From NCBI GenBank assembly GCA_001563335.1, contig LRSL01000086.1, positions 1-64,000 of the forward strand: a DNA stretch of 64,000 nucleotides, given 5' to 3'. The stretch comes from Candidatus Thorarchaeota archaeon SMTZ1-45 (GTDB lineage Archaea; Asgardarchaeota; Thorarchaeia; Thorarchaeales; Thorarchaeaceae). Shown one piece after another: positions 1 through 64,000 of this stretch. A model generated the notes under the pieces. The model made no database searches, was not told where the DNA came from, and saw nothing but the letters and a program-made list of their open reading frames with translations. The translations under genes were made by a program, and so were the position numbers. Every line of letters begins with the position of its first letter. The stretch's first letter is position 1.

Positions 1-60
1 TCACGCCCTTCATCGGCTAGCCAACCAAGTCATCCACCACTGGCCGTTTAGCGAATCGCA
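1..60 (-). rRNA. 23S rRNA, 5' end (partial, runs off the window start)
   Basis: Reverse complement reads ...GGTGGATGACTTGGTTGGCTAGCCGATGAAGGGCGTGA, matching the conserved 5' region of 23S rRNA (GGTGGATGxCTxGGxxxxxxxxxCGATGAAGGxCGTG). Confidence 0.85.
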
Positions 61-510
61 AATCTACTCATGTGTTGACACAGTATTACCTGTTATCCAC
101 TCAATGTGAACATGATTATCACTAATCATGCCAAGGAGTTATTGTAGTAACATTTCCCTACAATTAATTTGATCAGTGTACCTCCATCCTCTGCAGCCCA
201 CGTGTCTGACTCTCCATGACACACTTCACCGAGTCATCGACGTTGACGGTCCTCCACCGGGAATGGTACCATTCTCATGACCTGGTCCCGATGAACCTTT
301 GTTCAGTGTTAGAGAACTCTGAACTCCGGACCTAACGCTAGCGCACCACCTCTTTGGTGAGCGCTCCGCCAGCCTAATTTGCTGGTGATTTAAAGCTTGC
401 TATACGTCGAGGGCAGTAACCGTCACCGGTGCTACCAGAAACAGCCTCACGACGTTTACGTCGCATAAGACCTTCTCTTCGACGAGAGCACATTATTCCC
501 CTCACTATTT
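61..510 (-). ncRNA. Structured 23S rRNA leader, or a separate structured RNA
   Basis: Lies between a minus-strand TATA-like promoter (511-525) and the 23S start. Contains strong inverted repeats: 301-324 GTTCAG..CTGAAC, 340-365 AGCGC.CACC../..GGTG.GCGCT, a GAATGGTACCATTC palindrome near 262-276, and 111-130 CATGATTA-TCAC-TAATCATG. Confidence 0.5.
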
Positions 511-525
511 GCGTATAAAGCTTTT
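511..525 (-). promoter_or_regulatory. TATA-box promoter for the rRNA leader/23S transcript
   Basis: Minus strand reads AAAAGCTTTATACGC just downstream of the rph stop; a second TATA-like GCAAGCTTTAAAT lies at about 387-399. Confidence 0.5.
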
Positions 526-548
526 GCCAGAGGCGACATTTTCGAGCT

Positions 549-1256
549 CTATTTCACTAACAACGCTTCATTTTGAGCCTTGATGAGGTCTGAGATGCCC
601 TTTGTTGCAAGGTCCAACATCTCATTCATAACATCACGACCAAAGGTGGCACCCTCTGCAGTTCCTTGTATTTCAACAAATTCATTCCCACGCATTACTA
701 TGTTCATATCAACATCAGCCTGAACATCCTCAAAATAACAGAGATCAAGCAAGACCTCATTTTTGATTACTCCGACACTAACAGCTGCAACATTGCTGGA
801 GATTGGACTTTGGGAGATCATTTCCATGTCAGTCATATATTGGACAGCATCGCAGAGTGCAACGTAGGCACCTGTGATTGATGCAGTACGAGTCCCACCA
901 TCAGCCTGAATGACATCGCAGTCTATTCGGATAGTGTTTTCTCCGAGTTGAGTCATATCGACTGCAGTCCTAAGCGAACGTCCAATCAGTCGTTGGATTT
1001 CTTGTGTTCTTCCACTGACCTTGTATCGATTCATACGGTCATCTGTAGAGCGTGGTAGCATCCCATATTCAGCTGTCACCCAGCCCTGTCCCTTCCCGTT
1101 GAGCCAGCCTGGAACACCCTCCTCAACTGTTGCAGTGCAAATAACCTTGGTTTCTCCAGTTGCGATTAAGACCGATCCCTCTGGATGTTTGAGGAAATTA
1201 CGTGTGAATTCAATGGGCCTGAGCTCGTCATTGACCCTACCGTCTACTCTGGGCAT
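549..1256 (-). CDS. rph: Ribonuclease PH, bacterial type
   Basis: VDGRxxDELRPI..[90 protein letters not shown] is the Rph signature. Confidence 0.93.
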
Positions 1257-1381
1257 AGCAACGCTTTTGATAATCGACTATTAATTAGTGTCGGGGCTCA
1301 TATTAGATAGTTTTATTGACGTTCGTCCCACTGTGAAGAGTTGTCAGAATATACTAGAGAACATTGGAGAGGAATAAATAG

Positions 1382-2413
1382 ATGCCAGACATTCGTAAAC
1401 GTTTCACTGATGCGCTCAAAGACACAGTCAATGAATGGAAACCCCATAAGAATGTGAAGGGCATTTTTGTTTATGGGTCCTATGTGAGAGGTACAGCCAC
1501 CGCAAACTCCGACTTAGACATATGCATTGTTTGGGATGCCGATGAGGCGCCAGTGAGACTGATGTCCACACATAAAGAAGTACTGGTGGACATGGTCTTC
1601 ATGACAGTCAAAGAAGTTGAGAGTGTATTTGAAGAGATTACTAAAGATGTTACGAAAATATCAGAAGTCATCAATCGTTTGAAAAACTCTCTCGTGATGC
1701 ACGATAAAGATGGATTGGTAAATGATTGGCAAAAGAAAGCAGCTAATTATGTATGGTCTGAAGAATCTATTTCACAGGTTAAGAAACTAGCCATGGAATA
1801 TTTGGAAAGAGCGAAAAGGTTCGCTGAGGAAGATGAGGCGCCTAGTGCAATTTTCGAGATGCGTGAAGGCATATTCAACCTTGGACGTGTGATTCTCATG
1901 GTGAACAACAACTTTCTGATACTCAAACCAGCGGAGGTGTTGACCGAGGTCAGATTACTCGATCCCATGACCTATTCTTTGTTCTTAAGAGCTTTCAAAT
2001 TGAAGGGTATGGATGAACCCAAACTATTGGCTGTGCTTAATGACTTACGTCAATGGTTAGGTATTGCTGAATCGCGAGTAGGTGATGTAAAACTTGACGA
2101 GCAAGCCTTACTCGCTACAGGACTCATATCACAGGCTCAGAGAGAGTATCATGGATCGTTAGGATTGACATATAGCGGAGACTATGAGTTAGCAGTCCTT
2201 GAGATGCGTCAAGCAGCATGTTCCCTTGGAAGAGCACTCATCACAATCAAGGAGTTCTCCAGTCTGGTAGATGGTATGTTTATGGACCAACTTAGTGAAA
2301 CTGAACCTGGATTCTATGAAGAAATACTCGTGGAGCATGGTGCATATGATATACTTCCAAAAGAGATAACGAGGATTATTGGAGAAGCACAGTTCATTGC
2401 ACAACGCCTCTAA
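1382..2413 (+). CDS. Nucleotidyltransferase-domain protein (MNT/pol-beta fold) with helical C-terminal region
   Basis: GSYVRGTATANSDLDICIVW matches GSx(3)G...SDxD nucleotidyltransferase motif. Confidence 0.75.
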   Translation: MPDIRKRFTDALKDTVNEWKPHKNVKGIFVYGSYVRGTATANSDLDICIVWDADEAPVRLMSTHKEVLVDMVFMTVKEVESVFEEITKDVTKISEVINRLKNSLVMHDKDGLVNDWQKKAANYVWSEESISQVKKLAMEYLERAKRFAEEDEAPSAIFEMREGIFNLGRVILMVNNNFLILKPAEVLTEVRLLDPMTYSLFLRAFKLKGMDEPKLLAVLNDLRQWLGIAESRVGDVKLDEQALLATGLISQAQREYHGSLGLTYSGDYELAVLEMRQAACSLGRALITIKEFSSLVDGMFMDQLSETEPGFYEEILVEHGAYDILPKEITRIIGEAQFIAQRL

Positions 2414-2419
2414 GCTAGA

Positions 2420-3028
2420 TTGATTAGGTTGGTCTTGATTTCAAAGACTGTGTTTTCCATGCATAATATCGAGATACTGAAACTGTTGAGCGTTTCTTTG
2501 ACAAGAGACAAGCAGAGTATACTCGAAGAAGAGCTTCAGAAATATGGAGCTGCTACCAATTGGACAATAAAACAAATACTAAAGAAAGGTCTTTCGTCAA
2601 GATCAAGAACTATTGAGGAGTTGCAGGATAACTTCTCAATTATGTTTGACAAGAGAAATACGTATCTCGATGATGTGGTGAAAACTGCAAGTGCGGAGAT
2701 TACCAAGCACCGCAAGCTTGCCAAGACTATACGCACTATGAGAGATAAGACTCCATTTTTTAAACCAGGTCGACTGATTTTCTCGCAGCCTATAGTTAAG
2801 TTGAGCGACAAAGCAGTTACCCTGACTCTCTCTGATGGGAGCCTACTTCCAATACCCTTCGACAAACGTAGTAGAAATCGAGTTGCGGAAAAGATATCAG
2901 CTATCCTTAGAGGATCAAGAGAGGGAGAGGTCAATAGAAACTATGACCGCATCAGAATCACTTGGAACAAAGAGGGATTTGCGGATATTGACATTAGAGC
3001 TATGAGGCAGAATTCAATGAGCAGTTAG
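2420..3028 (+). CDS. Hypothetical protein; possible TnpB/OrfB N-terminal-like domain without RuvC
   Basis: Helical N-terminus (NWTIKQIL) followed by KPGRLIFSQPIVKLSDKAVTLTLSDGSLLPIPF ... YDRIRITWNKEGFADIDI, resembling the TnpB WED-like beta region; ORF stops before any DED motif. Start probably at an internal Met. Confidence 0.5.
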   Translation: MIRLVLISKTVFSMHNIEILKLLSVSLTRDKQSILEEELQKYGAATNWTIKQILKKGLSSRSRTIEELQDNFSIMFDKRNTYLDDVVKTASAEITKHRKLAKTIRTMRDKTPFFKPGRLIFSQPIVKLSDKAVTLTLSDGSLLPIPFDKRSRNRVAEKISAILRGSREGEVNRNYDRIRITWNKEGFADIDIRAMRQNSMSS

Positions 3029-3029
3029 A

Positions 3030-3917
3030 TTACAGTGAAGGAATCCATGATACTATAGAGCCAGATAAATCAGCAGTGTAGATTTTTGTTCCATCCAAAG
3101 ACCAAGCAATTGACGATATTCCTGTCACTAATTGACCTAGTGCTACTTCGGTGTTCTTCTCTAAAGACCAGATTCGGATTGTGCGGTCCCAGCTGGTGGA
3201 GGCGAGGAATTGTCCAGTAGGGTCCACGGAGAGCGCGCTTGTAATATCTGAATGTCCTGACATCTTAGATTTCTCGCTGGTGTTAGCAACATTGACTTTG
3301 ACTATTACTCCGCTTTGAAGCCCTAAGAAAACACTTGAACCATCTGATGTAACTGCCATCGACCTTATGCGGTCCTTCTGTTTTGTTAGGATTTTTTCAG
3401 ACTCATAAGATGATAAGTCCCACAACCTACATGTTCCATCGTATGATGATGTCACAAGTTTCTGGTCTTCATCAATTAATGCTATGCCAGAGATGTCAGA
3501 GTAGTGAGCTTGGAGATTTCTGATGGTTTTCAAGCTGCGCAATGAGAATACCTTCACCATTCCATCACGAGAACCTGAAGCACCTTTTCCTAGCCTCAAT
3601 GAAACAGTAAGAGACTTCACTTCTGAAGGGTGTTTGAGAATAAGAGTTTCCTCAGGATTTTTTACATTCCACAATCGTGTGGTTTGGTCCCAGCTGCATG
3701 AAAGAATAGCATTTGAAGTTCCTACAAAGGATACATCAGTCACTGCACCATCATGACCAGTAATTCCTCGTTTTGTTTTTCCTGACCGAGGATCGATCAA
3801 AAGTATTTCCGAGTCCATTTTTCCACAGGCGATTAGGCGACCTTTCGGAGATATTGAAATACTTGTCAGTGGAGAGGGTGAACTATCAGTTGGTTTATAG
3901 AGGTCTAGCTTCTCCAC
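3030..3917 (-). CDS. WD40 repeat protein
   Basis: Repeated GH..x..V/I...F..D....SxSWDxTxRxWxL units (e.g. ILSCSWDQTTRLWNV, LVTSSYDGTCRLWDL, LASTSWDRTIRIWSL). Confidence 0.92.
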   Translation of the reverse strand: MEKLDLYKPTDSSPSPLTSISISPKGRLIACGKMDSEILLIDPRSGKTKRGITGHDGAVTDVSFVGTSNAILSCSWDQTTRLWNVKNPEETLILKHPSEVKSLTVSLRLGKGASGSRDGMVKVFSLRSLKTIRNLQAHYSDISGIALIDEDQKLVTSSYDGTCRLWDLSSYESEKILTKQKDRIRSMAVTSDGSSVFLGLQSGVIVKVNVANTSEKSKMSGHSDITSALSVDPTGQFLASTSWDRTIRIWSLEKNTEVALGQLVTGISSIAWSLDGTKIYTADLSGSIVSWIPSL

Positions 3918-3985
3918 GCCAAATCACCGAAAGATTGGTACTAATCAATAATCATTGTAGGTTCGGTTTAAAGGTGTGTAACATT

Positions 3986-4975
3986 CTAATTTCTCTTTAC
4001 CTTCATATAGATTATCGGGATTGAAAGGACAATAACCACTATAACTCCTATGATAAGAAGTATCGGTGGATTCAGAATGTACTCTGTATTACTATAAGCT
4101 TCTTCCACAATAAAGACTTCCAAGACTTCACCGACTGTTTCAAGACTTTCTGCACTGCACTTGTCTGGCGTGTCCTCAAGGGTGTGCCAATAAGTGGGGA
4201 ATGGGTATTGAATAATGTCAACAGCCGGGATACCAATATTCAGAAAGGGTCTATGATCATCGAGTATTGATGCACCATAAGAATCAATGAATGTGTCATT
4301 ATGTCCTAATTGGTCAGCAATTGTCCAGATGGAGTTTTGAAGAGAGGTCGTGGAACTACGCTCACGAGGTAGTTCGAGGTTAATGTCACCCACCATGTCG
4401 ACCAAGACCATTGCATGAATTGCATCTCTACGTTCTGTGCTCAGTTGGGAAACATAGTACGTTGATCCTTGAATCCAATCCCATCCTGAGATTCCACCTG
4501 AGTCTTCAGCATCAAAAAGAACAATCTCTATAGAGGAGCGGGTGTTATTAGGAAGAACATTCGCTAGTTCTAAAAGAACAGCAACCCCACTTGCCCCATC
4601 ATTTGCTCCAACACCTGAACCAGAGTCAGAGGAACCAGGTGGTCGTGTATCATAGTGCGCTCCAAGGATAATCGGTGAATTGTTTTGTGAGTTCCAAGTT
4701 GCAATGATATTTACGCAATTGACATTCATATAGGTGAAGTTCTGAAATTTGACATCCCATCTAAAAGATTCGAAATTTTCAGCTAACATACCTCTACAGA
4801 GGCTAAGATTCTCTGAACCTGGTGGACGAGGGCCAAAATCACACTGGTCAATCAGATACGAGTATGCATCGAGTCCATTGAACAAGGGAATATGAGAAAT
4901 TTGTAGCATATTAATCGGACTTGCAGAAAAACCAACTAACAAGATCACAATCAGTCCAATATTCAAGCATTTCAT
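3986..4975 (-). CDS. M28-family metallopeptidase, secreted/membrane-anchored
   Basis: N-terminal signal peptide; GAHYDTRPPGSSDSGSGVGANDGASGVAVLLELA, DAEDSGG; C-terminal hydrophobic segment LLIIGVIVVIVLSIPIIYM. Confidence 0.88.
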   Translation of the reverse strand: MKCLNIGLIVILLVGFSASPINMLQISHIPLFNGLDAYSYLIDQCDFGPRPPGSENLSLCRGMLAENFESFRWDVKFQNFTYMNVNCVNIIATWNSQNNSPIILGAHYDTRPPGSSDSGSGVGANDGASGVAVLLELANVLPNNTRSSIEIVLFDAEDSGGISGWDWIQGSTYYVSQLSTERRDAIHAMVLVDMVGDINLELPRERSSTTSLQNSIWTIADQLGHNDTFIDSYGASILDDHRPFLNIGIPAVDIIQYPFPTYWHTLEDTPDKCSAESLETVGEVLEVFIVEEAYSNTEYILNPPILLIIGVIVVIVLSIPIIYMKVKRN

Positions 4976-5013
4976 TGTTGAACCGACCAGTGAATAGGTA
5001 CCTATGAAGGTTT

Positions 5014-6282
5014 TCAGTTTGGTGAATTGAGATGGGAATGAACGACTTGTTTAACGATTGTTGGAAACTCCCGTGGTAACCTTTTGAGCACAATGTAGGG
5101 AATATCTGCATAACCAATCTCACCACGAGCCACCATTGTCATTATCTCGGATGCCAGTTTATGTCCGTTCACTCTTGGTAGAATAAAATCTGCAAGTGAG
5201 GGGCCTCTGACTCCAACTCGAGCAGCTAGAGCAAAATTTGCTGAGAATTCTTTGATACAAAGGTCTTGGTATTTTGAAAGCGCATCTTCATCATACCGAT
5301 TTTCATCATATGCCTTCTTAATGATCGAGGCTGCAAATTCACCTGATTTCATTGCGTAGGCGATACCTTCGCCCATAAGTGGGTCTACAAAGCCGGCAGC
5401 ATCTCCAATTAGGATTGCACGCTGTGTCACATTCTTACTACCAAGACCATCTCCACCAAGGAAGAAGGTTCTTCTCTTCTCAAGATTTAAACCAACACCG
5501 ATACGTTTCTCTACACTTCTGCAAAACGAATCGAATCGTGGTCTAAGAGCTCGCATATGTACACCAGCTCCTGCAATCCCAATCGCGAGGTGTTCCCTTT
5601 TTGGAAAAACCCACCCATAGCTAACTCGACCTTCAACTGGACGGACTTCGAGGATAGTTGGATTTCCTCCCGTCGCCTTTAGTACACCTGATTCTCCAAC
5701 AAAGAAGTCTGTTTCCATTCCAAGACCAACTTTAGTCAAATCCTTCCGTTTTGGTCTTAGTCCTAATGCCCTACTCACGATAGAGTTCACTCCATCAGCT
5801 CCAAGGAGGTATTTTGTTTTGAACTCAGTTCCGTCAGCAAGTCTTACACTTGCTGAGTCTGATGATACTGATGCATCCGTGACTGGCGAGTTGTCAATTA
5901 GTTCTGCTCCCACATCATTTGCTCGTCTAGCTAGGAACTCATCAAAGCGGTCGCGAAAGACTGTAATTCCAATTAGCTTGTCTGAAACGAACTCGGTTGC
6001 CTGTCCGTCTTGCAAGAGAAATCTAAGTCCGAATATGCGTTGTTCAACTAAATTACGAGGTAGCTGACCTCGAATTAGATGGAGGCCTCGATACATTACG
6101 GCTCCACCACATGGCTTCTCTCGTGGTAGCTTGTATTTTTCAAGTAGCAATGTCTTGAGCCCATATTTTGCACAATCATGAGCAGCAATAGAGCCAGCAG
6201 GACCTGCACCGACGACAATGACATCATATGTCAAAGATAACATGAACCTCCCTCGGGTTCTATGAAGACATTCAGAGCACAA
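5014..6282 (-). CDS. Geranylgeranyl reductase family FAD-dependent oxidoreductase
   Basis: YDVIVVGAGPAGSIAAHDCAKYGLKTLLLEKYKLPREKPCGGA and GDAAGFVDPLMGEGIAYAMKSGEFAA. Likely start is the internal Met of MLSLTYDVIVVG. Confidence 0.88.
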   Translation of the reverse strand: MCSECLHRTRGRFMLSLTYDVIVVGAGPAGSIAAHDCAKYGLKTLLLEKYKLPREKPCGGAVMYRGLHLIRGQLPRNLVEQRIFGLRFLLQDGQATEFVSDKLIGITVFRDRFDEFLARRANDVGAELIDNSPVTDASVSSDSASVRLADGTEFKTKYLLGADGVNSIVSRALGLRPKRKDLTKVGLGMETDFFVGESGVLKATGGNPTILEVRPVEGRVSYGWVFPKREHLAIGIAGAGVHMRALRPRFDSFCRSVEKRIGVGLNLEKRRTFFLGGDGLGSKNVTQRAILIGDAAGFVDPLMGEGIAYAMKSGEFAASIIKKAYDENRYDEDALSKYQDLCIKEFSANFALAARVGVRGPSLADFILPRVNGHKLASEIMTMVARGEIGYADIPYIVLKRLPREFPTIVKQVVHSHLNSPN

Positions 6283-6320
6283 CCCGGTGATTTCTCGTTA
6301 ATATGTTGAACTATTTAGCT

Positions 6321-7151
6321 TTAGCATTGATTCATAATGAACTCAAAAGTATCAGAAGTAGAGTGGACGTCTACCCCTATCTTTTCTCGAATCACTTGTT
6401 CATACGCTGGATTGATTTCATAACCAATTGAGTTCCGTCCTAGCTCTCGAGCAACCTTTAGTGTTGTTCCACTGCCAGCAAATGGGTCAAGAACTGTATC
6501 GCCAATAAAGGAATATAATCGAATGCATCTTCGAGGAAGTTCCTCAGGAAATGGTGCAGGGTGACTTTCCTGTTTGGCGGAAGCTGTCTGGAATTCCCAA
6601 ATTGAGTTCTGAACCCAATCTGTAAATTCACTATGCGTTATCGAAGATGCCTCTTTAATTTCTTTATCAATAGGTGGTCTCCTTCCACTCTTTGAAAATA
6701 CAACAATCCATTCATACGGATATGTGGATAGAAGATTTGGAGGATATGGATAAGACCCCCAAGAACTGAATCTCACAGACTTTCGTTTATCCCAGATATA
6801 CAATGAATGAAAATACATGTTGCCAAGTGAATTCATGAATTCCTCAAGATCGGGTAAGACTGTTTTTGTGACCCTACGACTAAACTTAGTTTTCTTTCCT
6901 GTGAGCAGAATGGGCATAATGTTGATTATTAGCTTACCATCTGGGACTAGTTTCTTCACACACTCTCGAAAAACATCACAGATGGATTCGAAATATTCCT
7001 TATAGCTTGTGGATTTTTGCCCAATCCCTCTCTCATCACCATAGTCCTTAAGGTTCCAATAAGGAGGTGAAGTCACAACAAGGTGGACAGAGGCGTCTTG
7101 CACTTCATTCATGCATGTGCTATCACCAATAACGACCAGATGGTGGGTCAA
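6321..7151 (-). CDS. DNA (amino) methyltransferase, motif order IV then I
   Basis: TSPPYWNLKDYG near the N-terminus; DTVLDPFAGSGTTLKVARELGRNSIGYEINPAY near the C-terminus. Confidence 0.9.
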   Translation of the reverse strand: MTHHLVVIGDSTCMNEVQDASVHLVVTSPPYWNLKDYGDERGIGQKSTSYKEYFESICDVFRECVKKLVPDGKLIINIMPILLTGKKTKFSRRVTKTVLPDLEEFMNSLGNMYFHSLYIWDKRKSVRFSSWGSYPYPPNLLSTYPYEWIVVFSKSGRRPPIDKEIKEASSITHSEFTDWVQNSIWEFQTASAKQESHPAPFPEELPRRCIRLYSFIGDTVLDPFAGSGTTLKVARELGRNSIGYEINPAYEQVIREKIGVDVHSTSDTFEFIMNQC

Positions 7152-8254
7152 TCTGACCTTCTACCTCCTTTAGCGAGATTCCACACTATAATCTGCTCTT
7201 TCCTCTTTGTTTTGTTAATCTTATCCCAGAGTCTACTTGCTGTGTTTGTGTATTCACGCTCAACAATATATGGATGATTCCAAGGGGCAATCTCAGCGAA
7301 GAAGTCAGACCCTTTGATTAGTTTTCCACGAACTTTACGGTCGCCTACCACGAATATAACAAGCGATTCATCATGAATAACTCTGTCTATCGCGAGCAAT
7401 GCCTGCTTCATATCTTCATTATATGTTGAGTAATTCTGAATGAGGCCTTCGCGGACTGAAGCTCTGTCCATGGCAAGAATCTCAAGTACAATCTTTGAGT
7501 AATACCCAGTATAGTCCAGAGCATCAAAATATGGAGGGCTTGTGTAGACAATATCTACCGACTCCTCCTCAATAATCTCATGAATTCTACGTGTATCATA
7601 AGCATGAATCTTTGCTGGGGGTCCATTATTCATGAAATCGATGTGTTTTTTCGCTTTTCTGAGAAGGGTTGAGTAGAAGTCAACCTTACGTAATGACTCA
7701 TTGATACGACCTATCGAAGTAGATGTCCATAACCAACCGTTACAGGCTCGGGCTGCAACACATATCGATCCATAGAATGCTGCTCGAAGATAAGAAGAGA
7801 ATTTGGTTGAAACTTTCAAAACCCTCATGATTTGGTCAGCTGTATCAGAATGAAAATATTTGGCGGGGTTATCAGGCATGCTTGGGACATTGTCTAGGAG
7901 GCTAGCATCAATAATTGCTGATGATAACATGTCTAACTCATATCGTGTATCTATGGGTTCGGTTTTCCCACGGGCTATAATGCAAGCTAGGGGATTATTA
8001 TCCACTCCAATCGCACTCATGCCGTGTGTTTGTGCTTCATAGATGATTGTGCCAGTTCCACAGAATGGATCCAGCAGAACAGCCTTTGATGACAGCTGTG
8101 AGATAACATGTGCTGCATCTAATGCAGACATCTTTCCTCGATAGGGATAGATGCCGTGTATTGATTTAGGATTATTGACCTTCCCAAAATGATGTAGCGT
8201 GATTTGTGAGCCTGAGTCACAGAATATGCTACTGCGAATCTCTGACTCCTGCAT
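7148..8254 (-). CDS. DNA methyltransferase-like protein, motif order I then IV
   Basis: AVLLDPFCGTGTIIYEAQTHGMSAIGVDNNPLA followed by VDIVYTSPPYFDALDYTGYYSKIVLEIL; overlaps the next gene by 4 nt. Confidence 0.82.
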   Translation of the reverse strand: MQESEIRSSIFCDSGSQITLHHFGKVNNPKSIHGIYPYRGKMSALDAAHVISQLSSKAVLLDPFCGTGTIIYEAQTHGMSAIGVDNNPLACIIARGKTEPIDTRYELDMLSSAIIDASLLDNVPSMPDNPAKYFHSDTADQIMRVLKVSTKFSSYLRAAFYGSICVAARACNGWLWTSTSIGRINESLRKVDFYSTLLRKAKKHIDFMNNGPPAKIHAYDTRRIHEIIEEESVDIVYTSPPYFDALDYTGYYSKIVLEILAMDRASVREGLIQNYSTYNEDMKQALLAIDRVIHDESLVIFVVGDRKVRGKLIKGSDFFAEIAPWNHPYIVEREYTNTASRLWDKINKTKRKEQIIVWNLAKGGRRSD

Positions 8255-8473
8255 GGTGTTTCTAGTACTGCACTACTCCACTAAAAATCTGTTCAGTTGT
8301 TAAAAGTTCAATAAAGATTAGAAACCTCTACACATTTCACAACCAATCTCCAGCAAGTTCCAGCGCTTTATGAGCCTCAGCTTTCATCATAAGATAGGAT
8401 CTTACTTCATTGCTTGATTGGGATTCAGAATCCACAGCAATTATTGATACCACCAATCTCTAGTAGGACAAGA

Positions 8474-9271
8474 CTAGTTCGATTCTTCCAGCTTATCGAT
8501 TGCATTGACCACAGCATCAAGTGACTTTGCAATTGCCTCAACGAGCAAGGGGTCTTGCTCTCCAGTTTCTTCTCCTTCCTCAGCTTGTTCTGTCTTTTGT
8601 GCTCCATGGAGATTGCCATCACATGAGAGAATTGCAGCAGCATCCAGACCACGAGTTTGCGCAAATGTGAAGAGAAGTGAGGCTTCCATCTCAACGCTCT
8701 TCACTCGAGCCTTGGTCCATAGGTCCAGTTGATTGAGCGCGGGGTTCACATAGTAAATGTCTGAGGTCCAATTGATACCCGCATGTATACGGTCGGATGG
8801 TAATAACTCAGAGATGCTTTCAAAGATCGCAATAAACCATTTGGGAGATGCCACAGCAGGGTATTCCATTGGAGCATAGTTAAGACTGGCACGCTCATCA
8901 CGTACGCATGCAGTTGGAACGACCACATCACCAACCTTCACAGAGGGGTCGATGCCTCCGCAACTACCTAGACGAATAATTACTTTGCAATCGAGTTTGG
9001 CTAACTCTTCAATGCATATATGGGTCGAAGCAACTCCCATGCCAGTACCAGAAATGGTGACAGGTATGTCGTTTGGAGTATATGCTCGATAAGTAACAAG
9101 TCCACGATATCGTGCAACTTCTTCTGGATCTTTCATCCTGGATACTATCACAGGCACGCGATCTGGATTACCTGTGATAATGACGTGTTTCTCTACATCT
9201 CCTTCTCCAACTCTAAGATGCGGCTGAATTCGTTTCTTCAATGGAATCACCTGACAAAATTCAGGTCCCAT
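8474..9271 (-). CDS. Nucleoside (uridine-type) phosphorylase, PNP/UDP family
   Basis: ITGNPDRVPVIVSRMKD, GTGMGVASTHICIEELAKLDCKVIIRLGSCGGIDPSVKVGDVVV, SVEMEASLLFTFA. Confidence 0.9.
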   Translation of the reverse strand: MGPEFCQVIPLKKRIQPHLRVGEGDVEKHVIITGNPDRVPVIVSRMKDPEEVARYRGLVTYRAYTPNDIPVTISGTGMGVASTHICIEELAKLDCKVIIRLGSCGGIDPSVKVGDVVVPTACVRDERASLNYAPMEYPAVASPKWFIAIFESISELLPSDRIHAGINWTSDIYYVNPALNQLDLWTKARVKSVEMEASLLFTFAQTRGLDAAAILSCDGNLHGAQKTEQAEEGEETGEQDPLLVEAIAKSLDAVVNAIDKLEESN

Positions 9272-9297
9272 TACTTACTTTTACACTGTTCGGTTTT

Positions 9298-9504
9298 CTA
9301 GTTCCAAAAAATGTAGGGAATACCATTCATCCGAGCAAGAATGCAGTCAATACACACCCATTGTCCGCTGATGAAGAAGCTTCTTTCGAATCGGGGTATT
9401 ATCGTATCGCACACGTTACACCTTCGTAGTTCTGTGTTATAGTTCTCATTAAGAAACACAAGTAACAAGGACATTAATTTCGCATTCTGTTGTTGAATTA
9501 ACAT
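9298..9504 (-). CDS. Small CxxC...CxxC zinc-binding protein
   Basis: RRCNVCDTIIPRFERSFFISGQWVCIDCI. Confidence 0.5.
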   Translation of the reverse strand: MLIQQQNAKLMSLLLVFLNENYNTELRRCNVCDTIIPRFERSFFISGQWVCIDCILARMNGIPYIFWN

Positions 9505-9629
9505 CTATAATCACATCCTTAGTATTGTGAGGCTCATTCCTTATTAGAGCCACAGAACAATTTTCTAATAGTGCAAATCGCTCCATTATAGTTGCTTGTG
9601 AGTGAGAATCTTGAAAGGAGCAATAGTCT

Positions 9630-10001
9630 ATGGGACAAGAGTTCAGCTATTTCTGCTACCGGTGTGGTAGAGAGAATAGACTAAATCTACCAATGCCAAA
9701 TGCACCAGATTACCACCATACAAACTTGGCTTGTAAAAACTGTGGAGATGGGACTCACATTCTCGTTAGCCATTGTCCAAAATGTAGCCGTTATGTATAT
9801 TGGATCAATGACATGTCAATTCCAAGTCTTGTAGAGAGTTTTGCAAGGTATATGGTTCATAATATGCAGGCGCTAATAGATAAAGCTGCAATGCAAGGGT
9901 CTTCAATCAGTATTGACACGCCTCATGTATATCCAATACAGGCGACCTGTCCCTGTGGTGAAAAAATAACAGTTAATCTGCCAATTCCTGATATGGACTG
10001 A
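9630..10001 (+). CDS. Zinc-ribbon protein, multiple CxxC
   Basis: FCYRCGREN, LACKNCGDG, CPKCSRY, CPCGEK; preceded by AAAGGAG SD-like sequence. Confidence 0.7.
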   Translation: MGQEFSYFCYRCGRENRLNLPMPNAPDYHHTNLACKNCGDGTHILVSHCPKCSRYVYWINDMSIPSLVESFARYMVHNMQALIDKAAMQGSSISIDTPHVYPIQATCPCGEKITVNLPIPDMD

Positions 10002-10047
10002 TTACATAATTTCCCTACTAGTTTCGTCAGTGCTGAAAGTAATTTTA

Positions 10048-10716
10048 TCAAGTTGCTTTGCTGGTTGTGCCACTCTTTGAAAACCAGTCACATATCCCTG
10101 ACAAAGGACACAAACTACACCTTGGATTCTTCTTCAAGCAAATGGTAGCTACAAGGTCTATGATTCCCCAGTATAGTCGGGCATCCTGTTGACCCCCAAC
10201 CCTGGACATAAATTCCCAAGCTTTGATATCAGTGGGACCCGCAAATCGAATCCCATAGACGCGTGAAATGAAATGAATCACATTTCCGTCAACTAGAGAA
10301 ACAGATTCCCTAAATGCAAAATTCATGACTGCAGATGCAGTGTAAGACCCAACTCCTGGAAGTGCTTGAAGGTTCGCGTGGGAGTTAGGAATCTCACCAT
10401 CATATTCCTTGAGTATGATTAAAGCGGTTTTCTTAAGGTGCATTGCTCTAACAGATTGAAGCCCTAAAGATTTCAAGAATTGTGCAATTGTGGTTTCACT
10501 TGCTTGTGCAAGTTTCTTAGGAGAGTCAAAATTGCTCATGAAGTCATTAAATACTCTTGACACAGCAGAAGCTGTTGTTCTACGAAGAAGCATTTCAGCT
10601 ATCAGAATCTGGTAGGGGTCAGTAGTACTCCTCCATGGAAATTTACGACCATTTTTGTCATACCAATCAATTACTCTCTTTCTTACAATAGCATGTGTTC
10701 TAGCATTGCCATGCAT
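10048..10716 (-). CDS. HhH-GPD DNA glycosylase (MutY/MIG-like) with 4Fe-4S cluster
   Basis: LPGVGSYTASAVMNFAF..VSLVDGNVIHFISRV and CLKKNPRCSLCPLSGIC. Confidence 0.85.
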   Translation of the reverse strand: MHGNARTHAIVRKRVIDWYDKNGRKFPWRSTTDPYQILIAEMLLRRTTASAVSRVFNDFMSNFDSPKKLAQASETTIAQFLKSLGLQSVRAMHLKKTALIILKEYDGEIPNSHANLQALPGVGSYTASAVMNFAFRESVSLVDGNVIHFISRVYGIRFAGPTDIKAWEFMSRVGGQQDARLYWGIIDLVATICLKKNPRCSLCPLSGICDWFSKSGTTSKAT

Positions 10717-10725
10717 TGAGCTCCC

Positions 10726-11289
10726 TCACTCTTTTCTGAGGAGATCTGAAACAATCTGTGGAATTTTCAGAGGCGAGTCTACTACAATTACTCGATCCAT
10801 TTCTCTGAGTCGCTTGACATTTTCCAAATCGACTATACGCGGTTTAATTAAGAATACTTCGCCTTTGGGTCCAACTGTCCTTACTTCTTCATCAACTTGG
10901 TCTACGGGATATAGTAATACTGGTGTACTTCCCTTTAGTGTCTGGGCGATAGCATTAGTGATAAGCGTGTCAGCTATTCCATGCGCAATCTTGGCTGTAG
11001 AATTCGCAGTCAAGGGAGCCACAATGAAAGCGTCGTACTTGCCTATTTGAAGAGGACCAGCAATGAATGGCACATTTGCATTGGACTCCTTAAGGACCTT
11101 AGAGAAAGATCCATTTAGCTCATCCCAAAGACCATAGAGACGCAACATCTGTTCCCCTGCTTTCGAAACGATGACAGTGAGTCGGATGTTCTCGTCAGAT
11201 TCTAGTTGTTTCATGGTTTTTATTATCTCATGTATCAAATCGCCAGAACCAGTGATTCCCCAGACAATACGTGCCAATGTAATCATCAC
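10726..11289 (-). CDS. Archaeoflavoprotein (AfpA/DmrB-like, MJ0208 family)
   Basis: ARIVWGITGSGDLIHEII, AFIVAPLTANSTAKIAHGIADTLITNAIAQTLKGSTPVLLYPVD. Confidence 0.78.
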   Translation of the reverse strand: MMITLARIVWGITGSGDLIHEIIKTMKQLESDENIRLTVIVSKAGEQMLRLYGLWDELNGSFSKVLKESNANVPFIAGPLQIGKYDAFIVAPLTANSTAKIAHGIADTLITNAIAQTLKGSTPVLLYPVDQVDEEVRTVGPKGEVFLIKPRIVDLENVKRLREMDRVIVVDSPLKIPQIVSDLLRKE

Positions 11290-11355
11290 AGACTATTCGT
11301 ACATGCAGAAATAAATATCCCTTAACAAAAGCTGGATATTTGAGAGGGGGATGTA

Positions 11356-12384
11356 TTGAAATGTAGTGATTTGATTGAGATGAGTAGTTCATATAAATTG
11401 AGTATTGGCATCACTACACACATGGGGGTAAATGCAACAAGCTGGATTGCTCAAAACTCAGACTCTCTTGGAGCCGGTAGTATCTGGGTCGGAGAGGATA
11501 TCGCGCTAGGACAGGAAACTTTTGTTCTCACTGCATCATCATTACTTCAGTCAAAGAGTGTGAGGGTAGGTACAGGTATTATACCCGTGACTGTTCACAA
11601 TGTTTCCACACTCGCTCGGACGGGCGTAACCCTTGATGAGATTGGATCTGGTAGATTCGCATATGGGCTTGGTATTGGGGGTATTCAGGATTTAGAGAAA
11701 CATGGAATTAGCATCAAGAAACCAGTCACTGAACTTCGGAAGATCGTGGAAATCCTGAAACGATTATGGTCCGGAGAAACCACTTATTCTAGTAGTGAGA
11801 TGTTTTCTTTACATGGATTTAGTTTGGAGTTAACAAATCCGATCAATATTCCAATCTTCTTAGGAGTCAGAGGACCTCAGATGTTAAAACTATCTGGTGA
11901 GATAGCGGATGGAGTCATTTTGTCAGGCCCTTTTGACTATCTACGTTATGCAATTAGTATAGTAGATAGCGCTGCAGATCAGGCTGGAAGAATAAAGGGT
12001 GAAGTTGAGAAGGTGATTTGGGTCCCGACAATTCCAACATTCAAGGGCATCCAGGAAAAGGTAGCTCGAAGGGTCGTTGCACTCGTGATTGCAGACACAC
12101 CGGATGCAGTCCTCGATATGCTCTCTGTTGACAGGGATAAAGTGAATCAGATTCGAGAGGTTGTCGCCTCATCTAGTCCTAAAGAGGGTGCTGAGTTTGT
12201 TGATGATGAACTACTTGATGTCTTCTCGATAAGTGGTTCAAAAGAGCATATGGTTGATCGATTTGAGGAATTGGTTGGTATTGGTGCTACTGAGGTCGTG
12301 ATTGGGCCACCATTTTCAGGGGATTGGAGAGAGGCTTTGGTTGAGATATTCGCTGAGGTGGATTCTAGGAGGAGCATACCATGA
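11356..12384 (+). CDS. LLM-class flavin/F420-dependent oxidoreductase (Mer-like)
   Basis: SIWVGEDI, VRVGTGIIPVTVHNVSTLARTGVTLDEIGSGRFAYGLGIG, PIFLGVRGPQMLKLSGEIADGVILSG. Confidence 0.87.
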   Translation: MKCSDLIEMSSSYKLSIGITTHMGVNATSWIAQNSDSLGAGSIWVGEDIALGQETFVLTASSLLQSKSVRVGTGIIPVTVHNVSTLARTGVTLDEIGSGRFAYGLGIGGIQDLEKHGISIKKPVTELRKIVEILKRLWSGETTYSSSEMFSLHGFSLELTNPINIPIFLGVRGPQMLKLSGEIADGVILSGPFDYLRYAISIVDSAADQAGRIKGEVEKVIWVPTIPTFKGIQEKVARRVVALVIADTPDAVLDMLSVDRDKVNQIREVVASSSPKEGAEFVDDELLDVFSISGSKEHMVDRFEELVGIGATEVVIGPPFSGDWREALVEIFAEVDSRRSIP

Positions 12385-13292
12385 GATGGGGAGTAGCACT
12401 CAATGTAAGAGAGAAACTATCTGATACAGTGCGAAAAGCAGAAATCGCTGATCAAGGTGGAATAGACCAAGTATGGGTGACTGATTTTCCGGCAATCAGA
12501 TACGCACCAGCTGTGGCTGCAGCAGTTGCAGAAAGAACAACTGAATGTAGGATAGGAGTTGGGCTTGTTAGTCCCCTTCTATATTCTGTGACCCAGATTG
12601 TACAATTCATGTCAACATTGGCTGATACCTATGGTGAACGATTTGACCTTTTGCTTGGTCCTGGAGACAGACATGCGCTTGCTAGTATAGGCATCAAACA
12701 CTCAGCAAAACTAATGGTTGGCAAAACTAAGACTGCGCTAGAAAAGGTCAGGCACGAGCTATCAGAAGCGGGGCATAATAGTTCTGTATTTCTTGGAGCC
12801 CAAGGACCTGTTATGATTAAGGCATCATTGAAGGCAGATGGTGTTTTACTTAATTATGCGGACCTTGAGATGGTTGACTGGGCGTTAAGTCAAATCAGGA
12901 ACAAAGTTCCAAAAAACTTTCATCTTGGGATTTTTCCACCAACATTTGTTGGTGATTGCAAGGATTTTGAGCGTAACCAGAGAGTTTCCTTTTCAGCGGC
13001 AATGGTAGCTATAGGTATAAACAGTATCATAAGCGAATCATTTGGTTTTCGGGATAAAATAGAAAAAGCTAGAAGTCTGATGAAGGAACGTCAGCAAATC
13101 GATTCTGAGGTTGTTAAATCTCTGGGAAGAGAGATTTTGCAGAGGTTTGTTTTTTGTGGGACTGGTGAGCAACTTAAGGACTATCTAAAGGAGCTAGAAG
13201 GGATTGGCATCTCGTCGGTTGTTTTTGGACCTCCTCAAGGAACAAGACGGAATGGCATAGAAATCTTGGTGAATGTAAAGTCGGTCATATAG
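12381..13292 (+). CDS. LLM-class flavin/F420-dependent oxidoreductase, second copy
   Basis: GIDQVWVTDFP, CRIGVGLVSPLLYSVTQIVQFMSTLADTYGERFDLLLGPGD, VFLGAQGPVMIKASLKADGVLLN; overlaps the upstream gene by 4 nt. Confidence 0.83.
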   Translation: MRWGVALNVREKLSDTVRKAEIADQGGIDQVWVTDFPAIRYAPAVAAAVAERTTECRIGVGLVSPLLYSVTQIVQFMSTLADTYGERFDLLLGPGDRHALASIGIKHSAKLMVGKTKTALEKVRHELSEAGHNSSVFLGAQGPVMIKASLKADGVLLNYADLEMVDWALSQIRNKVPKNFHLGIFPPTFVGDCKDFERNQRVSFSAAMVAIGINSIISESFGFRDKIEKARSLMKERQQIDSEVVKSLGREILQRFVFCGTGEQLKDYLKELEGIGISSVVFGPPQGTRRNGIEILVNVKSVI

Positions 13293-13298
13293 GACGGA

Positions 13299-14771
13299 TT
13301 ATGATGGAAGATATTGACGTAAGTCGACATCTTCTGGTTTTACTGACCAGACTCCTTCTTTGTACTTCCAATTCCTGGTTAAGTCAATAGTTGATCTTGA
13401 TCCTCTTTGACTGATTGTCATGATTGGTTGGACTATCTCAACACCATTCATCTGTTGAAGTGCCCGAAATACTTGGTAATATTCAACCTGGTGGTTTGCT
13501 GGCACGCTGCTCCAAACAATAATACCTCGACTTGAGAGATAATACATAGTCCATGGGAAAGTGACAATTGTTGCTAGGATTCGATCCCTCCATGCTTCAT
13601 TGCATACGATTTCAAAGCAGAAATTCGATGATAACCCGAGTCCAGACACAGCAACATATGGAAGTATGAGAGAACGGCTGTTGAGTTTATTGATAACCTG
13701 AGAGACCCGACGTGGGTCAATGTCCCATCCATAGGCGAAAAGACTCTTACTGATTTTACTTGGTGGTGCCCTAGCATTAAGTTGAAGCTGTGACCCAACA
13801 GCTAGTTCAGTCGCACCAAACTCGGGTTGAATCCCCTTACAGATCAACAGTACGGGCAGTTTATCGATTTCTGGTATTCTTTCCTCAAATGGGGATTCAA
13901 CAACTCTAGCAAGTGTCCATTGACCATTTTCGAAAAGTGATAGATTCGATCTTGCACCGGAACCAGTCTGATAGTGCAAACTTGAGTAGTCAAAGTATGT
14001 ACTTGAAACAGATCTTATTGAATCATGGAACACTGACATGTTTCTATCCCTATTAGGAATCATGAAACTTACATATCCAAGATCGGTCATGGTTGTCTTT
14101 AGAAGGCTCTTGGTGAATCCATACTCAGAAAAGCCCTGCTCAACTTCTTCCCAGTTAACATCCTCTTGAAGTGTGAAGAAAAGCATTGCAGATTGAATAT
14201 TGAATGCAGTATAGTCGAGAATTGCACTATATCTCACTAGATGTCGTTCGCGAAGACGGTCCAAAGCCCTGGCAACAGTTCTAGGAGCCATCTGTAAGAT
14301 CTCTGCACATTTTACAAGAGAAATAGTTGGGTTGATTGCCAAGACTTTGAGAACATCAAAGTCTGTCTGTGTAATCGGTGTTTCTTCCATAAGAAAAGCA
14401 AATGTATAGGCAGACCTAACAGCATCCCGTGTTAGAAGGTTGAACTTGCTAAGTGTTTTCAAGTTCTCCAGAACTTTGTTCTTGAAACTTTCTCTAATTG
14501 GTACAAGCGTGGGATTTGTTGGATAGGACACATATTCAGGATTTAGCTTTAGATGTTCAACTGCGTTCACAGCCTCATCCATTGTGAGACTACCTGCACA
14601 AATTCCAAGATAGATTCTCATTGCATCCAGATAGAATTGGACTGAAGGTTCTGTGACTTTTGGTATAAGATCATCGTAGGGAGTTTCTATATCAATAGGG
14701 GAAAACCTACTTTGGGGCTTGTCTTGAGTAGAGTCTTTAATTCCCATACGAGTTTTATCCAATTTCTTCAA
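13299..14771 (-). CDS. Multi-wHTH (Lrp/AsnC-like) regulatory protein
   Basis: LKVLAINPTISLVKCAEILQMAPRTVARALDRLRERHLVRYSAILDY (wHTH); second wHTH-like module ISKSLFAYGWDIDPRRVSQVINKLNSRSLI. Confidence 0.68.
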   Translation of the reverse strand: MKKLDKTRMGIKDSTQDKPQSRFSPIDIETPYDDLIPKVTEPSVQFYLDAMRIYLGICAGSLTMDEAVNAVEHLKLNPEYVSYPTNPTLVPIRESFKNKVLENLKTLSKFNLLTRDAVRSAYTFAFLMEETPITQTDFDVLKVLAINPTISLVKCAEILQMAPRTVARALDRLRERHLVRYSAILDYTAFNIQSAMLFFTLQEDVNWEEVEQGFSEYGFTKSLLKTTMTDLGYVSFMIPNRDRNMSVFHDSIRSVSSTYFDYSSLHYQTGSGARSNLSLFENGQWTLARVVESPFEERIPEIDKLPVLLICKGIQPEFGATELAVGSQLQLNARAPPSKISKSLFAYGWDIDPRRVSQVINKLNSRSLILPYVAVSGLGLSSNFCFEIVCNEAWRDRILATIVTFPWTMYYLSSRGIIVWSSVPANHQVEYYQVFRALQQMNGVEIVQPIMTISQRGSRSTIDLTRNWKYKEGVWSVKPEDVDLRQYLPS

Positions 14772-15877
14772 CGCCGAGGATCATGATCTCCAGAGGGCAT
14801 GCGTGATGTTATCGATGACACCACACTCTCAAGTCGTTTACCAATCTCGTTACGGTCCGCTATAAATGTGCATATCTCTGAGGTTTTACCTGCTTGATCA
14901 GTCAGTATTTGTGTCATAGTCAACCAATCAACTGTTCTGGGAGCTTCTAAATCAAGTATAGTCAATGAAGTCCCTGATACGACTCTTGCCTTTGGGAAGG
15001 TACTTGCTTGAGCATGGAGCACCCGTGATAGAGGAGATTTTTCTGATTCTGTCTTAATGCTGACTATAAGCTTCTGCGAAAGTCCGATATTTTGAAGGTC
15101 TACGTAGGGAATGGAAACAGTTCTTCTCATTCTAGCAATTTTTCTTCGAAGTGTTCTGCCTGCACTGGGCTTGATGCCCAAGTTAGAGAATCTATCTGCT
15201 AGTTCGGTCGCAGTCACATAATAATTCGATTCTATTGCAGCTGTTGTAAGCAGATCTTCTGTTGAGAATGTATCACCTTTACTTTGCTCCACAGTCCCCA
15301 CTGAAGGTAGAATATCCACGTAGTCTTTTGCCGCATCAATAGTTGCAAGGAGCCTGAAATCATGACTGAATGTCCAAGTATTTCCATTGAACAATGCCAA
15401 GTTCATATGATGAGAGGTGCTAAGTGCTTCATCAAGTTCAATGTTTAATTGGTAGGGTTTCTTTCTGAATCGTTCAACCTGCTTATGAAACCAAGAATAC
15501 CTATCATCAACTGGAATTATCGCTTCAAAATATATCATATCTTCTAAAGTTGATGACATCATTGATTTCGTCAGTCTGGTTACAAAAGCATTAGATTGTA
15601 ACCATCGTGAGAATTTTGTTAGAACATCAGACATTCCTGAAGTCTGTGCCCATCCAAACAAAAGGCGAAGACCAATTTGACCATAGTCAATATTGCCACG
15701 TATAGCCAATCCATGTTCATATTCAAGCTTTGTCCACAGTTGGTTTACAGCAGATCGTGTCACATCTAATTCACGTGCTAGAGTTGATTGTCGCATCGAT
15801 GGTGCGATCGCTAGTCTATTCAATAATCGTAATTCGCTTCTGCCCAGAGGTTTTGATGTTGTCAACAGAATACCCAC
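14768..15877 (-). CDS. Multi-wHTH regulatory protein, paralogous to the neighbouring ORF
   Basis: LLNRLAIAPSMRQSTLARELDVTRSAVNQLWTKLE (wHTH), MNLALFNGNTWTF comparable to SNLSLFENGQWTL in 13299-14771; 4-nt overlap. Confidence 0.66.
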   Translation of the reverse strand: MGILLTTSKPLGRSELRLLNRLAIAPSMRQSTLARELDVTRSAVNQLWTKLEYEHGLAIRGNIDYGQIGLRLLFGWAQTSGMSDVLTKFSRWLQSNAFVTRLTKSMMSSTLEDMIYFEAIIPVDDRYSWFHKQVERFRKKPYQLNIELDEALSTSHHMNLALFNGNTWTFSHDFRLLATIDAAKDYVDILPSVGTVEQSKGDTFSTEDLLTTAAIESNYYVTATELADRFSNLGIKPSAGRTLRRKIARMRRTVSIPYVDLQNIGLSQKLIVSIKTESEKSPLSRVLHAQASTFPKARVVSGTSLTILDLEAPRTVDWLTMTQILTDQAGKTSEICTFIADRNEIGKRLESVVSSITSRMPSGDHDPRR

Positions 15878-15917
15878 GTAATATGGCCAATTGTTTAGTT
15901 ATGAATGTGGCGTTAGT

Positions 15918-15936
15918 CCGATTTGTAGTAAATCGG
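15918..15936. promoter_or_regulatory. Perfect inverted repeat upstream of the regulator operon
   Basis: CCGATTT-GTAGT-AAATCGG, about 40-60 bp upstream of the 14768-15877 start. Confidence 0.4.
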
Positions 15937-16156
15937 AATGAATTTGTTCGATTTTTGTCATGTATTTCTTAGGATATGCCCTAAAATAGCGCTAAGAGGC
16001 TTACTAGAAGTGGTTCTAGGTCCAGCACTCCCTTATTATACCAGTTTCCTAATCTCTTTCTTGGATTCACACTGCAGACTGAGCTCAGAAGTTAGGTAAT
16101 ACTGACTTGGTCAGTTGTATCTATCTTCCTAGTTAGTCTGAGGTAGGCGGCCAGCT

Positions 16157-16249
16157 ATGAACCAAAAAAACATCGGCCGCATCGGCCAAAGAGTAGCAAG
16201 TGAATCCGCCATATCAACTACCAGCGACGAAGGAGGTGAAAACGATTAG
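16157..16249 (+). CDS. Candidate 30-aa small ORF (MNQKNIGRIGQRVASESAISTTSDEGGEND)
   Basis: ATG..TAG; below the ORF-track size cutoff; immediately followed by a co-directional small ORF. Confidence 0.3.
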   Translation: MNQKNIGRIGQRVASESAISTTSDEGGEND

Positions 16250-16382
16250 CACTGACCGGATGAGAACTCTTTACGAGAGCATGACTAAGAATCGTGCAGC
16301 ATTGGAGTTGCTATCAATCGGTGTTGTGCGCGGCATTTCTACTGTTGTGCAGCCGCCATGCGAAGATCCTAGCCCGTTCTAG
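16200..16382 (+). CDS. Candidate small ORF (start uncertain; ...MRTLYESMTKNRAALELLSIGVVRGISTVVQPPCEDPSPF)
   Basis: GGAGGTGA SD-like sequence at about 16232-16239; internal ATG at 16260. Confidence 0.35.
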   Translation: MNPPYQLPATKEVKTISTDRMRTLYESMTKNRAALELLSIGVVRGISTVVQPPCEDPSPF

Positions 16383-16705
16383 TCAGCATCAGGTATGATG
16401 ACTAGTACATAGGTGATTGATGGCAGACACGTCAGTTGAAATGAATCGTTGCTGGCACGGTTGGTATGGATTCTTGTCATTCTCTGCAGTGTGAGAGTCA
16501 AAAAAGAGAGAATCTACATCGAAGGAGAATTGGACCCCGGAACCTCCCCCCAAAAGAGAATGGTCCGGGAGAGAATCCAAGGCCGACCTTTGAGATAGAA
16601 GAGAACTATGAAGTATTCGAGGAGAGAAAAAAGAAAATGAACCCACGAGCAGGCGACAATTGTATTGAACCCTGGTAAAATGAACAAAATTGCGGAAAAG
16701 CCGTA

Positions 16706-16975
16706 ATGGAGGAAAAAGAAGAAATGATACGAACACAAAAAATCGACCCAATATTCGGAGACATCTCCACGCCCGAGAACGGACGTGAGGTGGACCCATT
16801 CACTGATTCAGAAACAGTGAGACTCGTTGCAGTAAATCTTGAGTTGGCTGTTAGAAACTTGGTCAGTGCAAATGCTCCACCAGAGAGTCTTGTGGTTACA
16901 GCGGACATCGGCACACAGAAGATCATGGCTATCCCCACTGCGGATGGCGACATTAAGGTGCTAGTGTTCGAATAG
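16706..16975 (+). CDS. Hypothetical 89-aa protein
   Basis: Amphipathic, low-bias sequence (DSETVRLVAVNLELAVRNLVSANAPPESLVVTADIGTQKIMAIPTADGDIKVLVFE). Confidence 0.5.
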   Translation: MEEKEEMIRTQKIDPIFGDISTPENGREVDPFTDSETVRLVAVNLELAVRNLVSANAPPESLVVTADIGTQKIMAIPTADGDIKVLVFE

Positions 16976-17009
16976 TAGCCACGGTGAATGCAATGGACCC
17001 GGCGTATTT

Positions 17010-17033
17010 CCGGGGTCACTATAGTCACCCCGG
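17010..17033. terminator. Strong GC-rich hairpin
   Basis: CCGGGGT-CACTATAGTC-ACCCCGG; no clear T-tract follows, so terminator versus structured RNA is open. Confidence 0.35.
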
Positions 17034-17241
17034 AGTAGTACAGTCAGAAAGGTATGTATGAAAAGTGAGGCGTCTATATAGCCTCAGTCAGTACTTCCAC
17101 TTGTTCTTACGCCGTTCATATTGAATCCGAATATGGTTTCGGAGGGGTCCCAATTGGAACGGCAGTACACATTTCAACCAGTTTGGAGAAAAGAGAATAG
17201 CGAATCTCATCTAAAATTCTGATGAAAGGAGCGAACATGAC

Positions 17242-18732
17242 TTGGATGATGGACCCTCTAAGATTGAACATGATCTTCTCGCTTGGGAGGAATTGATAGA
17301 GTCTGAGAGGGAGAGAGAAGAGAAAGAAAGACTCGACAAAATCAAAGATGAAAAAGAAAAGCTCAATGAAATAAAAGCAAGACTCGACAGAGTCAGAATA
17401 CGACTTGATGAAATAAAAGAAGATAGTCCTAGTTTAACAGAATCTCTACGTACCATCTTTTCATGGCGCAATTACTCAGTGTATCTTACGACCTCGTGGA
17501 TATTCACTGCATTCAGCTATATGGGGGCATTCTTCAACCTCTATCTGCTCGAGGAACTGGACTGGGGTATTGTGTTAATTGGAGGTGTATTGTCTGTCGT
17601 AAATGCAATTTCTGCAATCTCACGTCTAGTTGGGGGGTATGTTGGTGATGTGTCCAACAGAAAACATCTCTCTGTAGTTGCCATGTTCATGATGGCGGCA
17701 TATAATCTAATAATGGGCATCTTTGTTGAGTTCACTTGGATCATTATTGCACTCTTGTTTTTCTCGACTATGGAGATTTTCAAAGGTGGGTCAACTGCAT
17801 ACATTATGGACAACATCCCCAAACAGCATGGGGGGTTAGGGATTTCGCTCTTCAGTGCTGGAAGAGTTTTTGGTATTATTACTCTCGGTCTTTTTGTTAT
17901 ACTCACTCCATTAATGGGATTTGGAGAAAGTATGCGTTTGATGTTCTTGATTGGAGGGCTGTTTCTAATTTTCGGGACAATAGCAAGAGCTGTTCTTCTT
18001 GAGGGAACGACTCCTGATGTAAAACGAGAGGGCATATCTCTATTCAGGGATTTTATTCAAGAGAATATGAGAGCTGTTAGAATACTCCTCAGAGTTGTAC
18101 CTGGGATGATTGCCATTGTTGTTATAGATTCATTAAGTGATTCGCTGTTCAAATTTGGTGCTTACATCTATATCTATGAAAAAATAGGGATTGAGATACC
18201 TGGTTTGATCTTCATGACTATTCTCACTATAATAGTATCAGTACCAATGTTACTGGGAACTGGTAGAATGTCTGATAGACGGGGTGAGAAGAAGACTGCA
18301 CTGATTGTTTACAGCTTTATGCCGATTAGCGCATTACTCCTTATCATAGCCCCCATCTTCCCCTTCTGGGTGCCTGAACCTCTATACAATCAAGCAGAAA
18401 CAATTCTTACTGGACTAGGAGCAGTTTTCTCAACACCATTTCTCGCAATAATTTTGAAATCGGTCAATGATGCAGTCTGGTATCTCTTGCTATTGACCAT
18501 TATCCAGAAAAACCTACCAACACAAGATGCATCAAAGATACTCAGTGTGTTTTGGTTTCTTGTGTATCTATTTTCATCTATTGGGCCATCAGTTGGAGGG
18601 TTTGTATTCCATTATTTCAATCAGGTGGATCTCTTCAGCATTATACTCTTACTTAATATCATAATACTAGGATGGATTGCACGTCAAGGTCTCGTCAAGA
18701 GTCAGGAAAAAAACAGGGAATGTTCAAAATGA
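17242..18732 (+). CDS. MFS-type transporter with charged N-terminal extension
   Basis: Many hydrophobic helices; N-terminal ESEREREEKERLDKIKDEKEKLNEIKARLDRVRIRLDEIKE coiled coil; RLVGGYVGDVSNRK, GRMSDRRGEKK. Confidence 0.85.
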   Translation: MDDGPSKIEHDLLAWEELIESEREREEKERLDKIKDEKEKLNEIKARLDRVRIRLDEIKEDSPSLTESLRTIFSWRNYSVYLTTSWIFTAFSYMGAFFNLYLLEELDWGIVLIGGVLSVVNAISAISRLVGGYVGDVSNRKHLSVVAMFMMAAYNLIMGIFVEFTWIIIALLFFSTMEIFKGGSTAYIMDNIPKQHGGLGISLFSAGRVFGIITLGLFVILTPLMGFGESMRLMFLIGGLFLIFGTIARAVLLEGTTPDVKREGISLFRDFIQENMRAVRILLRVVPGMIAIVVIDSLSDSLFKFGAYIYIYEKIGIEIPGLIFMTILTIIVSVPMLLGTGRMSDRRGEKKTALIVYSFMPISALLLIIAPIFPFWVPEPLYNQAETILTGLGAVFSTPFLAIILKSVNDAVWYLLLLTIIQKNLPTQDASKILSVFWFLVYLFSSIGPSVGGFVFHYFNQVDLFSIILLLNIIILGWIARQGLVKSQEKNRECSK

Positions 18733-18739
18733 GTAAACA

Positions 18740-19420
18740 ATGGTTTGCATCAGATATAGGCAAAGAGTGAGAAAGATGGATTTGAGTAAAAAAGCAATGC
18801 AAATAGTAAGTATCTTGGATAAAACATATCCTGATGCTCCAGCAACATATCTGAACTATAAGAGTCCCTTTGAGATGCTAATTGTAACAATTCTATCAGC
18901 ACGAGCCACAGATGCAGGTGTGAACAAGATCTCTCCAACACTTTTCAAGAAATATCCCACTCCAGAGAAACTGGCAAAAGTGAATCTTGATGAAATTGGC
19001 CAAATCATACGCCCACTTGGAGCCTATAACAAAAAGGCAGGATACATCACTGGAACATCTCGCCTGCTGGTCGAGAAGTTTGATGGCAAGGTCCCTAACA
19101 CATTGAAGGAACTTATCTCATTCCCAGGTGTGAGTAGAAAGACTGCAAACGTTGTGTTGTCAGTTGTCTTTGGAATCAGCGAGGGAATTGTATTGGATAC
19201 ACATGTCATGCGTGTGACTCTTCGACTCGGTCTAAGTGAGCATGAGAATAAACCAGAAAAAATCGAGAAGGATATGATGGAATTGCTTCCAAACAAGTTC
19301 TGGAGCGATTATGCTCGATTAATTGGTGCTCATGGTAGACAAACTTGCAAGTCAAGACGACCAAATTGCACTTCGTGTACACTCAATAAGCTTTGTCCAT
19401 CTGCAGAGCTTGGTAAGTGA
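18740..19420 (+). CDS. nth: Endonuclease III
   Basis: LIVTILSARATDAGVNKISPTLFKKYPT, LISFPGVSRKTANVVLSVVFG..VLDTHVMRV, CKSRRPNCTSCTLNKLC (4Fe-4S). Actual start probably 18776. Confidence 0.93.
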   Translation: MVCIRYRQRVRKMDLSKKAMQIVSILDKTYPDAPATYLNYKSPFEMLIVTILSARATDAGVNKISPTLFKKYPTPEKLAKVNLDEIGQIIRPLGAYNKKAGYITGTSRLLVEKFDGKVPNTLKELISFPGVSRKTANVVLSVVFGISEGIVLDTHVMRVTLRLGLSEHENKPEKIEKDMMELLPNKFWSDYARLIGAHGRQTCKSRRPNCTSCTLNKLCPSAELGK

Positions 19421-19506
19421 TGGGTTGAAGGCGATATCTAGGAAACGACTTATCTAGGTTCCGAATTCACTCAAGTATACATAACTTTGACAGGTGAAGT
19501 CATTCA

Positions 19507-20802
19507 ATGTTAGACATCCGATTCATTCGAGAGAATATCGACCTGATTCGAGATAACCTAAAGCGTCGGCAGGATGATAGGAAACTGAAGGAGTTTGACC
19601 TCCTTCTCAAACTCGATGAGAAAATACGGTGGCTGAAGAGGGACATACAAGACCTCAGAACCCAACGAAACAAAATTTCAAGAGAGATTGGTGAACTGAA
19701 GAAATCGGGCGAGGATGACTCAAAGCTTGTTAAAAAAGTAAACAATGTAAATAAGAAAATCAGATCCATTGAAGCTGAAACAAATGAGCTCGAACAGCAG
19801 CTCAAACGAATTCAGATGAGTATCCCAAACATCCTTCATGAGAGTGTCCCCTATGGTGTTGATGAGGAGGACAATGAAGTTTTAAGAGAGTGGGGTGGTA
19901 GACCCGAGTTCGATTTTGAGTATCACAGTCATGTTGACTTATTGGAAACATTGGATGTGGGAGACATTCCTAGGGCTGCAAGACTTTCAGGATCAAGGTT
20001 CTACTATCTCAAGAATGAACTGGTCTTGCTTGATATCGCAATGCAGCAAATGGCACTTGAAATGCTTGTTGAGAGAGGATTTAGTCCAATCTATCCTCCT
20101 TTCATGATGAAACGTGAACCATATGAGGGTGTAGTAGACCTAGCAGATTTTGAGGATGTTATGTATAAGATAGATGGAGAGGATCTCTATCTCATTGCTA
20201 CATCTGAACACCCGATGGCGGGAATGTACATGGGGGAGATATTTGAACCAACAGACCTTCCTCTCAAACTTGCTGGAGTGAGTGCATGTTTCAGAAAAGA
20301 GGCTGGTTCACACGGCAAAGATACCAAGGGCATCTTCAGAGTACATCAGTTTAACAAAGTCGAGCAATTTGTTTTTAGCCTGCCTGAGGATTCATGGAAT
20401 ATCCATGAGGAACTCATCAAGAACGAAGAGGATTATGTACAGGCACTGAATCTACCATATCGTGTGGTGAATATCTGCACAGGGGATATGGGTATAGTAG
20501 CTGCAAAGAGGATAGATTTAGAATTCTGGTTTCCAGGACAACAGATGTACAGAGAGGGGGGCTCATGTAGTAACTGTACAGCCTACCAAGCAACCAGACT
20601 CAACATCAAATACCGTCTGAAAAAGGGAGGTACTGAGAAAGCGTACCTTCACACATTGAACAGCACCATGATGGCGAATCCACGAACAATGGTGGCAATC
20701 ATTGAAAATTATCAAAAAGAGGATGGAAGTGTAGAAATACCAAAAGCACTACAAAAGTATCTTCCATCAGGAATCAAAGAGATAGTACCTCAGAAGAAAT
20801 GA
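19507..20802 (+). CDS. serS: Seryl-tRNA synthetase
   Basis: MLDIRFIRENIDLIRDNLKRR coiled-coil arm; SACFRKEAGSHGKDTKGIFRVHQFNKVEQF; NSTMMANPRTMVAIIENYQ. Confidence 0.97.
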   Translation: MLDIRFIRENIDLIRDNLKRRQDDRKLKEFDLLLKLDEKIRWLKRDIQDLRTQRNKISREIGELKKSGEDDSKLVKKVNNVNKKIRSIEAETNELEQQLKRIQMSIPNILHESVPYGVDEEDNEVLREWGGRPEFDFEYHSHVDLLETLDVGDIPRAARLSGSRFYYLKNELVLLDIAMQQMALEMLVERGFSPIYPPFMMKREPYEGVVDLADFEDVMYKIDGEDLYLIATSEHPMAGMYMGEIFEPTDLPLKLAGVSACFRKEAGSHGKDTKGIFRVHQFNKVEQFVFSLPEDSWNIHEELIKNEEDYVQALNLPYRVVNICTGDMGIVAAKRIDLEFWFPGQQMYREGGSCSNCTAYQATRLNIKYRLKKGGTEKAYLHTLNSTMMANPRTMVAIIENYQKEDGSVEIPKALQKYLPSGIKEIVPQKK

Positions 20803-20862
20803 AGTCACGATGCCCATCAAGCTTAATACGGGCTTTCTTGATGCCAAACTTGGGGAACATCA

Positions 20863-21333
20863 TTGACTACTGTACAGCAAACGTTTGAACAACTGGTCTC
20901 CCTTGCAATAAAGAGGGAGGAGGAAGCACACGACTTCTACATGAAGGCGTCAGAAGATTCGGAGCTGAAAGCATCAGCAAAATTGCTCAAGGATCTCGCA
21001 GGCCAGGAGGTTATTCACAAGAAAAAGTTGCAAGAGGCACTCAAGGATGGGGTCTGTGAAACTTTTACTTGCAGTTCTGTTGCAGAAGTGGAGAAGCTAG
21101 ATTTGGATCGATACCTTGTTGACATTCCACTTCTACCTTCATCATCACCACAGGATGTTCTGATTGTAGCAATCAAGAGGGAGGCTGCTGCAAACAGCTT
21201 CTACAAGGCACTTTCTGAACTAACAGGTAATTCTGCACACAGATCAGTCTTTGAAACTTTGGCAAAAGAAGAAGATACTCATAAGACCAGACTACAGAAC
21301 ATGTATGATGATATATTCCAACCAGACATGTGA
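20863..21333 (+). CDS. Rubrerythrin/ferritin-like diiron protein
   Basis: AIKREEEAHDFYMKAS, LAGQEVIHKKKL, AIKREAAANSFYKALSE, LAKEEDTHKTRL. Confidence 0.82.
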   Translation: MTTVQQTFEQLVSLAIKREEEAHDFYMKASEDSELKASAKLLKDLAGQEVIHKKKLQEALKDGVCETFTCSSVAEVEKLDLDRYLVDIPLLPSSSPQDVLIVAIKREAAANSFYKALSELTGNSAHRSVFETLAKEEDTHKTRLQNMYDDIFQPDM

Positions 21334-21368
21334 GAGGGCTTTTCTAAAGCCCTGTCACATTCTATTTA

Positions 21369-22652
21369 TTATTTCATCATGTGCAATTTTTGTGCAGCTA
21401 TGAATGTCAGACCACGTTTGGTCAGTTCTTCTGCAGTGCGGTTTAATGCGTGATGTTTGTCAAGATAGTTCTGAGTTAGTAGAGGCATATGACCTTGTTC
21501 TTCTATCTCACTCTTTTGTCGGAAGTAGTCGAGGATGTCACTGGGATATTCACGGTTTGCATCTATCTCAGGAACACCACCTTCGTGCTTTGCACTGATG
21601 TTCTTCACATGGTCTGCAATATCAAGAAGCTCAGGTAGTCGGTCATATGGTTGTCGAACGATGTTCTTGTAAGTTTCAGTGATGTGGTGTTCCAATCTAA
21701 CAACATTCTCGAATCCAAAGTCTTCACGGATGTAGGCTGCAAGTTCAAGGGTTTTGTTGTCAACACTGTTTGAAAGATTGAATCCTATCAGAGGACTTGT
21801 ACCATCTTCCCTACTGAACAGCTTTGCAGTCATAAGTGTCCATAGACATGCATATGGGTTATCATTACCTACAAAGACGGATATCTTGAATTCCATATCT
21901 ATACCAAGCTTGTGCATCATATAGCCTACTAGAATGCTTCCAAGATTGACGTTGAGCACCTGTTTCACACCATACTTTGTGTAGTAGTTTAGATATTCAT
22001 CAGCCCACTTCAATGGAAACTTATTTGGCATCCCAACGCCGCCAAAGTAGCCTGTAATCGTATCGGGACCTCCAAGATGAACGTTTACAGGAGCACCATC
22101 TGGACCTGGGTAGGTGCCTTTGGTGTCTAATGTTTCAACATACGATGCACCCACAATTTGCATACCTGCTGCAAATGCAATGACTTGGTTATCGGCTGTC
22201 TGTTCAGCCATATTCCGAACTCGAATAAATCTACCAGGCATGAGTTCTTGTTTTTCAATCGATTGCTTGGCTTCTTCAATGAGCCAAGGGAAATACTGGC
22301 AAGCACTAATCTCTAAAGTGACCGCAAATCTATCGTCAAATTTCATATTATTGGCTTTGTTCCCAAGTATTTTGCGTCGGTATTCGGGTATAGAGATGAA
22401 AGCACCATCATCGCGTTGTTCCTGTAGCCAAGTGAGATCTTTCACATAGGTGGAATCTTTTGTTTCGAGTTGTGCCAAGAGATTCTCAAGTTTTCTCGCC
22501 TCCTCTGCTCTCTTGTTTATCTCATGCACACCGCCATATTTCTCAATCACATCAATTAGTCCAGTGACAAGAGGATTGTCTTCCTGCATTAGAAAATCGT
22601 TGATCTCATTGAGTCGTTTTGGATCAATCATCAAAGCTGTTCTATCAATCAT
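21369..22652 (-). CDS. Conserved-looking 427-aa protein of unknown function
   Basis: Long ORF with ordinary composition (VNVHLGGPDTITGYFGGVGMPNKFPLKWADEYLNYY...); no family recognised. Confidence 0.7.
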   Translation of the reverse strand: MIDRTALMIDPKRLNEINDFLMQEDNPLVTGLIDVIEKYGGVHEINKRAEEARKLENLLAQLETKDSTYVKDLTWLQEQRDDGAFISIPEYRRKILGNKANNMKFDDRFAVTLEISACQYFPWLIEEAKQSIEKQELMPGRFIRVRNMAEQTADNQVIAFAAGMQIVGASYVETLDTKGTYPGPDGAPVNVHLGGPDTITGYFGGVGMPNKFPLKWADEYLNYYTKYGVKQVLNVNLGSILVGYMMHKLGIDMEFKISVFVGNDNPYACLWTLMTAKLFSREDGTSPLIGFNLSNSVDNKTLELAAYIREDFGFENVVRLEHHITETYKNIVRQPYDRLPELLDIADHVKNISAKHEGGVPEIDANREYPSDILDYFRQKSEIEEQGHMPLLTQNYLDKHHALNRTAEELTKRGLTFIAAQKLHMMK

Positions 22653-22786
22653 GGCTTACCCATCCAGTAATGATTATTGATTAGTTGAACTTTATTCAAG
22701 TTAGGTCCCTATCAGTAGCTCACCCCTAAAAAGGGATTCTGCATTTTTTGGACGCAATCTTCTCCAGGTATCTAATCAAATATCGT

Positions 22787-23749
22787 CTATTGATAACATC
22801 TAATTGGTGCAAGAAGCTTCGGATAGTGGTAATGTAATAATCTACGCATCTCAAAGCAGAGATGGCATTCATTAACGAATGTTGAATTTGGTTCTAGCCC
22901 ATGTTGTAGAGCTAATTGATAGAGACCTATCGGACCAGTTTCCGCCAATATACGAATGATTGGATGATTGCTGTATGAATAGCTGTTGAGGGAGTCTGAG
23001 AGTGAGTTTCTCTTCGCGTTCCCAATGCATATTCCTGGGCACAGGGTGATATTTCCTTCAAAGTCTATCTCAATCACTTCAGGACTTCGCAAGTCGCCTC
23101 CTAGCCAGAAGGGTAGGATGCATTTCCCATGGGGAATTTCGGGAGACATTTCAGCATAACCGATCAGTGATTTAGCCCCTCTTCCCTCAAAGTCGACTGG
23201 ATATAATGACTGCTCTATGCCTTCTATGTCTTGCACCTCTCTAAGAGATGCCTTTGTCAACTGATCATAGGGGTTTTTGGACTCAAGTGACTTCATGTAG
23301 TAACTATCCACCCATACCTTCTCAAGACCAAGAAAGACTGCCGCTTCGATGCCAAGCTTAACATTTCTGATATCGATATATTGCTGATGAAACCCGTCAA
23401 CGCTAAAGGTAAGCGTGTTCAGGCCTGCGTCTATAAGCTCCTTGAGCGTCTTTCTGGCCACATGAGATGTCCTTGCCCAGAACCCATTTGTTATGGATCC
23501 TCTTCGTGGAACACCTAAATCTTTCGCGATTGTTAGCATTGCCTTCATATCATCTAGGTAGAGAAATGGTTCACCACCATGAAGTGTCAGCCATTCAAAT
23601 TGTTTATTTTCTGCTAGGTCAGAGAGCCACTGCTCAGCGTCATCAAGACTGATATGACCTACTTGCTCTGGACCTGCGTTGTACGCACAGTGATCACATT
23701 TAGATGGGCATCGGAATGTGATCAAAAGACTAGCTCCACGTACCTGCAT
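22787..23749 (-). CDS. Radical SAM protein
   Basis: ITFRCPSKCDHCAYNAG (CxxxCxxC), LTLHGGEPFLY, extra C-terminal Cys (CPGICIG, CHLC). Confidence 0.9.
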   Translation of the reverse strand: MQVRGASLLITFRCPSKCDHCAYNAGPEQVGHISLDDAEQWLSDLAENKQFEWLTLHGGEPFLYLDDMKAMLTIAKDLGVPRRGSITNGFWARTSHVARKTLKELIDAGLNTLTFSVDGFHQQYIDIRNVKLGIEAAVFLGLEKVWVDSYYMKSLESKNPYDQLTKASLREVQDIEGIEQSLYPVDFEGRGAKSLIGYAEMSPEIPHGKCILPFWLGGDLRSPEVIEIDFEGNITLCPGICIGNAKRNSLSDSLNSYSYSNHPIIRILAETGPIGLYQLALQHGLEPNSTFVNECHLCFEMRRLLHYHYPKLLAPIRCYQ

Positions 23750-23797
23750 CTTCTACCTCCACCCCAACTCCTAATTCTTATAATCGCTCGATAAAAG

Positions 23798-24418
23798 TTA
23801 AGTCAAATCCTTAGGTGTTTGGACATCCTCCTCAATCCACGAATCTGAAGATTCTGTTTCATAGATGTAATCACGAAGAAAGCCCCTAATGGCAGGACCT
23901 ACTGTGGCGGTGATGATTGAACCCGCGGTCACCTGTATCCAGTTCAATGTAATTAGTTCTGCAAATGCTACTCCTAGTGCCACCAAAAAAGAATAGTCCA
24001 AAAGAACAAACAAGAATATCTCACCAATAAAGTAGCCAAGCATCATCACTAGCGAAGCAACGACCAAACCGACTATGTCCAATTTTGTTAGGCGACTAGT
24101 CATCCCAACTTGGCGGCTCGCTAATCCTACAATCATTCCTTCACACCCTTTTACAACAAACGTAATCGGTGCAAATTGGATATAACCTAAAGTCACATCA
24201 GCCACTGCTGAACCAACGCCTCCCGCAAAAAAACCACCGAGAGGCCCAAGTAGAAGTCCACTCAGCATTACAAGTGCATCGCCAAAATTCAAGAAACCAG
24301 TGCTCGTTGGGAACGGAACAACTATTATCATGGTGGCAGCAGTAGTTAAAGCAGTCAGAATAACCAGAAGCGCCACGAACAGTGTTCTATTTTGTGTTTT
24401 GGGTTTGAAGAGCTCCAA
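23798..24418 (-). CDS. ECF transporter S-component-like membrane protein
   Basis: Hydrophobic; GFLNFGDALVMLSGLLLGPLGGFFAGGVGSAVADVTLGYIQFAPITFVVKG. Confidence 0.8.
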   Translation of the reverse strand: MELFKPKTQNRTLFVALLVILTALTTAATMIIVVPFPTSTGFLNFGDALVMLSGLLLGPLGGFFAGGVGSAVADVTLGYIQFAPITFVVKGCEGMIVGLASRQVGMTSRLTKLDIVGLVVASLVMMLGYFIGEIFLFVLLDYSFLVALGVAFAELITLNWIQVTAGSIITATVGPAIRGFLRDYIYETESSDSWIEEDVQTPKDLT

Positions 24419-24957
24419 TTATCATCATCCTCTCGAAATAAGTACTTGCTGAAGATAATCAAATCCTCGCCATAGTAATGACTTCGCAGGAACCCCTCTT
24501 TTCTGTAGCCAAGACTTTGATACAGCTGAATTGCCTCAGTCATTACCCATGCAGTTACTAAGAAAAGTTTGTGATTCCCATTCTTGATTGCTATAGACTC
24601 TAAGGTTTCAAGTAGCTCAGTGCCGATGCCACGACATTGATACATAGGATGAACTCCAAAAGAACTTACCCGCATACTCTCATGTTCTTCGAAGCCTGTC
24701 ACAGTTCCAACGACATCATTGCCAATTTCTGCAATGAGAACTTGAGATGCTGATAGAATGCGATCACGAATTATCCATGGTTTGGAAATAGTTCTATCAA
24801 CAGCTTTCTTTGGATATCCCCTCGATATGAGAGGATAGAATGCAGCCTGCATTACTCGATAGATCGCAAGAGCATCCTCTAATGTGGCTTTCCTGATTTT
24901 GAATGCGGGCTCTGATTTGATTTGAACTGTGTCACCAAGATCAATGAAAGACACCAT
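24355..24957 (-). CDS. GNAT acetyltransferase
   Basis: SFGVHPMYQCRGIGTELLETLESIAIKNG, LYQSLGYRKEGFLRSHYYGEDLIIFSK. Confidence 0.88.
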   Translation of the reverse strand: MVSFIDLGDTVQIKSEPAFKIRKATLEDALAIYRVMQAAFYPLISRGYPKKAVDRTISKPWIIRDRILSASQVLIAEIGNDVVGTVTGFEEHESMRVSSFGVHPMYQCRGIGTELLETLESIAIKNGNHKLFLVTAWVMTEAIQLYQSLGYRKEGFLRSHYYGEDLIIFSKYLFREDDDNWSSSNPKHKIEHCSWRFWLF

Positions 24958-25009
24958 AGTTGCTATTCTCCAAGTGAGGTTTGCTTACTTCAACAAGTAT
25001 GGTTTTTGA

Positions 25010-25043
25010 AAAATTATATATAATTTTGAGCCTATATATAGGC
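25010..25043. promoter_or_regulatory. Two consecutive perfect palindromes in the promoter of the PLP-fold/PadR fusion gene
   Basis: AAAATTATATATAATTTT (25010-25027) and GCCTATATATAGGC (25030-25043), 11-44 nt upstream of ATG 25054; first overlaps a likely TATA box. Confidence 0.65.
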
Positions 25044-25053
25044 CAGATATGTA

Positions 25054-26547
25054 ATGTCGTGCCTTTTTTCTTTCAAATGCTCAAGATGTAATCAAACACA
25101 TGACTCTGACTTGTATGCTCCTAGATGCACGAGTTGTGGAGGAGTGTTACGTGTAGAGTATGATATTGAATGTGTAAAAGAAAAACTTGGAAAGAACGGG
25201 TTTGAGAGAAGGACATCAGGAGTATGGAAGTATCATGAGTTATTGCCTGTACTGGACAAGACCAATCTTGTATCTCTTGGGGAGGGTGGGACTTACCTAC
25301 ATAGATGTTATGGTCTAGCTGAAAAACTGGGCTTAGATGAGTTATACCTGAAAGACGAAACAACTAACCCTACTGGTGCGTTCATAGACAGAGGAACTGC
25401 AGTGGAGGTTACTGTAGCAAGACAGAGGGGGTACAATTCAGTCTGCTGTGGGACTACAGGAAATTTGGCAGTTTCACTCGTTGCATATGCTGCAAGAGCA
25501 GGATTGGAAAGTAAGGTGTTCATTGGACAAAAAGGTCATGTTGATTCAGGTAAACTCTACCAGATTCTAGCATATGCAGCTCAGGTTGAAATTGTGAGAG
25601 ATCGAGAAGAAGCTCTATCTCGAGCATGGCAAGAAAGTAAACAGAGTCACTCTGTTGTGCCCAGCAATCCACACTTTCTTGAGGGGGTTAAGACTACAAT
25701 CTTGGAAACATGTGAACAGTTGGACTGGGAAACACCAGATTGGGTGATAGCGCCGATGGGAAACGGTGGACATATCTCAATGATATGGAAAGGACTTGTT
25801 GAACTAAAGGAGCTTGGACTAGTTCCAAAACTGGATGTTAGGTTAGTAGGAGCACAAGCAAGGGGATGTTCACCGATTGTAGAAGCATTCGAAAAAGGTA
25901 GCAAGAAGATAATTCCATCTAGTCATGTTTCAACTGTTGCCATTGACATTGGTGTCAGAGATCCTTCTTGCGGAAACATGGCTCTCGACTCTTTGGAGCA
26001 ATCAAAGGGATTGGCTGTATCCGTAACTGATAGGGAGATTCTCGAAGCGGTAAAAGACTTGGCTCGATTGGAAGGTGTGTTTGCTGAGCCAGCTTCAGCG
26101 ACAACAATAGCAGTGCTGCAAAAACTTGTAAATGAGGGTCGAATTGACAGGGGTGACAGAATTGTCTGTGCTATTACTGGAATGGGGTTAAAATATCCAG
26201 AGATAACACGCACATTCGTAAAAGGTAAGAGTACCTTAGAGTACTTTCTGAGCCACGTGGAGGGGCGTCGTTTTACAACAAAACTTGGTCAAACAAAAGT
26301 ACGAATATTGCAGATTCTTTCAAGAGGAGAGTCTTATGGTTATGCAATCTGGAAATCAATGGTAGATGACTACGGTTTTCGAATCAAAATCCCAAGTATC
26401 TACCAGCATATCTCTGAACTGAAAAATAGTGGGCTTATCGTCCAGACAAGAACCGAGGAAACCTACAGAAAGACTTCCAGAAATTATTATGGTCTGACTG
26501 AGAGAGGGCATCTAACACTTGACCAACTTGAGAAACTATCAGAATAG
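25054..26547 (+). CDS. Threonine-synthase-like PLP-fold protein fused to a C-terminal PadR-like wHTH; PLP-Lys position is Ile
   Basis: Zinc ribbon CSRCNQ..CTSCGG; NPTGAFIDRG (canonical NPTGSFKDRG); GNGGHISMIWKGL; C-terminal VRILQILSRGESYGYAIWKSMVDDYGFRIKIPSIYQHISELKNSGLI...YGLTERGHLTL. Confidence 0.88.
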   Translation: MSCLFSFKCSRCNQTHDSDLYAPRCTSCGGVLRVEYDIECVKEKLGKNGFERRTSGVWKYHELLPVLDKTNLVSLGEGGTYLHRCYGLAEKLGLDELYLKDETTNPTGAFIDRGTAVEVTVARQRGYNSVCCGTTGNLAVSLVAYAARAGLESKVFIGQKGHVDSGKLYQILAYAAQVEIVRDREEALSRAWQESKQSHSVVPSNPHFLEGVKTTILETCEQLDWETPDWVIAPMGNGGHISMIWKGLVELKELGLVPKLDVRLVGAQARGCSPIVEAFEKGSKKIIPSSHVSTVAIDIGVRDPSCGNMALDSLEQSKGLAVSVTDREILEAVKDLARLEGVFAEPASATTIAVLQKLVNEGRIDRGDRIVCAITGMGLKYPEITRTFVKGKSTLEYFLSHVEGRRFTTKLGQTKVRILQILSRGESYGYAIWKSMVDDYGFRIKIPSIYQHISELKNSGLIVQTRTEETYRKTSRNYYGLTERGHLTLDQLEKLSE

Positions 26548-26672
26548 GATTATTTCTGGAAAGAGTCGCGCAGCGTGGGTGTATAGGAGAAGTGTTTTAA
26601 CATCTAATACGTTATTAACCTCACAGCGGTTCGAGCAGTATTGCTGGACTTGGCAGATTGAGGTAGAGAACA

Positions 26673-27053
26673 ATGTCCAAGAAATGGATACAGAGTGATG
26701 ATTGGAAAACCGAAAAACATGTACCTGTAATTGAAATCATGAAGGTTGAGGATGGAAAAGCCTTCGTCAAAGTGTCTGTTGGCAAGGAGATTGCACATCC
26801 AAACACAACAGCCCACCATATCAAATGGATGGATCTCTTTTTCTGGCCAGAAGGAGATAAGTTTCCAGTGGAGATCGGTTACGCAACCTTCGACCATCAT
26901 GGTGAGTCAGCTCAGGGACCAGACACTAGTGGAATTTACAGCGAGCCCGTTACTAAGTTTGTCTTCAAGACTGGCAAACCAGGTACCTTGATGGCTACAG
27001 CTTATTGCAACATTCATGGTCTCTGGAAGAGTGAAGCTGAACTTACACTCTAA
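26673..27053 (+). CDS. Superoxide reductase (neelaredoxin/desulfoferrodoxin domain)
   Basis: EKHVPVIE, VSVGKEIAHPNTTAHHIKWMDLFF, ATAYCNIHGLWKSEAEL. Confidence 0.92.
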   Translation: MSKKWIQSDDWKTEKHVPVIEIMKVEDGKAFVKVSVGKEIAHPNTTAHHIKWMDLFFWPEGDKFPVEIGYATFDHHGESAQGPDTSGIYSEPVTKFVFKTGKPGTLMATAYCNIHGLWKSEAELTL

Positions 27054-27147
27054 GACTCAATCATGAGTTTGATTAAAATGGGCCTACCACGGTAGTGCCC
27101 ATCATCATTTTCTTCGTTATTTCATTCTTTGAGAGCATTGGAGTCAG

Positions 27148-27405
27148 TTATTCGCGGTCCTTGGTTTTTGATGTTTCAGAAAGGACCGCCCGCCATATTG
27201 TATGACCATCAGAAAGTCCAGCTGCTGTCATTCTCTTTCCCAAATGAAGAGCAAAATCGCCTGACTCAAAATCAACAGGTACTGCTTCCCAAGGCATGAT
27301 AGCAGAGAGTTTGTACTCAGTTCCATCATCTGATGTAATGACATATTGGTCCATTGTTCTGGAAACAATCCCTGTGAGTGACACTTCCTTCATTTCGTCA
27401 TTCAT
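27148..27405 (-). CDS. Small hypothetical protein (85 aa)
   Basis: VSLTGIVSRTMDQYVITSDDGTEYKLSAI, OB-like pattern; ordinary composition. Confidence 0.5.
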   Translation of the reverse strand: MNDEMKEVSLTGIVSRTMDQYVITSDDGTEYKLSAIMPWEAVPVDFESGDFALHLGKRMTAAGLSDGHTIWRAVLSETSKTKDRE

Positions 27406-27515
27406 AGGTATTCAATTCCCACTATGATAGTCACATTATGTGACTTCGTCCTGTGACCCCTATACGTGGCTTCGGTATATATACTAAATCTGAGCAGTAT
27501 TTCTTGTGAAATATC

Positions 27516-27620
27516 ATGGCTCTAACAACTAACTCACGAAATTCATCGGTAATGGAGAAAACCAAGGCTCATGTCATGTCGACTGATGCCTTGACCCATG
27601 CATACACCTATCGGAGGTAG
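27516..27620 (+). CDS. 34-aa small protein MALTTNSRNSSVMEKTKAHVMSTDALTHAYTYRR
   Basis: ATG-TAG ORF about 30 nt downstream of a TATATATACT box; C-terminal tail shared with the next ORF, with synonymous codon differences. Confidence 0.6.
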   Translation: MALTTNSRNSSVMEKTKAHVMSTDALTHAYTYRR

Positions 27621-27627
27621 ATTCGAG

Positions 27628-27714
27628 ATGGCGTTTGCTAAGAAACAGAACAAGAGAATCTACAAGAAACAAATCTCGACGGATGCCCTTGCCTATTCAT
27701 ATCTCTACAGGTAG
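27628..27714 (+). CDS. 28-aa small protein MAFAKKQNKRIYKKQISTDALAYSYLYR
   Basis: SD GGAGGT overlaps the end of the upstream ORF; tail ISTDALAYSYLYR matches MSTDALTHAYTYRR. Confidence 0.6.
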   Translation: MAFAKKQNKRIYKKQISTDALAYSYLYR

Positions 27715-27723
27715 TTGGTAATT

Positions 27724-27822
27724 ATGATAAGCGTTTCAAAGAAATTCTTCAGTTCATACAAGGATAATGCAAAACGTCGTTGTCACACAAAAAATGAAGT
27801 GCTTATGATGGAAGTAACATGA
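27724..27822 (+). CDS. Candidate 32-aa small ORF MISVSKKFFSSYKDNAKRRCHTKNEVLMMEVT
   Basis: Third co-directional tiny ORF, basic N-terminal half; its 3' end overlaps an inverted repeat. Confidence 0.3.
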   Translation: MISVSKKFFSSYKDNAKRRCHTKNEVLMMEVT

Positions 27823-27832
27823 GCACTTCATG
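27795..27832 (+). terminator. Inverted repeat after the small-ORF cluster
   Basis: TGAAGTGCT...AGCACTTCA followed by TGTTGATTTTATC. Confidence 0.45.
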
Positions 27833-27858
27833 TTGATTTTATCACCAATATAAGTGTC

Positions 27859-28494
27859 CTAATCATCAGATCGTATAATCCATCTGACCAATTCAGCAAT
27901 CATCTGATTTTCATCCATAAATTGTGCTCTATAGTCTGAACGTTTGAATGCAAGTAGGACATTCTGCATTCCGGGATCAAAGCCTATGATGCTAACTGCT
28001 TTTTCAATCACATTTGGTCTAAATGCGATTGATGTTAGTAATAAAGAAACTCCAAAAAGACCAATGAGTAGGACGGGCCAAAAGTCAATCGGACGAGCTC
28101 TTGAAATCCTATCACCAATTAGAAAGACACTAAAAATTGCGAAGGCCATGAGCAGACCATCAACAATCAAACAGAGAGATTGGTATCTGTCAGTGCCATC
28201 ATCAGGATTTGCATGATTCTCGCACACTTGGATTGGCAGAACTTTCATTTCAGATGGTTTAGAGTCACCTCTAAATCGCGTGTAGGGGCTGTAGACATAT
28301 TGCCAAGAGCGTCTAAGATATTGTTTTCCAGTTTTTGCAACCTTCAGACGTACAACCTTGGTGGCCGGTGCGCCGCAAACTGGACATGTTTTAGGAAACC
28401 GTGCTTTTAGAAAATCAACTTTGACAAGTGGTTCATCAAAGTACTCTTTTCTAGGACTCAATCTCTGGGTCTCCATTTTATAGCTCTTAATCAA
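27859..28494 (-). CDS. Membrane protein with N-terminal zinc-finger-like motif
   Basis: CPVCGAPATK, CENHAN, then two hydrophobic helices. Confidence 0.6.
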   Translation of the reverse strand: MIKSYKMETQRLSPRKEYFDEPLVKVDFLKARFPKTCPVCGAPATKVVRLKVAKTGKQYLRRSWQYVYSPYTRFRGDSKPSEMKVLPIQVCENHANPDDGTDRYQSLCLIVDGLLMAFAIFSVFLIGDRISRARPIDFWPVLLIGLFGVSLLLTSIAFRPNVIEKAVSIIGFDPGMQNVLLAFKRSDYRAQFMDENQMIAELVRWIIRSDD

Positions 28495-29136
28495 ATGAGT
28501 AAAGAGTTTATCGAACAGTGCTTTTTATGGAACATCTTTATTTTCAATATCCTACAAATGAAGCTCATGTATTATGGCGAGTGTGTGTGTCTCAGAGCAC
28601 TTGAATTAGAGGACCTCGACGATATTTTGAAGCACTGGAACAACCTAGAGCTTCGTCAATATCTAAGCAGTCAGACCCCAATGTCCAGACAAGCTGAACG
28701 TCAGTGGCTGGAACGCGCGACTACTTTAGATCCTTGGCGAGATGGAGGAATGACTCTTGCTATTGAGGATAAGAAAACCAAAGAGTTTCTAGGGACTGTT
28801 AGTTTATTCACCATTTCCTCACAACACAAAGCAGCAGAGTTTGGAATTGCAATACATAACCCGGAGAATCTTAGTAAAGGCTATGGTACGGATGCAACTC
28901 GTGTTATGCTATGGATAGCTTTCCACATTCTAGGTCTTAATAGCGTTTTTCTCAGAACTCTGGATAGTAATAAACGTGCACAGAAAGCCTATGAGAAAGC
29001 AGGTTTCAAAAATGCAGGAGTGACTAGGCAAGGGGCGTTTGTCAAAGGAACTTTCCACGACGCCATCATAATGGACATCCTCAAGGAAGAGTTTCTCAAG
29101 GTATATCCTCCTGGTACTGAAGTTGGAAAACCCTAA
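28495..29136 (+). CDS. GNAT acetyltransferase (RimJ/RimL type)
   Basis: VCLRALELEDLDDILKHWNNLELRQYLS, LSKGYGTDATRVMLWIAFHILGLNSVFLRTLDSNKRAQKAYEKAGF. Start may be internal. Confidence 0.88.
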   Translation: MSKEFIEQCFLWNIFIFNILQMKLMYYGECVCLRALELEDLDDILKHWNNLELRQYLSSQTPMSRQAERQWLERATTLDPWRDGGMTLAIEDKKTKEFLGTVSLFTISSQHKAAEFGIAIHNPENLSKGYGTDATRVMLWIAFHILGLNSVFLRTLDSNKRAQKAYEKAGFKNAGVTRQGAFVKGTFHDAIIMDILKEEFLKVYPPGTEVGKP

Positions 29137-29227
29137 TTTAATCAACTAATGAAACACAACAATCAAAAAGAGGTCGAGACGTCAAGCCGCCTAATAATCT
29201 CCACAATTTCAGAAGGAGACAATACTA

Positions 29228-31231
29228 ATGTCTGAGTCAACCCTCCAAGAACGTTCAATCAATACAATCCGCTTCTTGTCCGCAGATGCTGTTCAAAAGG
29301 CTAATTCTGGACACCCTGGAATGCCAATGGGTGCTGCTGCGATGGCATACGCTCTATGGACTCGACATCTTCGTTTTAACCCAAAAAACCCAGACTGGTG
29401 GGACCGTGATCGTTTCATCCTCTCTGGAGGTCATGGGTCAATGCTACTTTATTCCTTACTATACCTGACCGGTTACGACGTCAGCATGGAGGACATCAAG
29501 GATTTCAGACAACTGGGTTGCAAGACTCCAGGGCATCCAGAGAATTTCTGCACTCCAGGGGTTGAGGTGACCACTGGACCACTTGGCCAAGGATTGGCAA
29601 ATTCAGTGGGGATGGCAATCGCTGAGGCCCACCTAGCAGCTGTTTTCAACCGAGCTGGCTACAAGATAATTGACCATTTCATCTATACCATCGTTACTGA
29701 TGGCGACCTAATGGAGGGGCTCTCATCTGAGGCAGCATCTCTTGCAGGACACCTTCGTTTGGGGAAGCTAATCCTTCTGTATGATGACAACCTCATCTCA
29801 ATTGATGGAAGCACAAATCTTACATTTACTGAGGATAGAGGAGCGAGATTCGAAGCATTTGGATGGCATGTACAACATGTAAACGATGGTAACGATGTTG
29901 ATGCTGTGGATAGGGCAATTGAGAGAGCAAAGAATGATCCACGTCCATCACTGATACTCTGTAGGACACATATTGGGTATGGATTACCAAACAAACAGGA
30001 CACAGAGAAAGCACATGGCGAGCCAGCAGGTGAGGAGGAATTGGCTGGTGCCAAGAGGAAACTTGGTTGGCCACTTGAATCAAAGTTCTATGTTCCTGAT
30101 GATGTCTTGGAATACTATCGAAATATAGGAGAAGAAGGCGCAGAAAAAGAGAGAGCATGGAATAAACGATTTGACTCTTATAGCAAGGCATATCCTGAAC
30201 TAGCAGCTGAACTTGAAAGAAGAATGAAAGGTCAACTCGTAGAGGGTTGGGATAGCGATTTACCTACTTTTGATGTAGATGATGGCCCTCTTGCAACTCG
30301 AGTTGCTTCTGGAAAGGTCATCAATGCCCTCGCACTGAAGCTTCCAGAGATGATTGGAGGCTCAGCAGATCTGACTCCATCAAACAAGACATGGATTAAC
30401 AATAGCCCATCATTCCAAGCGGATTCACCAGAGGGCAGAAATATTCACTATGGTGTCCGTGAGCATACTATGGGTGCAGCTGTTAATGGAATGGCAGCTC
30501 ATGGAGGAATAATCCCATTCAGTGGAACGTTTCTCATGTTCTCAGATTACATGCGTCCATCAATCCGATTATCAGCCTTATCCAAACATCGAAGTATCTG
30601 GGTTTTTACACATGATAGCATTGGTGTTGGAGAGGATGGACCTACTCACCAACCAGTAGAGCATCTGGCATCACTAAGAACTATTCCAGGACTTGTTGTG
30701 ATTCGTCCTGGAGATGCCAATGAAGTGGTGGAAGCTTGGAGAATATCTATTGAGCGGAGCCAAGGTCCAACCCTTATGGCATTTACACGACAGAATGTTC
30801 CTATCCTAAATCGGAATAAATACGCACCAGCAACTGGTCTGAGAAAGGGGGCATATGTACTTGTAGACCTAGGAAATACACCAGAGATTATTCTTATGGC
30901 AACGGGATCTGAGGTTCCATTGATTGTTCAAGCTGGGGAGGAACTGTACGATGAGGGAATTAGTGTACGACTTGTTTCATTCCCAAGCTGGGAGTTATTT
31001 GAGAGTCAGAATAAAGAATATCGTGATTCCGTTCTGTTACCCAGTGTAAAGAAAAGACTAGCTGTCGAAGCAGGAGTTTCACAAGGATGGAAAAAATGGG
31101 TAGGAGATGATGGAGACATTATATCAGTTGATAAATTCGGAAAATCAGCTCCTTCAAAGGTGATATTTGAGGCATATGGATTCACAGTAGAGAACATCCT
31201 TGATAGAGCGCGAAAACTACTTGAAAAATGA
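29228..31231 (+). CDS. tkt: Transketolase, full length
   Basis: [84 protein letters not shown]. Confidence 0.97.
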
Positions 31232-31284
31232 TCAAGTCTTTCAAAGGATTTCAAGTTTTCATAAACCTTTAAACATGAGAATAA

Positions 31285-32322
31285 GTGTTTATAGGCCTTC
31301 TTATTATACCGTTGTCCCTTTTCTGTTCAACACTCCCTATAAATACTAAATTCTGGGTATATCTTGGTGATTCAGTGAATATCTATCAAAAAACATCACT
31401 TGCACTCTTTGCCCTCTTGTTGATAGGGATTGGAGTGCCACTTGCAGCCGCGCAGAGCACGGGAATTCTATACCAGTATTCCGCTGGCATTGCGTCACTT
31501 GAAACAGATGACATCGCTATCAAAGTCACAGGGAATGATCAAGCCCCACACTTTCATTGGTGGGACCCTAACAATCCGACTGTAGACTATCATGTCATGT
31601 TTGTCAGAATGTTTGAAGCGAATGACACCGATTCAAACGGAATCTTTGACAATGGAACTGACATTATGATTGGCGCTCCATTTGTCCTACCTACAACAGG
31701 TTGGGGTTTCAGTGACTTTGAAACAGTCGAGGAAGATGGAAATATTACTGAGGTGCATTTCAACTTCACAACTGAAGCTACCTTTGACCCTCGTCCAGAA
31801 GGCACAGGGGTGGACTATGGAAATCTACCAAGTCTACCAGAGTTCGATTTGGAGATTGAGGTCAGGATACACATGTATCTTGAGAGTCCAGGCGAGTTCA
31901 AATTTGACCTTATAGTCGACGGTTGGAGCTGGACCTATGAGGACTCTCTCCTAGTTCTCATGTTCACAGTGACTGAGAGTACCCATGGGCAATCTCATGG
32001 TGATACTGATCCGTCAGGATTCCATAGAACAGGAACTAAGTTCCAGTTCGAGAACGGGTACTTCGAGTATAATGAAACCGCTCTTGCAGCCAACAACACA
32101 CTGCAGGTTAGAGCCAGTTATGGTGACGCTCCAGGAGCGTATTCAGGGAATGCTGTCTATCTCTCCTTTGAGAACTTTGGTAACGAAACTCTAGAGTACG
32201 ATCCAATACTTGGTGTTCTTTCCCCCGTACCAGGGCTTGTCCTTGATCCAATGACTCTTGGACTTGTGGCTGGAGCTGCAGTCATAGTTATCTTGGCTGT
32301 TGTTCTAGTCAGGAGAAAGTAG
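31285..32322 (+). CDS. Secreted, C-terminally anchored hypothetical protein
   Basis: Signal peptide from probable GTG 31375 (VNIYQKTSLALFALLLIGIGVPLAAAQ) and C-terminal TM plus RRK. Confidence 0.72.
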   Translation: MFIGLLIIPLSLFCSTLPINTKFWVYLGDSVNIYQKTSLALFALLLIGIGVPLAAAQSTGILYQYSAGIASLETDDIAIKVTGNDQAPHFHWWDPNNPTVDYHVMFVRMFEANDTDSNGIFDNGTDIMIGAPFVLPTTGWGFSDFETVEEDGNITEVHFNFTTEATFDPRPEGTGVDYGNLPSLPEFDLEIEVRIHMYLESPGEFKFDLIVDGWSWTYEDSLLVLMFTVTESTHGQSHGDTDPSGFHRTGTKFQFENGYFEYNETALAANNTLQVRASYGDAPGAYSGNAVYLSFENFGNETLEYDPILGVLSPVPGLVLDPMTLGLVAGAAVIVILAVVLVRRK

Positions 32323-32389
32323 TACATCAGAGGAAGCGGCCAGTCTGCTTCCTCAAACCTCTTTTTGTTGTTTTAATTTCATTGGAAAG

Positions 32390-32692
32390 TTAGTTCTTCC
32401 TTTTCAGCTTTAGCAACTTGACCAGCATCACATAGTGCTTGCGAATTGTCGTTTTAGAAACGCCAATCATGTCAGTCAATGATTATTGAGTGATTGGATC
32501 CTAAGTCAGAATTGCAGCAATGTAGATTGCTGCCCCTATTATCCCACTAGCATTCAGTTCAGTGAGAATCTCCTTTGTTCTCTCATCATCCAGAATGGTT
32601 AAACACCTTATCCGGGTCTGTTCAGGAAGACAAAGTTCGGTAAGAACTTGCCTCGCTGATTGATTAATTCTTTCAAAGTTAAGTTCAGTCAT
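32390..32692 (-). pseudogene. Single-cyclin-repeat TFB-like pseudogene with two in-frame stops
   Basis: Minus frame: MTELNFERINQSARQVLTELCLPEQTRIRCLTILDDERTKEILTELNASGIIGAAIYIAAILT*DPITQ*SLTDMIGVSKTTIRKHYVMLVKLLKLKRKN; stops at 32501-32503 (TAG) and 32483-32485 (TAA). Confidence 0.75.
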
Positions 32693-32792
32693 AGATAAAC
32701 CTCTCAGGTTTAGTATATAATATGCGTGAAAAAACAGGCTCTAAGCTTGTTATATAAGGCGAAAGATTTCACAGACCGAAAGGCTTAATTAG

Positions 32793-32827
32793 TTAGGTGC
32801 CGAACTAGTTGATTAGGGTCCGAACTA
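32793..32827. promoter_or_regulatory. Direct repeat operator candidate for the MarR/flavin operon
   Basis: TTAGGTGCCGAACTA (32793-32807) and TTAGGGTCCGAACTA (32813-32827), 20-nt offset, downstream of TTATATAAGG. Confidence 0.5.
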
Positions 32828-33312
32828 ATAGGAGGCTGTCTGTGTTGGATGAACCTGAAATCAGAGAGATGTGTCTGAATCTTCTAGATACTGGGTGGCC
32901 AGCGTATCTGACAACAATTGATGATGGGGGATTTCCTCAAACACGTGCAATGTTCAATCTAAGGAATAAGGAGAGGTTTCCCAAGCTCATACCAATCTTT
33001 GATGGACACAGTTCAGACTTTATGATTCTCTTCTCAACAAATACATCATCAACAAAGGTAAGAGACATCAGGAGAAACGGTGCTGTTTCAGTTTATTATT
33101 GCAATCCTGAGAACTGGTGTGGAGTCATGTTTGGTGGAAACATTGAGATTGTTCAGGACTCCGAGCTGAAAAAAGCAATTTGGCATGAGGGGTGGGAACG
33201 GTATTACGCTGGAGGTTATGATGATCCAGATCATACTCTTCTAAGACTCATACCCACTACAGCTCGTGGATGGACTGGGAGTTCAACTTTCAAAATTGAC
33301 TTAGGTGATTAG
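32809..33312 (+). CDS. Pyridoxamine 5'-phosphate oxidase-like FMN-binding protein
   Basis: PAYLTTIDDGGFPQTRAMFNLRN, STKVRDIRRNGAVSVYYCNPENWCGVMFGGNIEIV. Likely start is GTG 32842 after AGGAGG. Confidence 0.8.
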   Translation: MIRVRTNRRLSVLDEPEIREMCLNLLDTGWPAYLTTIDDGGFPQTRAMFNLRNKERFPKLIPIFDGHSSDFMILFSTNTSSTKVRDIRRNGAVSVYYCNPENWCGVMFGGNIEIVQDSELKKAIWHEGWERYYAGGYDDPDHTLLRLIPTTARGWTGSSTFKIDLGD

Positions 33313-33314
33313 AA

Positions 33315-33767
33315 ATGATGTCACAACGAGAGGGTGGATTCTTAATTACCCAGATTCATCATCTGGGGAGAAGAGTGTTTGCAGAGCTACTGAAAAAACG
33401 TGACATTGAGATTAGTCCTGGACAAGGACGGATTCTGTTTTCACTCTGGAAAAAGGACGAAGTGCCTATCAATGTCCTCGCTAAACGAACTCTTCTGCGA
33501 AAGTCAACATTGAGCGAGCTGCTAGATAATCTTGAAGCTGCAGGACATATCAAGCGTGTTCAGTCAGAGGAGGATAAGAGAAAGACTTTGATTCGATTGA
33601 CTGAAACATCTAGAAGTCTTGAGAGAATGTACATAGAGGTCTCCGTCGAAATGACAAATCTGTTCTATAAAGGATTTACACCTGAAGAAATAGACCTGTT
33701 TGAGAAGTACCTCCGTAGAGTATTGGATAACTTGGTTGATGTGGAGTCAAGTGAGGTTGGAGAATAG
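33315..33767 (+). CDS. MarR-family transcriptional regulator
   Basis: GRILFSLWKKDEVPINVLAKRTLLRKSTLSELLDNLEAAGHIKRVQSEEDKRKTLIRLT. Confidence 0.92.
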   Translation: MMSQREGGFLITQIHHLGRRVFAELLKKRDIEISPGQGRILFSLWKKDEVPINVLAKRTLLRKSTLSELLDNLEAAGHIKRVQSEEDKRKTLIRLTETSRSLERMYIEVSVEMTNLFYKGFTPEEIDLFEKYLRRVLDNLVDVESSEVGE

Positions 33768-33792
33768 AAAAGGGTCCATTAATGCGATTGAT

Positions 33793-35277
33793 CTAATTGA
33801 ATCTACGCTTGATGATGAGAATAGACATCACTAGAGCAAAACCTAAGGTAACACCCATAGTCAAGGAAAGCAGATAGGTATCATTTGATGATTCCCATGG
33901 AGTATAGGTGGGGCTTGTTAGATTTGTAGTGATGCTGTGAGTAGTTGTTGGACCTGTTGGAGAAGTTGTTGTTGAGGTTGCTGTTGAAGAAATTTGAAAA
34001 TTGATTGGCAACGGAGGTTGAACATCCATGTTTTCTTGTGTGAATATTTCGGAGGTATAATTGTCCATTACCTCGACAAAAGCACTGATAGTTTCCTTGA
34101 TTTGACTATCTGAAAGCATCTCAGGCACCGAGGTCATTAGCTGTTCATATGCATTCACTGTGAAGTCTTCAGCAAAGAACGCAAACTTCTGCACTTCTCT
34201 TACGCGTTCGGGAAACAGTAACCACGAAATAGAATTAGAGTAACGGGCTCTAGCAGATTGGTACTTTTCTTGCGTATGAAGCCAAAGGTCCTCAATACTC
34301 TCAGGAATAAATTCAGCATACACCATTGAGGGCACAAATACTCCAACAATTGGATTTGAGCCACATGCAGTCCACATACAGTTCAAGATCCCATCATATC
34401 TTTCGTCCCCACTCACAGCAACCATTGTAGCTACAGTGTTAGGATTACATGCTTCACCGTCTATGGAGAAGTTTGCAGTTCCAAGCTCCTTATGGTGCAC
34501 ATAACGTGACACGTTCTGCATTACATGCTTTGGAGAGATGTATCCATTCATACTATATACCTCATCAAGCGCATCTAGAAGATACTGGTCTCTGCCATTA
34601 GGTCCACTTGCTGCTCCTGGAAAGATACGAGGATGATTTGCACGGGTGTCATATCCATTTATCACATACTGAACATACGCTTTCGTGTTGCTAATTTCAA
34701 AGAAAGCCCCTACCCCAAATCGATCTATAACTCCGACACAAGTAGCTATATTTCCAAGAGATGCTCGATAGACAGGACCAATTATAGAGTAGCTGTTATT
34801 TAATGCATGAGCTACGTCTGATACTGACTCAAACAGCTCTAATATTCTTTGATTTAGCAGTACGTTGCCTGTTATTGGTTCTGAACCAGCCAGTGCTGGT
34901 AAGTATGTATTCATCACTGCTAGACCTTTCTCATTAATTCCCATTGTATTTGTATTTACACCAACGTATGCATAGGTATTTGCAGTTGCAGGAGTATAGA
35001 CTGGAATATTCATTCGTTCATCAATAAGGTCCCGATTTTTCATTAAGATTGCACGACCATCTCTTGTGGCATTTCCTGTTACAATCACAGAGCTACATGC
35101 CTGATTTTGGTCTTCTGTATAGTTTATTGGGAAACTGGTTGGTAGTACTGAGTGAGTTTCCTCACAGATCAAATCTTGTTTATAATCGAGTGATATTTCA
35201 TTGATGCTCGATGTTGAAACTAAAACTATAAACAGTATACAAAGTAGAATGTTTGCGTTTCTTTTATAGCCATTCAT
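33793..35277 (-). CDS. Secreted Ntn-hydrolase/C45-like protein with Thr/Ser-rich linker and C-terminal TM
   Basis: ACSSVIVTGNATRDGRAILMKNRDL, MGINEKGLAVMNT; TATSTTTSPTGPTTTHSITTNLTS linker; C-terminal TM plus KRRFN. Confidence 0.7.
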   Translation of the reverse strand: MNGYKRNANILLCILFIVLVSTSSINEISLDYKQDLICEETHSVLPTSFPINYTEDQNQACSSVIVTGNATRDGRAILMKNRDLIDERMNIPVYTPATANTYAYVGVNTNTMGINEKGLAVMNTYLPALAGSEPITGNVLLNQRILELFESVSDVAHALNNSYSIIGPVYRASLGNIATCVGVIDRFGVGAFFEISNTKAYVQYVINGYDTRANHPRIFPGAASGPNGRDQYLLDALDEVYSMNGYISPKHVMQNVSRYVHHKELGTANFSIDGEACNPNTVATMVAVSGDERYDGILNCMWTACGSNPIVGVFVPSMVYAEFIPESIEDLWLHTQEKYQSARARYSNSISWLLFPERVREVQKFAFFAEDFTVNAYEQLMTSVPEMLSDSQIKETISAFVEVMDNYTSEIFTQENMDVQPPLPINFQISSTATSTTTSPTGPTTTHSITTNLTSPTYTPWESSNDTYLLSLTMGVTLGFALVMSILIIKRRFN

Positions 35278-35386
35278 AGCCCATCAGTTTCCTCATTGCA
35301 TTATTCACAATTAGAGAATAAAAAAGAGGCTTCTGACGCAATTTTGACAGCCACTAATAAAAGGAGATGGCATCTTTAATCATATT

Positions 35387-36178
35387 ATGGCATACAATAT
35401 ACGACATCTGACAGATGATTTAGTTGACGATGTGGTTAATATTCTTGCTAAGAATTCATTATCAAACATCACGCTGATTGCTGATTGTACTCAACTTAGA
35501 GAGTGGTGTGATGTTCGAGTATTGATACACGATGACCAAATCAATGCGATTTTCTCATTCTACAGTGATTTGGATTTCTTGGCAACAGCGTTTTGGTGCA
35601 GAGATGTCGGATCACTGCAAAAATTAATGGCAGATTATTCAGAAGAATTGGGAAACAAAGAGTTCATTGCAATCTGCACAAAGGAGCAGCTAGACCAGTT
35701 CGAAAAAGTCTGCGTTGTTCTAAAACCAATCAGAGAAAGGCAAATGATTGCTGACAGAACCACAGAATTGCATTGCGAGTGTAAATCAACACCAATCAGA
35801 CTATCTATGAAAGATGCTGAGAAGCTCAAAGAATTGTATAGACTCAGTGGTACGCCAGCATGGACCCCTAATGCCATGACCTTGGGACCTTTCTACGGGG
35901 TTGTAGATGATGATGAAATGATATCAGTTGCTGGCATTCATTATGTTACTCCCTATGGAGCAGAGATAGGTAATATTGCCACACACCCTAATCACCGACG
36001 GAAGGGATTCGCAGCCGCTTGTATCAAGGCAGTTGTCGAAGAAGTTTTGGAGAATTCCGAATTGGCAATTCTCCATTATTTTGCTGATAATCTTCCAGCT
36101 CAGAATTTGTATGAGAGAATGGGATTTAGGTACTCAAAGGCTGATCCTGTGTACTTTGTTCGAGCTGCCTGCAAGTAA
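35387..36178 (+). CDS. GNAT acetyltransferase
   Basis: AEIGNIATHPNHRRKGFAAACIKAVVEEVL, LHYFADNLPAQNLYERMGFRY. Confidence 0.9.
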   Translation: MAYNIRHLTDDLVDDVVNILAKNSLSNITLIADCTQLREWCDVRVLIHDDQINAIFSFYSDLDFLATAFWCRDVGSLQKLMADYSEELGNKEFIAICTKEQLDQFEKVCVVLKPIRERQMIADRTTELHCECKSTPIRLSMKDAEKLKELYRLSGTPAWTPNAMTLGPFYGVVDDDEMISVAGIHYVTPYGAEIGNIATHPNHRRKGFAAACIKAVVEEVLENSELAILHYFADNLPAQNLYERMGFRYSKADPVYFVRAACK

Positions 36179-36268
36179 TAATTAGTTAGCATTTGACAAT
36201 ACTCTAAGAGATGGACGAGAGTCTATCTCTTCAGTGATAAGATAAAGAGAGTCAAATATAGAAGGGGG

Positions 36269-36286
36269 GCTTATAGGAATATAAGC
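36269..36286. promoter_or_regulatory. Inverted repeat upstream of the ribonucleotide reductase gene
   Basis: GCTTATA-GGAA-TATAAGC. Confidence 0.4.
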
Positions 36287-36330
36287 AGTTCAACTTGTGA
36301 GAGAGAATCCGCCGGTGAGGAGATAATAAG

Positions 36331-39300
36331 TTGAAAGTTGAGAAACGTGATAAGAGAATAGTGGAGTTCGATGATTCCAAGATTGAGGCGGCTATAACAA
36401 AGGCATTTGAATCGATCAATGCGGACACAGGTCCTGTACGTGGTCTAACAAAGGAAGTCGTTCAGATAATTCACGAGAAGGAAAGAGATGTCATCCATAT
36501 TGAGGAGATACAAGACATTGTTGAAGACACTCTGATGCTCAGAGGTTTCACAGAGATTGCTCGACGCTATATGAAATACCGAGAGAAGCACAATGAGGCT
36601 CGGAAGATACTCCAGATGATGGGAGTTGTTGATGACCTCAAGTTTGGGCCTAATGCAGCAACCGTCCTCTCGAGATATCTTCTGAAGGATGAGGAGGGAA
36701 ATCCAACAGAAACCCCATCACAGCTCTTTCGTAGAGTTTCAGGAGCTGTGGCGAGTATCGAAAAGAAGTATGACAAGAATGCTGATGTGAGGGAATATGA
36801 CGATCTCTTCTATTACATGATGGCAAACCTTGAGTTTCTACCAAACAGTCCGACTCTCTTCAATGCAGGTACAGAGATAGGCCAGTGCAGTGCCTGTTTT
36901 GTACTACCTATTGAGGACAACATGGACTCAATATTTACTTCACTCAAACATATGGCTGTGGTTCAGAAATCAGGCGGTGGTACGGGGTTCTCATTTTCAA
37001 GATTAAGACCAGTAGGATCAACCGTTGGAACCACTGGGGGAGTGGCTAGCGGTCCAATCTCTTTCATGAGAGTATACGACACTGCAACAGAGATCATCAA
37101 GCAGGGTGGACGTCGCAGAGGAGCAAATATGGCCATACTCAGATGCGATCATCCAGACATAATGGAATTTATAGCTTGTAAGTCCGATAAGCAGACCTTT
37201 AGAAATTTCAACATCTCGGTTGCATTAACGAGTGAGTTCATTAATGCCCTACAGGGTGACAAAGAAATCAACCTTGTTGCACCTCATAATGGCGTAAAAA
37301 TTCAGAGTATACGAGCAAGAGTGATTTTCGACGCGATTGTATATAATGCATGGAGTACAGGAGATCCAGGAATAGTCTTCATCGACCGTATTAATGATGA
37401 ACATCCACTAGGTGGCGAGCTGATAGAATCAACAAATCCATGCGTATCCGGAAATACTATAGTAAGTACAGATGTTGGTCTGTTGAGTATTCAAGATGTA
37501 CCTGGGGTGATAAAGACTGCAAAGAAACTTGTTTATTGTCTTAAGACCAAAGAGGGATACCAAGTCAAAGTCACAAATGATCATCGAATACTAACGACAA
37601 CAGGGTGGAAGCAAGCTGGAGATTTGAGTAAAGGTGATTTTATTTGCCTTCAGAGTACAGAAGGAGGATTTGGTAAAACAGGGAATCTTAGAATTGGTCA
37701 AATTCTTGGGTGGTATGTTGGTGATGGTTGGAATACAGGAACTGACCAACGTGCTACTCTTGCTTTCTATGGCGATGATAAAGGTAAGTTAGCTCAGTAC
37801 TTCTGTGATATTGTAAATGAGGAGCTTGAGTCCGACTTAGTGGTCATTAAAAGCAAGAATCGTGAGGAAGTTAGATCAAGAAGAATCTTGAATCTAGTTC
37901 AAGAGTGGGGGATGGAATCAAAGGAGATATCAAATCCAATTCTCTCTTCATCTGCTGATTGCCAAAGAGGTTTCCTACAAGGGTTATTCACTGCAGACGG
38001 TTCGATTCAGGGAAAGCCTGAGAAAGGAATCTCAGTGCGACTATCGCAAAGTAATCTGGACAGTCTTCGTAGTGTACAGATTATGTTGTTGAATTTCGGT
38101 ATTGCTTCGAAAATCTATGATAATCGTCGACGAGAACAAATGCGATTATTACCTGATAGTAAAGGGGAACCAAAACACTACAAGACTAAGGCAAATCATG
38201 AGCTTGTCATATCAAAGGAGAATATTGTGAAATTCCGTGATCAAATCGGTTTTCTGTTAGAGTACAAACAGAGTCGTTTAGTCAAAGGTCTTGATTCATT
38301 GAGTATCCGTGGGCCATATAAGGAGAATTTTCTGGCTCGGTTTGAATCACTCACACCTCAATTGGAGGAAGATGTCTTTGACATTGTTGGTACTCCACAT
38401 TGTGGATTTGTGGGGAATGGGATTGTTGTGCATAATTGTGGTGAACAACCCCTGATGCCCTATGAGTCATGCGTCTTGGGAAGCATCAACCTCTCACGAA
38501 TGGTCAAAGATGGAGAGATCGATTGGTCAAGACTTGAAGAGGTCGTAAAGCTCGCGGTTCGTTTTCTTGATAATATCATCGATTTAAACGTCTATCCAGT
38601 GCTTGAGATTGAACAGGTTACCAAAGCCAATAGGAAGATTGGTTTAGGCATCATGGGATTTGCTGAGCTTCTTATTAAATTGAGAAATCCCTATGACTCA
38701 GAGAAGGGACTAGAAAAAGCCGAAGAGGTGATGTCATTCATTCGACAAAAGGCTGAGAGAGCATCAAGCGAACTTGCAAAGATTAGAGGTAATTTCGAGA
38801 ACTTCGCACTCTTGAAAAAGCGTAATAGGTGGAAACGAAATGCATCTCTGATCACTGTTGCACCAACGGGCAGTATTAGTCTAATCGCACAAACAAGCAG
38901 TGGTATTGAACCATTATTTGCAATCGCTCACAGTCGTATGCTTGCTGAGGGAATCCATCTGAGTGAAGTGAGTCCGCTATTCGAGAGAGTTGCAGTGGAA
39001 AGAGGTTTCTGGAATGACGAAATAGAGCATGAAGTCGCAAGATCAGGTTCGGTTCAACAAATTGATGGAGTTCCAGATGATATAAAACAGGTCTTCAAGG
39101 CAGCACATGAGATAAGTCCAGAATGGCATGTTAGAATGCAGGCGGCTTTTCAGAAGCATACTGATAATGCTGTAAGTAAAACTGTTAATCTGCCAAACAG
39201 TGCCACGACTGAAGATGTTGAGCAAATATTTTTGCTAGCTAATCAGTTGGGACTCAAGGGTACAACTGTATTTAGAGATGGATGTCTAGGCGGAGTTCAG

Positions 39301-39336
39301 GTCTTGTATCCAGGATGTCAAAATTGCGATTCCTAG
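36331..39336 (+). CDS. nrdJ: Adenosylcobalamin-dependent (class II) ribonucleotide reductase, interrupted by an intein
   Basis: ATP-cone N-terminus; SPTLFNAG...QCSACFVLP; GGTGFSFSRLRP; NPC|intein|CGEQPLMPYESCVLGSINL; no separate NrdB. Confidence 0.93.
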   Translation: MKVEKRDKRIVEFDDSKIEAAITKAFESINADTGPVRGLTKEVVQIIHEKERDVIHIEEIQDIVEDTLMLRGFTEIARRYMKYREKHNEARKILQMMGVVDDLKFGPNAATVLSRYLLKDEEGNPTETPSQLFRRVSGAVASIEKKYDKNADVREYDDLFYYMMANLEFLPNSPTLFNAGTEIGQCSACFVLPIEDNMDSIFTSLKHMAVVQKSGGGTGFSFSRLRPVGSTVGTTGGVASGPISFMRVYDTATEIIKQGGRRRGANMAILRCDHPDIMEFIACKSDKQTFRNFNISVALTSEFINALQGDKEINLVAPHNGVKIQSIRARVIFDAIVYNAWSTGDPGIVFIDRINDEHPLGGELIESTNPCVSGNTIVSTDVGLLSIQDVPGVIKTAKKLVYCLKTKEGYQVKVTNDHRILTTTGWKQAGDLSKGDFICLQSTEGGFGKTGNLRIGQILGWYVGDGWNTGTDQRATLAFYGDDKGKLAQYFCDIVNEELESDLVVIKSKNREEVRSRRILNLVQEWGMESKEISNPILSSSADCQRGFLQGLFTADGSIQGKPEKGISVRLSQSNLDSLRSVQIMLLNFGIASKIYDNRRREQMRLLPDSKGEPKHYKTKANHELVISKENIVKFRDQIGFLLEYKQSRLVKGLDSLSIRGPYKENFLARFESLTPQLEEDVFDIVGTPHCGFVGNGIVVHNCGEQPLMPYESCVLGSINLSRMVKDGEIDWSRLEEVVKLAVRFLDNIIDLNVYPVLEIEQVTKANRKIGLGIMGFAELLIKLRNPYDSEKGLEKAEEVMSFIRQKAERASSELAKIRGNFENFALLKKRNRWKRNASLITVAPTGSISLIAQTSSGIEPLFAIAHSRMLAEGIHLSEVSPLFERVAVERGFWNDEIEHEVARSGSVQQIDGVPDDIKQVFKAAHEISPEWHVRMQAAFQKHTDNAVSKTVNLPNSATTEDVEQIFLLANQLGLKGTTVFRDGCLGGVQVLYPGCQNCDS
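37441..38436 (+). mobile_element. LAGLIDADG-type intein (332 aa) in the RNR NPCGEQ motif
   Basis: Starts CVSGNTIV; VTNDHRILTTTGW (block B); ILGWYVGDGW and FLQGLFTADGSIQ (DOD motifs); ends GNGIVVHN|C. Confidence 0.95.
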
Positions 39337-39346
39337 AGACCATTGC

Positions 39347-40186
39347 TCAGGTGGACCGCTTGGCTTCTTCATCAATGATGGAACGTCTAGTATTGATCAG
39401 CTTGTTATATGTGCTTTTGAGAGCTTTTTCAGCGTCAAAGAACCATAGTTGTTTTGCTAACAACCATTTGGTCTTTGATTCTCGAAAGCTACGTGACAGT
39501 TGTGTATAGTTCGTCTTCAGCTGTCCGATTACTACTGTAGAGTCCTTGCACCGATCACGAAGAGATCGGATCTTTTCCTCTAATGGAGCTAAGTCCTTAG
39601 CGAGTGTTCGCTCAACAGCATCTCTGATATGGCTGTTTCCGTTCAGGTTGATAATCCTGATACGAGACCAGCGCAACGTATTTCCTCCATTTTCACGAAC
39701 GAGTCTACTAAACTCGCTAGAGTCGATCAATACTCGTTCATTTTCAGAACCTAGAATTCTTCTTCGTTCTCTTGACCTGAGTAGTGGGAAGAGAATCACA
39801 CCTGGCCTGAGGCGGACCCCAGGAGTTTTCCTTATTAGTCTCTCAACGTATTTTTTCTGTTGTGCAGTTGGATTACTAAAACTGAATGAAACAATCGAAT
39901 AGACGCGATTTTCATATGATTCCTCCAGCTTCATTCGGGCTGTCGGTATCTTTCGAGTTTTAATGAATGATGTAACAGGTTGATTTTGAAGAATTGTGTC
40001 ATGAAGTTCGGAATATCCATGAACAATAAACACACCTTTCCGGATTCGTTGAACACCTTCTACTGCCGAGAGTTTCCTAGACACACCTTTAGTTCCGTCA
40101 GGAGAACCTAATAGAATGATTAATCGAGAATCACCTTTCAATTCGGAGGCATCTGGGAGGATGCCTTCTACACTGGCTTCGGTCAT
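39347..40186 (-). CDS. Hypothetical 279-aa protein
   Basis: Ordinary composition; VYSIVSFSFSNPTAQQKKYVERLIRKTPGVRLRPGVILFPLL segment; basic C-terminus. Confidence 0.6.
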   Translation of the reverse strand: MTEASVEGILPDASELKGDSRLIILLGSPDGTKGVSRKLSAVEGVQRIRKGVFIVHGYSELHDTILQNQPVTSFIKTRKIPTARMKLEESYENRVYSIVSFSFSNPTAQQKKYVERLIRKTPGVRLRPGVILFPLLRSRERRRILGSENERVLIDSSEFSRLVRENGGNTLRWSRIRIINLNGNSHIRDAVERTLAKDLAPLEEKIRSLRDRCKDSTVVIGQLKTNYTQLSRSFRESKTKWLLAKQLWFFDAEKALKSTYNKLINTRRSIIDEEAKRST

Positions 40187-40451
40187 TTTCTATAGCACAT
40201 TTGTCCTTCAAACAACAGCAAAAGGTATTCAAAGGTCATTGGTGACACATTTGAGCGACTGCAATAATCGTTAATATCTTTGTCTGGCATGTTTAAATAC
40301 TTGTATTTTAGTAAATATTTTTGATAACCTTATAAATGAAATTTAGGACTTTCATAGTAATTTTTTTCAATTTTAAGGGATAAGAAAATGAGTTTCTGTA
40401 ACTAGAATAACTTTACTCTTTATTCGACACACATTGTTTGAGGTGACATCT

Positions 40452-40532
40452 ATGCACTTCGATGATGAAGATCTTTGGGATAGTGATGACGACTTCGACG
40501 ATGACTGGGAAGACGACGACGACGACTGGTAG
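40452..40532 (+). CDS. 26-aa highly acidic Asp/Trp-rich micro-protein MHFDDEDLWDSDDDFDDDWEDDDDDW
   Basis: ATG..TAG with GAGGTGA SD-like sequence upstream; sense ORF opposite the spurious 40413-40673 ORF. Confidence 0.55.
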   Translation: MHFDDEDLWDSDDDFDDDWEDDDDDW

Positions 40533-40604
40533 GTCGAGGTTGGTTAGTCGGTCTCGATAGAACTCTTCCGGTCCAATCTTATCCCAGACTTGGACGTGAA
40601 TGCT

Positions 40605-40670
40605 ATGGCTAAAAAGAAACCAGCAGCAAAAAAATCGACCAAAACTGAAACTAAGAAAAAGAAGAAGTAA
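40605..40670 (+). CDS. 21-aa lysine-rich micro-protein MAKKKPAAKKSTKTETKKKKK
   Basis: ATG..TAA downstream of the acidic ORF, followed by a hairpin with T-tract. Confidence 0.55.
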   Translation: MAKKKPAAKKSTKTETKKKKK

Positions 40671-40682
40671 CAATATAGGACC

Positions 40683-40720
40683 GGGAGAAGTCTATCAGAC
40701 TTCCCCGTTCTTCCTTTTTT
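40683..40720 (+). terminator. Hairpin with T-tract
   Basis: GGGAGAAGTC-TATCA-GACTTCCCC followed by GTTCTTCCTTTTTTT. Confidence 0.65.
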
Positions 40721-40728
40721 TACATCGT

Positions 40729-42684
40729 TTATTTTGCGTGTTTAATTTCTTCAACAGATTCTGGGTTCACTAGGGATGAGGTATCACCCGGATCTTCTCC
40801 CAAATAGGCAGCTCGGATCATTCTCCGCATCACTTTGGCGTTTCTTGTTTTAGGTAGATCAGAAACAAAAAGAACATCACGAGGAGTAAGTGGTTTACCC
40901 ATTGCTATAGCCACAGATTGCTTGAGCTCCTCTCTTAGTTTCTCAGATGGTTCAACTCCAGGATTAAGGACACAAAATACAACAAGTTCATTGAGCTTGA
41001 TTTTGTGCGGCACGCCTATCGTTGCAGCCTCAGCTACAGCAGGATTACTCACAAGAACTGACTCAGCCTCTGCAGGTCCAAAGCGCTTGCCTGCCACTTT
41101 GATGATATCATCAGACCTACCAAGAATATACCAAAGTCCATCTGAGTCAATCGCGGCAAAGTCCCCATGGACCCAAGTATTTTTCCAACGAGACCAGTAT
41201 GTGTTTTCATATCTCTCGGGATTCTTCCAAAATCCACGGGTCATTCCTATCCAGGGTGATTTGATAACGAGTTCTCCAACTTTATTTCGTACAGGAGTTC
41301 CATCCTCATCAAACACGTCTGCGGCAATTCCAGGACAAGGTCCAGAAAATGCACAAGCCTTCAAGGGCAATAGAGGGTTTCCCATCACAATACCACCTGA
41401 GATTTCTGTGCCACCAGAATAGTTGATTATTGGTATTCTCTTCATCCCTACTTTCTCGAAAAGCCACATCCAAGGATCGGGATTCCATGGTTCGCCAGTG
41501 GAGCCAAAGTAACGAAGTGAAGAGAGATTGTGCGGCTTAATTGGGTCTTCTCCATGGGTCATCAACAATCGAATCAGTGTTGGGGATACTCCAAGTATCG
41601 AAACCTTATGTTTCTCAACAATCTCCCAAAGGCGTCCAGGATGCGGGTAGTCAGGAGCACCATCATAAAGGAAAAAGGTCCCTCCCAGAATCAAAGCCCC
41701 AAATACCAGCCAAGGCCCCATCATCCACCCCATGTCAGTCATCCAGTAAATCAGCTCACCAGGGTGCAAGTCTGTTCCAAAAGCCATGTCTTGAGCTGAT
41801 TTAATTGGAAATCCACAATGGGTGTGTACTGCTCCTTTTGCCAGTCCCGTAGTGCCAGAGGTGTAGATAATCATCATAGGCGATTCTGCATCTGTTATCT
41901 CTGTACTAGCTGAATCAGATTGGTCAGAAATGAGGTCGTGCCACCAATAGTCTCGCTTAGGCTTCATTTCAATTGATACTTCAGTCAGATTCAGAACAAT
42001 CATATGTTCCAATGAGGATATCTTTTCAGCAGCCTCATCTGCGATTGGTTTCATGGGAATAGTCTTGCCTCTGCGGATAGCCCCATCAACTGTGAAAATT
42101 GCTTTGGCATCAGCATCACCCAATCGGTCGACAATTGCATTAACTCCAAATCCTGAGAATAGTGGGAGGATTATGCCGCCAATTTTAGCTATTGCTAGTA
42201 GCGCAACTGTAATCTCAGGAATCATTGGCATGTAAATTCCAATTGAATCGCCTAATCCAAGTCCAAGTTCGCGGAGTGCATTTGCTGTCTTATTCACCTC
42301 TCGATACAAATCACCATATGTCATTGAACGAGTTGCACCATCTTCGCCCTCCCATATCAGTGCAAGTTGTGTTTCAGTATTTGTGCCCATGTATTTATCT
42401 ATGCAATTGTGAATAATGTTCAGCTTCCCATTGACACACCAACGTGGCCATGCAATACCATTTGAGAGATCCACAACTTGGTCATAAGGTTCATAGAACT
42501 CAATATTAAGAAACTTCAGAAGTGCGTCTGTAAACCATGCCACATCCTCTGTCGAACGTTGCATGAGTTCATCAAAGTCTTCTATTTCATGCAACTTCAT
42601 GAATCTCGTGAGGTTGGCCTTTTCTACATGTTCCGATGTAGGTCGCCAGACGATCTCGCCTCCAAACTCAAAGGTCTCTTTCAA
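40729..42684 (-). CDS. Acyl/acetyl-CoA synthetase (AMP-forming)
   Basis: MMIIYTSGTTGLAKGAVHTH, NYSGGTEISGG, WYILGRSDDIIKVAGKRFGPAEAESVLVSNPAVAEAA, KTRNAKVMRR. Confidence 0.93.
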   Translation of the reverse strand: MKETFEFGGEIVWRPTSEHVEKANLTRFMKLHEIEDFDELMQRSTEDVAWFTDALLKFLNIEFYEPYDQVVDLSNGIAWPRWCVNGKLNIIHNCIDKYMGTNTETQLALIWEGEDGATRSMTYGDLYREVNKTANALRELGLGLGDSIGIYMPMIPEITVALLAIAKIGGIILPLFSGFGVNAIVDRLGDADAKAIFTVDGAIRRGKTIPMKPIADEAAEKISSLEHMIVLNLTEVSIEMKPKRDYWWHDLISDQSDSASTEITDAESPMMIIYTSGTTGLAKGAVHTHCGFPIKSAQDMAFGTDLHPGELIYWMTDMGWMMGPWLVFGALILGGTFFLYDGAPDYPHPGRLWEIVEKHKVSILGVSPTLIRLLMTHGEDPIKPHNLSSLRYFGSTGEPWNPDPWMWLFEKVGMKRIPIINYSGGTEISGGIVMGNPLLPLKACAFSGPCPGIAADVFDEDGTPVRNKVGELVIKSPWIGMTRGFWKNPERYENTYWSRWKNTWVHGDFAAIDSDGLWYILGRSDDIIKVAGKRFGPAEAESVLVSNPAVAEAATIGVPHKIKLNELVVFCVLNPGVEPSEKLREELKQSVAIAMGKPLTPRDVLFVSDLPKTRNAKVMRRMIRAAYLGEDPGDTSSLVNPESVEEIKHAK

Positions 42685-42838
42685 TTAATACACTCCTCTT
42701 GGTTTGATTCTGCAAGCTGCAACTCTCCCAATATGGACATTCACCTATTTCACGGTAGTGATTTAGAAATAACCAAAGTTAGAGAGAAAAATCGAACTTG
42801 TTCACAGCATGTTTCGTGATTTCAAGATTGCAAGACTT

Positions 42839-42940
42839 TTACTTTCTACACCATTTTTCGCACTTGAAAGCTAGTTCTTCTTCGCGATACAACAGATTAC
42901 ATTCTTTGCAAAGAAAAAGACCGTTCACTTTCTTTGTCAT
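42839..42940 (-). CDS. 33-aa zinc-finger-like micro-protein MTKKVNGLFLCKECNLLYREEELAFKCEKWCRK
   Basis: Minus-strand ATG..TAA below the ORF-track cutoff; CxxC...CxxxC. Confidence 0.5.
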   Translation of the reverse strand: MTKKVNGLFLCKECNLLYREEELAFKCEKWCRK

Positions 42941-43033
42941 ACGAAAAAGAGTTTCATGATTTCTTTAGTTTGATGGTATGATTATTACTAAGATGGGAAA
43001 TCTCAAATCATTCTGGTAATTCAATCCTAAAAT

Positions 43034-43378
43034 GTGATTGTCATGTCAATTGGGTCATATCCAGATTGTATAACAAAACTGCCAAAAGCTAAGATACCTT
43101 TTCCAGGAGTTCAAGCATGGATTTCTCAGGGCAATGAGTCTCAAGTTGGGTTCTTTGAGATAGAACCAATCGGGGTCGTACCTCCGCATAGTCACAAGGC
43201 ACAATATGGCTTTGTTATTGAGGGAGAGATGCTACTGACAATTGGTGATGTTACCAAACTCTACAAAAAAGGTGATTCATACTATATACCTGAAGGGGTT
43301 GTACATTCAGCAGAGTTCAAAACATTTTGTAGAGTAATGGATTTCTTTGCTGAACCTAAAAGGTATGAAACTGAATAA
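43034..43378 (+). CDS. Cupin-domain protein
   Basis: GVVPPHSHKAQYGFVIEGEMLLTIGDVTKLYKKGDSYYIPEGVVHSAE. Confidence 0.92.
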   Translation: MIVMSIGSYPDCITKLPKAKIPFPGVQAWISQGNESQVGFFEIEPIGVVPPHSHKAQYGFVIEGEMLLTIGDVTKLYKKGDSYYIPEGVVHSAEFKTFCRVMDFFAEPKRYETE

Positions 43379-43520
43379 GCTGACTATTCTTTTTCATCAA
43401 ATGTTATTCAAAACCTTGGTTATGAAGAAACCTGTTTACCACTTCATTTTTTATCTGGTAGCGCAACGATGAGTTTATATGAATCCTGATTCATTATTAA
43501 ATTGAATCAATATTCAATAT

Positions 43521-44003
43521 ATGTTGGTGTTAATCATGACAAAGATTTGCGTTACTTCATCAGGGACAACATTGGACTCTATGGTTGACCCTCGATTTGG
43601 TAGGTGTGCTTACTTCATCATTGCAGATCCTGAAACATATGACTTTGAAGCAGTGCCAAATGAAGCTGCAAGTTTTGCAGGTGGTGCAGGAATCAGGGCG
43701 GCTCAGATTGTTGTCGCCAAGAATGTTGAGGCGATCCTCACAGGTAGTGTTGGCCCTAATGCATTCCCGGCATTACAGGATGCAGGAGTTAGAATACTTG
43801 CTGGAGTATCAGGCACTGTAAGGTCCGCAATAGAGAGCTATAACAAAGATGTATTCCAGGAACTGACAACCCCGGGTCCTTCAAATGTTGGAAGAGGACA
43901 GGGGGGTCCTGGTCGTGGACTGGGAATGGGCTATGGATATGGATTGGGAATGGGTCGTGCTGGGGGTGGGCGAGGTCGCCATAGAGGAGGGAGGAATAGG
44001 TGA
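43521..44003 (+). CDS. NifX/NifB-type dinitrogenase cofactor domain protein with Gly-rich tail
   Basis: DSMVDPRFGRCAYFIIADPET, AAQIVVAKNVEAILTGSVGPNAFPALQDAGVRI; tail GMGYGYGLGMGRAGGGRGRHRGG. Confidence 0.9.
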   Translation: MLVLIMTKICVTSSGTTLDSMVDPRFGRCAYFIIADPETYDFEAVPNEAASFAGGAGIRAAQIVVAKNVEAILTGSVGPNAFPALQDAGVRILAGVSGTVRSAIESYNKDVFQELTTPGPSNVGRGQGGPGRGLGMGYGYGLGMGRAGGGRGRHRGGRNR

Positions 44004-44368
44004 CAACTAGAATACTTATCCCTACACATGACATGGAAGGTACTGAGATTGCGGACCACTTTGGAAGAGCACCCTATTTTGCAGTGATTGATCTAGATGT
44101 GAAAGGAAACACAATTGAAATAAGAGTACACCCAAACACAGGCGAACATTCAGGCGGAAGAGGACATGCTCATAGCAACGTCCAGAAGTATCAACCTCAA
44201 GCTGTAATTGTGTATGGAATGGGACCTCGTGGAATCGTGAGTTTTCAATCTCAGAATATCGCAGTTCTTAAGGCAAACAGCAGGTTCGTTCATGAGATTG
44301 TTCAAGCTTATCAGCGAAACGAGTTAGAAGAACTAACCGAGGGCTGTGCAGAAGCCCACCACAGATAA
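44000..44368 (+). CDS. NifX/NifB-type dinitrogenase cofactor domain protein
   Basis: TEIADHFGRAPYFAVIDLD, AVIVYGMGPRGIVSFQSQNIAVLKAN. Confidence 0.88.
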   Translation: MTTRILIPTHDMEGTEIADHFGRAPYFAVIDLDVKGNTIEIRVHPNTGEHSGGRGHAHSNVQKYQPQAVIVYGMGPRGIVSFQSQNIAVLKANSRFVHEIVQAYQRNELEELTEGCAEAHHR

Positions 44369-45242
44369 ATTGGGACAAATGGATCATGGGCGTGATTCAT
44401 TGATTGTCACAATTGCATCAGGAAAGGGTGGTACTGGAAAGACCACGGTGGCAGTAAATCTTGCTCTTTCATTGAACCATACATACTTGTTTGACTGTGA
44501 TGTTGAGGAGCCTAATGTTCATACTCTACTTCATCCAAGAAATGTCACATCTGAAGAGGTGACTGTATTAACTCCTGAAGTAGATCATAATCTGTGTACA
44601 TTTTGTAGGAAATGTAGCGAATTCTGTCAGTTCAATGCGATTTTCGTTGGCAAGACCAATGTATTAGTATATGACAAGATATGTCATTCATGTGGAGGTT
44701 GTGCTCTCATCTGTCCTGAAAGTGCAATAAGAGAGCGAGCACGGACTGTAGGATCCATCAAATCAAGTAAAGTAGATGATGTGAGTCTTGTTTACGGAGA
44801 GTTGAATATCGGAGAACCTATGGCGGTTCCAGTAATCAAAGCTGTCAAAGCGCACATTGTGAATAATGCAATCAATATCCTTGATGCACCTCCAGGAACA
44901 TCATGTACCGTTATTGAAACAGTGCAAGAAAGCGACTATGTTGTGTTGGTGACTGAACCAACGCCATTTGGATTACACGACCTTATGATGACCATTGATG
45001 TAGTTAATAGAATTGGTGTGCCATACGGTGTTGTAATCAATAGATCTACCATAGGGAACGATAATACAGCTAAGTTTCTGAAAGAAAAGAGAATTCCAAT
45101 CCTCATGGAAATCCCTTTTGAGAAGCGTATAGCCAAACTCTATTCCAGAGGCATTCCATTCGTCAAGGAACTCACAGAATACCGTGAAAAGTTACAGGAG
45201 ATGATGAAGTCTATTCAGGAGATTGTGAATAATGACAAATGA
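44346..45242 (+). CDS. MinD/Mrp-like P-loop ATPase with inserted 4Fe-4S ferredoxin domain
   Basis: IASGKGGTGKTTVAVNLA; CTFCRKCSEFC..CHSCGGCALICPE; APPGTSCTVIET. Confidence 0.95.
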   Translation: MQKPTTDKLGQMDHGRDSLIVTIASGKGGTGKTTVAVNLALSLNHTYLFDCDVEEPNVHTLLHPRNVTSEEVTVLTPEVDHNLCTFCRKCSEFCQFNAIFVGKTNVLVYDKICHSCGGCALICPESAIRERARTVGSIKSSKVDDVSLVYGELNIGEPMAVPVIKAVKAHIVNNAINILDAPPGTSCTVIETVQESDYVVLVTEPTPFGLHDLMMTIDVVNRIGVPYGVVINRSTIGNDNTAKFLKEKRIPILMEIPFEKRIAKLYSRGIPFVKELTEYREKLQEMMKSIQEIVNNDK

Positions 45243-46104
45243 GGTGGCGGTTATCAGTGGGAAAGGTGGTACTGGAAAGACCACAATAGCTGCTGCATTT
45301 GCTGCAATAGCAAGCAACATAGTGATGGCTGATTGCGATGTTGATGCACCTGATTTACACATCCTCCTGCAACCAAATATGGAAAAGACTGAGGAATTCA
45401 TCAGCTCGAAAATCGCACTCATAGATGAAGGTTCATGCACATACTGTAACCTTTGCCAAACACATTGTCGTTTTGATGCAGTTGATCCACCAGATATTAA
45501 CTCAATATCATGTGAAGGGTGTGGAGTGTGTGAGTATATATGTCCGGAGAGAGCCATCATGATGCGTGACAAGGTTTCTGGTCATATTCATGAATCATCG
45601 ACCCACTTTGGACCCATGGTTCATGCGAAATTATTGCCAGGGGAGGGCAATTCAGGCAAGCTTGTAACTGAGGTGCGTAAACGTAGTGTAAAGTTTGCAG
45701 AAAGGCTTGGAAATGAGATGGTGTTGATTGATGGATCTCCTGGAATTGGGTGTCCGGTCATTGCTACAGTATCAGGACTGCAATTGGGAATTGTCGTCAC
45801 TGAGCCAACATTATCAGGCATACATGATTTGAAGAGAGTATTAGACCTGATGAAACAATTATGGGTCAGACCAGCTATTATCATCAACAAGTACGATATC
45901 AATCTTGATAATTCTAGAGTTATTGAGAGATTCTGTCTAGATAATAGTATTGAGATTCTTGGAAAATTACCCTTCGATACGATAATGACTGAATCCATGA
46001 TTGAAGGAATGACTCTTCCAGAATACTCTCCTAAACACAATCTCGTGAAATCCTTGCAAAGAATGTGGAAAAGGATTGAAAATATGATGAGAATGAATCC
46101 CTAG
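45232..46104 (+). CDS. MinD/Mrp-like P-loop ATPase with inserted 4Fe-4S ferredoxin domain
   Basis: ISGKGGTGKTTIAAAFA; CTYCNLCQTHC..CEGCGVCEYICPE; GSPGIGCPVIATVSG. Confidence 0.95.
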   Translation: MTNEVAVISGKGGTGKTTIAAAFAAIASNIVMADCDVDAPDLHILLQPNMEKTEEFISSKIALIDEGSCTYCNLCQTHCRFDAVDPPDINSISCEGCGVCEYICPERAIMMRDKVSGHIHESSTHFGPMVHAKLLPGEGNSGKLVTEVRKRSVKFAERLGNEMVLIDGSPGIGCPVIATVSGLQLGIVVTEPTLSGIHDLKRVLDLMKQLWVRPAIIINKYDINLDNSRVIERFCLDNSIEILGKLPFDTIMTESMIEGMTLPEYSPKHNLVKSLQRMWKRIENMMRMNP

Positions 46105-46114
46105 TGTAGATGTT

Positions 46115-46531
46115 CTAAGGAGAGTCGTATCGTTTCCATCGCAACCTAGGAGAACCACAATTTGGACATGCATTTTGTTTGTCCTTCTCCATATCTAATC
46201 GATGGCCACAGTCGATACACTGAAGTCCCCCAGAACCATCTCCCAACACATAACGACCACCCTCAATTCGTAATACTTGGCCCTCCACTATTCCCTGAGC
46301 AATCTTGTTGCGAGCTGATGCCAGTATTCTGTTAAATGTTGGTTGACTGATTTTCATTATTGTGCATGCTTCTCGTTGATTCATCCCTTCGTAATCAGCA
46401 AGACGGACAGCTTCAAACTCGTCAACAGTAAGAAGTATTTCGTCAAGATCTTTAGCTGGTATTCCAGCTGGCTTGTAGACGGAAACTGTTGGTTCTCTAT
46501 GGACAAATCGATGTCTTTTCCGACGAGGCAT
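46115..46531 (-). CDS. DUF134-type HTH protein with C-terminal zinc ribbon
   Basis: LTVDEFEAVRLADYEGMNQREACTIMKISQPTFNRILASARNKIA; CIDCGH..CPNCGS. Confidence 0.9.
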   Translation of the reverse strand: MPRRKRHRFVHREPTVSVYKPAGIPAKDLDEILLTVDEFEAVRLADYEGMNQREACTIMKISQPTFNRILASARNKIAQGIVEGQVLRIEGGRYVLGDGSGGLQCIDCGHRLDMEKDKQNACPNCGSPRLRWKRYDSP

Positions 46532-46582
46532 GGTGCATTTATCGATTCAAGGCACCAAAAGGATTCCGGTCAATTCGCAAAT

Positions 46583-47329
46583 CTATATAGCCATGCCTCC
46601 ATCCACCGATAGACAAGTGCCAGTACAGAACTCAGCAGTGGCTAAATACAGGATTCTCTCTGCAATCTCTTCAGGTCGACCAAAACGTCTGAGCGGTTGG
46701 CGCTCAATGAACTCTCTTCTCGCAGCCTCTGAATCAGGGAATTTTGATAGTCGATCTTTTAGAGAAGGAGTATCAGTTGTGCCTGGACAGATGCAATTGA
46801 CGCGTATCCTATCATCCATGTAGTCAATAGCTATTGCACGGGTGAGAGAAATTAGTGCACCCTTTGATGCTGTGTAGGCGGCTCTATCTTTTGCTCCCAT
46901 CAAAGCGACTGCAGATGCCACATTGATAATAGTACCTTCTGTCTTTCTCAAATGAGGGATTGCAAATTTTGATAGAAGATAAACACCTCGAACATTAACT
47001 GCCATTGTACGATCCCAGTCCTCTGGACTTGTATTGTCCACCTTACCTGGAACCACAACTCCTGCATTATTCACCAAGATGTCTAGTTGACCATATCTTT
47101 CAATGGTCTCAGACATAATCTACCGATCCATTTCGAGTTCAGACACATCGCCCTCGATGAATATGGACTCACTACCAAGTGACTGAATCTTCCTAGTAAC
47201 ATTCAATCCAGAATCAGATATGTCTGCAACTACAACATTTGCACCATTTTGTGCAAACAAAATAGATGTTGCTTCATCTATACCTGCACCAGCTACTGTT
47301 ATTATGGTGGTCTTGCCGCTTAACTTCAT
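46583..47329 (-). pseudogene. SDR oxidoreductase with in-frame TAG and degraded nucleotide-binding motif
   Basis: ...DVSELEMDR*IMSETIERYGQLDILVNNAG...YTASKGALISLTRAIAIDY; TAG at 47120-47122 in the same frame; TGxxxGIG is TVAGAGID. Confidence 0.75.
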
Positions 47330-47387
47330 CTATTACACCGCTCCACTAGACAACTCCTCGATTATGAAACTTCACCTATTATAGCGA

Positions 47388-49025
47388 TTGATTTGCTTTG
47401 CACTAAGCGAATCTTCATTAGAGAATTACATTGATTCCGACAACCAATGTCTAAGAAGGGAGATAATCAAGAAATTGACACAAGAGCCCAAACCTCCATT
47501 GACATCTGAAGAAACAGATAGGGCTCTTGCTAAAATGGTGAAGCAAGGAATCGCTGCTCAAGTCAAGACTACCTTTACTGAGAGTGTTTTCCTTGTTGGT
47601 TTTGCCCTTCTCTTGCAAGCTCCAAATATAGTGATTGGCATTTTAGCTGCAATTCCTTCTGTCACTCAGCTACTACAAATTCCATCAATATTTCTCTTGG
47701 AGAAATATAGAAACAGGCGACAATTGAATACCTACACGCAATTAGGTAATCGATTTGGAATCCTTCTCATGGCCTTGATACCATTCATAGCTATTGGTGA
47801 GATTGGTTTACTACTCCTTATTGGAGCAATGTTCATCCAAAGCGTGTTTACAGCCATTGGCTCACCCAGTTGGAACTCTTGGATGCGGGATTTAGTACCT
47901 CCTGATCGTCTTGGCAGATTCTTTTCAACAAGAATGGCACTAACGGGACTTGTAGCAATAGTTGCTTCTCTCTCTGGAGGTTTCTTCATCAGCAACTGGT
48001 TGGCATATATTGACCCAAGCGACATGGTTGGTCAGCTCTCTACATACTCAGTACTTTTCTTCATTGCATTTCTTTTTGGAATGATGGCAATATATTATAC
48101 AAGAACCACTCCTGAGCCTCCGATGCATTCCCGACATGAGGAACTCAGTTTTGCGCAATTACTAGCAGAGCCATTCCAAAATGAGAATTACAGAAATCTG
48201 ATGATTTTCTCTGCAGTGTGGAGTCTAAGTACCTCTTTCGCGAGCCCATTCTTCACAGTCTATCTACTTGATGTGAATATACTTGGATTAGAGGTAGTAT
48301 TTGTTGCAGGTCTCGTAGCTCTTACACAACTAACAAGCGTAATCTTTCTGAGATTATGGGGACGTCTTGCGGATCGATTCAGTAACAAGTCAATCTTACA
48401 AGTAACATTACCTTTCTTCATCATTGGTACATTTCTTTGGACCTTCAGTTCAATTGCGAGGAATTATGGAGTACTGATTCCATTAATCATTCTAATACAC
48501 ATTTTCAACGGGTTTTCAGCCGCCGGAGTTAATTTGAGCAGTAATAACATTGGTTTGAAATTAGCACCTCGTGGTGAGTCAGCAACTTATCTTGCAGCAA
48601 GAGGATCAATAATCGCAGTGACTGGAGCTATTGCTCCTGTTATTGCAGGATTACTGGCTGACCTTTTTGCACATCACACAATAGAGTTCTCTCTTTCATG
48701 GCTTATTGATGGCGAGTTATTTACTCTCATTCCAGCCTATCGTTTGTCTGGTATTGACTTTCTATTCGTCATCTCTTCAATCATTGGGATATATGCAATA
48801 CATCGGATTGCTCTCGTGAAGGAGGAAGGAGAGGTTGAGGAAAAGGTTGTCATTGATGCGTTGATTGCAGAAACTAGGAGAAATGTTAGGACTGTTTCAA
48901 CAGTCGATGGCCTGCGACACACATTCGAGGCCCCACTGAAGGTCACGAGAAGAGGTAGAAGAAAAAAGAAACCAGCTGATATAGAACCAATTCCTGATGA
49001 CGATAGCCATGATGAGGGTCAATAG
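47388..49025 (+). CDS. MFS-type transporter
   Basis: 12-TM-like hydrophobic pattern; LRLWGRLADRFSNKSILQ; charged C-terminus. Confidence 0.85.
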   Translation: MICFALSESSLENYIDSDNQCLRREIIKKLTQEPKPPLTSEETDRALAKMVKQGIAAQVKTTFTESVFLVGFALLLQAPNIVIGILAAIPSVTQLLQIPSIFLLEKYRNRRQLNTYTQLGNRFGILLMALIPFIAIGEIGLLLLIGAMFIQSVFTAIGSPSWNSWMRDLVPPDRLGRFFSTRMALTGLVAIVASLSGGFFISNWLAYIDPSDMVGQLSTYSVLFFIAFLFGMMAIYYTRTTPEPPMHSRHEELSFAQLLAEPFQNENYRNLMIFSAVWSLSTSFASPFFTVYLLDVNILGLEVVFVAGLVALTQLTSVIFLRLWGRLADRFSNKSILQVTLPFFIIGTFLWTFSSIARNYGVLIPLIILIHIFNGFSAAGVNLSSNNIGLKLAPRGESATYLAARGSIIAVTGAIAPVIAGLLADLFAHHTIEFSLSWLIDGELFTLIPAYRLSGIDFLFVISSIIGIYAIHRIALVKEEGEVEEKVVIDALIAETRRNVRTVSTVDGLRHTFEAPLKVTRRGRRKKKPADIEPIPDDDSHDEGQ

Positions 49026-49082
49026 CCATTCTCCAAATCGTTCATTCGGTAAATACGTTTATATTCTTCCAAATGTAAATAG

Positions 49083-49113
49083 TATACAATTGTATTCTCT
49101 TTGTATACAATCT
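49083..49113. promoter_or_regulatory. Operator-like repeats upstream of a small ORF
   Basis: Palindromes ATACAATTGTAT and TTGTATACAA; TATACAAT repeated at 49083 and 49104 (21-bp spacing). Confidence 0.5.
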
Positions 49114-49141
49114 GTAATTAGTACATAGAGGATGTAGAAAA

Positions 49142-49261
49142 ATGGCTGTAGCGAAACAACCTAAGCAGGAATCAACCGTGATTGCTTCAAGCAATAGGGT
49201 GTCAGAATACAAGAAAGTTGTTGAGGACATGCGGATTATAGCAAAACACTATGGAAGATAA
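49142..49261 (+). CDS. 39-aa small protein MAVAKQPKQESTVIASSNRVSEYKKVVEDMRIIAKHYGR
   Basis: ATG..TAA; GAGGATG SD-like sequence; upstream palindromic elements and TATA-like box; antisense 49042-49230 ORF looks spurious. Confidence 0.5.
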   Translation: MAVAKQPKQESTVIASSNRVSEYKKVVEDMRIIAKHYGR

Positions 49262-49279
49262 TTGTAGTTAAACTCCAGT

Positions 49280-50413
49280 CTACAAGACAAGTTTAGCCAA
49301 GATTGATTCGACCGACTCAATCTTAATTTTAGAGTCTATGCTTGCGGCGCCATCACGTAGATTTCTAAGGCAAAAAGGACAAGCTGTAGCAAGAATTGAT
49401 GCTTCGGTTGCTTTGGCTTCTTGAACCCGATTTGCAGCAATTGCTATTGAGTCCTCAACCTTTCCAGCACGGAAACCACCTCCAGCTCCACAGCATTTAG
49501 CAAACTTTCGATTCCACTCCATTTCGACAAGTCTAACTCCAGGTATAGATGAGAGCACCTGTCGAGGTGCGTCATAAAGCCCTGAGTGTCTACCGAGATG
49601 ACAAGGATCATGGTACGTTATAGTAGCATTGAGAGGACTAATCTTGAGCCTCTTCTGTTTGATTAGTTCTTGTAATAACTCAATAGTATGTGTAGTCTTG
49701 AACCTTGATTCATCATTCATTAAAAGCTTGAAGTCGTTAGAGAACATTCTATAGCAACCAGCACATGAAACCAGAATTTTGTCTGACTGCATACTCTCAA
49801 AGAGTGTGGTAATCCTCTTCGCTTGTTCAAAAGCTTGAAATTCATCGCCCACACGATATGCAGGAGAGCCACAGCATATCTGTTCATTTGGGATTCTGAA
49901 ACTTACTCCTGCAGCTCTTAGGATTTTGAGTAAGGAGTCTATTTCTTCACTTTCTCTGTATATCTGGGTACATCCAAGAAACAAAGTATAATCTGCTGAA
50001 CTTAGCTTAGATTCAGATAGAGATTGTAAGACCGTATCGCCCTCAGCTGAATTAGCTGAATAGGGATTGCCACTTTCACGGGTGCTCGTGCTGATTTTTC
50101 TGTAACCTTCAGGAGGAGCGACTCCCTGCTTACAGAGAACTGCTTTCATCTCATGGATGGCTTCACTCTGATTATACCCACAAGCCACATCACAGAGACC
50201 GCAACTTGTGCACGCAAAAACTCGTTCAGCTATGGTTTCATCTAGTTGGAGTCTTCCCCTGAGTAAATGGTAAAGAATAGTCATCTTTCCCTTTGCTGCA
50301 TAACTGTCTAATTGCATTTGGCTGTAGGCAGGGCAGTTTTCACGACAGAATCCACAACGTACATGCATACAAGCACGCGCCCAGTCCTCATATTTTTCGA
50401 GCCGGTCTATCAT
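49280..50413 (-). CDS. (Fe-S)-binding GlpC/HdrD-like protein (CCG domains)
   Basis: CGFCRENCPAYSQ, CTSCGLCDVACGY, CCGSPAYR, YHDPCHLGRHSG, FAKCCGAGGGF. Confidence 0.92.
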   Translation of the reverse strand: MIDRLEKYEDWARACMHVRCGFCRENCPAYSQMQLDSYAAKGKMTILYHLLRGRLQLDETIAERVFACTSCGLCDVACGYNQSEAIHEMKAVLCKQGVAPPEGYRKISTSTRESGNPYSANSAEGDTVLQSLSESKLSSADYTLFLGCTQIYRESEEIDSLLKILRAAGVSFRIPNEQICCGSPAYRVGDEFQAFEQAKRITTLFESMQSDKILVSCAGCYRMFSNDFKLLMNDESRFKTTHTIELLQELIKQKRLKISPLNATITYHDPCHLGRHSGLYDAPRQVLSSIPGVRLVEMEWNRKFAKCCGAGGGFRAGKVEDSIAIAANRVQEAKATEASILATACPFCLRNLRDGAASIDSKIKIESVESILAKLVL

Positions 50414-51852
50414 TAACTAAACCCCCTGTTTCCCCGATTCAAAATGTTCTTTGGATCTAATAATGATTTCAGGTCCTTGAGAAGGTTCCAAGCAGAACCC
50501 AATTGGTCTTGAACCCAAGGTGAAGAACGTAATCCTAGTCCATTGGCATTTGAAAGACTGCCACCCATCTCTAGAGCTCGGCGATACATTCGCTCTTTAA
50601 ACTGGAACCACTTGTCAATCTCACTCTTTCTTCGAGTATCAACTGGTACGCTGAAATAAATGCAGAATGGAATAGGTCCTCTAGGACCACCAACAACAAA
50701 CGCTCCAAAATCAATATCGACCCACCCAAACTCTCTTTTCAATTCATCACAAAAGTCGCTGAATTCTTGGAACTTACTGAGTGGTACACAGGCATCAACC
50801 AAATCAGGCTCATATTCAGTATGTGATAGGGCAAAATTACTCTGATCAAAGGTGTCTTTTCCAATGTTGATAGAGTTCCACCATGACTGGGTAAGGTCTG
50901 AGGGTAGTCTATTTCCACCCTGTTTCTCAGAACATTTTGTTATGACCTTGAGTGTTGTATCCACCATTTCAGCACTACCAGACGCTCCAAATAGAACAGC
51001 CATTGAAATTTTATCAGGAATTGGTGTTTTTGCTCGCTCCATATATTGAACAAGAGACCTTCGATCAAACATAAAGACTGTTTCAGGCCAACATCCAGAT
51101 GCATGAGCACTTTTGCAAGCCTCAATGGCTGTGGTTATATTAGAAAACCCGAAGCTTACCCGGTCCCGCATGGGAGGTTTGGGATATACTTTGAGTGTGG
51201 CTTCAGTGATGATACCAAAAGTACCTTCTGCACCAAGAAAGAGATTCAGGAGATTATGGGTTGGTAATGAGAGATAACTCTTACCTCCAATCCTGATTCT
51301 TTGGCCATCACTCATAATCACTTCCAATGCAAGAACCTGGTCGTACACATAACCGTACTTCGCGCCATAGATGCTGATACCCATACAGCTCAATGCTCCA
51401 CCAATTGTTGAAGAGAGGCTACTCTCAGGATGGTGGGCAAAAAACACCCCTTTGTCTAGAGCTGCATTGTAAATTGCTTCAATGGTTGTACCTGCTTGAG
51501 CTGTGATGGTCAGGTTGTCAGTATCAACCTCTAGAACTCTATTTAGTCGCTTCATATCAAGTACAATTCCATGCGCGACAGCCAGTGGATTACCAGACAT
51601 ACTAGTTCCCCCACCCCAAGTATAGATTGGCACATTCATTTGATTGGCGATTTTTACTACCTCAACAACTTCATCTGAAGTTCCTGGTTTGACAATGATG
51701 TCAGGTGTGTAATCGTCCGCAATTCCTTCAATTGAATAATCTTTGGAATAGACCAATCTATCACATAACTCGCTACTTACATGTCTGTCGCCAGCTATCT
51801 CTATTAGCATCTTCTCAACAAGTGACAAATCTGTCATGAGTATCAATTCCAT
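50413..51852 (-). CDS. FAD-binding oxidase (GlcD/D-lactate dehydrogenase family)
   Basis: PDIIVKPGTSDEVVEVVKIANQMNVPIYTWGGGTSMSGNPLAV, HHPESSLSSTIGGALSCMG, LFLGAEGTFGIITEATLKVYPKP. Confidence 0.92.
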   Translation of the reverse strand: MELILMTDLSLVEKMLIEIAGDRHVSSELCDRLVYSKDYSIEGIADDYTPDIIVKPGTSDEVVEVVKIANQMNVPIYTWGGGTSMSGNPLAVAHGIVLDMKRLNRVLEVDTDNLTITAQAGTTIEAIYNAALDKGVFFAHHPESSLSSTIGGALSCMGISIYGAKYGYVYDQVLALEVIMSDGQRIRIGGKSYLSLPTHNLLNLFLGAEGTFGIITEATLKVYPKPPMRDRVSFGFSNITTAIEACKSAHASGCWPETVFMFDRRSLVQYMERAKTPIPDKISMAVLFGASGSAEMVDTTLKVITKCSEKQGGNRLPSDLTQSWWNSINIGKDTFDQSNFALSHTEYEPDLVDACVPLSKFQEFSDFCDELKREFGWVDIDFGAFVVGGPRGPIPFCIYFSVPVDTRRKSEIDKWFQFKERMYRRALEMGGSLSNANGLGLRSSPWVQDQLGSAWNLLKDLKSLLDPKNILNRGNRGFS

Positions 51853-52047
51853 CGGTGGATGTCATTTCAGGAAGAGAGGGTGAATAATATCTCTACTGTA
51901 GGGACCATTATGTATGACTTATTGTATTTCAGCGTATAAATGACTGTGAAAACACATTTTATAGGACGAGTACATAGCTGAAATATCACTATAAGTGGTG
52001 TAACAATTGGTTTGTAGTGACCCCACCTCGGAATTGGAGAGGATAGT

Positions 52048-53106
52048 ATGGCAGCATCTCGCCGTTGGCAATTCAAGATCTGTCTAATTGGAGATGGCTA
52101 TGTCGGGAAGACAAGTATTCGTCGAAAGTACCTAGGACAGGGATTCAGGTCGAACTATATTCCATCATTGGGTGTTGATTTTGCACAAAAGACAGTAACG
52201 TACAATGGGGATGATGTTCGTTTGGTAATCTGGGACATAGCTGGGCAACCACAATTCCAGAGCCTACGAAAGCGCTACTACGAGGGGTGTAGTGGTCTGA
52301 TACTTGCTTATTCTGTGGTGGATAGAGAGTCATTCGATAATGCTTCCAAATGGTTGGTCGAGGCGAAGGGATTTATGGAGGATTTTCCTGCTTTGATTAT
52401 AGTAGGGAACAAAATCGATCTTCGGTCATATCATCCAAAAGAGAACATAATAACTTATGAAGAAGGTCTTGAGTTCACCAAGAAGTTCAGTGAACGACTA
52501 AACACTCCTGCCATCTTTATCGAAACCTCAGCATTGACGGGGGAGAATATCGATAGGGCGTTTGACAAACTGACTAGGCTAATGATTAATCCAGAGGATT
52601 ATCAGACAATTACTACGATGCATGAAGTACGTGTGGGGACCGCTGAGCAAAGCCAACCCTCTGCGTCTAGTTCTTTAACGCCTACTATTTCAAGCAGTCA
52701 ACCTGTTATAGAAATGCCATCTGTTGAAGAGTCAGTAATAGCTCAAGAGGATGAGGTTGCACTAACCATGACCCATTTGATCGAGCTCCGCGGAAAGCTG
52801 AAGAAGGCTGAAGAAGAGTTCCGTGATTACTCGTTGGAAGTCGAAACCAAGCTTCTTACACTCAGGAACACTGTTCATGTAAAGAAAATAATGTACGAGC
52901 ATCTAAGAGAACAGCTAACTCAAACTAGGCAGGAGTGGGCAGATGCCTATGACCAGCATGTTAAGTTGGACCAAGAGAAGAAACAGGAAATAGAGAAACG
53001 ATTGGCTCATATTGCTAAGATTAGAGACCAAATCGATGAGATTGAAACATCAATCAAGAAACAAGTAAGCAAACTGGATTTAGGTAAAAGTATGGACCAA
53101 TTATAG
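52048..53106 (+). CDS. Ras/Rab-like small GTPase with C-terminal coiled coil
   Basis: GDGYVGKTSIRRKYLG (G1), PSLGVDF (G2), WDIAGQPQFQ (G3), VGNKIDL (G4), ETSALTGENID (G5); long charged heptad-like C-terminus. Confidence 0.95.
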   Translation: MAASRRWQFKICLIGDGYVGKTSIRRKYLGQGFRSNYIPSLGVDFAQKTVTYNGDDVRLVIWDIAGQPQFQSLRKRYYEGCSGLILAYSVVDRESFDNASKWLVEAKGFMEDFPALIIVGNKIDLRSYHPKENIITYEEGLEFTKKFSERLNTPAIFIETSALTGENIDRAFDKLTRLMINPEDYQTITTMHEVRVGTAEQSQPSASSSLTPTISSSQPVIEMPSVEESVIAQEDEVALTMTHLIELRGKLKKAEEEFRDYSLEVETKLLTLRNTVHVKKIMYEHLREQLTQTRQEWADAYDQHVKLDQEKKQEIEKRLAHIAKIRDQIDEIETSIKKQVSKLDLGKSMDQL

Positions 53107-53204
53107 TAATTTTTGAATTTCCATGAAGCACAGGTGTATGGTTTAAACTGAAAGTACTTTAACCAGAAGACAATGGTTCACGTTATCAAGGACCGTTACT
53201 ATTC

Positions 53205-54506
53205 TTGTCAGAGAAGCATCACGAACTAATCGATCAGAAAGTTCGAAATTCAAATCACGAGGGAAATGTCCTCACTGTGCTTAATCTCTCTCTAGTGACA
53301 TTCCTAGTTCTCCTTGGTCTAAGCATGGTTGCTCCAATTCTACCAACCTATGCAGAGAGTTTTCAAGTATCATACACCCTCGTAGGTTTCGTAGTTTCAT
53401 CCTTTGCTGTAACACGAATGGTTCTCGACATGCCTGCAGGACTACTCTCAAGAAGATTCGACAAGAAGAAAATAATGATTTCAGGATTGGTACTCATTTC
53501 AACTTCATCAATACTTGCTGGTTTTGCCCCCAACTATGGCACACTTGTAATCGCGCGTATGATAGAAGGCGCAGGCTCAGCGCTATACGTCACTACAGCC
53601 ACAGTGTTCCTAGCTCAAATATCAGGAGAGGAGAAAAGGGGGCAGTGGATGAGTTTGTATATGGGCATGTTGCTTCTCGGAGCAATCTTTGGACCAACAT
53701 TTGGAGGGGTTCTTGCAGACACTTACGATATTCGAGCCCCCTTCTTTGCTTATGCAATAATTACAGGCCTTGGTGTGTTTCCAACAATAACGCTGCCAAA
53801 ACTAGCTAATTCTGGGAATGCATCTTCATCTCTTAAGAGAGGCGAGATCCTAAGAGACATGAGAGAAGTTCTATCCACACCTTCATTTCTTCTAGTGACC
53901 TTTGCAGTCTTCACAACATTCTTTCTACGTACAGGAGTACGAACTACACTAGTACCGCTATTTGCCGCTAATAATCTGGGTCTTGATTCGGGTGCCATCG
54001 GTCTAGTACTTACGATTGGGGGGATAACGACTGCAATTACAATCACGCCCATGGGAAGTGTTTCAGACAGAATTGGGAGAAAGATTCCTCTAGCATTATG
54101 TCTCGTTTTGACTGCAGCTATCACTCTGGTGATTCCATTTTCTACGGATTTGCTAACATTATCAATTTCCCTAGGAATATATGGAGCCGTAATTGGTTTC
54201 TCAGGACCCAGCGCGGCTTATGTGACTGATTTATCACCACCGGATAAACTAGAAATATCCATGGGACTCTATCGCATGATCAGTGATTTCGGATTCGTTG
54301 TTGGACCGCTTCTGCTTGGTTTCATAGCTGACTTGACAGCTACACCAGTGGGTGGGGAGCCTCATTCTGGACTCATTGGCATGTTTCCCTTCTTGATAGC
54401 CTCAATTATTCTCATAGTTGCCTTCTTTGTACTTTTACGAGCTGATGATCCAGCAAGAGATAGAAGACAAAATGCCGTACTAAAGAGTGACTTACAACTC
54501 ATTTGA
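53205..54506 (+). CDS. MFS transporter
   Basis: DMPAGLLSRRFDKKKIMISG, GSVSDRIGRKIPLALCL; 12-TM-like pattern. Confidence 0.92.
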   Translation: MSEKHHELIDQKVRNSNHEGNVLTVLNLSLVTFLVLLGLSMVAPILPTYAESFQVSYTLVGFVVSSFAVTRMVLDMPAGLLSRRFDKKKIMISGLVLISTSSILAGFAPNYGTLVIARMIEGAGSALYVTTATVFLAQISGEEKRGQWMSLYMGMLLLGAIFGPTFGGVLADTYDIRAPFFAYAIITGLGVFPTITLPKLANSGNASSSLKRGEILRDMREVLSTPSFLLVTFAVFTTFFLRTGVRTTLVPLFAANNLGLDSGAIGLVLTIGGITTAITITPMGSVSDRIGRKIPLALCLVLTAAITLVIPFSTDLLTLSISLGIYGAVIGFSGPSAAYVTDLSPPDKLEISMGLYRMISDFGFVVGPLLLGFIADLTATPVGGEPHSGLIGMFPFLIASIILIVAFFVLLRADDPARDRRQNAVLKSDLQLI

Positions 54507-54590
54507 ACAGATCAATTTCTATAATTAATTGGATTTATCTCAGTTGATAGTGATTCTACTTAGAACTATCCTCTTTTATACACGCGAGCT

Positions 54591-55088
54591 TTGATGAGGG
54601 ATATGGAGGACTTAGAAATGCATGAGGAGGAACTAAGAGAACTCATCACAGAAATTCGTGCCGCACGATCAAACCCAAAGAAGCTAAAGACTCTGCTTAA
54701 CAAGTATGAGAATGAATTTGGAACTCAAGCAGAGAAACGAGTTCTGGAGATCATCGCTGAAGATACTGAGAAGTCATGGGTGGGAATTGCTGAGGAAAGA
54801 GAGAATAATGACATTCAGGGCATCCTTGATACATTATGGGAGTCCTTTGAACGAGTGGGAGGAGAGTTCACTGTCAAGAGGACAAAAGATTCAGCACAGA
54901 TTCACTGTACAAAGTGCCCAATGGCTGACACGTACCTCAAGATTGGAAAGCCTGAGTATGGATTGATTTTTCATTGCAGTACTGATCCACACATTGTAGC
55001 CGGATTCAATCCGAAGATGGAGTTTAGAATCACAAAGAGGCTCATGACTGGGGATGAGTGTTGCAATCATTATTATCGTTTGAAATGA
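54591..55088 (+). CDS. L-2-amino-thiazoline-4-carboxylic acid hydrolase-like protein
   Basis: C-terminal MTGDECCNHYYRLK with upstream Cys pair CTKCPMADTY. Confidence 0.6.
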   Translation: MMRDMEDLEMHEEELRELITEIRAARSNPKKLKTLLNKYENEFGTQAEKRVLEIIAEDTEKSWVGIAEERENNDIQGILDTLWESFERVGGEFTVKRTKDSAQIHCTKCPMADTYLKIGKPEYGLIFHCSTDPHIVAGFNPKMEFRITKRLMTGDECCNHYYRLK

Positions 55089-55172
55089 CATCTCCAAATG
55101 TGAAAGTCTGAAGAATGCTAGCAGATGAAAATCCAAAAACCTCATTATTGATGAATGTGAATAGTGTAGAAC

Positions 55173-55715
55173 ATGTCATTAGAAGGGTATCCTAATTGGA
55201 TTCGAGGTATTGATGTATTTATTGGACTCGTTACAATCATTGTAGGAGCCTGGATCTTATTAAGTCCAGATCTTGTTGAAGCCACTTTAGTACTCGCGAT
55301 GGCTATTGGTCTTTTTCTAATCGGTGTGGTAAGATTTGGGAAAGGTATCACCATGAGTGGCTTGACAATGACAAGCCGTGCCATGAAGATATTGAGTGGT
55401 ATTGGAGCAATTGTCCTCTCGATTCTTTCTTTTATATTTAGTAGTTTGACGATAGTAGCCTTGATTTCATTACTAACCTTCGCAATAATGATACTAGGAA
55501 TTTCAAGGATTGTTGTTGGGTATAATGAGAAGACATTATCGGCTTGGGTGAGATGGATGAATATTCTTGGTGGAGGAATTGTATTCTTCTTTGGATTCTT
55601 TGCAGCAATTCTTTCAGGTTTAGGATTCTTTACACTTAGGCTGCTGATATCTTGTGCGTTTATGGTCCTAGGACTTATCCGAATTGCAGCTGCATCGAAA
55701 GGGGAGTTGACGTAG
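55173..55715 (+). CDS. DUF308/HdeD-like membrane protein
   Basis: Six short TM-like segments; IDVFIGLVTIIVGAWILLSPDLVEATLVLAMAIGLFLIGVVRF. Confidence 0.72.
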   Translation: MSLEGYPNWIRGIDVFIGLVTIIVGAWILLSPDLVEATLVLAMAIGLFLIGVVRFGKGITMSGLTMTSRAMKILSGIGAIVLSILSFIFSSLTIVALISLLTFAIMILGISRIVVGYNEKTLSAWVRWMNILGGGIVFFFGFFAAILSGLGFFTLRLLISCAFMVLGLIRIAAASKGELT

Positions 55716-55739
55716 AAAGAAAAAGAGAGAGAGGATTGT

Positions 55740-56327
55740 ATGCCAACTAAAGAAAAAGGTGCACGCATTCCACAAAGAAGTGCATATACAGTGAAGAATT
55801 TGCTTGGGGATCTCAAGAAACTCAAACTGACACCAAGCACACTCTACACTGTCGGAACTGAAATCATCTACTTCGAGTGGACACAAGCTCGTGAAGAATT
55901 AGGGGAGCAGGATGAGATTACTATACATCTTGAGGAACTTATGAGATTCATGCAAACAGATTATGAAAGACGGCTCTTACAGGGCGAATTAAGACGCGAA
56001 AAGGATACTCCTAACGAAGCAATTAACACTTTTCTTAAAGAAACACCTATTGAGTTTCAGTCTTATGTGCTCAAAAGACCTGGACCTTTTGTACAAGGAG
56101 TATTGCAAGCAATGCATACTCAAAGTGAGAGAGAGATAGCACGTTACAAAAGAACAGAGAACGGAATTCGTAAAGAGTTAGAAGAACATCCAAAAGATCC
56201 TGAGTTGTGGAATCATCTTCGTCTTGTGCTTTGGATTATTGGTCAATATGATGACGCAAGTGATGCGTATAAACGAGCCAAAATATTCGGATGGGACAAG
56301 ACTAAGTCAAAGATTGTTGGAATATAG
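55740..56327 (+). CDS. Hypothetical protein with TPR-like C-terminus
   Basis: LWNHLRLVLWIIGQYDDASDAYKRAKIFG. Confidence 0.6.
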   Translation: MPTKEKGARIPQRSAYTVKNLLGDLKKLKLTPSTLYTVGTEIIYFEWTQAREELGEQDEITIHLEELMRFMQTDYERRLLQGELRREKDTPNEAINTFLKETPIEFQSYVLKRPGPFVQGVLQAMHTQSEREIARYKRTENGIRKELEEHPKDPELWNHLRLVLWIIGQYDDASDAYKRAKIFGWDKTKSKIVGI

Positions 56328-56416
56328 CATTAGCCCTCTCAAATACCTGATTGGAATCGGTGGGTTTGAATACATCTTATGTTCTTGATATATCTAAACC
56401 AGAAGGAGGTTTTTGA

Positions 56417-56833
56417 ATGACATCAAAAGAATTAATGGAAATGTTGAATCAAGCTATTGCGAGAGAGATACAAGTAAGTATACAATATATGTGGCAGCAT
56501 GTCAGGATTTATGGATTTGACCATCTAGCAATTGCTGAAGAGCTGAAGAAAACTGCAATCGCAGAGATGAAACATGCTGAGAGCATTGCAGAGAGAGGTG
56601 ACTATCTTGGGGGTGTTCCTACCACGACTCCGGCAATAATAACAGTTGTAAACAAACCACAAGAAATGATCACTCTTGATATGCATGCAGAGGAGGAGGC
56701 TATTGAACTTTACAAGAAGATTATAGAGCGTGCAGATGAAGAGAAAGACTATGTGACTCGAGAACTTTTTGAGAACATACTCTCAGATGAGGAAGATCAT
56801 CACAACGTGTTCAGGACTTTACTTGAGAAGTAG
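56417..56833 (+). CDS. Bacterioferritin/ferritin-like protein
   Basis: LNQAIAREIQVSIQYMWQHVRIYG, EMKHAESIAERGDYLGGVP, LFENILSDEEDHHNVF. Confidence 0.88.
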   Translation: MTSKELMEMLNQAIAREIQVSIQYMWQHVRIYGFDHLAIAEELKKTAIAEMKHAESIAERGDYLGGVPTTTPAIITVVNKPQEMITLDMHAEEEAIELYKKIIERADEEKDYVTRELFENILSDEEDHHNVFRTLLEK

Positions 56834-56849
56834 AGAGCTAGAATAACAT

Positions 56850-59360
56850 TCAAAATTCAGCATATCTGTAGAAGACCCACTTGACAAGTTCAGTGGAGAT
56901 TACATAGAGAATAGCAATTGCTAGAAGAATACCTATGACAAACAAAGACAAAGGAGTGAAACTAAGAATCAAAGCAGCAGGTGAATATGGCAAGAAAAGA
57001 ACAATCAGTAATACTGCAATTGATGAGCCAAAAAGACGTTTGCTTGGTCTACTCTTCCAGAAGAGTCTTCGTGTCCTGATTACAAGCATTATGAGCAATT
57101 CGGTTATAACAGACAGGACAAACCATCCTGTCTGAAATAGAGTTTCTGTTGAGTGGAGTAATAGTAGAAAGACTGCGAATGTGAGAAGATCAAATAGTGT
57201 GCTCTGCAGACCAAAGGTGGCCATAAACTGCGTTATAAAGCGTATATTCCATCTTCGTGGTTTGTCTATTAATTCCTCATCCACATCGTCAGTTGAAATT
57301 GTAGTCGCAGGAAAGTCTGTTAGCAAGTTGATTGTGAGTATTTGTTTGGGTAGCAATGGTAAGAATGGTAGGATTAGGGAGGCAAATGCCATGCTAAACA
57401 TATTACCAAAATTTGCACTTGTTGTGACAAAGATGTATTTCATCGTATTGGCAAATGTCTTTCTGCCAGAATCAACACCTTTGATTAATACATCAAGATT
57501 CTTCTCAAGGAGAACAATCTCTGCAGCCTGTTTGGCAACGTCAACCGCTCCTTCAACGGATATGCCGACATCAGCTGCATGGATTGCAGACGCATCATTT
57601 ATGCCATCTCCCATGAATCCGACTACATATCCTGATTTCCTAAGTGAAAGAATTACACGCTCCTTTTGATTCGGTTCCACTTCTGCAAATATGTCTGTTT
57701 GACCTGCTTGCACCATTAATGCTTCGTCACTCATTTGACGTAATTGTGTTCCTGTAATGATCTTTGGTTGTGCTATACCTATTTGGGTTGCCAGATTCGT
57801 GGCGACGAGCTTGTTATCACCGGTTATCATTTTGAACTGAATCATTCGATCCTGCAGGTTGGCAATTACTCGGTCAATTCCAGGTTTCGGAGGGTCATAA
57901 AGTACAATGAAACCCAAGAAGGTCATATCTGATTCGAAGCTTCGGTCAATCGTTTCTACCAATCCAACATTTCGATAAGCAACCCCTATGGTTCGATAGC
58001 CCTGACTGCTGAAATCCGCCAGTTTTGCTAGTATTCTGCTTTTTGCTTCTTCAACAGACATTGTCACATTTGAATTAATTTGTACTTGAGAGCACACGTC
58101 CAGTACATTTTGAACAGCACCTTTTGTAATTAGAATGTTAACTCCGTCTTCAGCAATCAAGATACTGAGTTTCTTGCGCACGAAATCAAATGGCAATTCG
58201 TCAGATTTAGAATAGTTATGAACATCAAAATTGCTGCTCTTTATTATCGCTTCGTCAATTGGATTAGTATATCCGCTCTGATAGTAGGCATTGAGATAGG
58301 CATAGAAACGGACTTGGTCGTTTGGATTCCCCTCAATGTCCACAGATGAATGAACTACAACCCGTCCTTCTGTTACTGTCCCTGTTTTGTCAGAACACAA
58401 GAGATTCATAGATCCAAAGTCCTCGATGGAATTGAGACGTTTGACAATTACCTTTTCATTTGCCATCTGCTGTGCACCTTTTGCAAGGTTAATACTTATG
58501 ACAGCAGGCAGTAGTTGTGGTGTAATACCTACAGCAAGAGCTAGAGCGAACATCAATGAATCAAATACAGGTCGATTGGAGTAGACATTGAGTGCAAAAA
58601 TCGCAACTATGAAGATTAGGGTGAGCTCCATTAATAAATATCCGAATCTCGTTATCCCCCTCTCGAATTCTGTCACTGGAGGCTTGACTCTTAGCCTTTC
58701 TGAAATCTCTCCCAATTGGGTCTGCAATCCAGTAAGGACGACTACTGCTTTCCCGGTGCCGCTTACAACACTTGTTCCCATAAACAAAGCATTTTGTCGT
58801 AAATCTGACTCTTTCAATTCCTGAGATTGTTGTTTCTTTTCAGCAGGAAATGTTTCTCCTGTCAAAGCTGCTTCATTCACATAGAAATCCTTAGAGTCCA
58901 ATATTCTGCAGTCGCCAGGAATGATGTCACCGGCATTAAGGATTACAATGTCACCTGGAACTATCTGTTCCAGAGGAACTTCGATTTCACCTTGATCTCT
59001 TAGAACTGCAACACGAATCTTAATCATTTCAAGGAGCTTTTCTACAGCATCAGTAGTCGTTTTTTCTTGCCAAAACCCAAGGCTACTACTCAAAACCAAG
59101 ATGCCCGCAATTATCAGACCGTCAATATTGTCGCTCGTTGCAAAAGCTAGAATTGAAGAAAATAGAAGAATAAGGATTATTGGACTTTTGAATTGACTAG
59201 CAAGTATAGAGAGAGCGTCTGTTCTTTTTTTTGGCTTCAGCCTGTTAGGTCCATATTTGGCCAGTCTATCTTTTGCCTCTTCTGATGTGAGACCTATGGT
59301 AGTTGTACCAAGTTCTTGAATTAAGACATTCAAGTCTTCAGTCCAGAGGTCAACCCCCAT
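56850..59360 (-). CDS. P-type ATPase (MgtA-like)
   Basis: LCSDKTGTVTEGRVVV, KMITGDNKLVATNLA, VGFMGDGINDASAIHAADVGISVEGAVDVAKQAA. Confidence 0.95.
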   Translation of the reverse strand: MGVDLWTEDLNVLIQELGTTTIGLTSEEAKDRLAKYGPNRLKPKKRTDALSILASQFKSPIILILLFSSILAFATSDNIDGLIIAGILVLSSSLGFWQEKTTTDAVEKLLEMIKIRVAVLRDQGEIEVPLEQIVPGDIVILNAGDIIPGDCRILDSKDFYVNEAALTGETFPAEKKQQSQELKESDLRQNALFMGTSVVSGTGKAVVVLTGLQTQLGEISERLRVKPPVTEFERGITRFGYLLMELTLIFIVAIFALNVYSNRPVFDSLMFALALAVGITPQLLPAVISINLAKGAQQMANEKVIVKRLNSIEDFGSMNLLCSDKTGTVTEGRVVVHSSVDIEGNPNDQVRFYAYLNAYYQSGYTNPIDEAIIKSSNFDVHNYSKSDELPFDFVRKKLSILIAEDGVNILITKGAVQNVLDVCSQVQINSNVTMSVEEAKSRILAKLADFSSQGYRTIGVAYRNVGLVETIDRSFESDMTFLGFIVLYDPPKPGIDRVIANLQDRMIQFKMITGDNKLVATNLATQIGIAQPKIITGTQLRQMSDEALMVQAGQTDIFAEVEPNQKERVILSLRKSGYVVGFMGDGINDASAIHAADVGISVEGAVDVAKQAAEIVLLEKNLDVLIKGVDSGRKTFANTMKYIFVTTSANFGNMFSMAFASLILPFLPLLPKQILTINLLTDFPATTISTDDVDEELIDKPRRWNIRFITQFMATFGLQSTLFDLLTFAVFLLLLHSTETLFQTGWFVLSVITELLIMLVIRTRRLFWKSRPSKRLFGSSIAVLLIVLFLPYSPAALILSFTPLSLFVIGILLAIAILYVISTELVKWVFYRYAEF

Positions 59361-59503
59361 TCAGCTCACTCAACAATCTTAAGGCAATCTATCATTTATG
59401 CATTAGGATTGTGATAGATAAAAGTAGATTTCTTAAAGTCATAAGGAGAGAGCTGTCGTTGAGCTCATTTAGCAAGTTTTTCTTTTCAGTTGCAAGACCA
59501 TAA

Positions 59504-59914
59504 CTATCCGATTCTTTTGCGCACTCGTTCAGCAGCTCTCGCACGTGTATGTTCAGCCATATATATCATTGAAAACAGAATACCTCCAATCACAAGAAAG
59601 AAGGCATCTGGTATTAGGAGGCTTTCCATTGCTAATGTTATACATATTGGGATAAAATGCAAGAATGCAAGTAGCAGGACAACATAATGATTTTCTAATC
59701 TTCCTCCAAATACGCCAATGGCAAGCAAAACTATTAGACTGGATAAAGACACGAGAGTTAGAATGATTTGAAGATTGACCAAGATTGCTGTGAATGTAAT
59801 CTGCTGTATCAAAGTGATTAACCAGTTACCATATATTCCAATGACGATTCCCTCAAATAACATCAGTTGTTCGTTCCTAGTTACATTTTGATTTGATTGG
59901 TCAGATGAGGTCAT
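59504..59914 (-). CDS. Small membrane protein
   Basis: Four hydrophobic segments. Confidence 0.55.
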   Translation of the reverse strand: MTSSDQSNQNVTRNEQLMLFEGIVIGIYGNWLITLIQQITFTAILVNLQIILTLVSLSSLIVLLAIGVFGGRLENHYVVLLLAFLHFIPICITLAMESLLIPDAFFLVIGGILFSMIYMAEHTRARAAERVRKRIG

Positions 59915-60020
59915 GACGAAGATTTCTCCAAAGAAATCGGATGGAAAATGAGATTAAATCTTATCCCTCAACCTTACCTAGATTTAGTAATGCTCTCCAA
60001 AAGAATCAGGCTGGAAGCCC

Positions 60021-60239
60021 TCATTTCCCATCATCATGTCGCCAAATCATTATTGCGAGTATGATGAGAATAACACCAGTCATCCAGTGATGATACTGAA
60101 ATCCAAATAGTGCAATGTGATACTCGCTTAGGTCTGGAAGAATATGTCCAATTGGAAAACCAAACATCCACAGTTCGTCCGTAAGAAATACAATCCCTAC
60201 AAGCGTCAGTAGAATTGCGAACATTTTCTTTTTCGACAT
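60021..60239 (-). CDS. Small membrane protein (72 aa)
   Basis: MSKKKMFAILLTLVGIVFLTDELWMFG...MTGVILIILAIMIWRHD. Confidence 0.55.
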   Translation of the reverse strand: MSKKKMFAILLTLVGIVFLTDELWMFGFPIGHILPDLSEYHIALFGFQYHHWMTGVILIILAIMIWRHDDGK

Positions 60240-60639
60240 TCTGGTTTCCCAGTACTGTAAATATTTTCGACAGGAACAGATAATGTCGATTATAGGTGTT
60301 TTGATATTGCGTTTAAAGGATGTGAATAGTGATTCACACTACGAGTAGCATTTAAAGAGATTAAGTGATTATTTAATAAAGAGCTAATAAAACTTGAAAA
60401 TGACTTAAAATATCTATTATGCCTATTTTCCCCCTTATAAGGCAAAAGATTCGTAATACTAATAAGTGGAAAATCCTGTTTTTAATGTTAGAAAGAAGGA
60501 CGAAAAACACGCATACAGGTCTAATATTCATAGACCGTCGATGTTCATAGGCGTTCCATTGACGCTAATAATTAATAGTAACGGACCAAGCGCAAATGTC
60601 CTGCTTATCAATACCAAAATGCTGAATCCGCTACAATAG

Positions 60640-60843
60640 GTGATATACATGAAGGAAAAACTGAGAGAGAGGTTACCAATTATCGAGTGGCCTGATATAG
60701 AGAGAAGAATGGCAATAATATCACGAATGACGAGTGAACCCCCAGCTAAAACACAGAAAAAAGAGAGTCCAGAGCTAGTAGAGAGGACTGATATTCCATC
60801 TCCTTTCTCAGGTGAATCTTCAGAGATTGAAAGGAAAATCTAG
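60640..60843 (+). CDS. Small hypothetical protein upstream of the KamA-like gene
   Basis: 67 aa, charged, co-directional with 60861-61970. Confidence 0.45.
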   Translation: MIYMKEKLRERLPIIEWPDIERRMAIISRMTSEPPAKTQKKESPELVERTDIPSPFSGESSEIERKI

Positions 60844-60860
60844 GCAAGTGTTGGGATAGT

Positions 60861-61970
60861 ATGAGCTGGGATCTACTTCTAGAAGACAGTATATCAACTG
60901 TTGAGGATTTAGCTGATTATTTGCATGTGAACGACAAAGACAAAGCTGTATTGAAGGAAATCTGTCAGGATCATCCACTAAGGATATCTAAATACTACCT
61001 ATCTTTGATTGACAAAGAGGATGCTGAAGATCCCATTAAGAAACTGGCTGTACCTCTAACTCATGAGAGTTATTTGGAGGGGAGCTATGACACGAGCGGT
61101 GAAAAGGTAAATACCGTTTTACCCGGATTGCAGCATAAGTACAAAGAAACTGCTGTAATTCTATCGACAAATGAATGCGCCATGTATTGTCGACATTGTT
61201 TTCGAAAGCGATTGGTTGGATTGAATACTGATGAAGTTGTTCAAGACATTCAAATCGTAGCAGATTACATTGAGAAACATAAAGAGATTAGCAACGTTCT
61301 CATCACTGGAGGCGATCCTTTTGTATTGCCAAATGGTCGCATACAAGAGTTTCTAGAAGTTTTGACAGAAATAGAGCATCTTGATTTTATAAGATTTGGA
61401 ACAAGAGTTCCTGTCACTTTCCCCCAAAGAATTCTTTCAGACGAGAATCTAATAGAGATTCTGGAATCCTATTCCAAAAAGAAGAAACATCTGTATATAG
61501 TCACTCAGTTCAATCATTCTCGAGAAATAACTAAAGAATCAATTGAGGCCTGCAATCGTCTTCAAGATGTAGGAATACTAGTCAGTAATCAGACTGTGCT
61601 TTTGAGAGGTGTCAATGATGATTCAGAAACAATGGCACAACTACAAAGGGGTCTTGTGCGAATTGGTGTAGTGCCATATTACGTATTTCAATGTCGACCT
61701 GTGAAACGGGTGAAAAGGCACTTCCAAGTTCCACTTTATGAGGCTTGCAAGATAATGGAAGAAACACATGCCAAGTTAGATGGACATACTAAGAGGTTTC
61801 GTTTCATTATGTCACATCCAACTGGGAAGATTGAGATTCTAGGTATCGATGGAAACCAATTCCTCTTCAAATATCATCAAGCCAAGGATTCCAGAGATTA
61901 TGGTAAGATTTTCACTAGGAAAGTTGACAAGACATCTGCTTGGTTAGACGATTTAGAAATTGACACGTGA
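60861..61970 (+). CDS. KamA-family radical SAM protein (lysine 2,3-aminomutase-like)
   Basis: STNECAMYCRHCFRKRLVG (CxxxCxxC), NVLITGGDPFVLPNG, LRGVNDDSETMAQLQRGLVRIGVVPYYVFQCRPVK. Confidence 0.92.
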   Translation: MSWDLLLEDSISTVEDLADYLHVNDKDKAVLKEICQDHPLRISKYYLSLIDKEDAEDPIKKLAVPLTHESYLEGSYDTSGEKVNTVLPGLQHKYKETAVILSTNECAMYCRHCFRKRLVGLNTDEVVQDIQIVADYIEKHKEISNVLITGGDPFVLPNGRIQEFLEVLTEIEHLDFIRFGTRVPVTFPQRILSDENLIEILESYSKKKKHLYIVTQFNHSREITKESIEACNRLQDVGILVSNQTVLLRGVNDDSETMAQLQRGLVRIGVVPYYVFQCRPVKRVKRHFQVPLYEACKIMEETHAKLDGHTKRFRFIMSHPTGKIEILGIDGNQFLFKYHQAKDSRDYGKIFTRKVDKTSAWLDDLEIDT

Positions 61971-62002
61971 TTAGCACTTTGTGTTTACTATGTTCAACCT
62001 GA

Positions 62003-63004
62003 TTAGTGTGTCTTTATATCAAGCTCTCGAACAAGCTCTTTGTACCTGTTCCGGACAGTAACTTCAGTCACTCCTGCTGCAGATGCAATCTCTCGTTGTG
62101 TCACTTTATTATTAGTGAGAATAGATGCGATGTAAAGAGCTCCAGCAGCTATTCCTCGAGGGTCACGTCCTATGAGTAATCTACCGTGGTCTTTTGCATC
62201 CTTTAGCACATCTAAAACAGTTTCTTGCATCACTCCTGGTAATTCAAGCTCTGTTATTAGCTTTGGAACATAGTTCATTGGATCTGGGATAGGCAATCGC
62301 AGTTTGAGTTTCCGTACTAAAAACCGGTAATATCGACCAATTACTTTCCATTCGATGTGTGTGTGTCGACCAATTTCCTTTAATGATCGGGGGATTTCTC
62401 TCAGACGAAATGAAGCATATATTGATGCAGCTGCAAGTGCATCAATGGACCGACTTCGTACTTTTTTCTTAACTATGAGCCTTCTGTACAACATAGCTGC
62501 GAGTTCACTGACACTCTTTTTAAGACCCAGCTGAGAAGACAGTCTCTCAATTTCGGACAATGCTCTTGAGAGGTTTGTTTCGGCAGAACTGTGAACTCTA
62601 CTACGAATCTGCCATTTCCGTAGTCGAGATATTTTGGCTCTTCTCTCTGATGAAAACCTCTTGCCTGAAGAGTCCTTATTTCTCCAATCTATTATGGTGG
62701 ATAAGCCTTTATCATGAAACATGAGTTTTACAGGGCTTCCAGCCCTCGCTCGAGACTTCCTTTCATCAGCTGTGAAAGCTCTCCATTCTGGTCCATTATC
62801 GATTCGGCGATCACTTATCACAAGACCACACATAGCACAAACTGTTTCTCCGGTCTTTGTTTTTCGAATAGCCTTTTTCGAACCACATTCAGAACATGCA
62901 TCAGTAGTTGATGTTGTATCAGCTTTGTTCAATCTTCTGCTAGTTGCATTGGAACCCATTATCGAAATACTACCACCTGCGACGTCGTCTGCCATAACGA
63001 TCAT
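62003..63004 (-). CDS. Transcription initiation factor B (TFIIB-like)
   Basis: CSECGSKKAIRKTKTGETVCAMCGLVISDRRIDNGPEWRAF; two cyclin repeats (LAAASIYASFRL..SLKEIGRHTHI; GIAAGALYIASILTNNKVTQREIASAAGVTEVTVRNRYKEL). Confidence 0.95.
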   Translation of the reverse strand: MIVMADDVAGGSISIMGSNATSRRLNKADTTSTTDACSECGSKKAIRKTKTGETVCAMCGLVISDRRIDNGPEWRAFTADERKSRARAGSPVKLMFHDKGLSTIIDWRNKDSSGKRFSSERRAKISRLRKWQIRSRVHSSAETNLSRALSEIERLSSQLGLKKSVSELAAMLYRRLIVKKKVRSRSIDALAAASIYASFRLREIPRSLKEIGRHTHIEWKVIGRYYRFLVRKLKLRLPIPDPMNYVPKLITELELPGVMQETVLDVLKDAKDHGRLLIGRDPRGIAAGALYIASILTNNKVTQREIASAAGVTEVTVRNRYKELVRELDIKTH

Positions 63005-63500
63005 ATCTTGAGTTTCGGTCGCGGCTTCTTCTTACAGAGTAAATAGCCTCACCGGAATCTCCTTTCCTATCATAAGGCTGATAGTAATGTCGTGGTCTTG
63101 GGCTTCGATAATCCTTCGTAGACATGTCAACATCATGGTTGACGTTTTCAATATCGTTCTCAGCTTTTTTGATTTCACTGTGACGACCTATCTTTAACTG
63201 CAGATTTCCTCTAAAGAAGCCTGTATACCCATTCTCAAGTTTATAGGTTGTTCCAATCTCAATTTTCTCTATTTTGTCATTCCATAGTGGAAGTTTTACT
63301 ATACCAGTTTCATCTCCAACAGTGGCATCAGCGACTCGATGAGTTTCAAATGTGCGACGGGATGTTACTTCTCTCACTTCACCTTTTTCTAAAACCTTGA
63401 AAATCAAATCCACATGTTTCATTCGTGGTTTTAATTCCTCAATCTTTATCTCGTTAGAGTCTTTGGTCTTTGTTTCATCATTTTCAATTTCAGAAGTCAT
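62970..63500 (-). CDS. OB-fold (SSB/RPA-like) nucleic-acid-binding protein with Arg-rich tail
   Basis: LKPRMKHVDLIFKVLEKGEVREVTSRR.FETHRVADATVGDETGIVKLPLWND; tail RRSRDRNSRYDRYGRRRRRW. Confidence 0.82.
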   Translation of the reverse strand: MTSEIENDETKTKDSNEIKIEELKPRMKHVDLIFKVLEKGEVREVTSRRTFETHRVADATVGDETGIVKLPLWNDKIEKIEIGTTYKLENGYTGFFRGNLQLKIGRHSEIKKAENDIENVNHDVDMSTKDYRSPRPRHYYQPYDRKGDSGEAIYSVRRSRDRNSRYDRYGRRRRRW

Positions 63501-64000
63501 TCAAATCACTTACACCAAATCAAGGGACGTCTAAACTACAATCACGAAGTTAATTCCTATGTAATTCGACACGGAAATCATCAAATGCAACGACCCTTCA
63601 TTATCATTAATTCGCAGATTGCCTTTTTAAATGTCAGCCTATGTAAAGCACTGATATTGTCATTTTTGAATAAAATGGATTTAATAAATCCAAAAATACT
63701 GAAAATAACTCTATTATATCCGAAATATTCATATCTCTTCTCTACTCGAAACACAAGAGAAGAGAAACTCACTAACGAACCCTATGCCATGCACCACTGG
63801 ACAGGAGATTCAGTATTGTGTAGGAATCAGGCGCAGGTGTCAAGTTTGTGTGTTGGTAATAAGAACAACCAATGCAAATACTCTAGCCTCATTGGGTTCG
63901 AGTAGAATGAAGGTGAAAAATATTGAAGCACACATCAGGAGAGATTATTGCAGCTCAAATTGCAAACATCCCAAATAGCAATCGTGGTTATGGATATATT

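Follow-up and report, generated by a model that had tools for sequence, protein, structure and literature searches.

The open reading frame at positions 25054 to 26547 of the 64,000-nt stretch of DNA analysed here (the window) encodes a protein with a threonine synthase (TS) fold, in which isoleucine occupies the place of the PLP-binding lysine and to which a winged helix (wHTH) is fused at the C-terminus. The question raised by this locus is what such a protein does. We propose, with a probability of about 0.7, that it controls the supply of vitamin B6 as a one-component transcriptional regulator.

The fusion protein and its missing lysine

The following features of the protein are used below:
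25054..26547, + strand: TS-fold/PadR-wHTH fusion ORF, 497 aa (Pfam PALP and PadR domains; 8 full-length orthologues)
25270..26181, + strand: fold-type II PLP domain resembling threonine synthase (residues 73-376), the putative sensor (Pfam, Foldseek)
25384..25386, + strand: ATA codon for Ile111, where NPTGSFKDRG has the PLP lysine
26305..26523, + strand: winged helix of the PadR type (residues 418-490), which would bind DNA (PF03551)

The elements named in a sequence-only reading of this DNA (an NPTGAFIDRG motif with an ATA codon, a zinc ribbon, a phosphate loop, a GK..Q motif and a C-terminal PadR wHTH) were all confirmed. The motif reads NPTGAFIDRG, with ATA as codon 111. Pfam assigns residues 73-376 to the PALP domain (E-value 6.6e-63) and finds PF03551 with an E-value of 4.9e-13 (49.3 bits, cut-off 27), which places the protein among the PadR-type winged-helix regulators. 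The protein retains the zinc-ribbon cysteines C9, C12, C25 and C28, the G-N-G-G-H loop and the GK..YQ motif, all of them conserved in the orthologue alignment. An AF2 model, built from an input of only 9 sequences, had a pLDDT of 78 and a pTM of 0.72, and its best Foldseek matches were threonine synthases, several of them PLP-bound. The ThrC model TIGR00260 matched the PALP domain with 218.5 bits (cut-off 167.1); the PLP-binding lysine that ThrC carries in NPTGSFKDRG is Ile111 in the window protein. The match to NF004170 ('threonine synthase') spans positions 2-441 of 442, but its 279.7 bits lie below the curated 421-bit cut-off for membership of PRK05638.

A sequencing error at the ATA codon, or a decaying pseudogene, would be the simplest explanation of a change that amounts to a single substitution at the catalytic codon, and the sequence-only reading had kept a one-base error (AAA to ATA) as a live alternative. 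Full-length orthologues, 54-64% identical, were found in Thorarchaeota, in Hermodarchaeum and in one MAG labelled Bathyarchaeota. All 8 that cover the site have isoleucine, making it invariant across the 9 aligned sequences, and because they write it with three different codons (ATA, ATT or ATC) a one-base error or a recent mutation is ruled out. With full-length frames in addition, we regard error or decay as extremely improbable. The Bathyarchaeota label of the 3.8 kb contig L007 may reflect a binning error or transfer.

The lysine position across Asgard archaea

TS + wHTH fusions were surveyed in 228 Asgard genomes, and 114 loci (113 genomes and L007) were examined with their neighbours. 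The PLP-lysine position is occupied by Ile, Leu, Arg, Ser, Asn, Thr or Val in 82 loci and by Lys in 32. The latter comprise 31 members of family f20, which we infer to be Lokiarchaea, and G161, which is really a standalone TS. The lysine is thus missing from 82/113 fused Asgard proteins and only f20 among the fusions retains it; it was present in all 14 standalone TS compared. A quick, unrooted tree was computed from the TS domain with the lysine column left out. A branch with an SH-aLRT of 95 has the true fusions on one side, f20 is nested among Lys-less lineages, and G161, first counted as fused, groups with the standalone TS. Since the Lys label needs two changes on this tree, one loss and one regain is among the shortest histories; several losses are also possible. 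The expectation that the lysine is absent from wHTH-fused members therefore holds for most of the Asgard fusions and fails for f20: because a family nested in the Lys-less clade keeps the residue, this is a regulator family that has mostly, not always, lost it.

The lysine of f20 bears on another explanation, in which the fusion is an active or bifunctional, autoregulating threonine synthase, the f20 proteins being true enzymes and the others having residual catalysis by another group. In G098 and G141, two genomes with a listed completeness of 100%, the fused protein is the only ThrC-level match, which fits this explanation as well. Against it, seven different residues replace the lysine across the clade, and the window's own genome has at least two further TS homologues with the lysine, L012 (NPSGSFKDRP) and L013 (NPTTSFKDRG), so that the second, canonical thrC that had been proposed as a check has Lys-bearing candidates. 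We consider an active enzyme very unlikely. In G098 and G141 themselves, which belong to f20, the Lys-bearing fusion might be a bifunctional enzyme-regulator, or threonine synthesis might be absent.

The rest of the PLP pocket has been kept. Among 43 members with neither Lys nor Arg at the PLP-lysine position, N137, G236/G238 and T375 (the Asn of STGN, the phosphate-loop glycines and the Thr of TGxGLK) are retained in 39, 43 and 42, respectively; the R-type proteins show more divergence here. In fold-type II enzymes the residues at these places contact O3′, the phosphate and N1 of PLP. A pocket kept without its lysine is compatible with non-covalent PLP binding.

Gene neighbourhood

Three genes form a divergent set upstream of the fusion gene:
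24355..24957, − strand: gene for a GNAT-family acetyltransferase, the first in the set and overlapping the one for the S component (Pfam PF00583)
23798..24418, − strand: S component of an ECF transporter (PF07155), candidate for vitamin B6 uptake and putative regulatory target (Pfam 1.8e-32)
22787..23749, − strand: gene for a radical SAM protein, the third in the set (Pfam PF04055)

The S component is divergent from the regulator in the window, as it is in the Thorarchaeal-type loci. The GNAT gene is also linked in L001 and L008, and the radical SAM gene is likewise clustered at L008, the Hermodarchaeum locus. A PF07155 S component lies at most three genes from the fusion gene in 83/114 loci (14 families), and genes for EcfA, EcfA and EcfT are also found at several loci. 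In 10 other loci, from 4 families, the gene within three genes is pdxS, with pdxT as well where the locus was examined in detail (PdxS and PdxT were identified by NCBIfam). None of the 83 S-linked genomes has PdxS. Neither the S component nor pdxS adjoins the fusion in 21 loci, some of them cut by contig ends.

Other genes occur nearby. An EamA/DMT-like transporter is encoded near the regulator in L007 (89-1060) and L008 (2666-3622), and a desulfoferrodoxin-like gene (26673-27053) lies downstream, on the same strand as the regulator, in most Thorarchaeal loci. In G197-G199, G201-G204 and other f1 Thorarchaeal genomes the S component is present but no fused regulator was found.

The neighbours also speak to the possibility that the TS substrate site serves to sense an amino acid or phosphohomoserine, perhaps held as an external aldimine of PLP with no lysine to be passed on to, and that the regulator controls amino-acid-related uptake. 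The substrate-site motifs of the TS fold are largely retained, and a type II enzyme devoid of the lysine might keep such an aldimine bound. The recurrent neighbours, however, are B6-family genes, and no recurrent threonine-pathway gene was recognised beside the regulator in the clusters examined. An amino-acid sensor therefore appears unlikely to us.

The S component: vitamin B6 or riboflavin

PF07155 is the family of the vitamin B6 transporters PdxU and PdxU2/HmpT (PMC9997740). The sole PDB sequence match of the window's S component was HmpT/PdxU2 (4HZU_S), which was also the best Foldseek match. HmpT is a pyridoxamine transporter, and its ligand residues E41, H84, Q87, Y120, N140 and Q143 (PMC4860826) align with D47, K90, E93, Y129, N159 and Q162. 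Tyr, Asn and Gln are identical and the other three are substituted (E to D, H to K, Q to E); all six positions are invariant in the Asgard S-component alignment. By family, by similarity to HmpT and by the conserved ligand positions the protein belongs with PdxU/HmpT, and we propose that it is a vitamin B6 uptake protein.

In Archaea, PdxST is the only route to PLP (PMC9997740). Over the 228 genomes, 6 have both the S component and PdxS, 154 only the S component, 32 only PdxS and 36 neither. This near-exclusion (Fisher 2e-14, odds ratio 0.04) is stronger than the anticorrelation of the S component with RibH (odds ratio 0.15), the p-values describing tables of related genomes, in which the exclusivity is phylogenetically structured, not independent events. 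A RibH match was obtained in only 33/228 Asgard genomes; most appear to be without the usual lumazine synthase and without PdxS. Because most genomes lack RibH too, vitamin auxotrophy in general could yield part of the exclusivity. In genomes where the two pathways are discordant the S component tracks the absence of PdxS rather than that of RibH: it is absent in 14/18 PdxS+ RibH− genomes and present in 9/13 PdxS− RibH+ genomes (p=0.013), which favours B6.

These counts matter for the idea that the vitamin sensed is a different one, above all riboflavin, and that the PF07155 protein is a riboflavin S component. Pfam names the family 'ECF-type riboflavin transporter', the next Foldseek matches of the S component include RibU structures, and RibH is both missing from most Asgard genomes and anticorrelated with S. 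This idea is opposed by the discordant genomes and by HmpT as the only PDB sequence match; the alternative neighbour in four families is pdxST, and the proposed sensor domain has a PLP-binding fold. We give riboflavin, or another vitamin, a small chance.

A palindrome in the promoter

Two elements precede the start codon:
25016..25023, + strand: ATATATAA, element resembling a TATA box, shortly before the palindrome
25030..25043, no strand: GCCTATATATAGGC, perfect palindrome and putative operator, separated from the start codon by 10 bp

GCCTATATATAGGC thus sits between the TATA-like ATATATAA, which is invariant in an alignment of 14 family-f1 promoters, and the start codon. With at most one mismatch the palindrome occurs in this same position at the promoter of 15/19 Thorarchaeal-type carriers of the fusion gene tested versus 0/6 non-carriers. 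G185, G195 and G196 had been picked as non-carriers by the Ile pattern; they had the palindrome and proved to be Leu-variant carriers. Within two mismatches there is a single copy in the window. A genome-wide regulon was looked for and rejected: with up to one mismatch, the palindrome is found essentially only at the gene's own promoter.

The half-site CCTATAT is present in 21/22 f1 promoters (1.2 expected) and in 8/14 other non-Lys, non-Arg promoters outside family f11 (0.8 expected). It takes the form CCTATATATAGG in G164, G173 and L007, and ATATAGG-N6-CCTATAT occurs in G168, G171 and the pdxST-linked G178. The half-site thus reaches distant S-linked genomes as well as one linked to pdxST. 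It was not found in the promoters of the pdxST-linked f11 family, and in the R-type and f20 promoter alignments neither a shared operator nor CCTATAT was recognised. A further perfect palindrome, AAAATTATATATAATTTT, surrounds the TATA-like element (25010-25027) in the window only and is not seen in orthologous promoters.

These patterns are consistent with GCCTATATATAGGC being the operator of the fusion protein, and the position of the palindrome over the start region suggests repression.

A proposed regulator of vitamin B6 supply

The proposal builds on the architecture, the conserved loss of the lysine, the gene linkage and the conserved palindrome. The TS-fold domain would no longer make threonine; it would bind PLP, a B6 vitamer or a PLP adduct without an internal Schiff base and relay its ligand state to the PadR winged helix at the C-terminus. 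As a dimer, the fusion protein would bind CCTATATATAGG, which is flanked by the TATA box and the start codon, and would thereby repress both its own gene and the divergent genes, among them the one for the PF07155 (PdxU/HmpT-type) S component. Relatives in other Asgard lineages may control pdxST instead. That PLP serves as co-repressor in this scheme we rate at even odds. The sequence-only suggestion that the protein lost catalysis and became a ligand-responsive transcription factor is now well supported by the loss of the lysine, the kept PLP pocket, the wHTH, the Lys-bearing paralogues, the palindrome and the gene context. Counting against the proposal are the many Thorarchaeal genomes with an S component in which no regulator was found, the lysine of f20, the 21 loci with neither neighbour, the phylogenetic structure of the S/PdxS exclusivity together with its weaker RibH counterpart, the three substituted HmpT ligand residues, and the f11, R-type and f20 promoters, in which the half-site was not recognised.

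The architecture is already modelled by NCBI, under the name threonine synthase. A literature search found no relevant paper on a TS-PadR fusion in the open-access literature, preprints and most subscription journals being outside its scope. There is perhaps one chance in two that the fusions represent an undescribed class of PLP-sensing transcription factor, descended from a fold-type II enzyme whose Schiff-base lysine disappeared early in Asgard evolution and which took on the regulation of B6 uptake or synthesis, the lysine being regained in f20 (probably Lokiarchaea). We know of no earlier B6 regulator proposed for Archaea; if the proposal is right, this would, as far as we know, be the first, and the design of a PLP enzyme plus a wHTH would have been invented independently from a different fold. 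Misannotation would be widespread, about 100 Asgard 'threonine synthase' proteins being regulators. Most Asgard archaea would be predicted to depend on vitamin B6, which is relevant to their cultivation, and the locus would provide a testable operator, ligand and transporter.

Comparison with known systems

RbkR, BirA and similar regulators join a vitamin or cofactor enzyme domain to a wHTH that controls the genes of the vitamin. They keep an active enzyme, whereas the window fusion has an enzyme site without its essential residue. With ThrC (TIGR00260) the protein shares the fold and most pocket motifs, but it lacks the PLP lysine, has an additional wHTH and is linked to B6 genes. The NCBIfam equivalog PRK05638/NF004170 has the same architecture of TS and C-terminal wHTH; it is named as an enzyme, whereas most Asgard fusions examined are without the PLP lysine.

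A functional parallel is PdxR, of the MocR/GabR subfamily of GntR, which also combines a PLP-enzyme fold with a winged helix and whose regulons hold pdxST and/or pdxU (PF07155) (PMC5320631, PMC9997740). MocR regulators are found in Bacteria and are absent from Archaea (PMC5320631). The fusion family shows the same linkage to pdxST or to a pdxU-type transporter, but not the N-terminal GntR wHTH and fold-type I aminotransferase domain of the bacterial protein: it is archaeal, with a fold-type II TS domain, a C-terminal PadR wHTH and usually no lysine. The fusion is probably a vitamin B6 regulator whose mode of action resembles that of PdxR, yet it stands outside MocR.

Follow-up and report, generated by a model that had tools for sequence, protein, structure and literature searches.

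A multi-copy microprotein operon with a common palindromic operator element in Thorarchaeota

Closest described systems

Among haloarchaeal micro-proteins, the one-domain zinc-finger u-proteins of Haloferax volcanii carry two C(P)XCG motifs (PMC6562870, PMC10716476). The microproteins described here are encoded in a 64,000-nucleotide stretch of DNA from Candidatus Thorarchaeota archaeon SMTZ1-45, analysed as a whole and referred to below as the window. They resemble the haloarchaeal proteins in being archaeal proteins of under 70 aa with several members per genome, but they do not belong to the C(P)XCG group: cysteine occurs in 3% of the A peptides and 0% of the B peptides, and there is no Pfam or NCBIfam match. 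Archaeal bactofilins, or halofilins (PF04519; PMC12186497, PMC12364344), are connected to the locus through a bactofilin gene that has the same operator as the microproteins, although the microproteins are not themselves bactofilins and have no sequence in common with them. On the promoter side, the likeness is to EarA (PMC5512572) and to the multi-site Lrp-type regulator BarR (PMC4977709), where several half-sites likewise lie directly upstream of BRE/TATA in the position of an activator, but the sequence of the site differs. The GMSC small-protein catalogue (PMC11364881) covers the same general class, that is, uncharacterised prokaryotic small-protein families; as judged from the literature rather than from catalogue entries, a tandem, operator-linked and lineage-restricted regulon was not found described there. 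Literature searches also found no description of these microproteins.

Asgard archaea have been read mainly through their large eukaryote-like genes. Here, proteins of 27-40 aa form a further layer throughout the family: searches of the family libraries gave no match for them, they occupy fixed loci, are probably tightly co-regulated and have their operator in common with a cytoskeletal gene. Annotation that is blind to small ORFs may have overlooked a major regulon.

The three-gene unit and its coding capacity

The preliminary description of this DNA had recognised two consecutive ORFs (34 and 28 aa) with a common tail, a TATATATACT box before the first and a GGAGGT Shine-Dalgarno (SD) sequence inside its last codons, and had taken them for an operon of small peptides whose function is unknown and whose peptide sequence is under selection. 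All of these features are in place (Table 1) and the reading is supported, but it was incomplete: there are three genes, not two, in about eight syntenic loci behind a common operator, and gene C, the palindromic operator, the 3' hairpin and the presence of several units per genome had been overlooked.

Table 1. Positions of the operon features in the window
Feature	Position	Strand	Description
Palindromic operator AGTCACA-TTA-TGTGACT	27429..27445	+	Exact palindrome; conservation starts abruptly here in 53 aligned promoters
Second half-site TGTGACCC	27452..27459	+	Near-invariant column block in 53 promoters
GTGGCTTCG element immediately 5' of TATA (third half-site, BRE position)	27466..27474	+	Near-invariant, 53 promoters
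TATA box TATATATACT	27476..27485	+	53-promoter alignment
Gene A	27516..27620	+	34 aa basic microprotein, MALTTNSRNSSVMEKTKAHVMSTDALTHAYTYRR, tail STDALTHAYTYRR
Gene B	27628..27714	+	28 aa strongly basic microprotein, MAFAKKQNKRIYKKQISTDALAYSYLYR, tail ISTDALAYSYLYR
Gene C	27724..27822	+	32 aa, MISVSKKFFSSYKDNAKRRCHTKNEVLMMEVT; position and tail match ...KAKRRCLSDDEVLMLEAT in relatives
3' hairpin	27794..27831	+	Overlaps gene C tail and stop codon, followed by a T-rich stretch; terminator-like

Walking outward from each family member, together with a search with the third (C) tail, gave a canonical order of operator, TATA, gene A (about 34 aa), gene B (about 30 aa), gene C (about 36 aa) and hairpin, with gaps of 4-7 nt between each stop and the next ATG. 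In the window, the GGAGGT of gene B is contained in the last codons of gene A (TAT CGG AGG TAG), and the last codons of gene B, TAC AGG TAG, occupy the position expected for the SD of gene C. The same holds across operons: gene A ends in CGG AGG TAA/TAG or GTG AGG TGA, so that its final Arg codons double as the SD of B, and gene B typically ends in TAC AGG TAG immediately before C. The microproteins are hydrophilic (mean GRAVY about -0.65), and the A and B peptides have a pI of about 10; for gene A, AlphaFold gives a single low-confidence helix (pLDDT 67, pTM 0.26). Gene C, found in about 45 operons, usually encodes an acidic peptide (median pI 4.9). Variants of the unit have two B-like genes, lack B (L244) or contain additional other small ORFs. 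At one locus (VIII; L037, L040, L047, L055, L070), microproteins ending TLDSLYYxYxRxK, possibly a further paralogue, lie directly upstream of a B-like gene.

The argument that the two tails are preserved as peptide despite synonymous codon differences proves mostly right, since five of the eight residues common to the A and B tails (Thr, Leu, both Tyr and Arg) have different codons, whilst the other three have the same codon (Ser TCG, Asp GAT, Ala GCC). When back-translated, STDALxxxYxYR occurs twice in the 64-kb window, with 0 occurrences expected and 0 in 100 shuffles, and 14 times in 99 whole genomes, all of them in relatives; the reversed pattern has 0 occurrences. Comparison of homologues bears out selection on the peptide. 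When pairs of equal length within each locus are pooled, pN/pS in the proposed frame is 0.58 for A, 0.46 for B and 0.67 for C, against 0.92-1.17 in the two other frames, and third codon positions carry excess differences in the proposed frame only. The dN/dS of the A and B tails is 0.09-0.35 over seven loci, with that of the body higher at nearly all of them, the pairs having been filtered at 50% identity, which biases these values downwards. RNA structure in A and B is no better than in dinucleotide shuffles (z about 0), and the A/B tails are therefore conserved as peptide. Genes A and B thus behave as coding genes under purifying selection.

Gene C requires a different treatment of its two parts. 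Its body evolves as coding sequence (pN/pS 0.54, against 0.92 and 1.35 in the other frames). Its conserved tail was at one stage read as peptide conservation, but RNA pairing accounts for much of it, because the last codons and stop of gene C form a hairpin in nearly every operon. In the window this has a dG of -19.8 (z -5.07), and over 43 sequences 85% of cells are paired, against 29-50% in slid controls, with 38 double-change cells against 2-14. This covarying 3' hairpin looks like a terminator. RNA thus accounts for at least part of the conservation of the EVLALEAT tail, which, since it encodes the hairpin, cannot be used as evidence for peptide selection.

The family is restricted to the Thorarchaeota lineage. 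As a query, gene B alone (P0002) matches 30 of 59 related genomes. With a 37-member tail profile at E ≤ 1, each of the 47 genomes in the family of the source has 1-14 matches, the source genome itself having 11. Had relatives lacked the motif, or carried broken frames, a coding reading would have failed; instead, every family genome has homologues, with intact frames. A phylum-wide profile search at E ≤ 0.01 matched 45 of the 47 family genomes but none of the 181 genomes from other Asgard families, and the named loci from GTDB genomes, found with a closer member set (A3), were Candidatus Thorarchaeota in 46 of 46 cases. Searches of Pfam, NCBIfam, PHROGs, PDB and Rfam produced nothing useful. 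A viral small-protein family was rejected, with no PHROGs family at E ≤ 0.05 (best E 0.26) and no relative on IMG/VR viral contigs.

The operator element and the genes behind it

In most units the palindrome AGTCACAnnnTGTGACT lies upstream of the TATA box. Alignment of 53 such class-1 promoters on TATA reveals no conservation upstream of -48, from which point the order is TAGTCACAnnnTGTGACT, TGTGACCC, GTGGCTYCG, TATATATAC, CTGAGCAGTATTTCTTGTGA and ATG. From archaeal TATA spacing, transcription would start about 6-10 nt before the ATG, giving a near-leaderless message. The pattern GTCACN5GTGAC has one match in the window, the operator itself, with 0.05 expected, and the palindrome is present in 5-8 copies per genome. 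Operator plus TATA is found in 38 of the 47 family genomes, in counts where TATATATA makes some sites count twice, and the reversed pattern has almost no matches; the exact-match operator pattern is missing in the other 9. The class-1 operator matches do not include locus VIII of the source genome (contig C76).

At locus II (e.g. L041, L181) a different palindrome, GGTTTGTnnCACAAACC, takes the place of the class-1 operator and abuts the TATA box, in about one copy per genome. It adjoins a gene for a PadR/HTH_20-like 265-aa protein, which may be its regulator. A second regulon under this class-2 palindrome was considered and rejected, because no genome had more than one site in either orientation, as in the reversed control.

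The operator occurs in two geometries: the long form precedes the microproteins, and the short form is found ahead of two further kinds of gene. One of these is a Thorarchaeota bactofilin gene (PF04519, E 5e-12); the other encodes an acidic multi-TM protein (MKPIDED...EYGSLxSMIAWMAFLxIWLFFFAS; L168, L171, L173, L214) with no Pfam match. Having the same operator element before its promoter, the bactofilin gene is probably in the same regulon as the microproteins. The link would be one of co-regulation through a sequence element, and a general-purpose regulator would give the same pattern. A wHTH protein (HTH_45) encoded beside the Thorarchaeota bactofilin gene was tried as the regulator of the operator and set aside, as it is not beside the bactofilin in another family (f24).

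A few families beyond this one also have the element, at roughly one copy per genome. In f24 it precedes bactofilins and, once, a 32-aa ORF. In a further family (f9) it precedes 29-30 aa peptides ending FACRR/FACRN, which constitute a microprotein family (MxKYNYPEG...YIYxFACRR; L246-L253) apparently unrelated to A/B/C. There are seven copies of it in five genomes, three of them in one genome, a count that leaves out a sixth, weak match inside a 712-aa frame; all seven carry the operator element, exactly or with one mismatch. After the stop lies a conserved GC-rich hairpin region, itself conserved at the sequence level (ACGTGCCC...GGGCACGGG plus a T-run). In another genus of this family (L236-L238), the same operator lies before a different, 46-aa microprotein (MAKIITKNKRSKVPQMQLGERATTGCRNPRPTRNHRQAFAIITSRH).

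Proposed role, alternatives and genomic setting

The locus is read here, with moderate confidence, as one of several copies of a three-cistron microprotein operon that is specific to Thorarchaeota and under a common activator, whose A and B tails bind a common partner and whose products are accessory peptides of the envelope or cytoskeleton. Synteny, the common operator element and the hairpin can be taken as established by the genome comparisons. One putative DNA-binding regulator would recognise AGTCACAnnnTGTGACT and turn on most of the microprotein operons of a genome together, as well as the genes for the bactofilin-type polymer-forming protein and the multi-TM protein. This regulator is most likely an activator, because its sites sit just upstream of BRE/TATA, as for EarA. 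On a signal, several operons would be transcribed at once from strong TATA boxes into short, near-leaderless mRNAs, which the hairpin would end and protect, and translation is likely to be coupled, since each SD after the first lies in, or next to, the stop region of the preceding gene. The output would be bulk quantities of A and B, which are small and basic, vary at the N-terminus and end in a tail under selection, [ST]T[DE]A[LIV]xxxYxYR, together with the usually acidic C.

Variable N-termini beside a more strongly constrained A/B tail make the tail the likely binding part; the A and B tails may act as short helical binding motifs for the common partner, with the peptides as bulk accessory proteins in an envelope or cytoskeleton programme marked by the operator. 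The weakest step is the assignment to envelope or cytoskeleton, to which the putative bactofilin co-regulation and its recurrence in a second Asgard family tentatively point. Similarly speculative is an Asgard-wide extension, in which one regulator acting through GTCACAnnnTGTGAC would drive bulk lineage-specific microproteins together with bactofilin-type filaments, the microproteins being filament or membrane modulators that were invented or replaced in each lineage (A/B/C in Thorarchaeota, FACRR peptides elsewhere). The operator offers an entry point to the regulator, the tails to the partner and the exact ORF coordinates to proteomics.

Several alternatives give the unit a different product. 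The peptides might be secreted signals, bacteriocins or RiPP-like precursors, recognised through a conserved C-terminal segment that follows a variable N-terminus; the several copies per genome show just this division, and the tail has a lower dN/dS than the body at nearly all loci. Such a role is nevertheless improbable: no maturase, protease or dedicated exporter recurs across loci (MFS genes are present at two only), the peptides are hydrophilic, the RR at the end of the A tail doubles as an SD, and clustering over all loci with Pfam identified the neighbours as locus-specific housekeeping genes rather than a precursor cluster. We give about as little credence to a unit that is mainly a regulatory (dual-function) RNA with the peptides as secondary or by-products, for which the covarying hairpin at the transcript end and the conserved post-stop region of the f9 units would speak, but A and B fold like shuffles and evolve as proteins, and Rfam gave no match. 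Pairs or triplets of small ORFs of opposite charge, here basic A and B with acidic C, are also reminiscent of toxin-antitoxin systems or anti-phage small peptides. The units, however, are syntenic and kept in all family genomes instead of being patchy, IMG/VR viral contigs contain no relatives and PHROGs no family at E ≤ 0.05, and the peptides are not hydrophobic like type I toxins, so that this seems very unlikely.

The genomic setting bears on the remaining two. With its coupled, near-leaderless small ORFs and the hairpin and T-run behind them, the unit resembles an attenuator in its anatomy, and leader peptides could control a downstream gene; but the next gene in the window is convergent (27859-28494, minus strand), the next plus-strand ORF begins at 28495, 660 nt past the hairpin, the neighbours are unrelated between loci, and the hairpin sits where the last ORF ends instead of separating a leader from a structural gene, leaving attenuation with only a slight chance of being correct. 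That the units are repetitive or mobile DNA, or chance ORFs, might be suspected because a single genome has several copies whose promoters are alike. This can be virtually dismissed: conservation has a border at the operator and is absent upstream of it, the loci are vertically syntenic, the tail pattern has no matches in shuffles, and the codon-position signal in the frame control refutes it.

The reading as a multi-copy microprotein operon accords with this setting. Neighbour clustering places the units at about eight recurrent syntenic places, which reflects vertical descent and not mobility. The place represented in the window has a superoxide reductase (PF01880) on one side and a zinc-ribbon-like protein and a GNAT protein on the other, an arrangement shared by 28-38 fetched loci, among them a few overlapping copies of one place. 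A place with the operon between 3-hydroxyacyl-CoA-dehydrogenase-like and MFS genes is kept across genera. Elsewhere in the window, positions 25054-26547 (plus strand) encode an enzyme-regulator fusion, in which a threonine-synthase-like PLP enzyme (PF00291) carries a winged helix of the PadR type (PF03551, E 4.9e-13) at its C-terminus.
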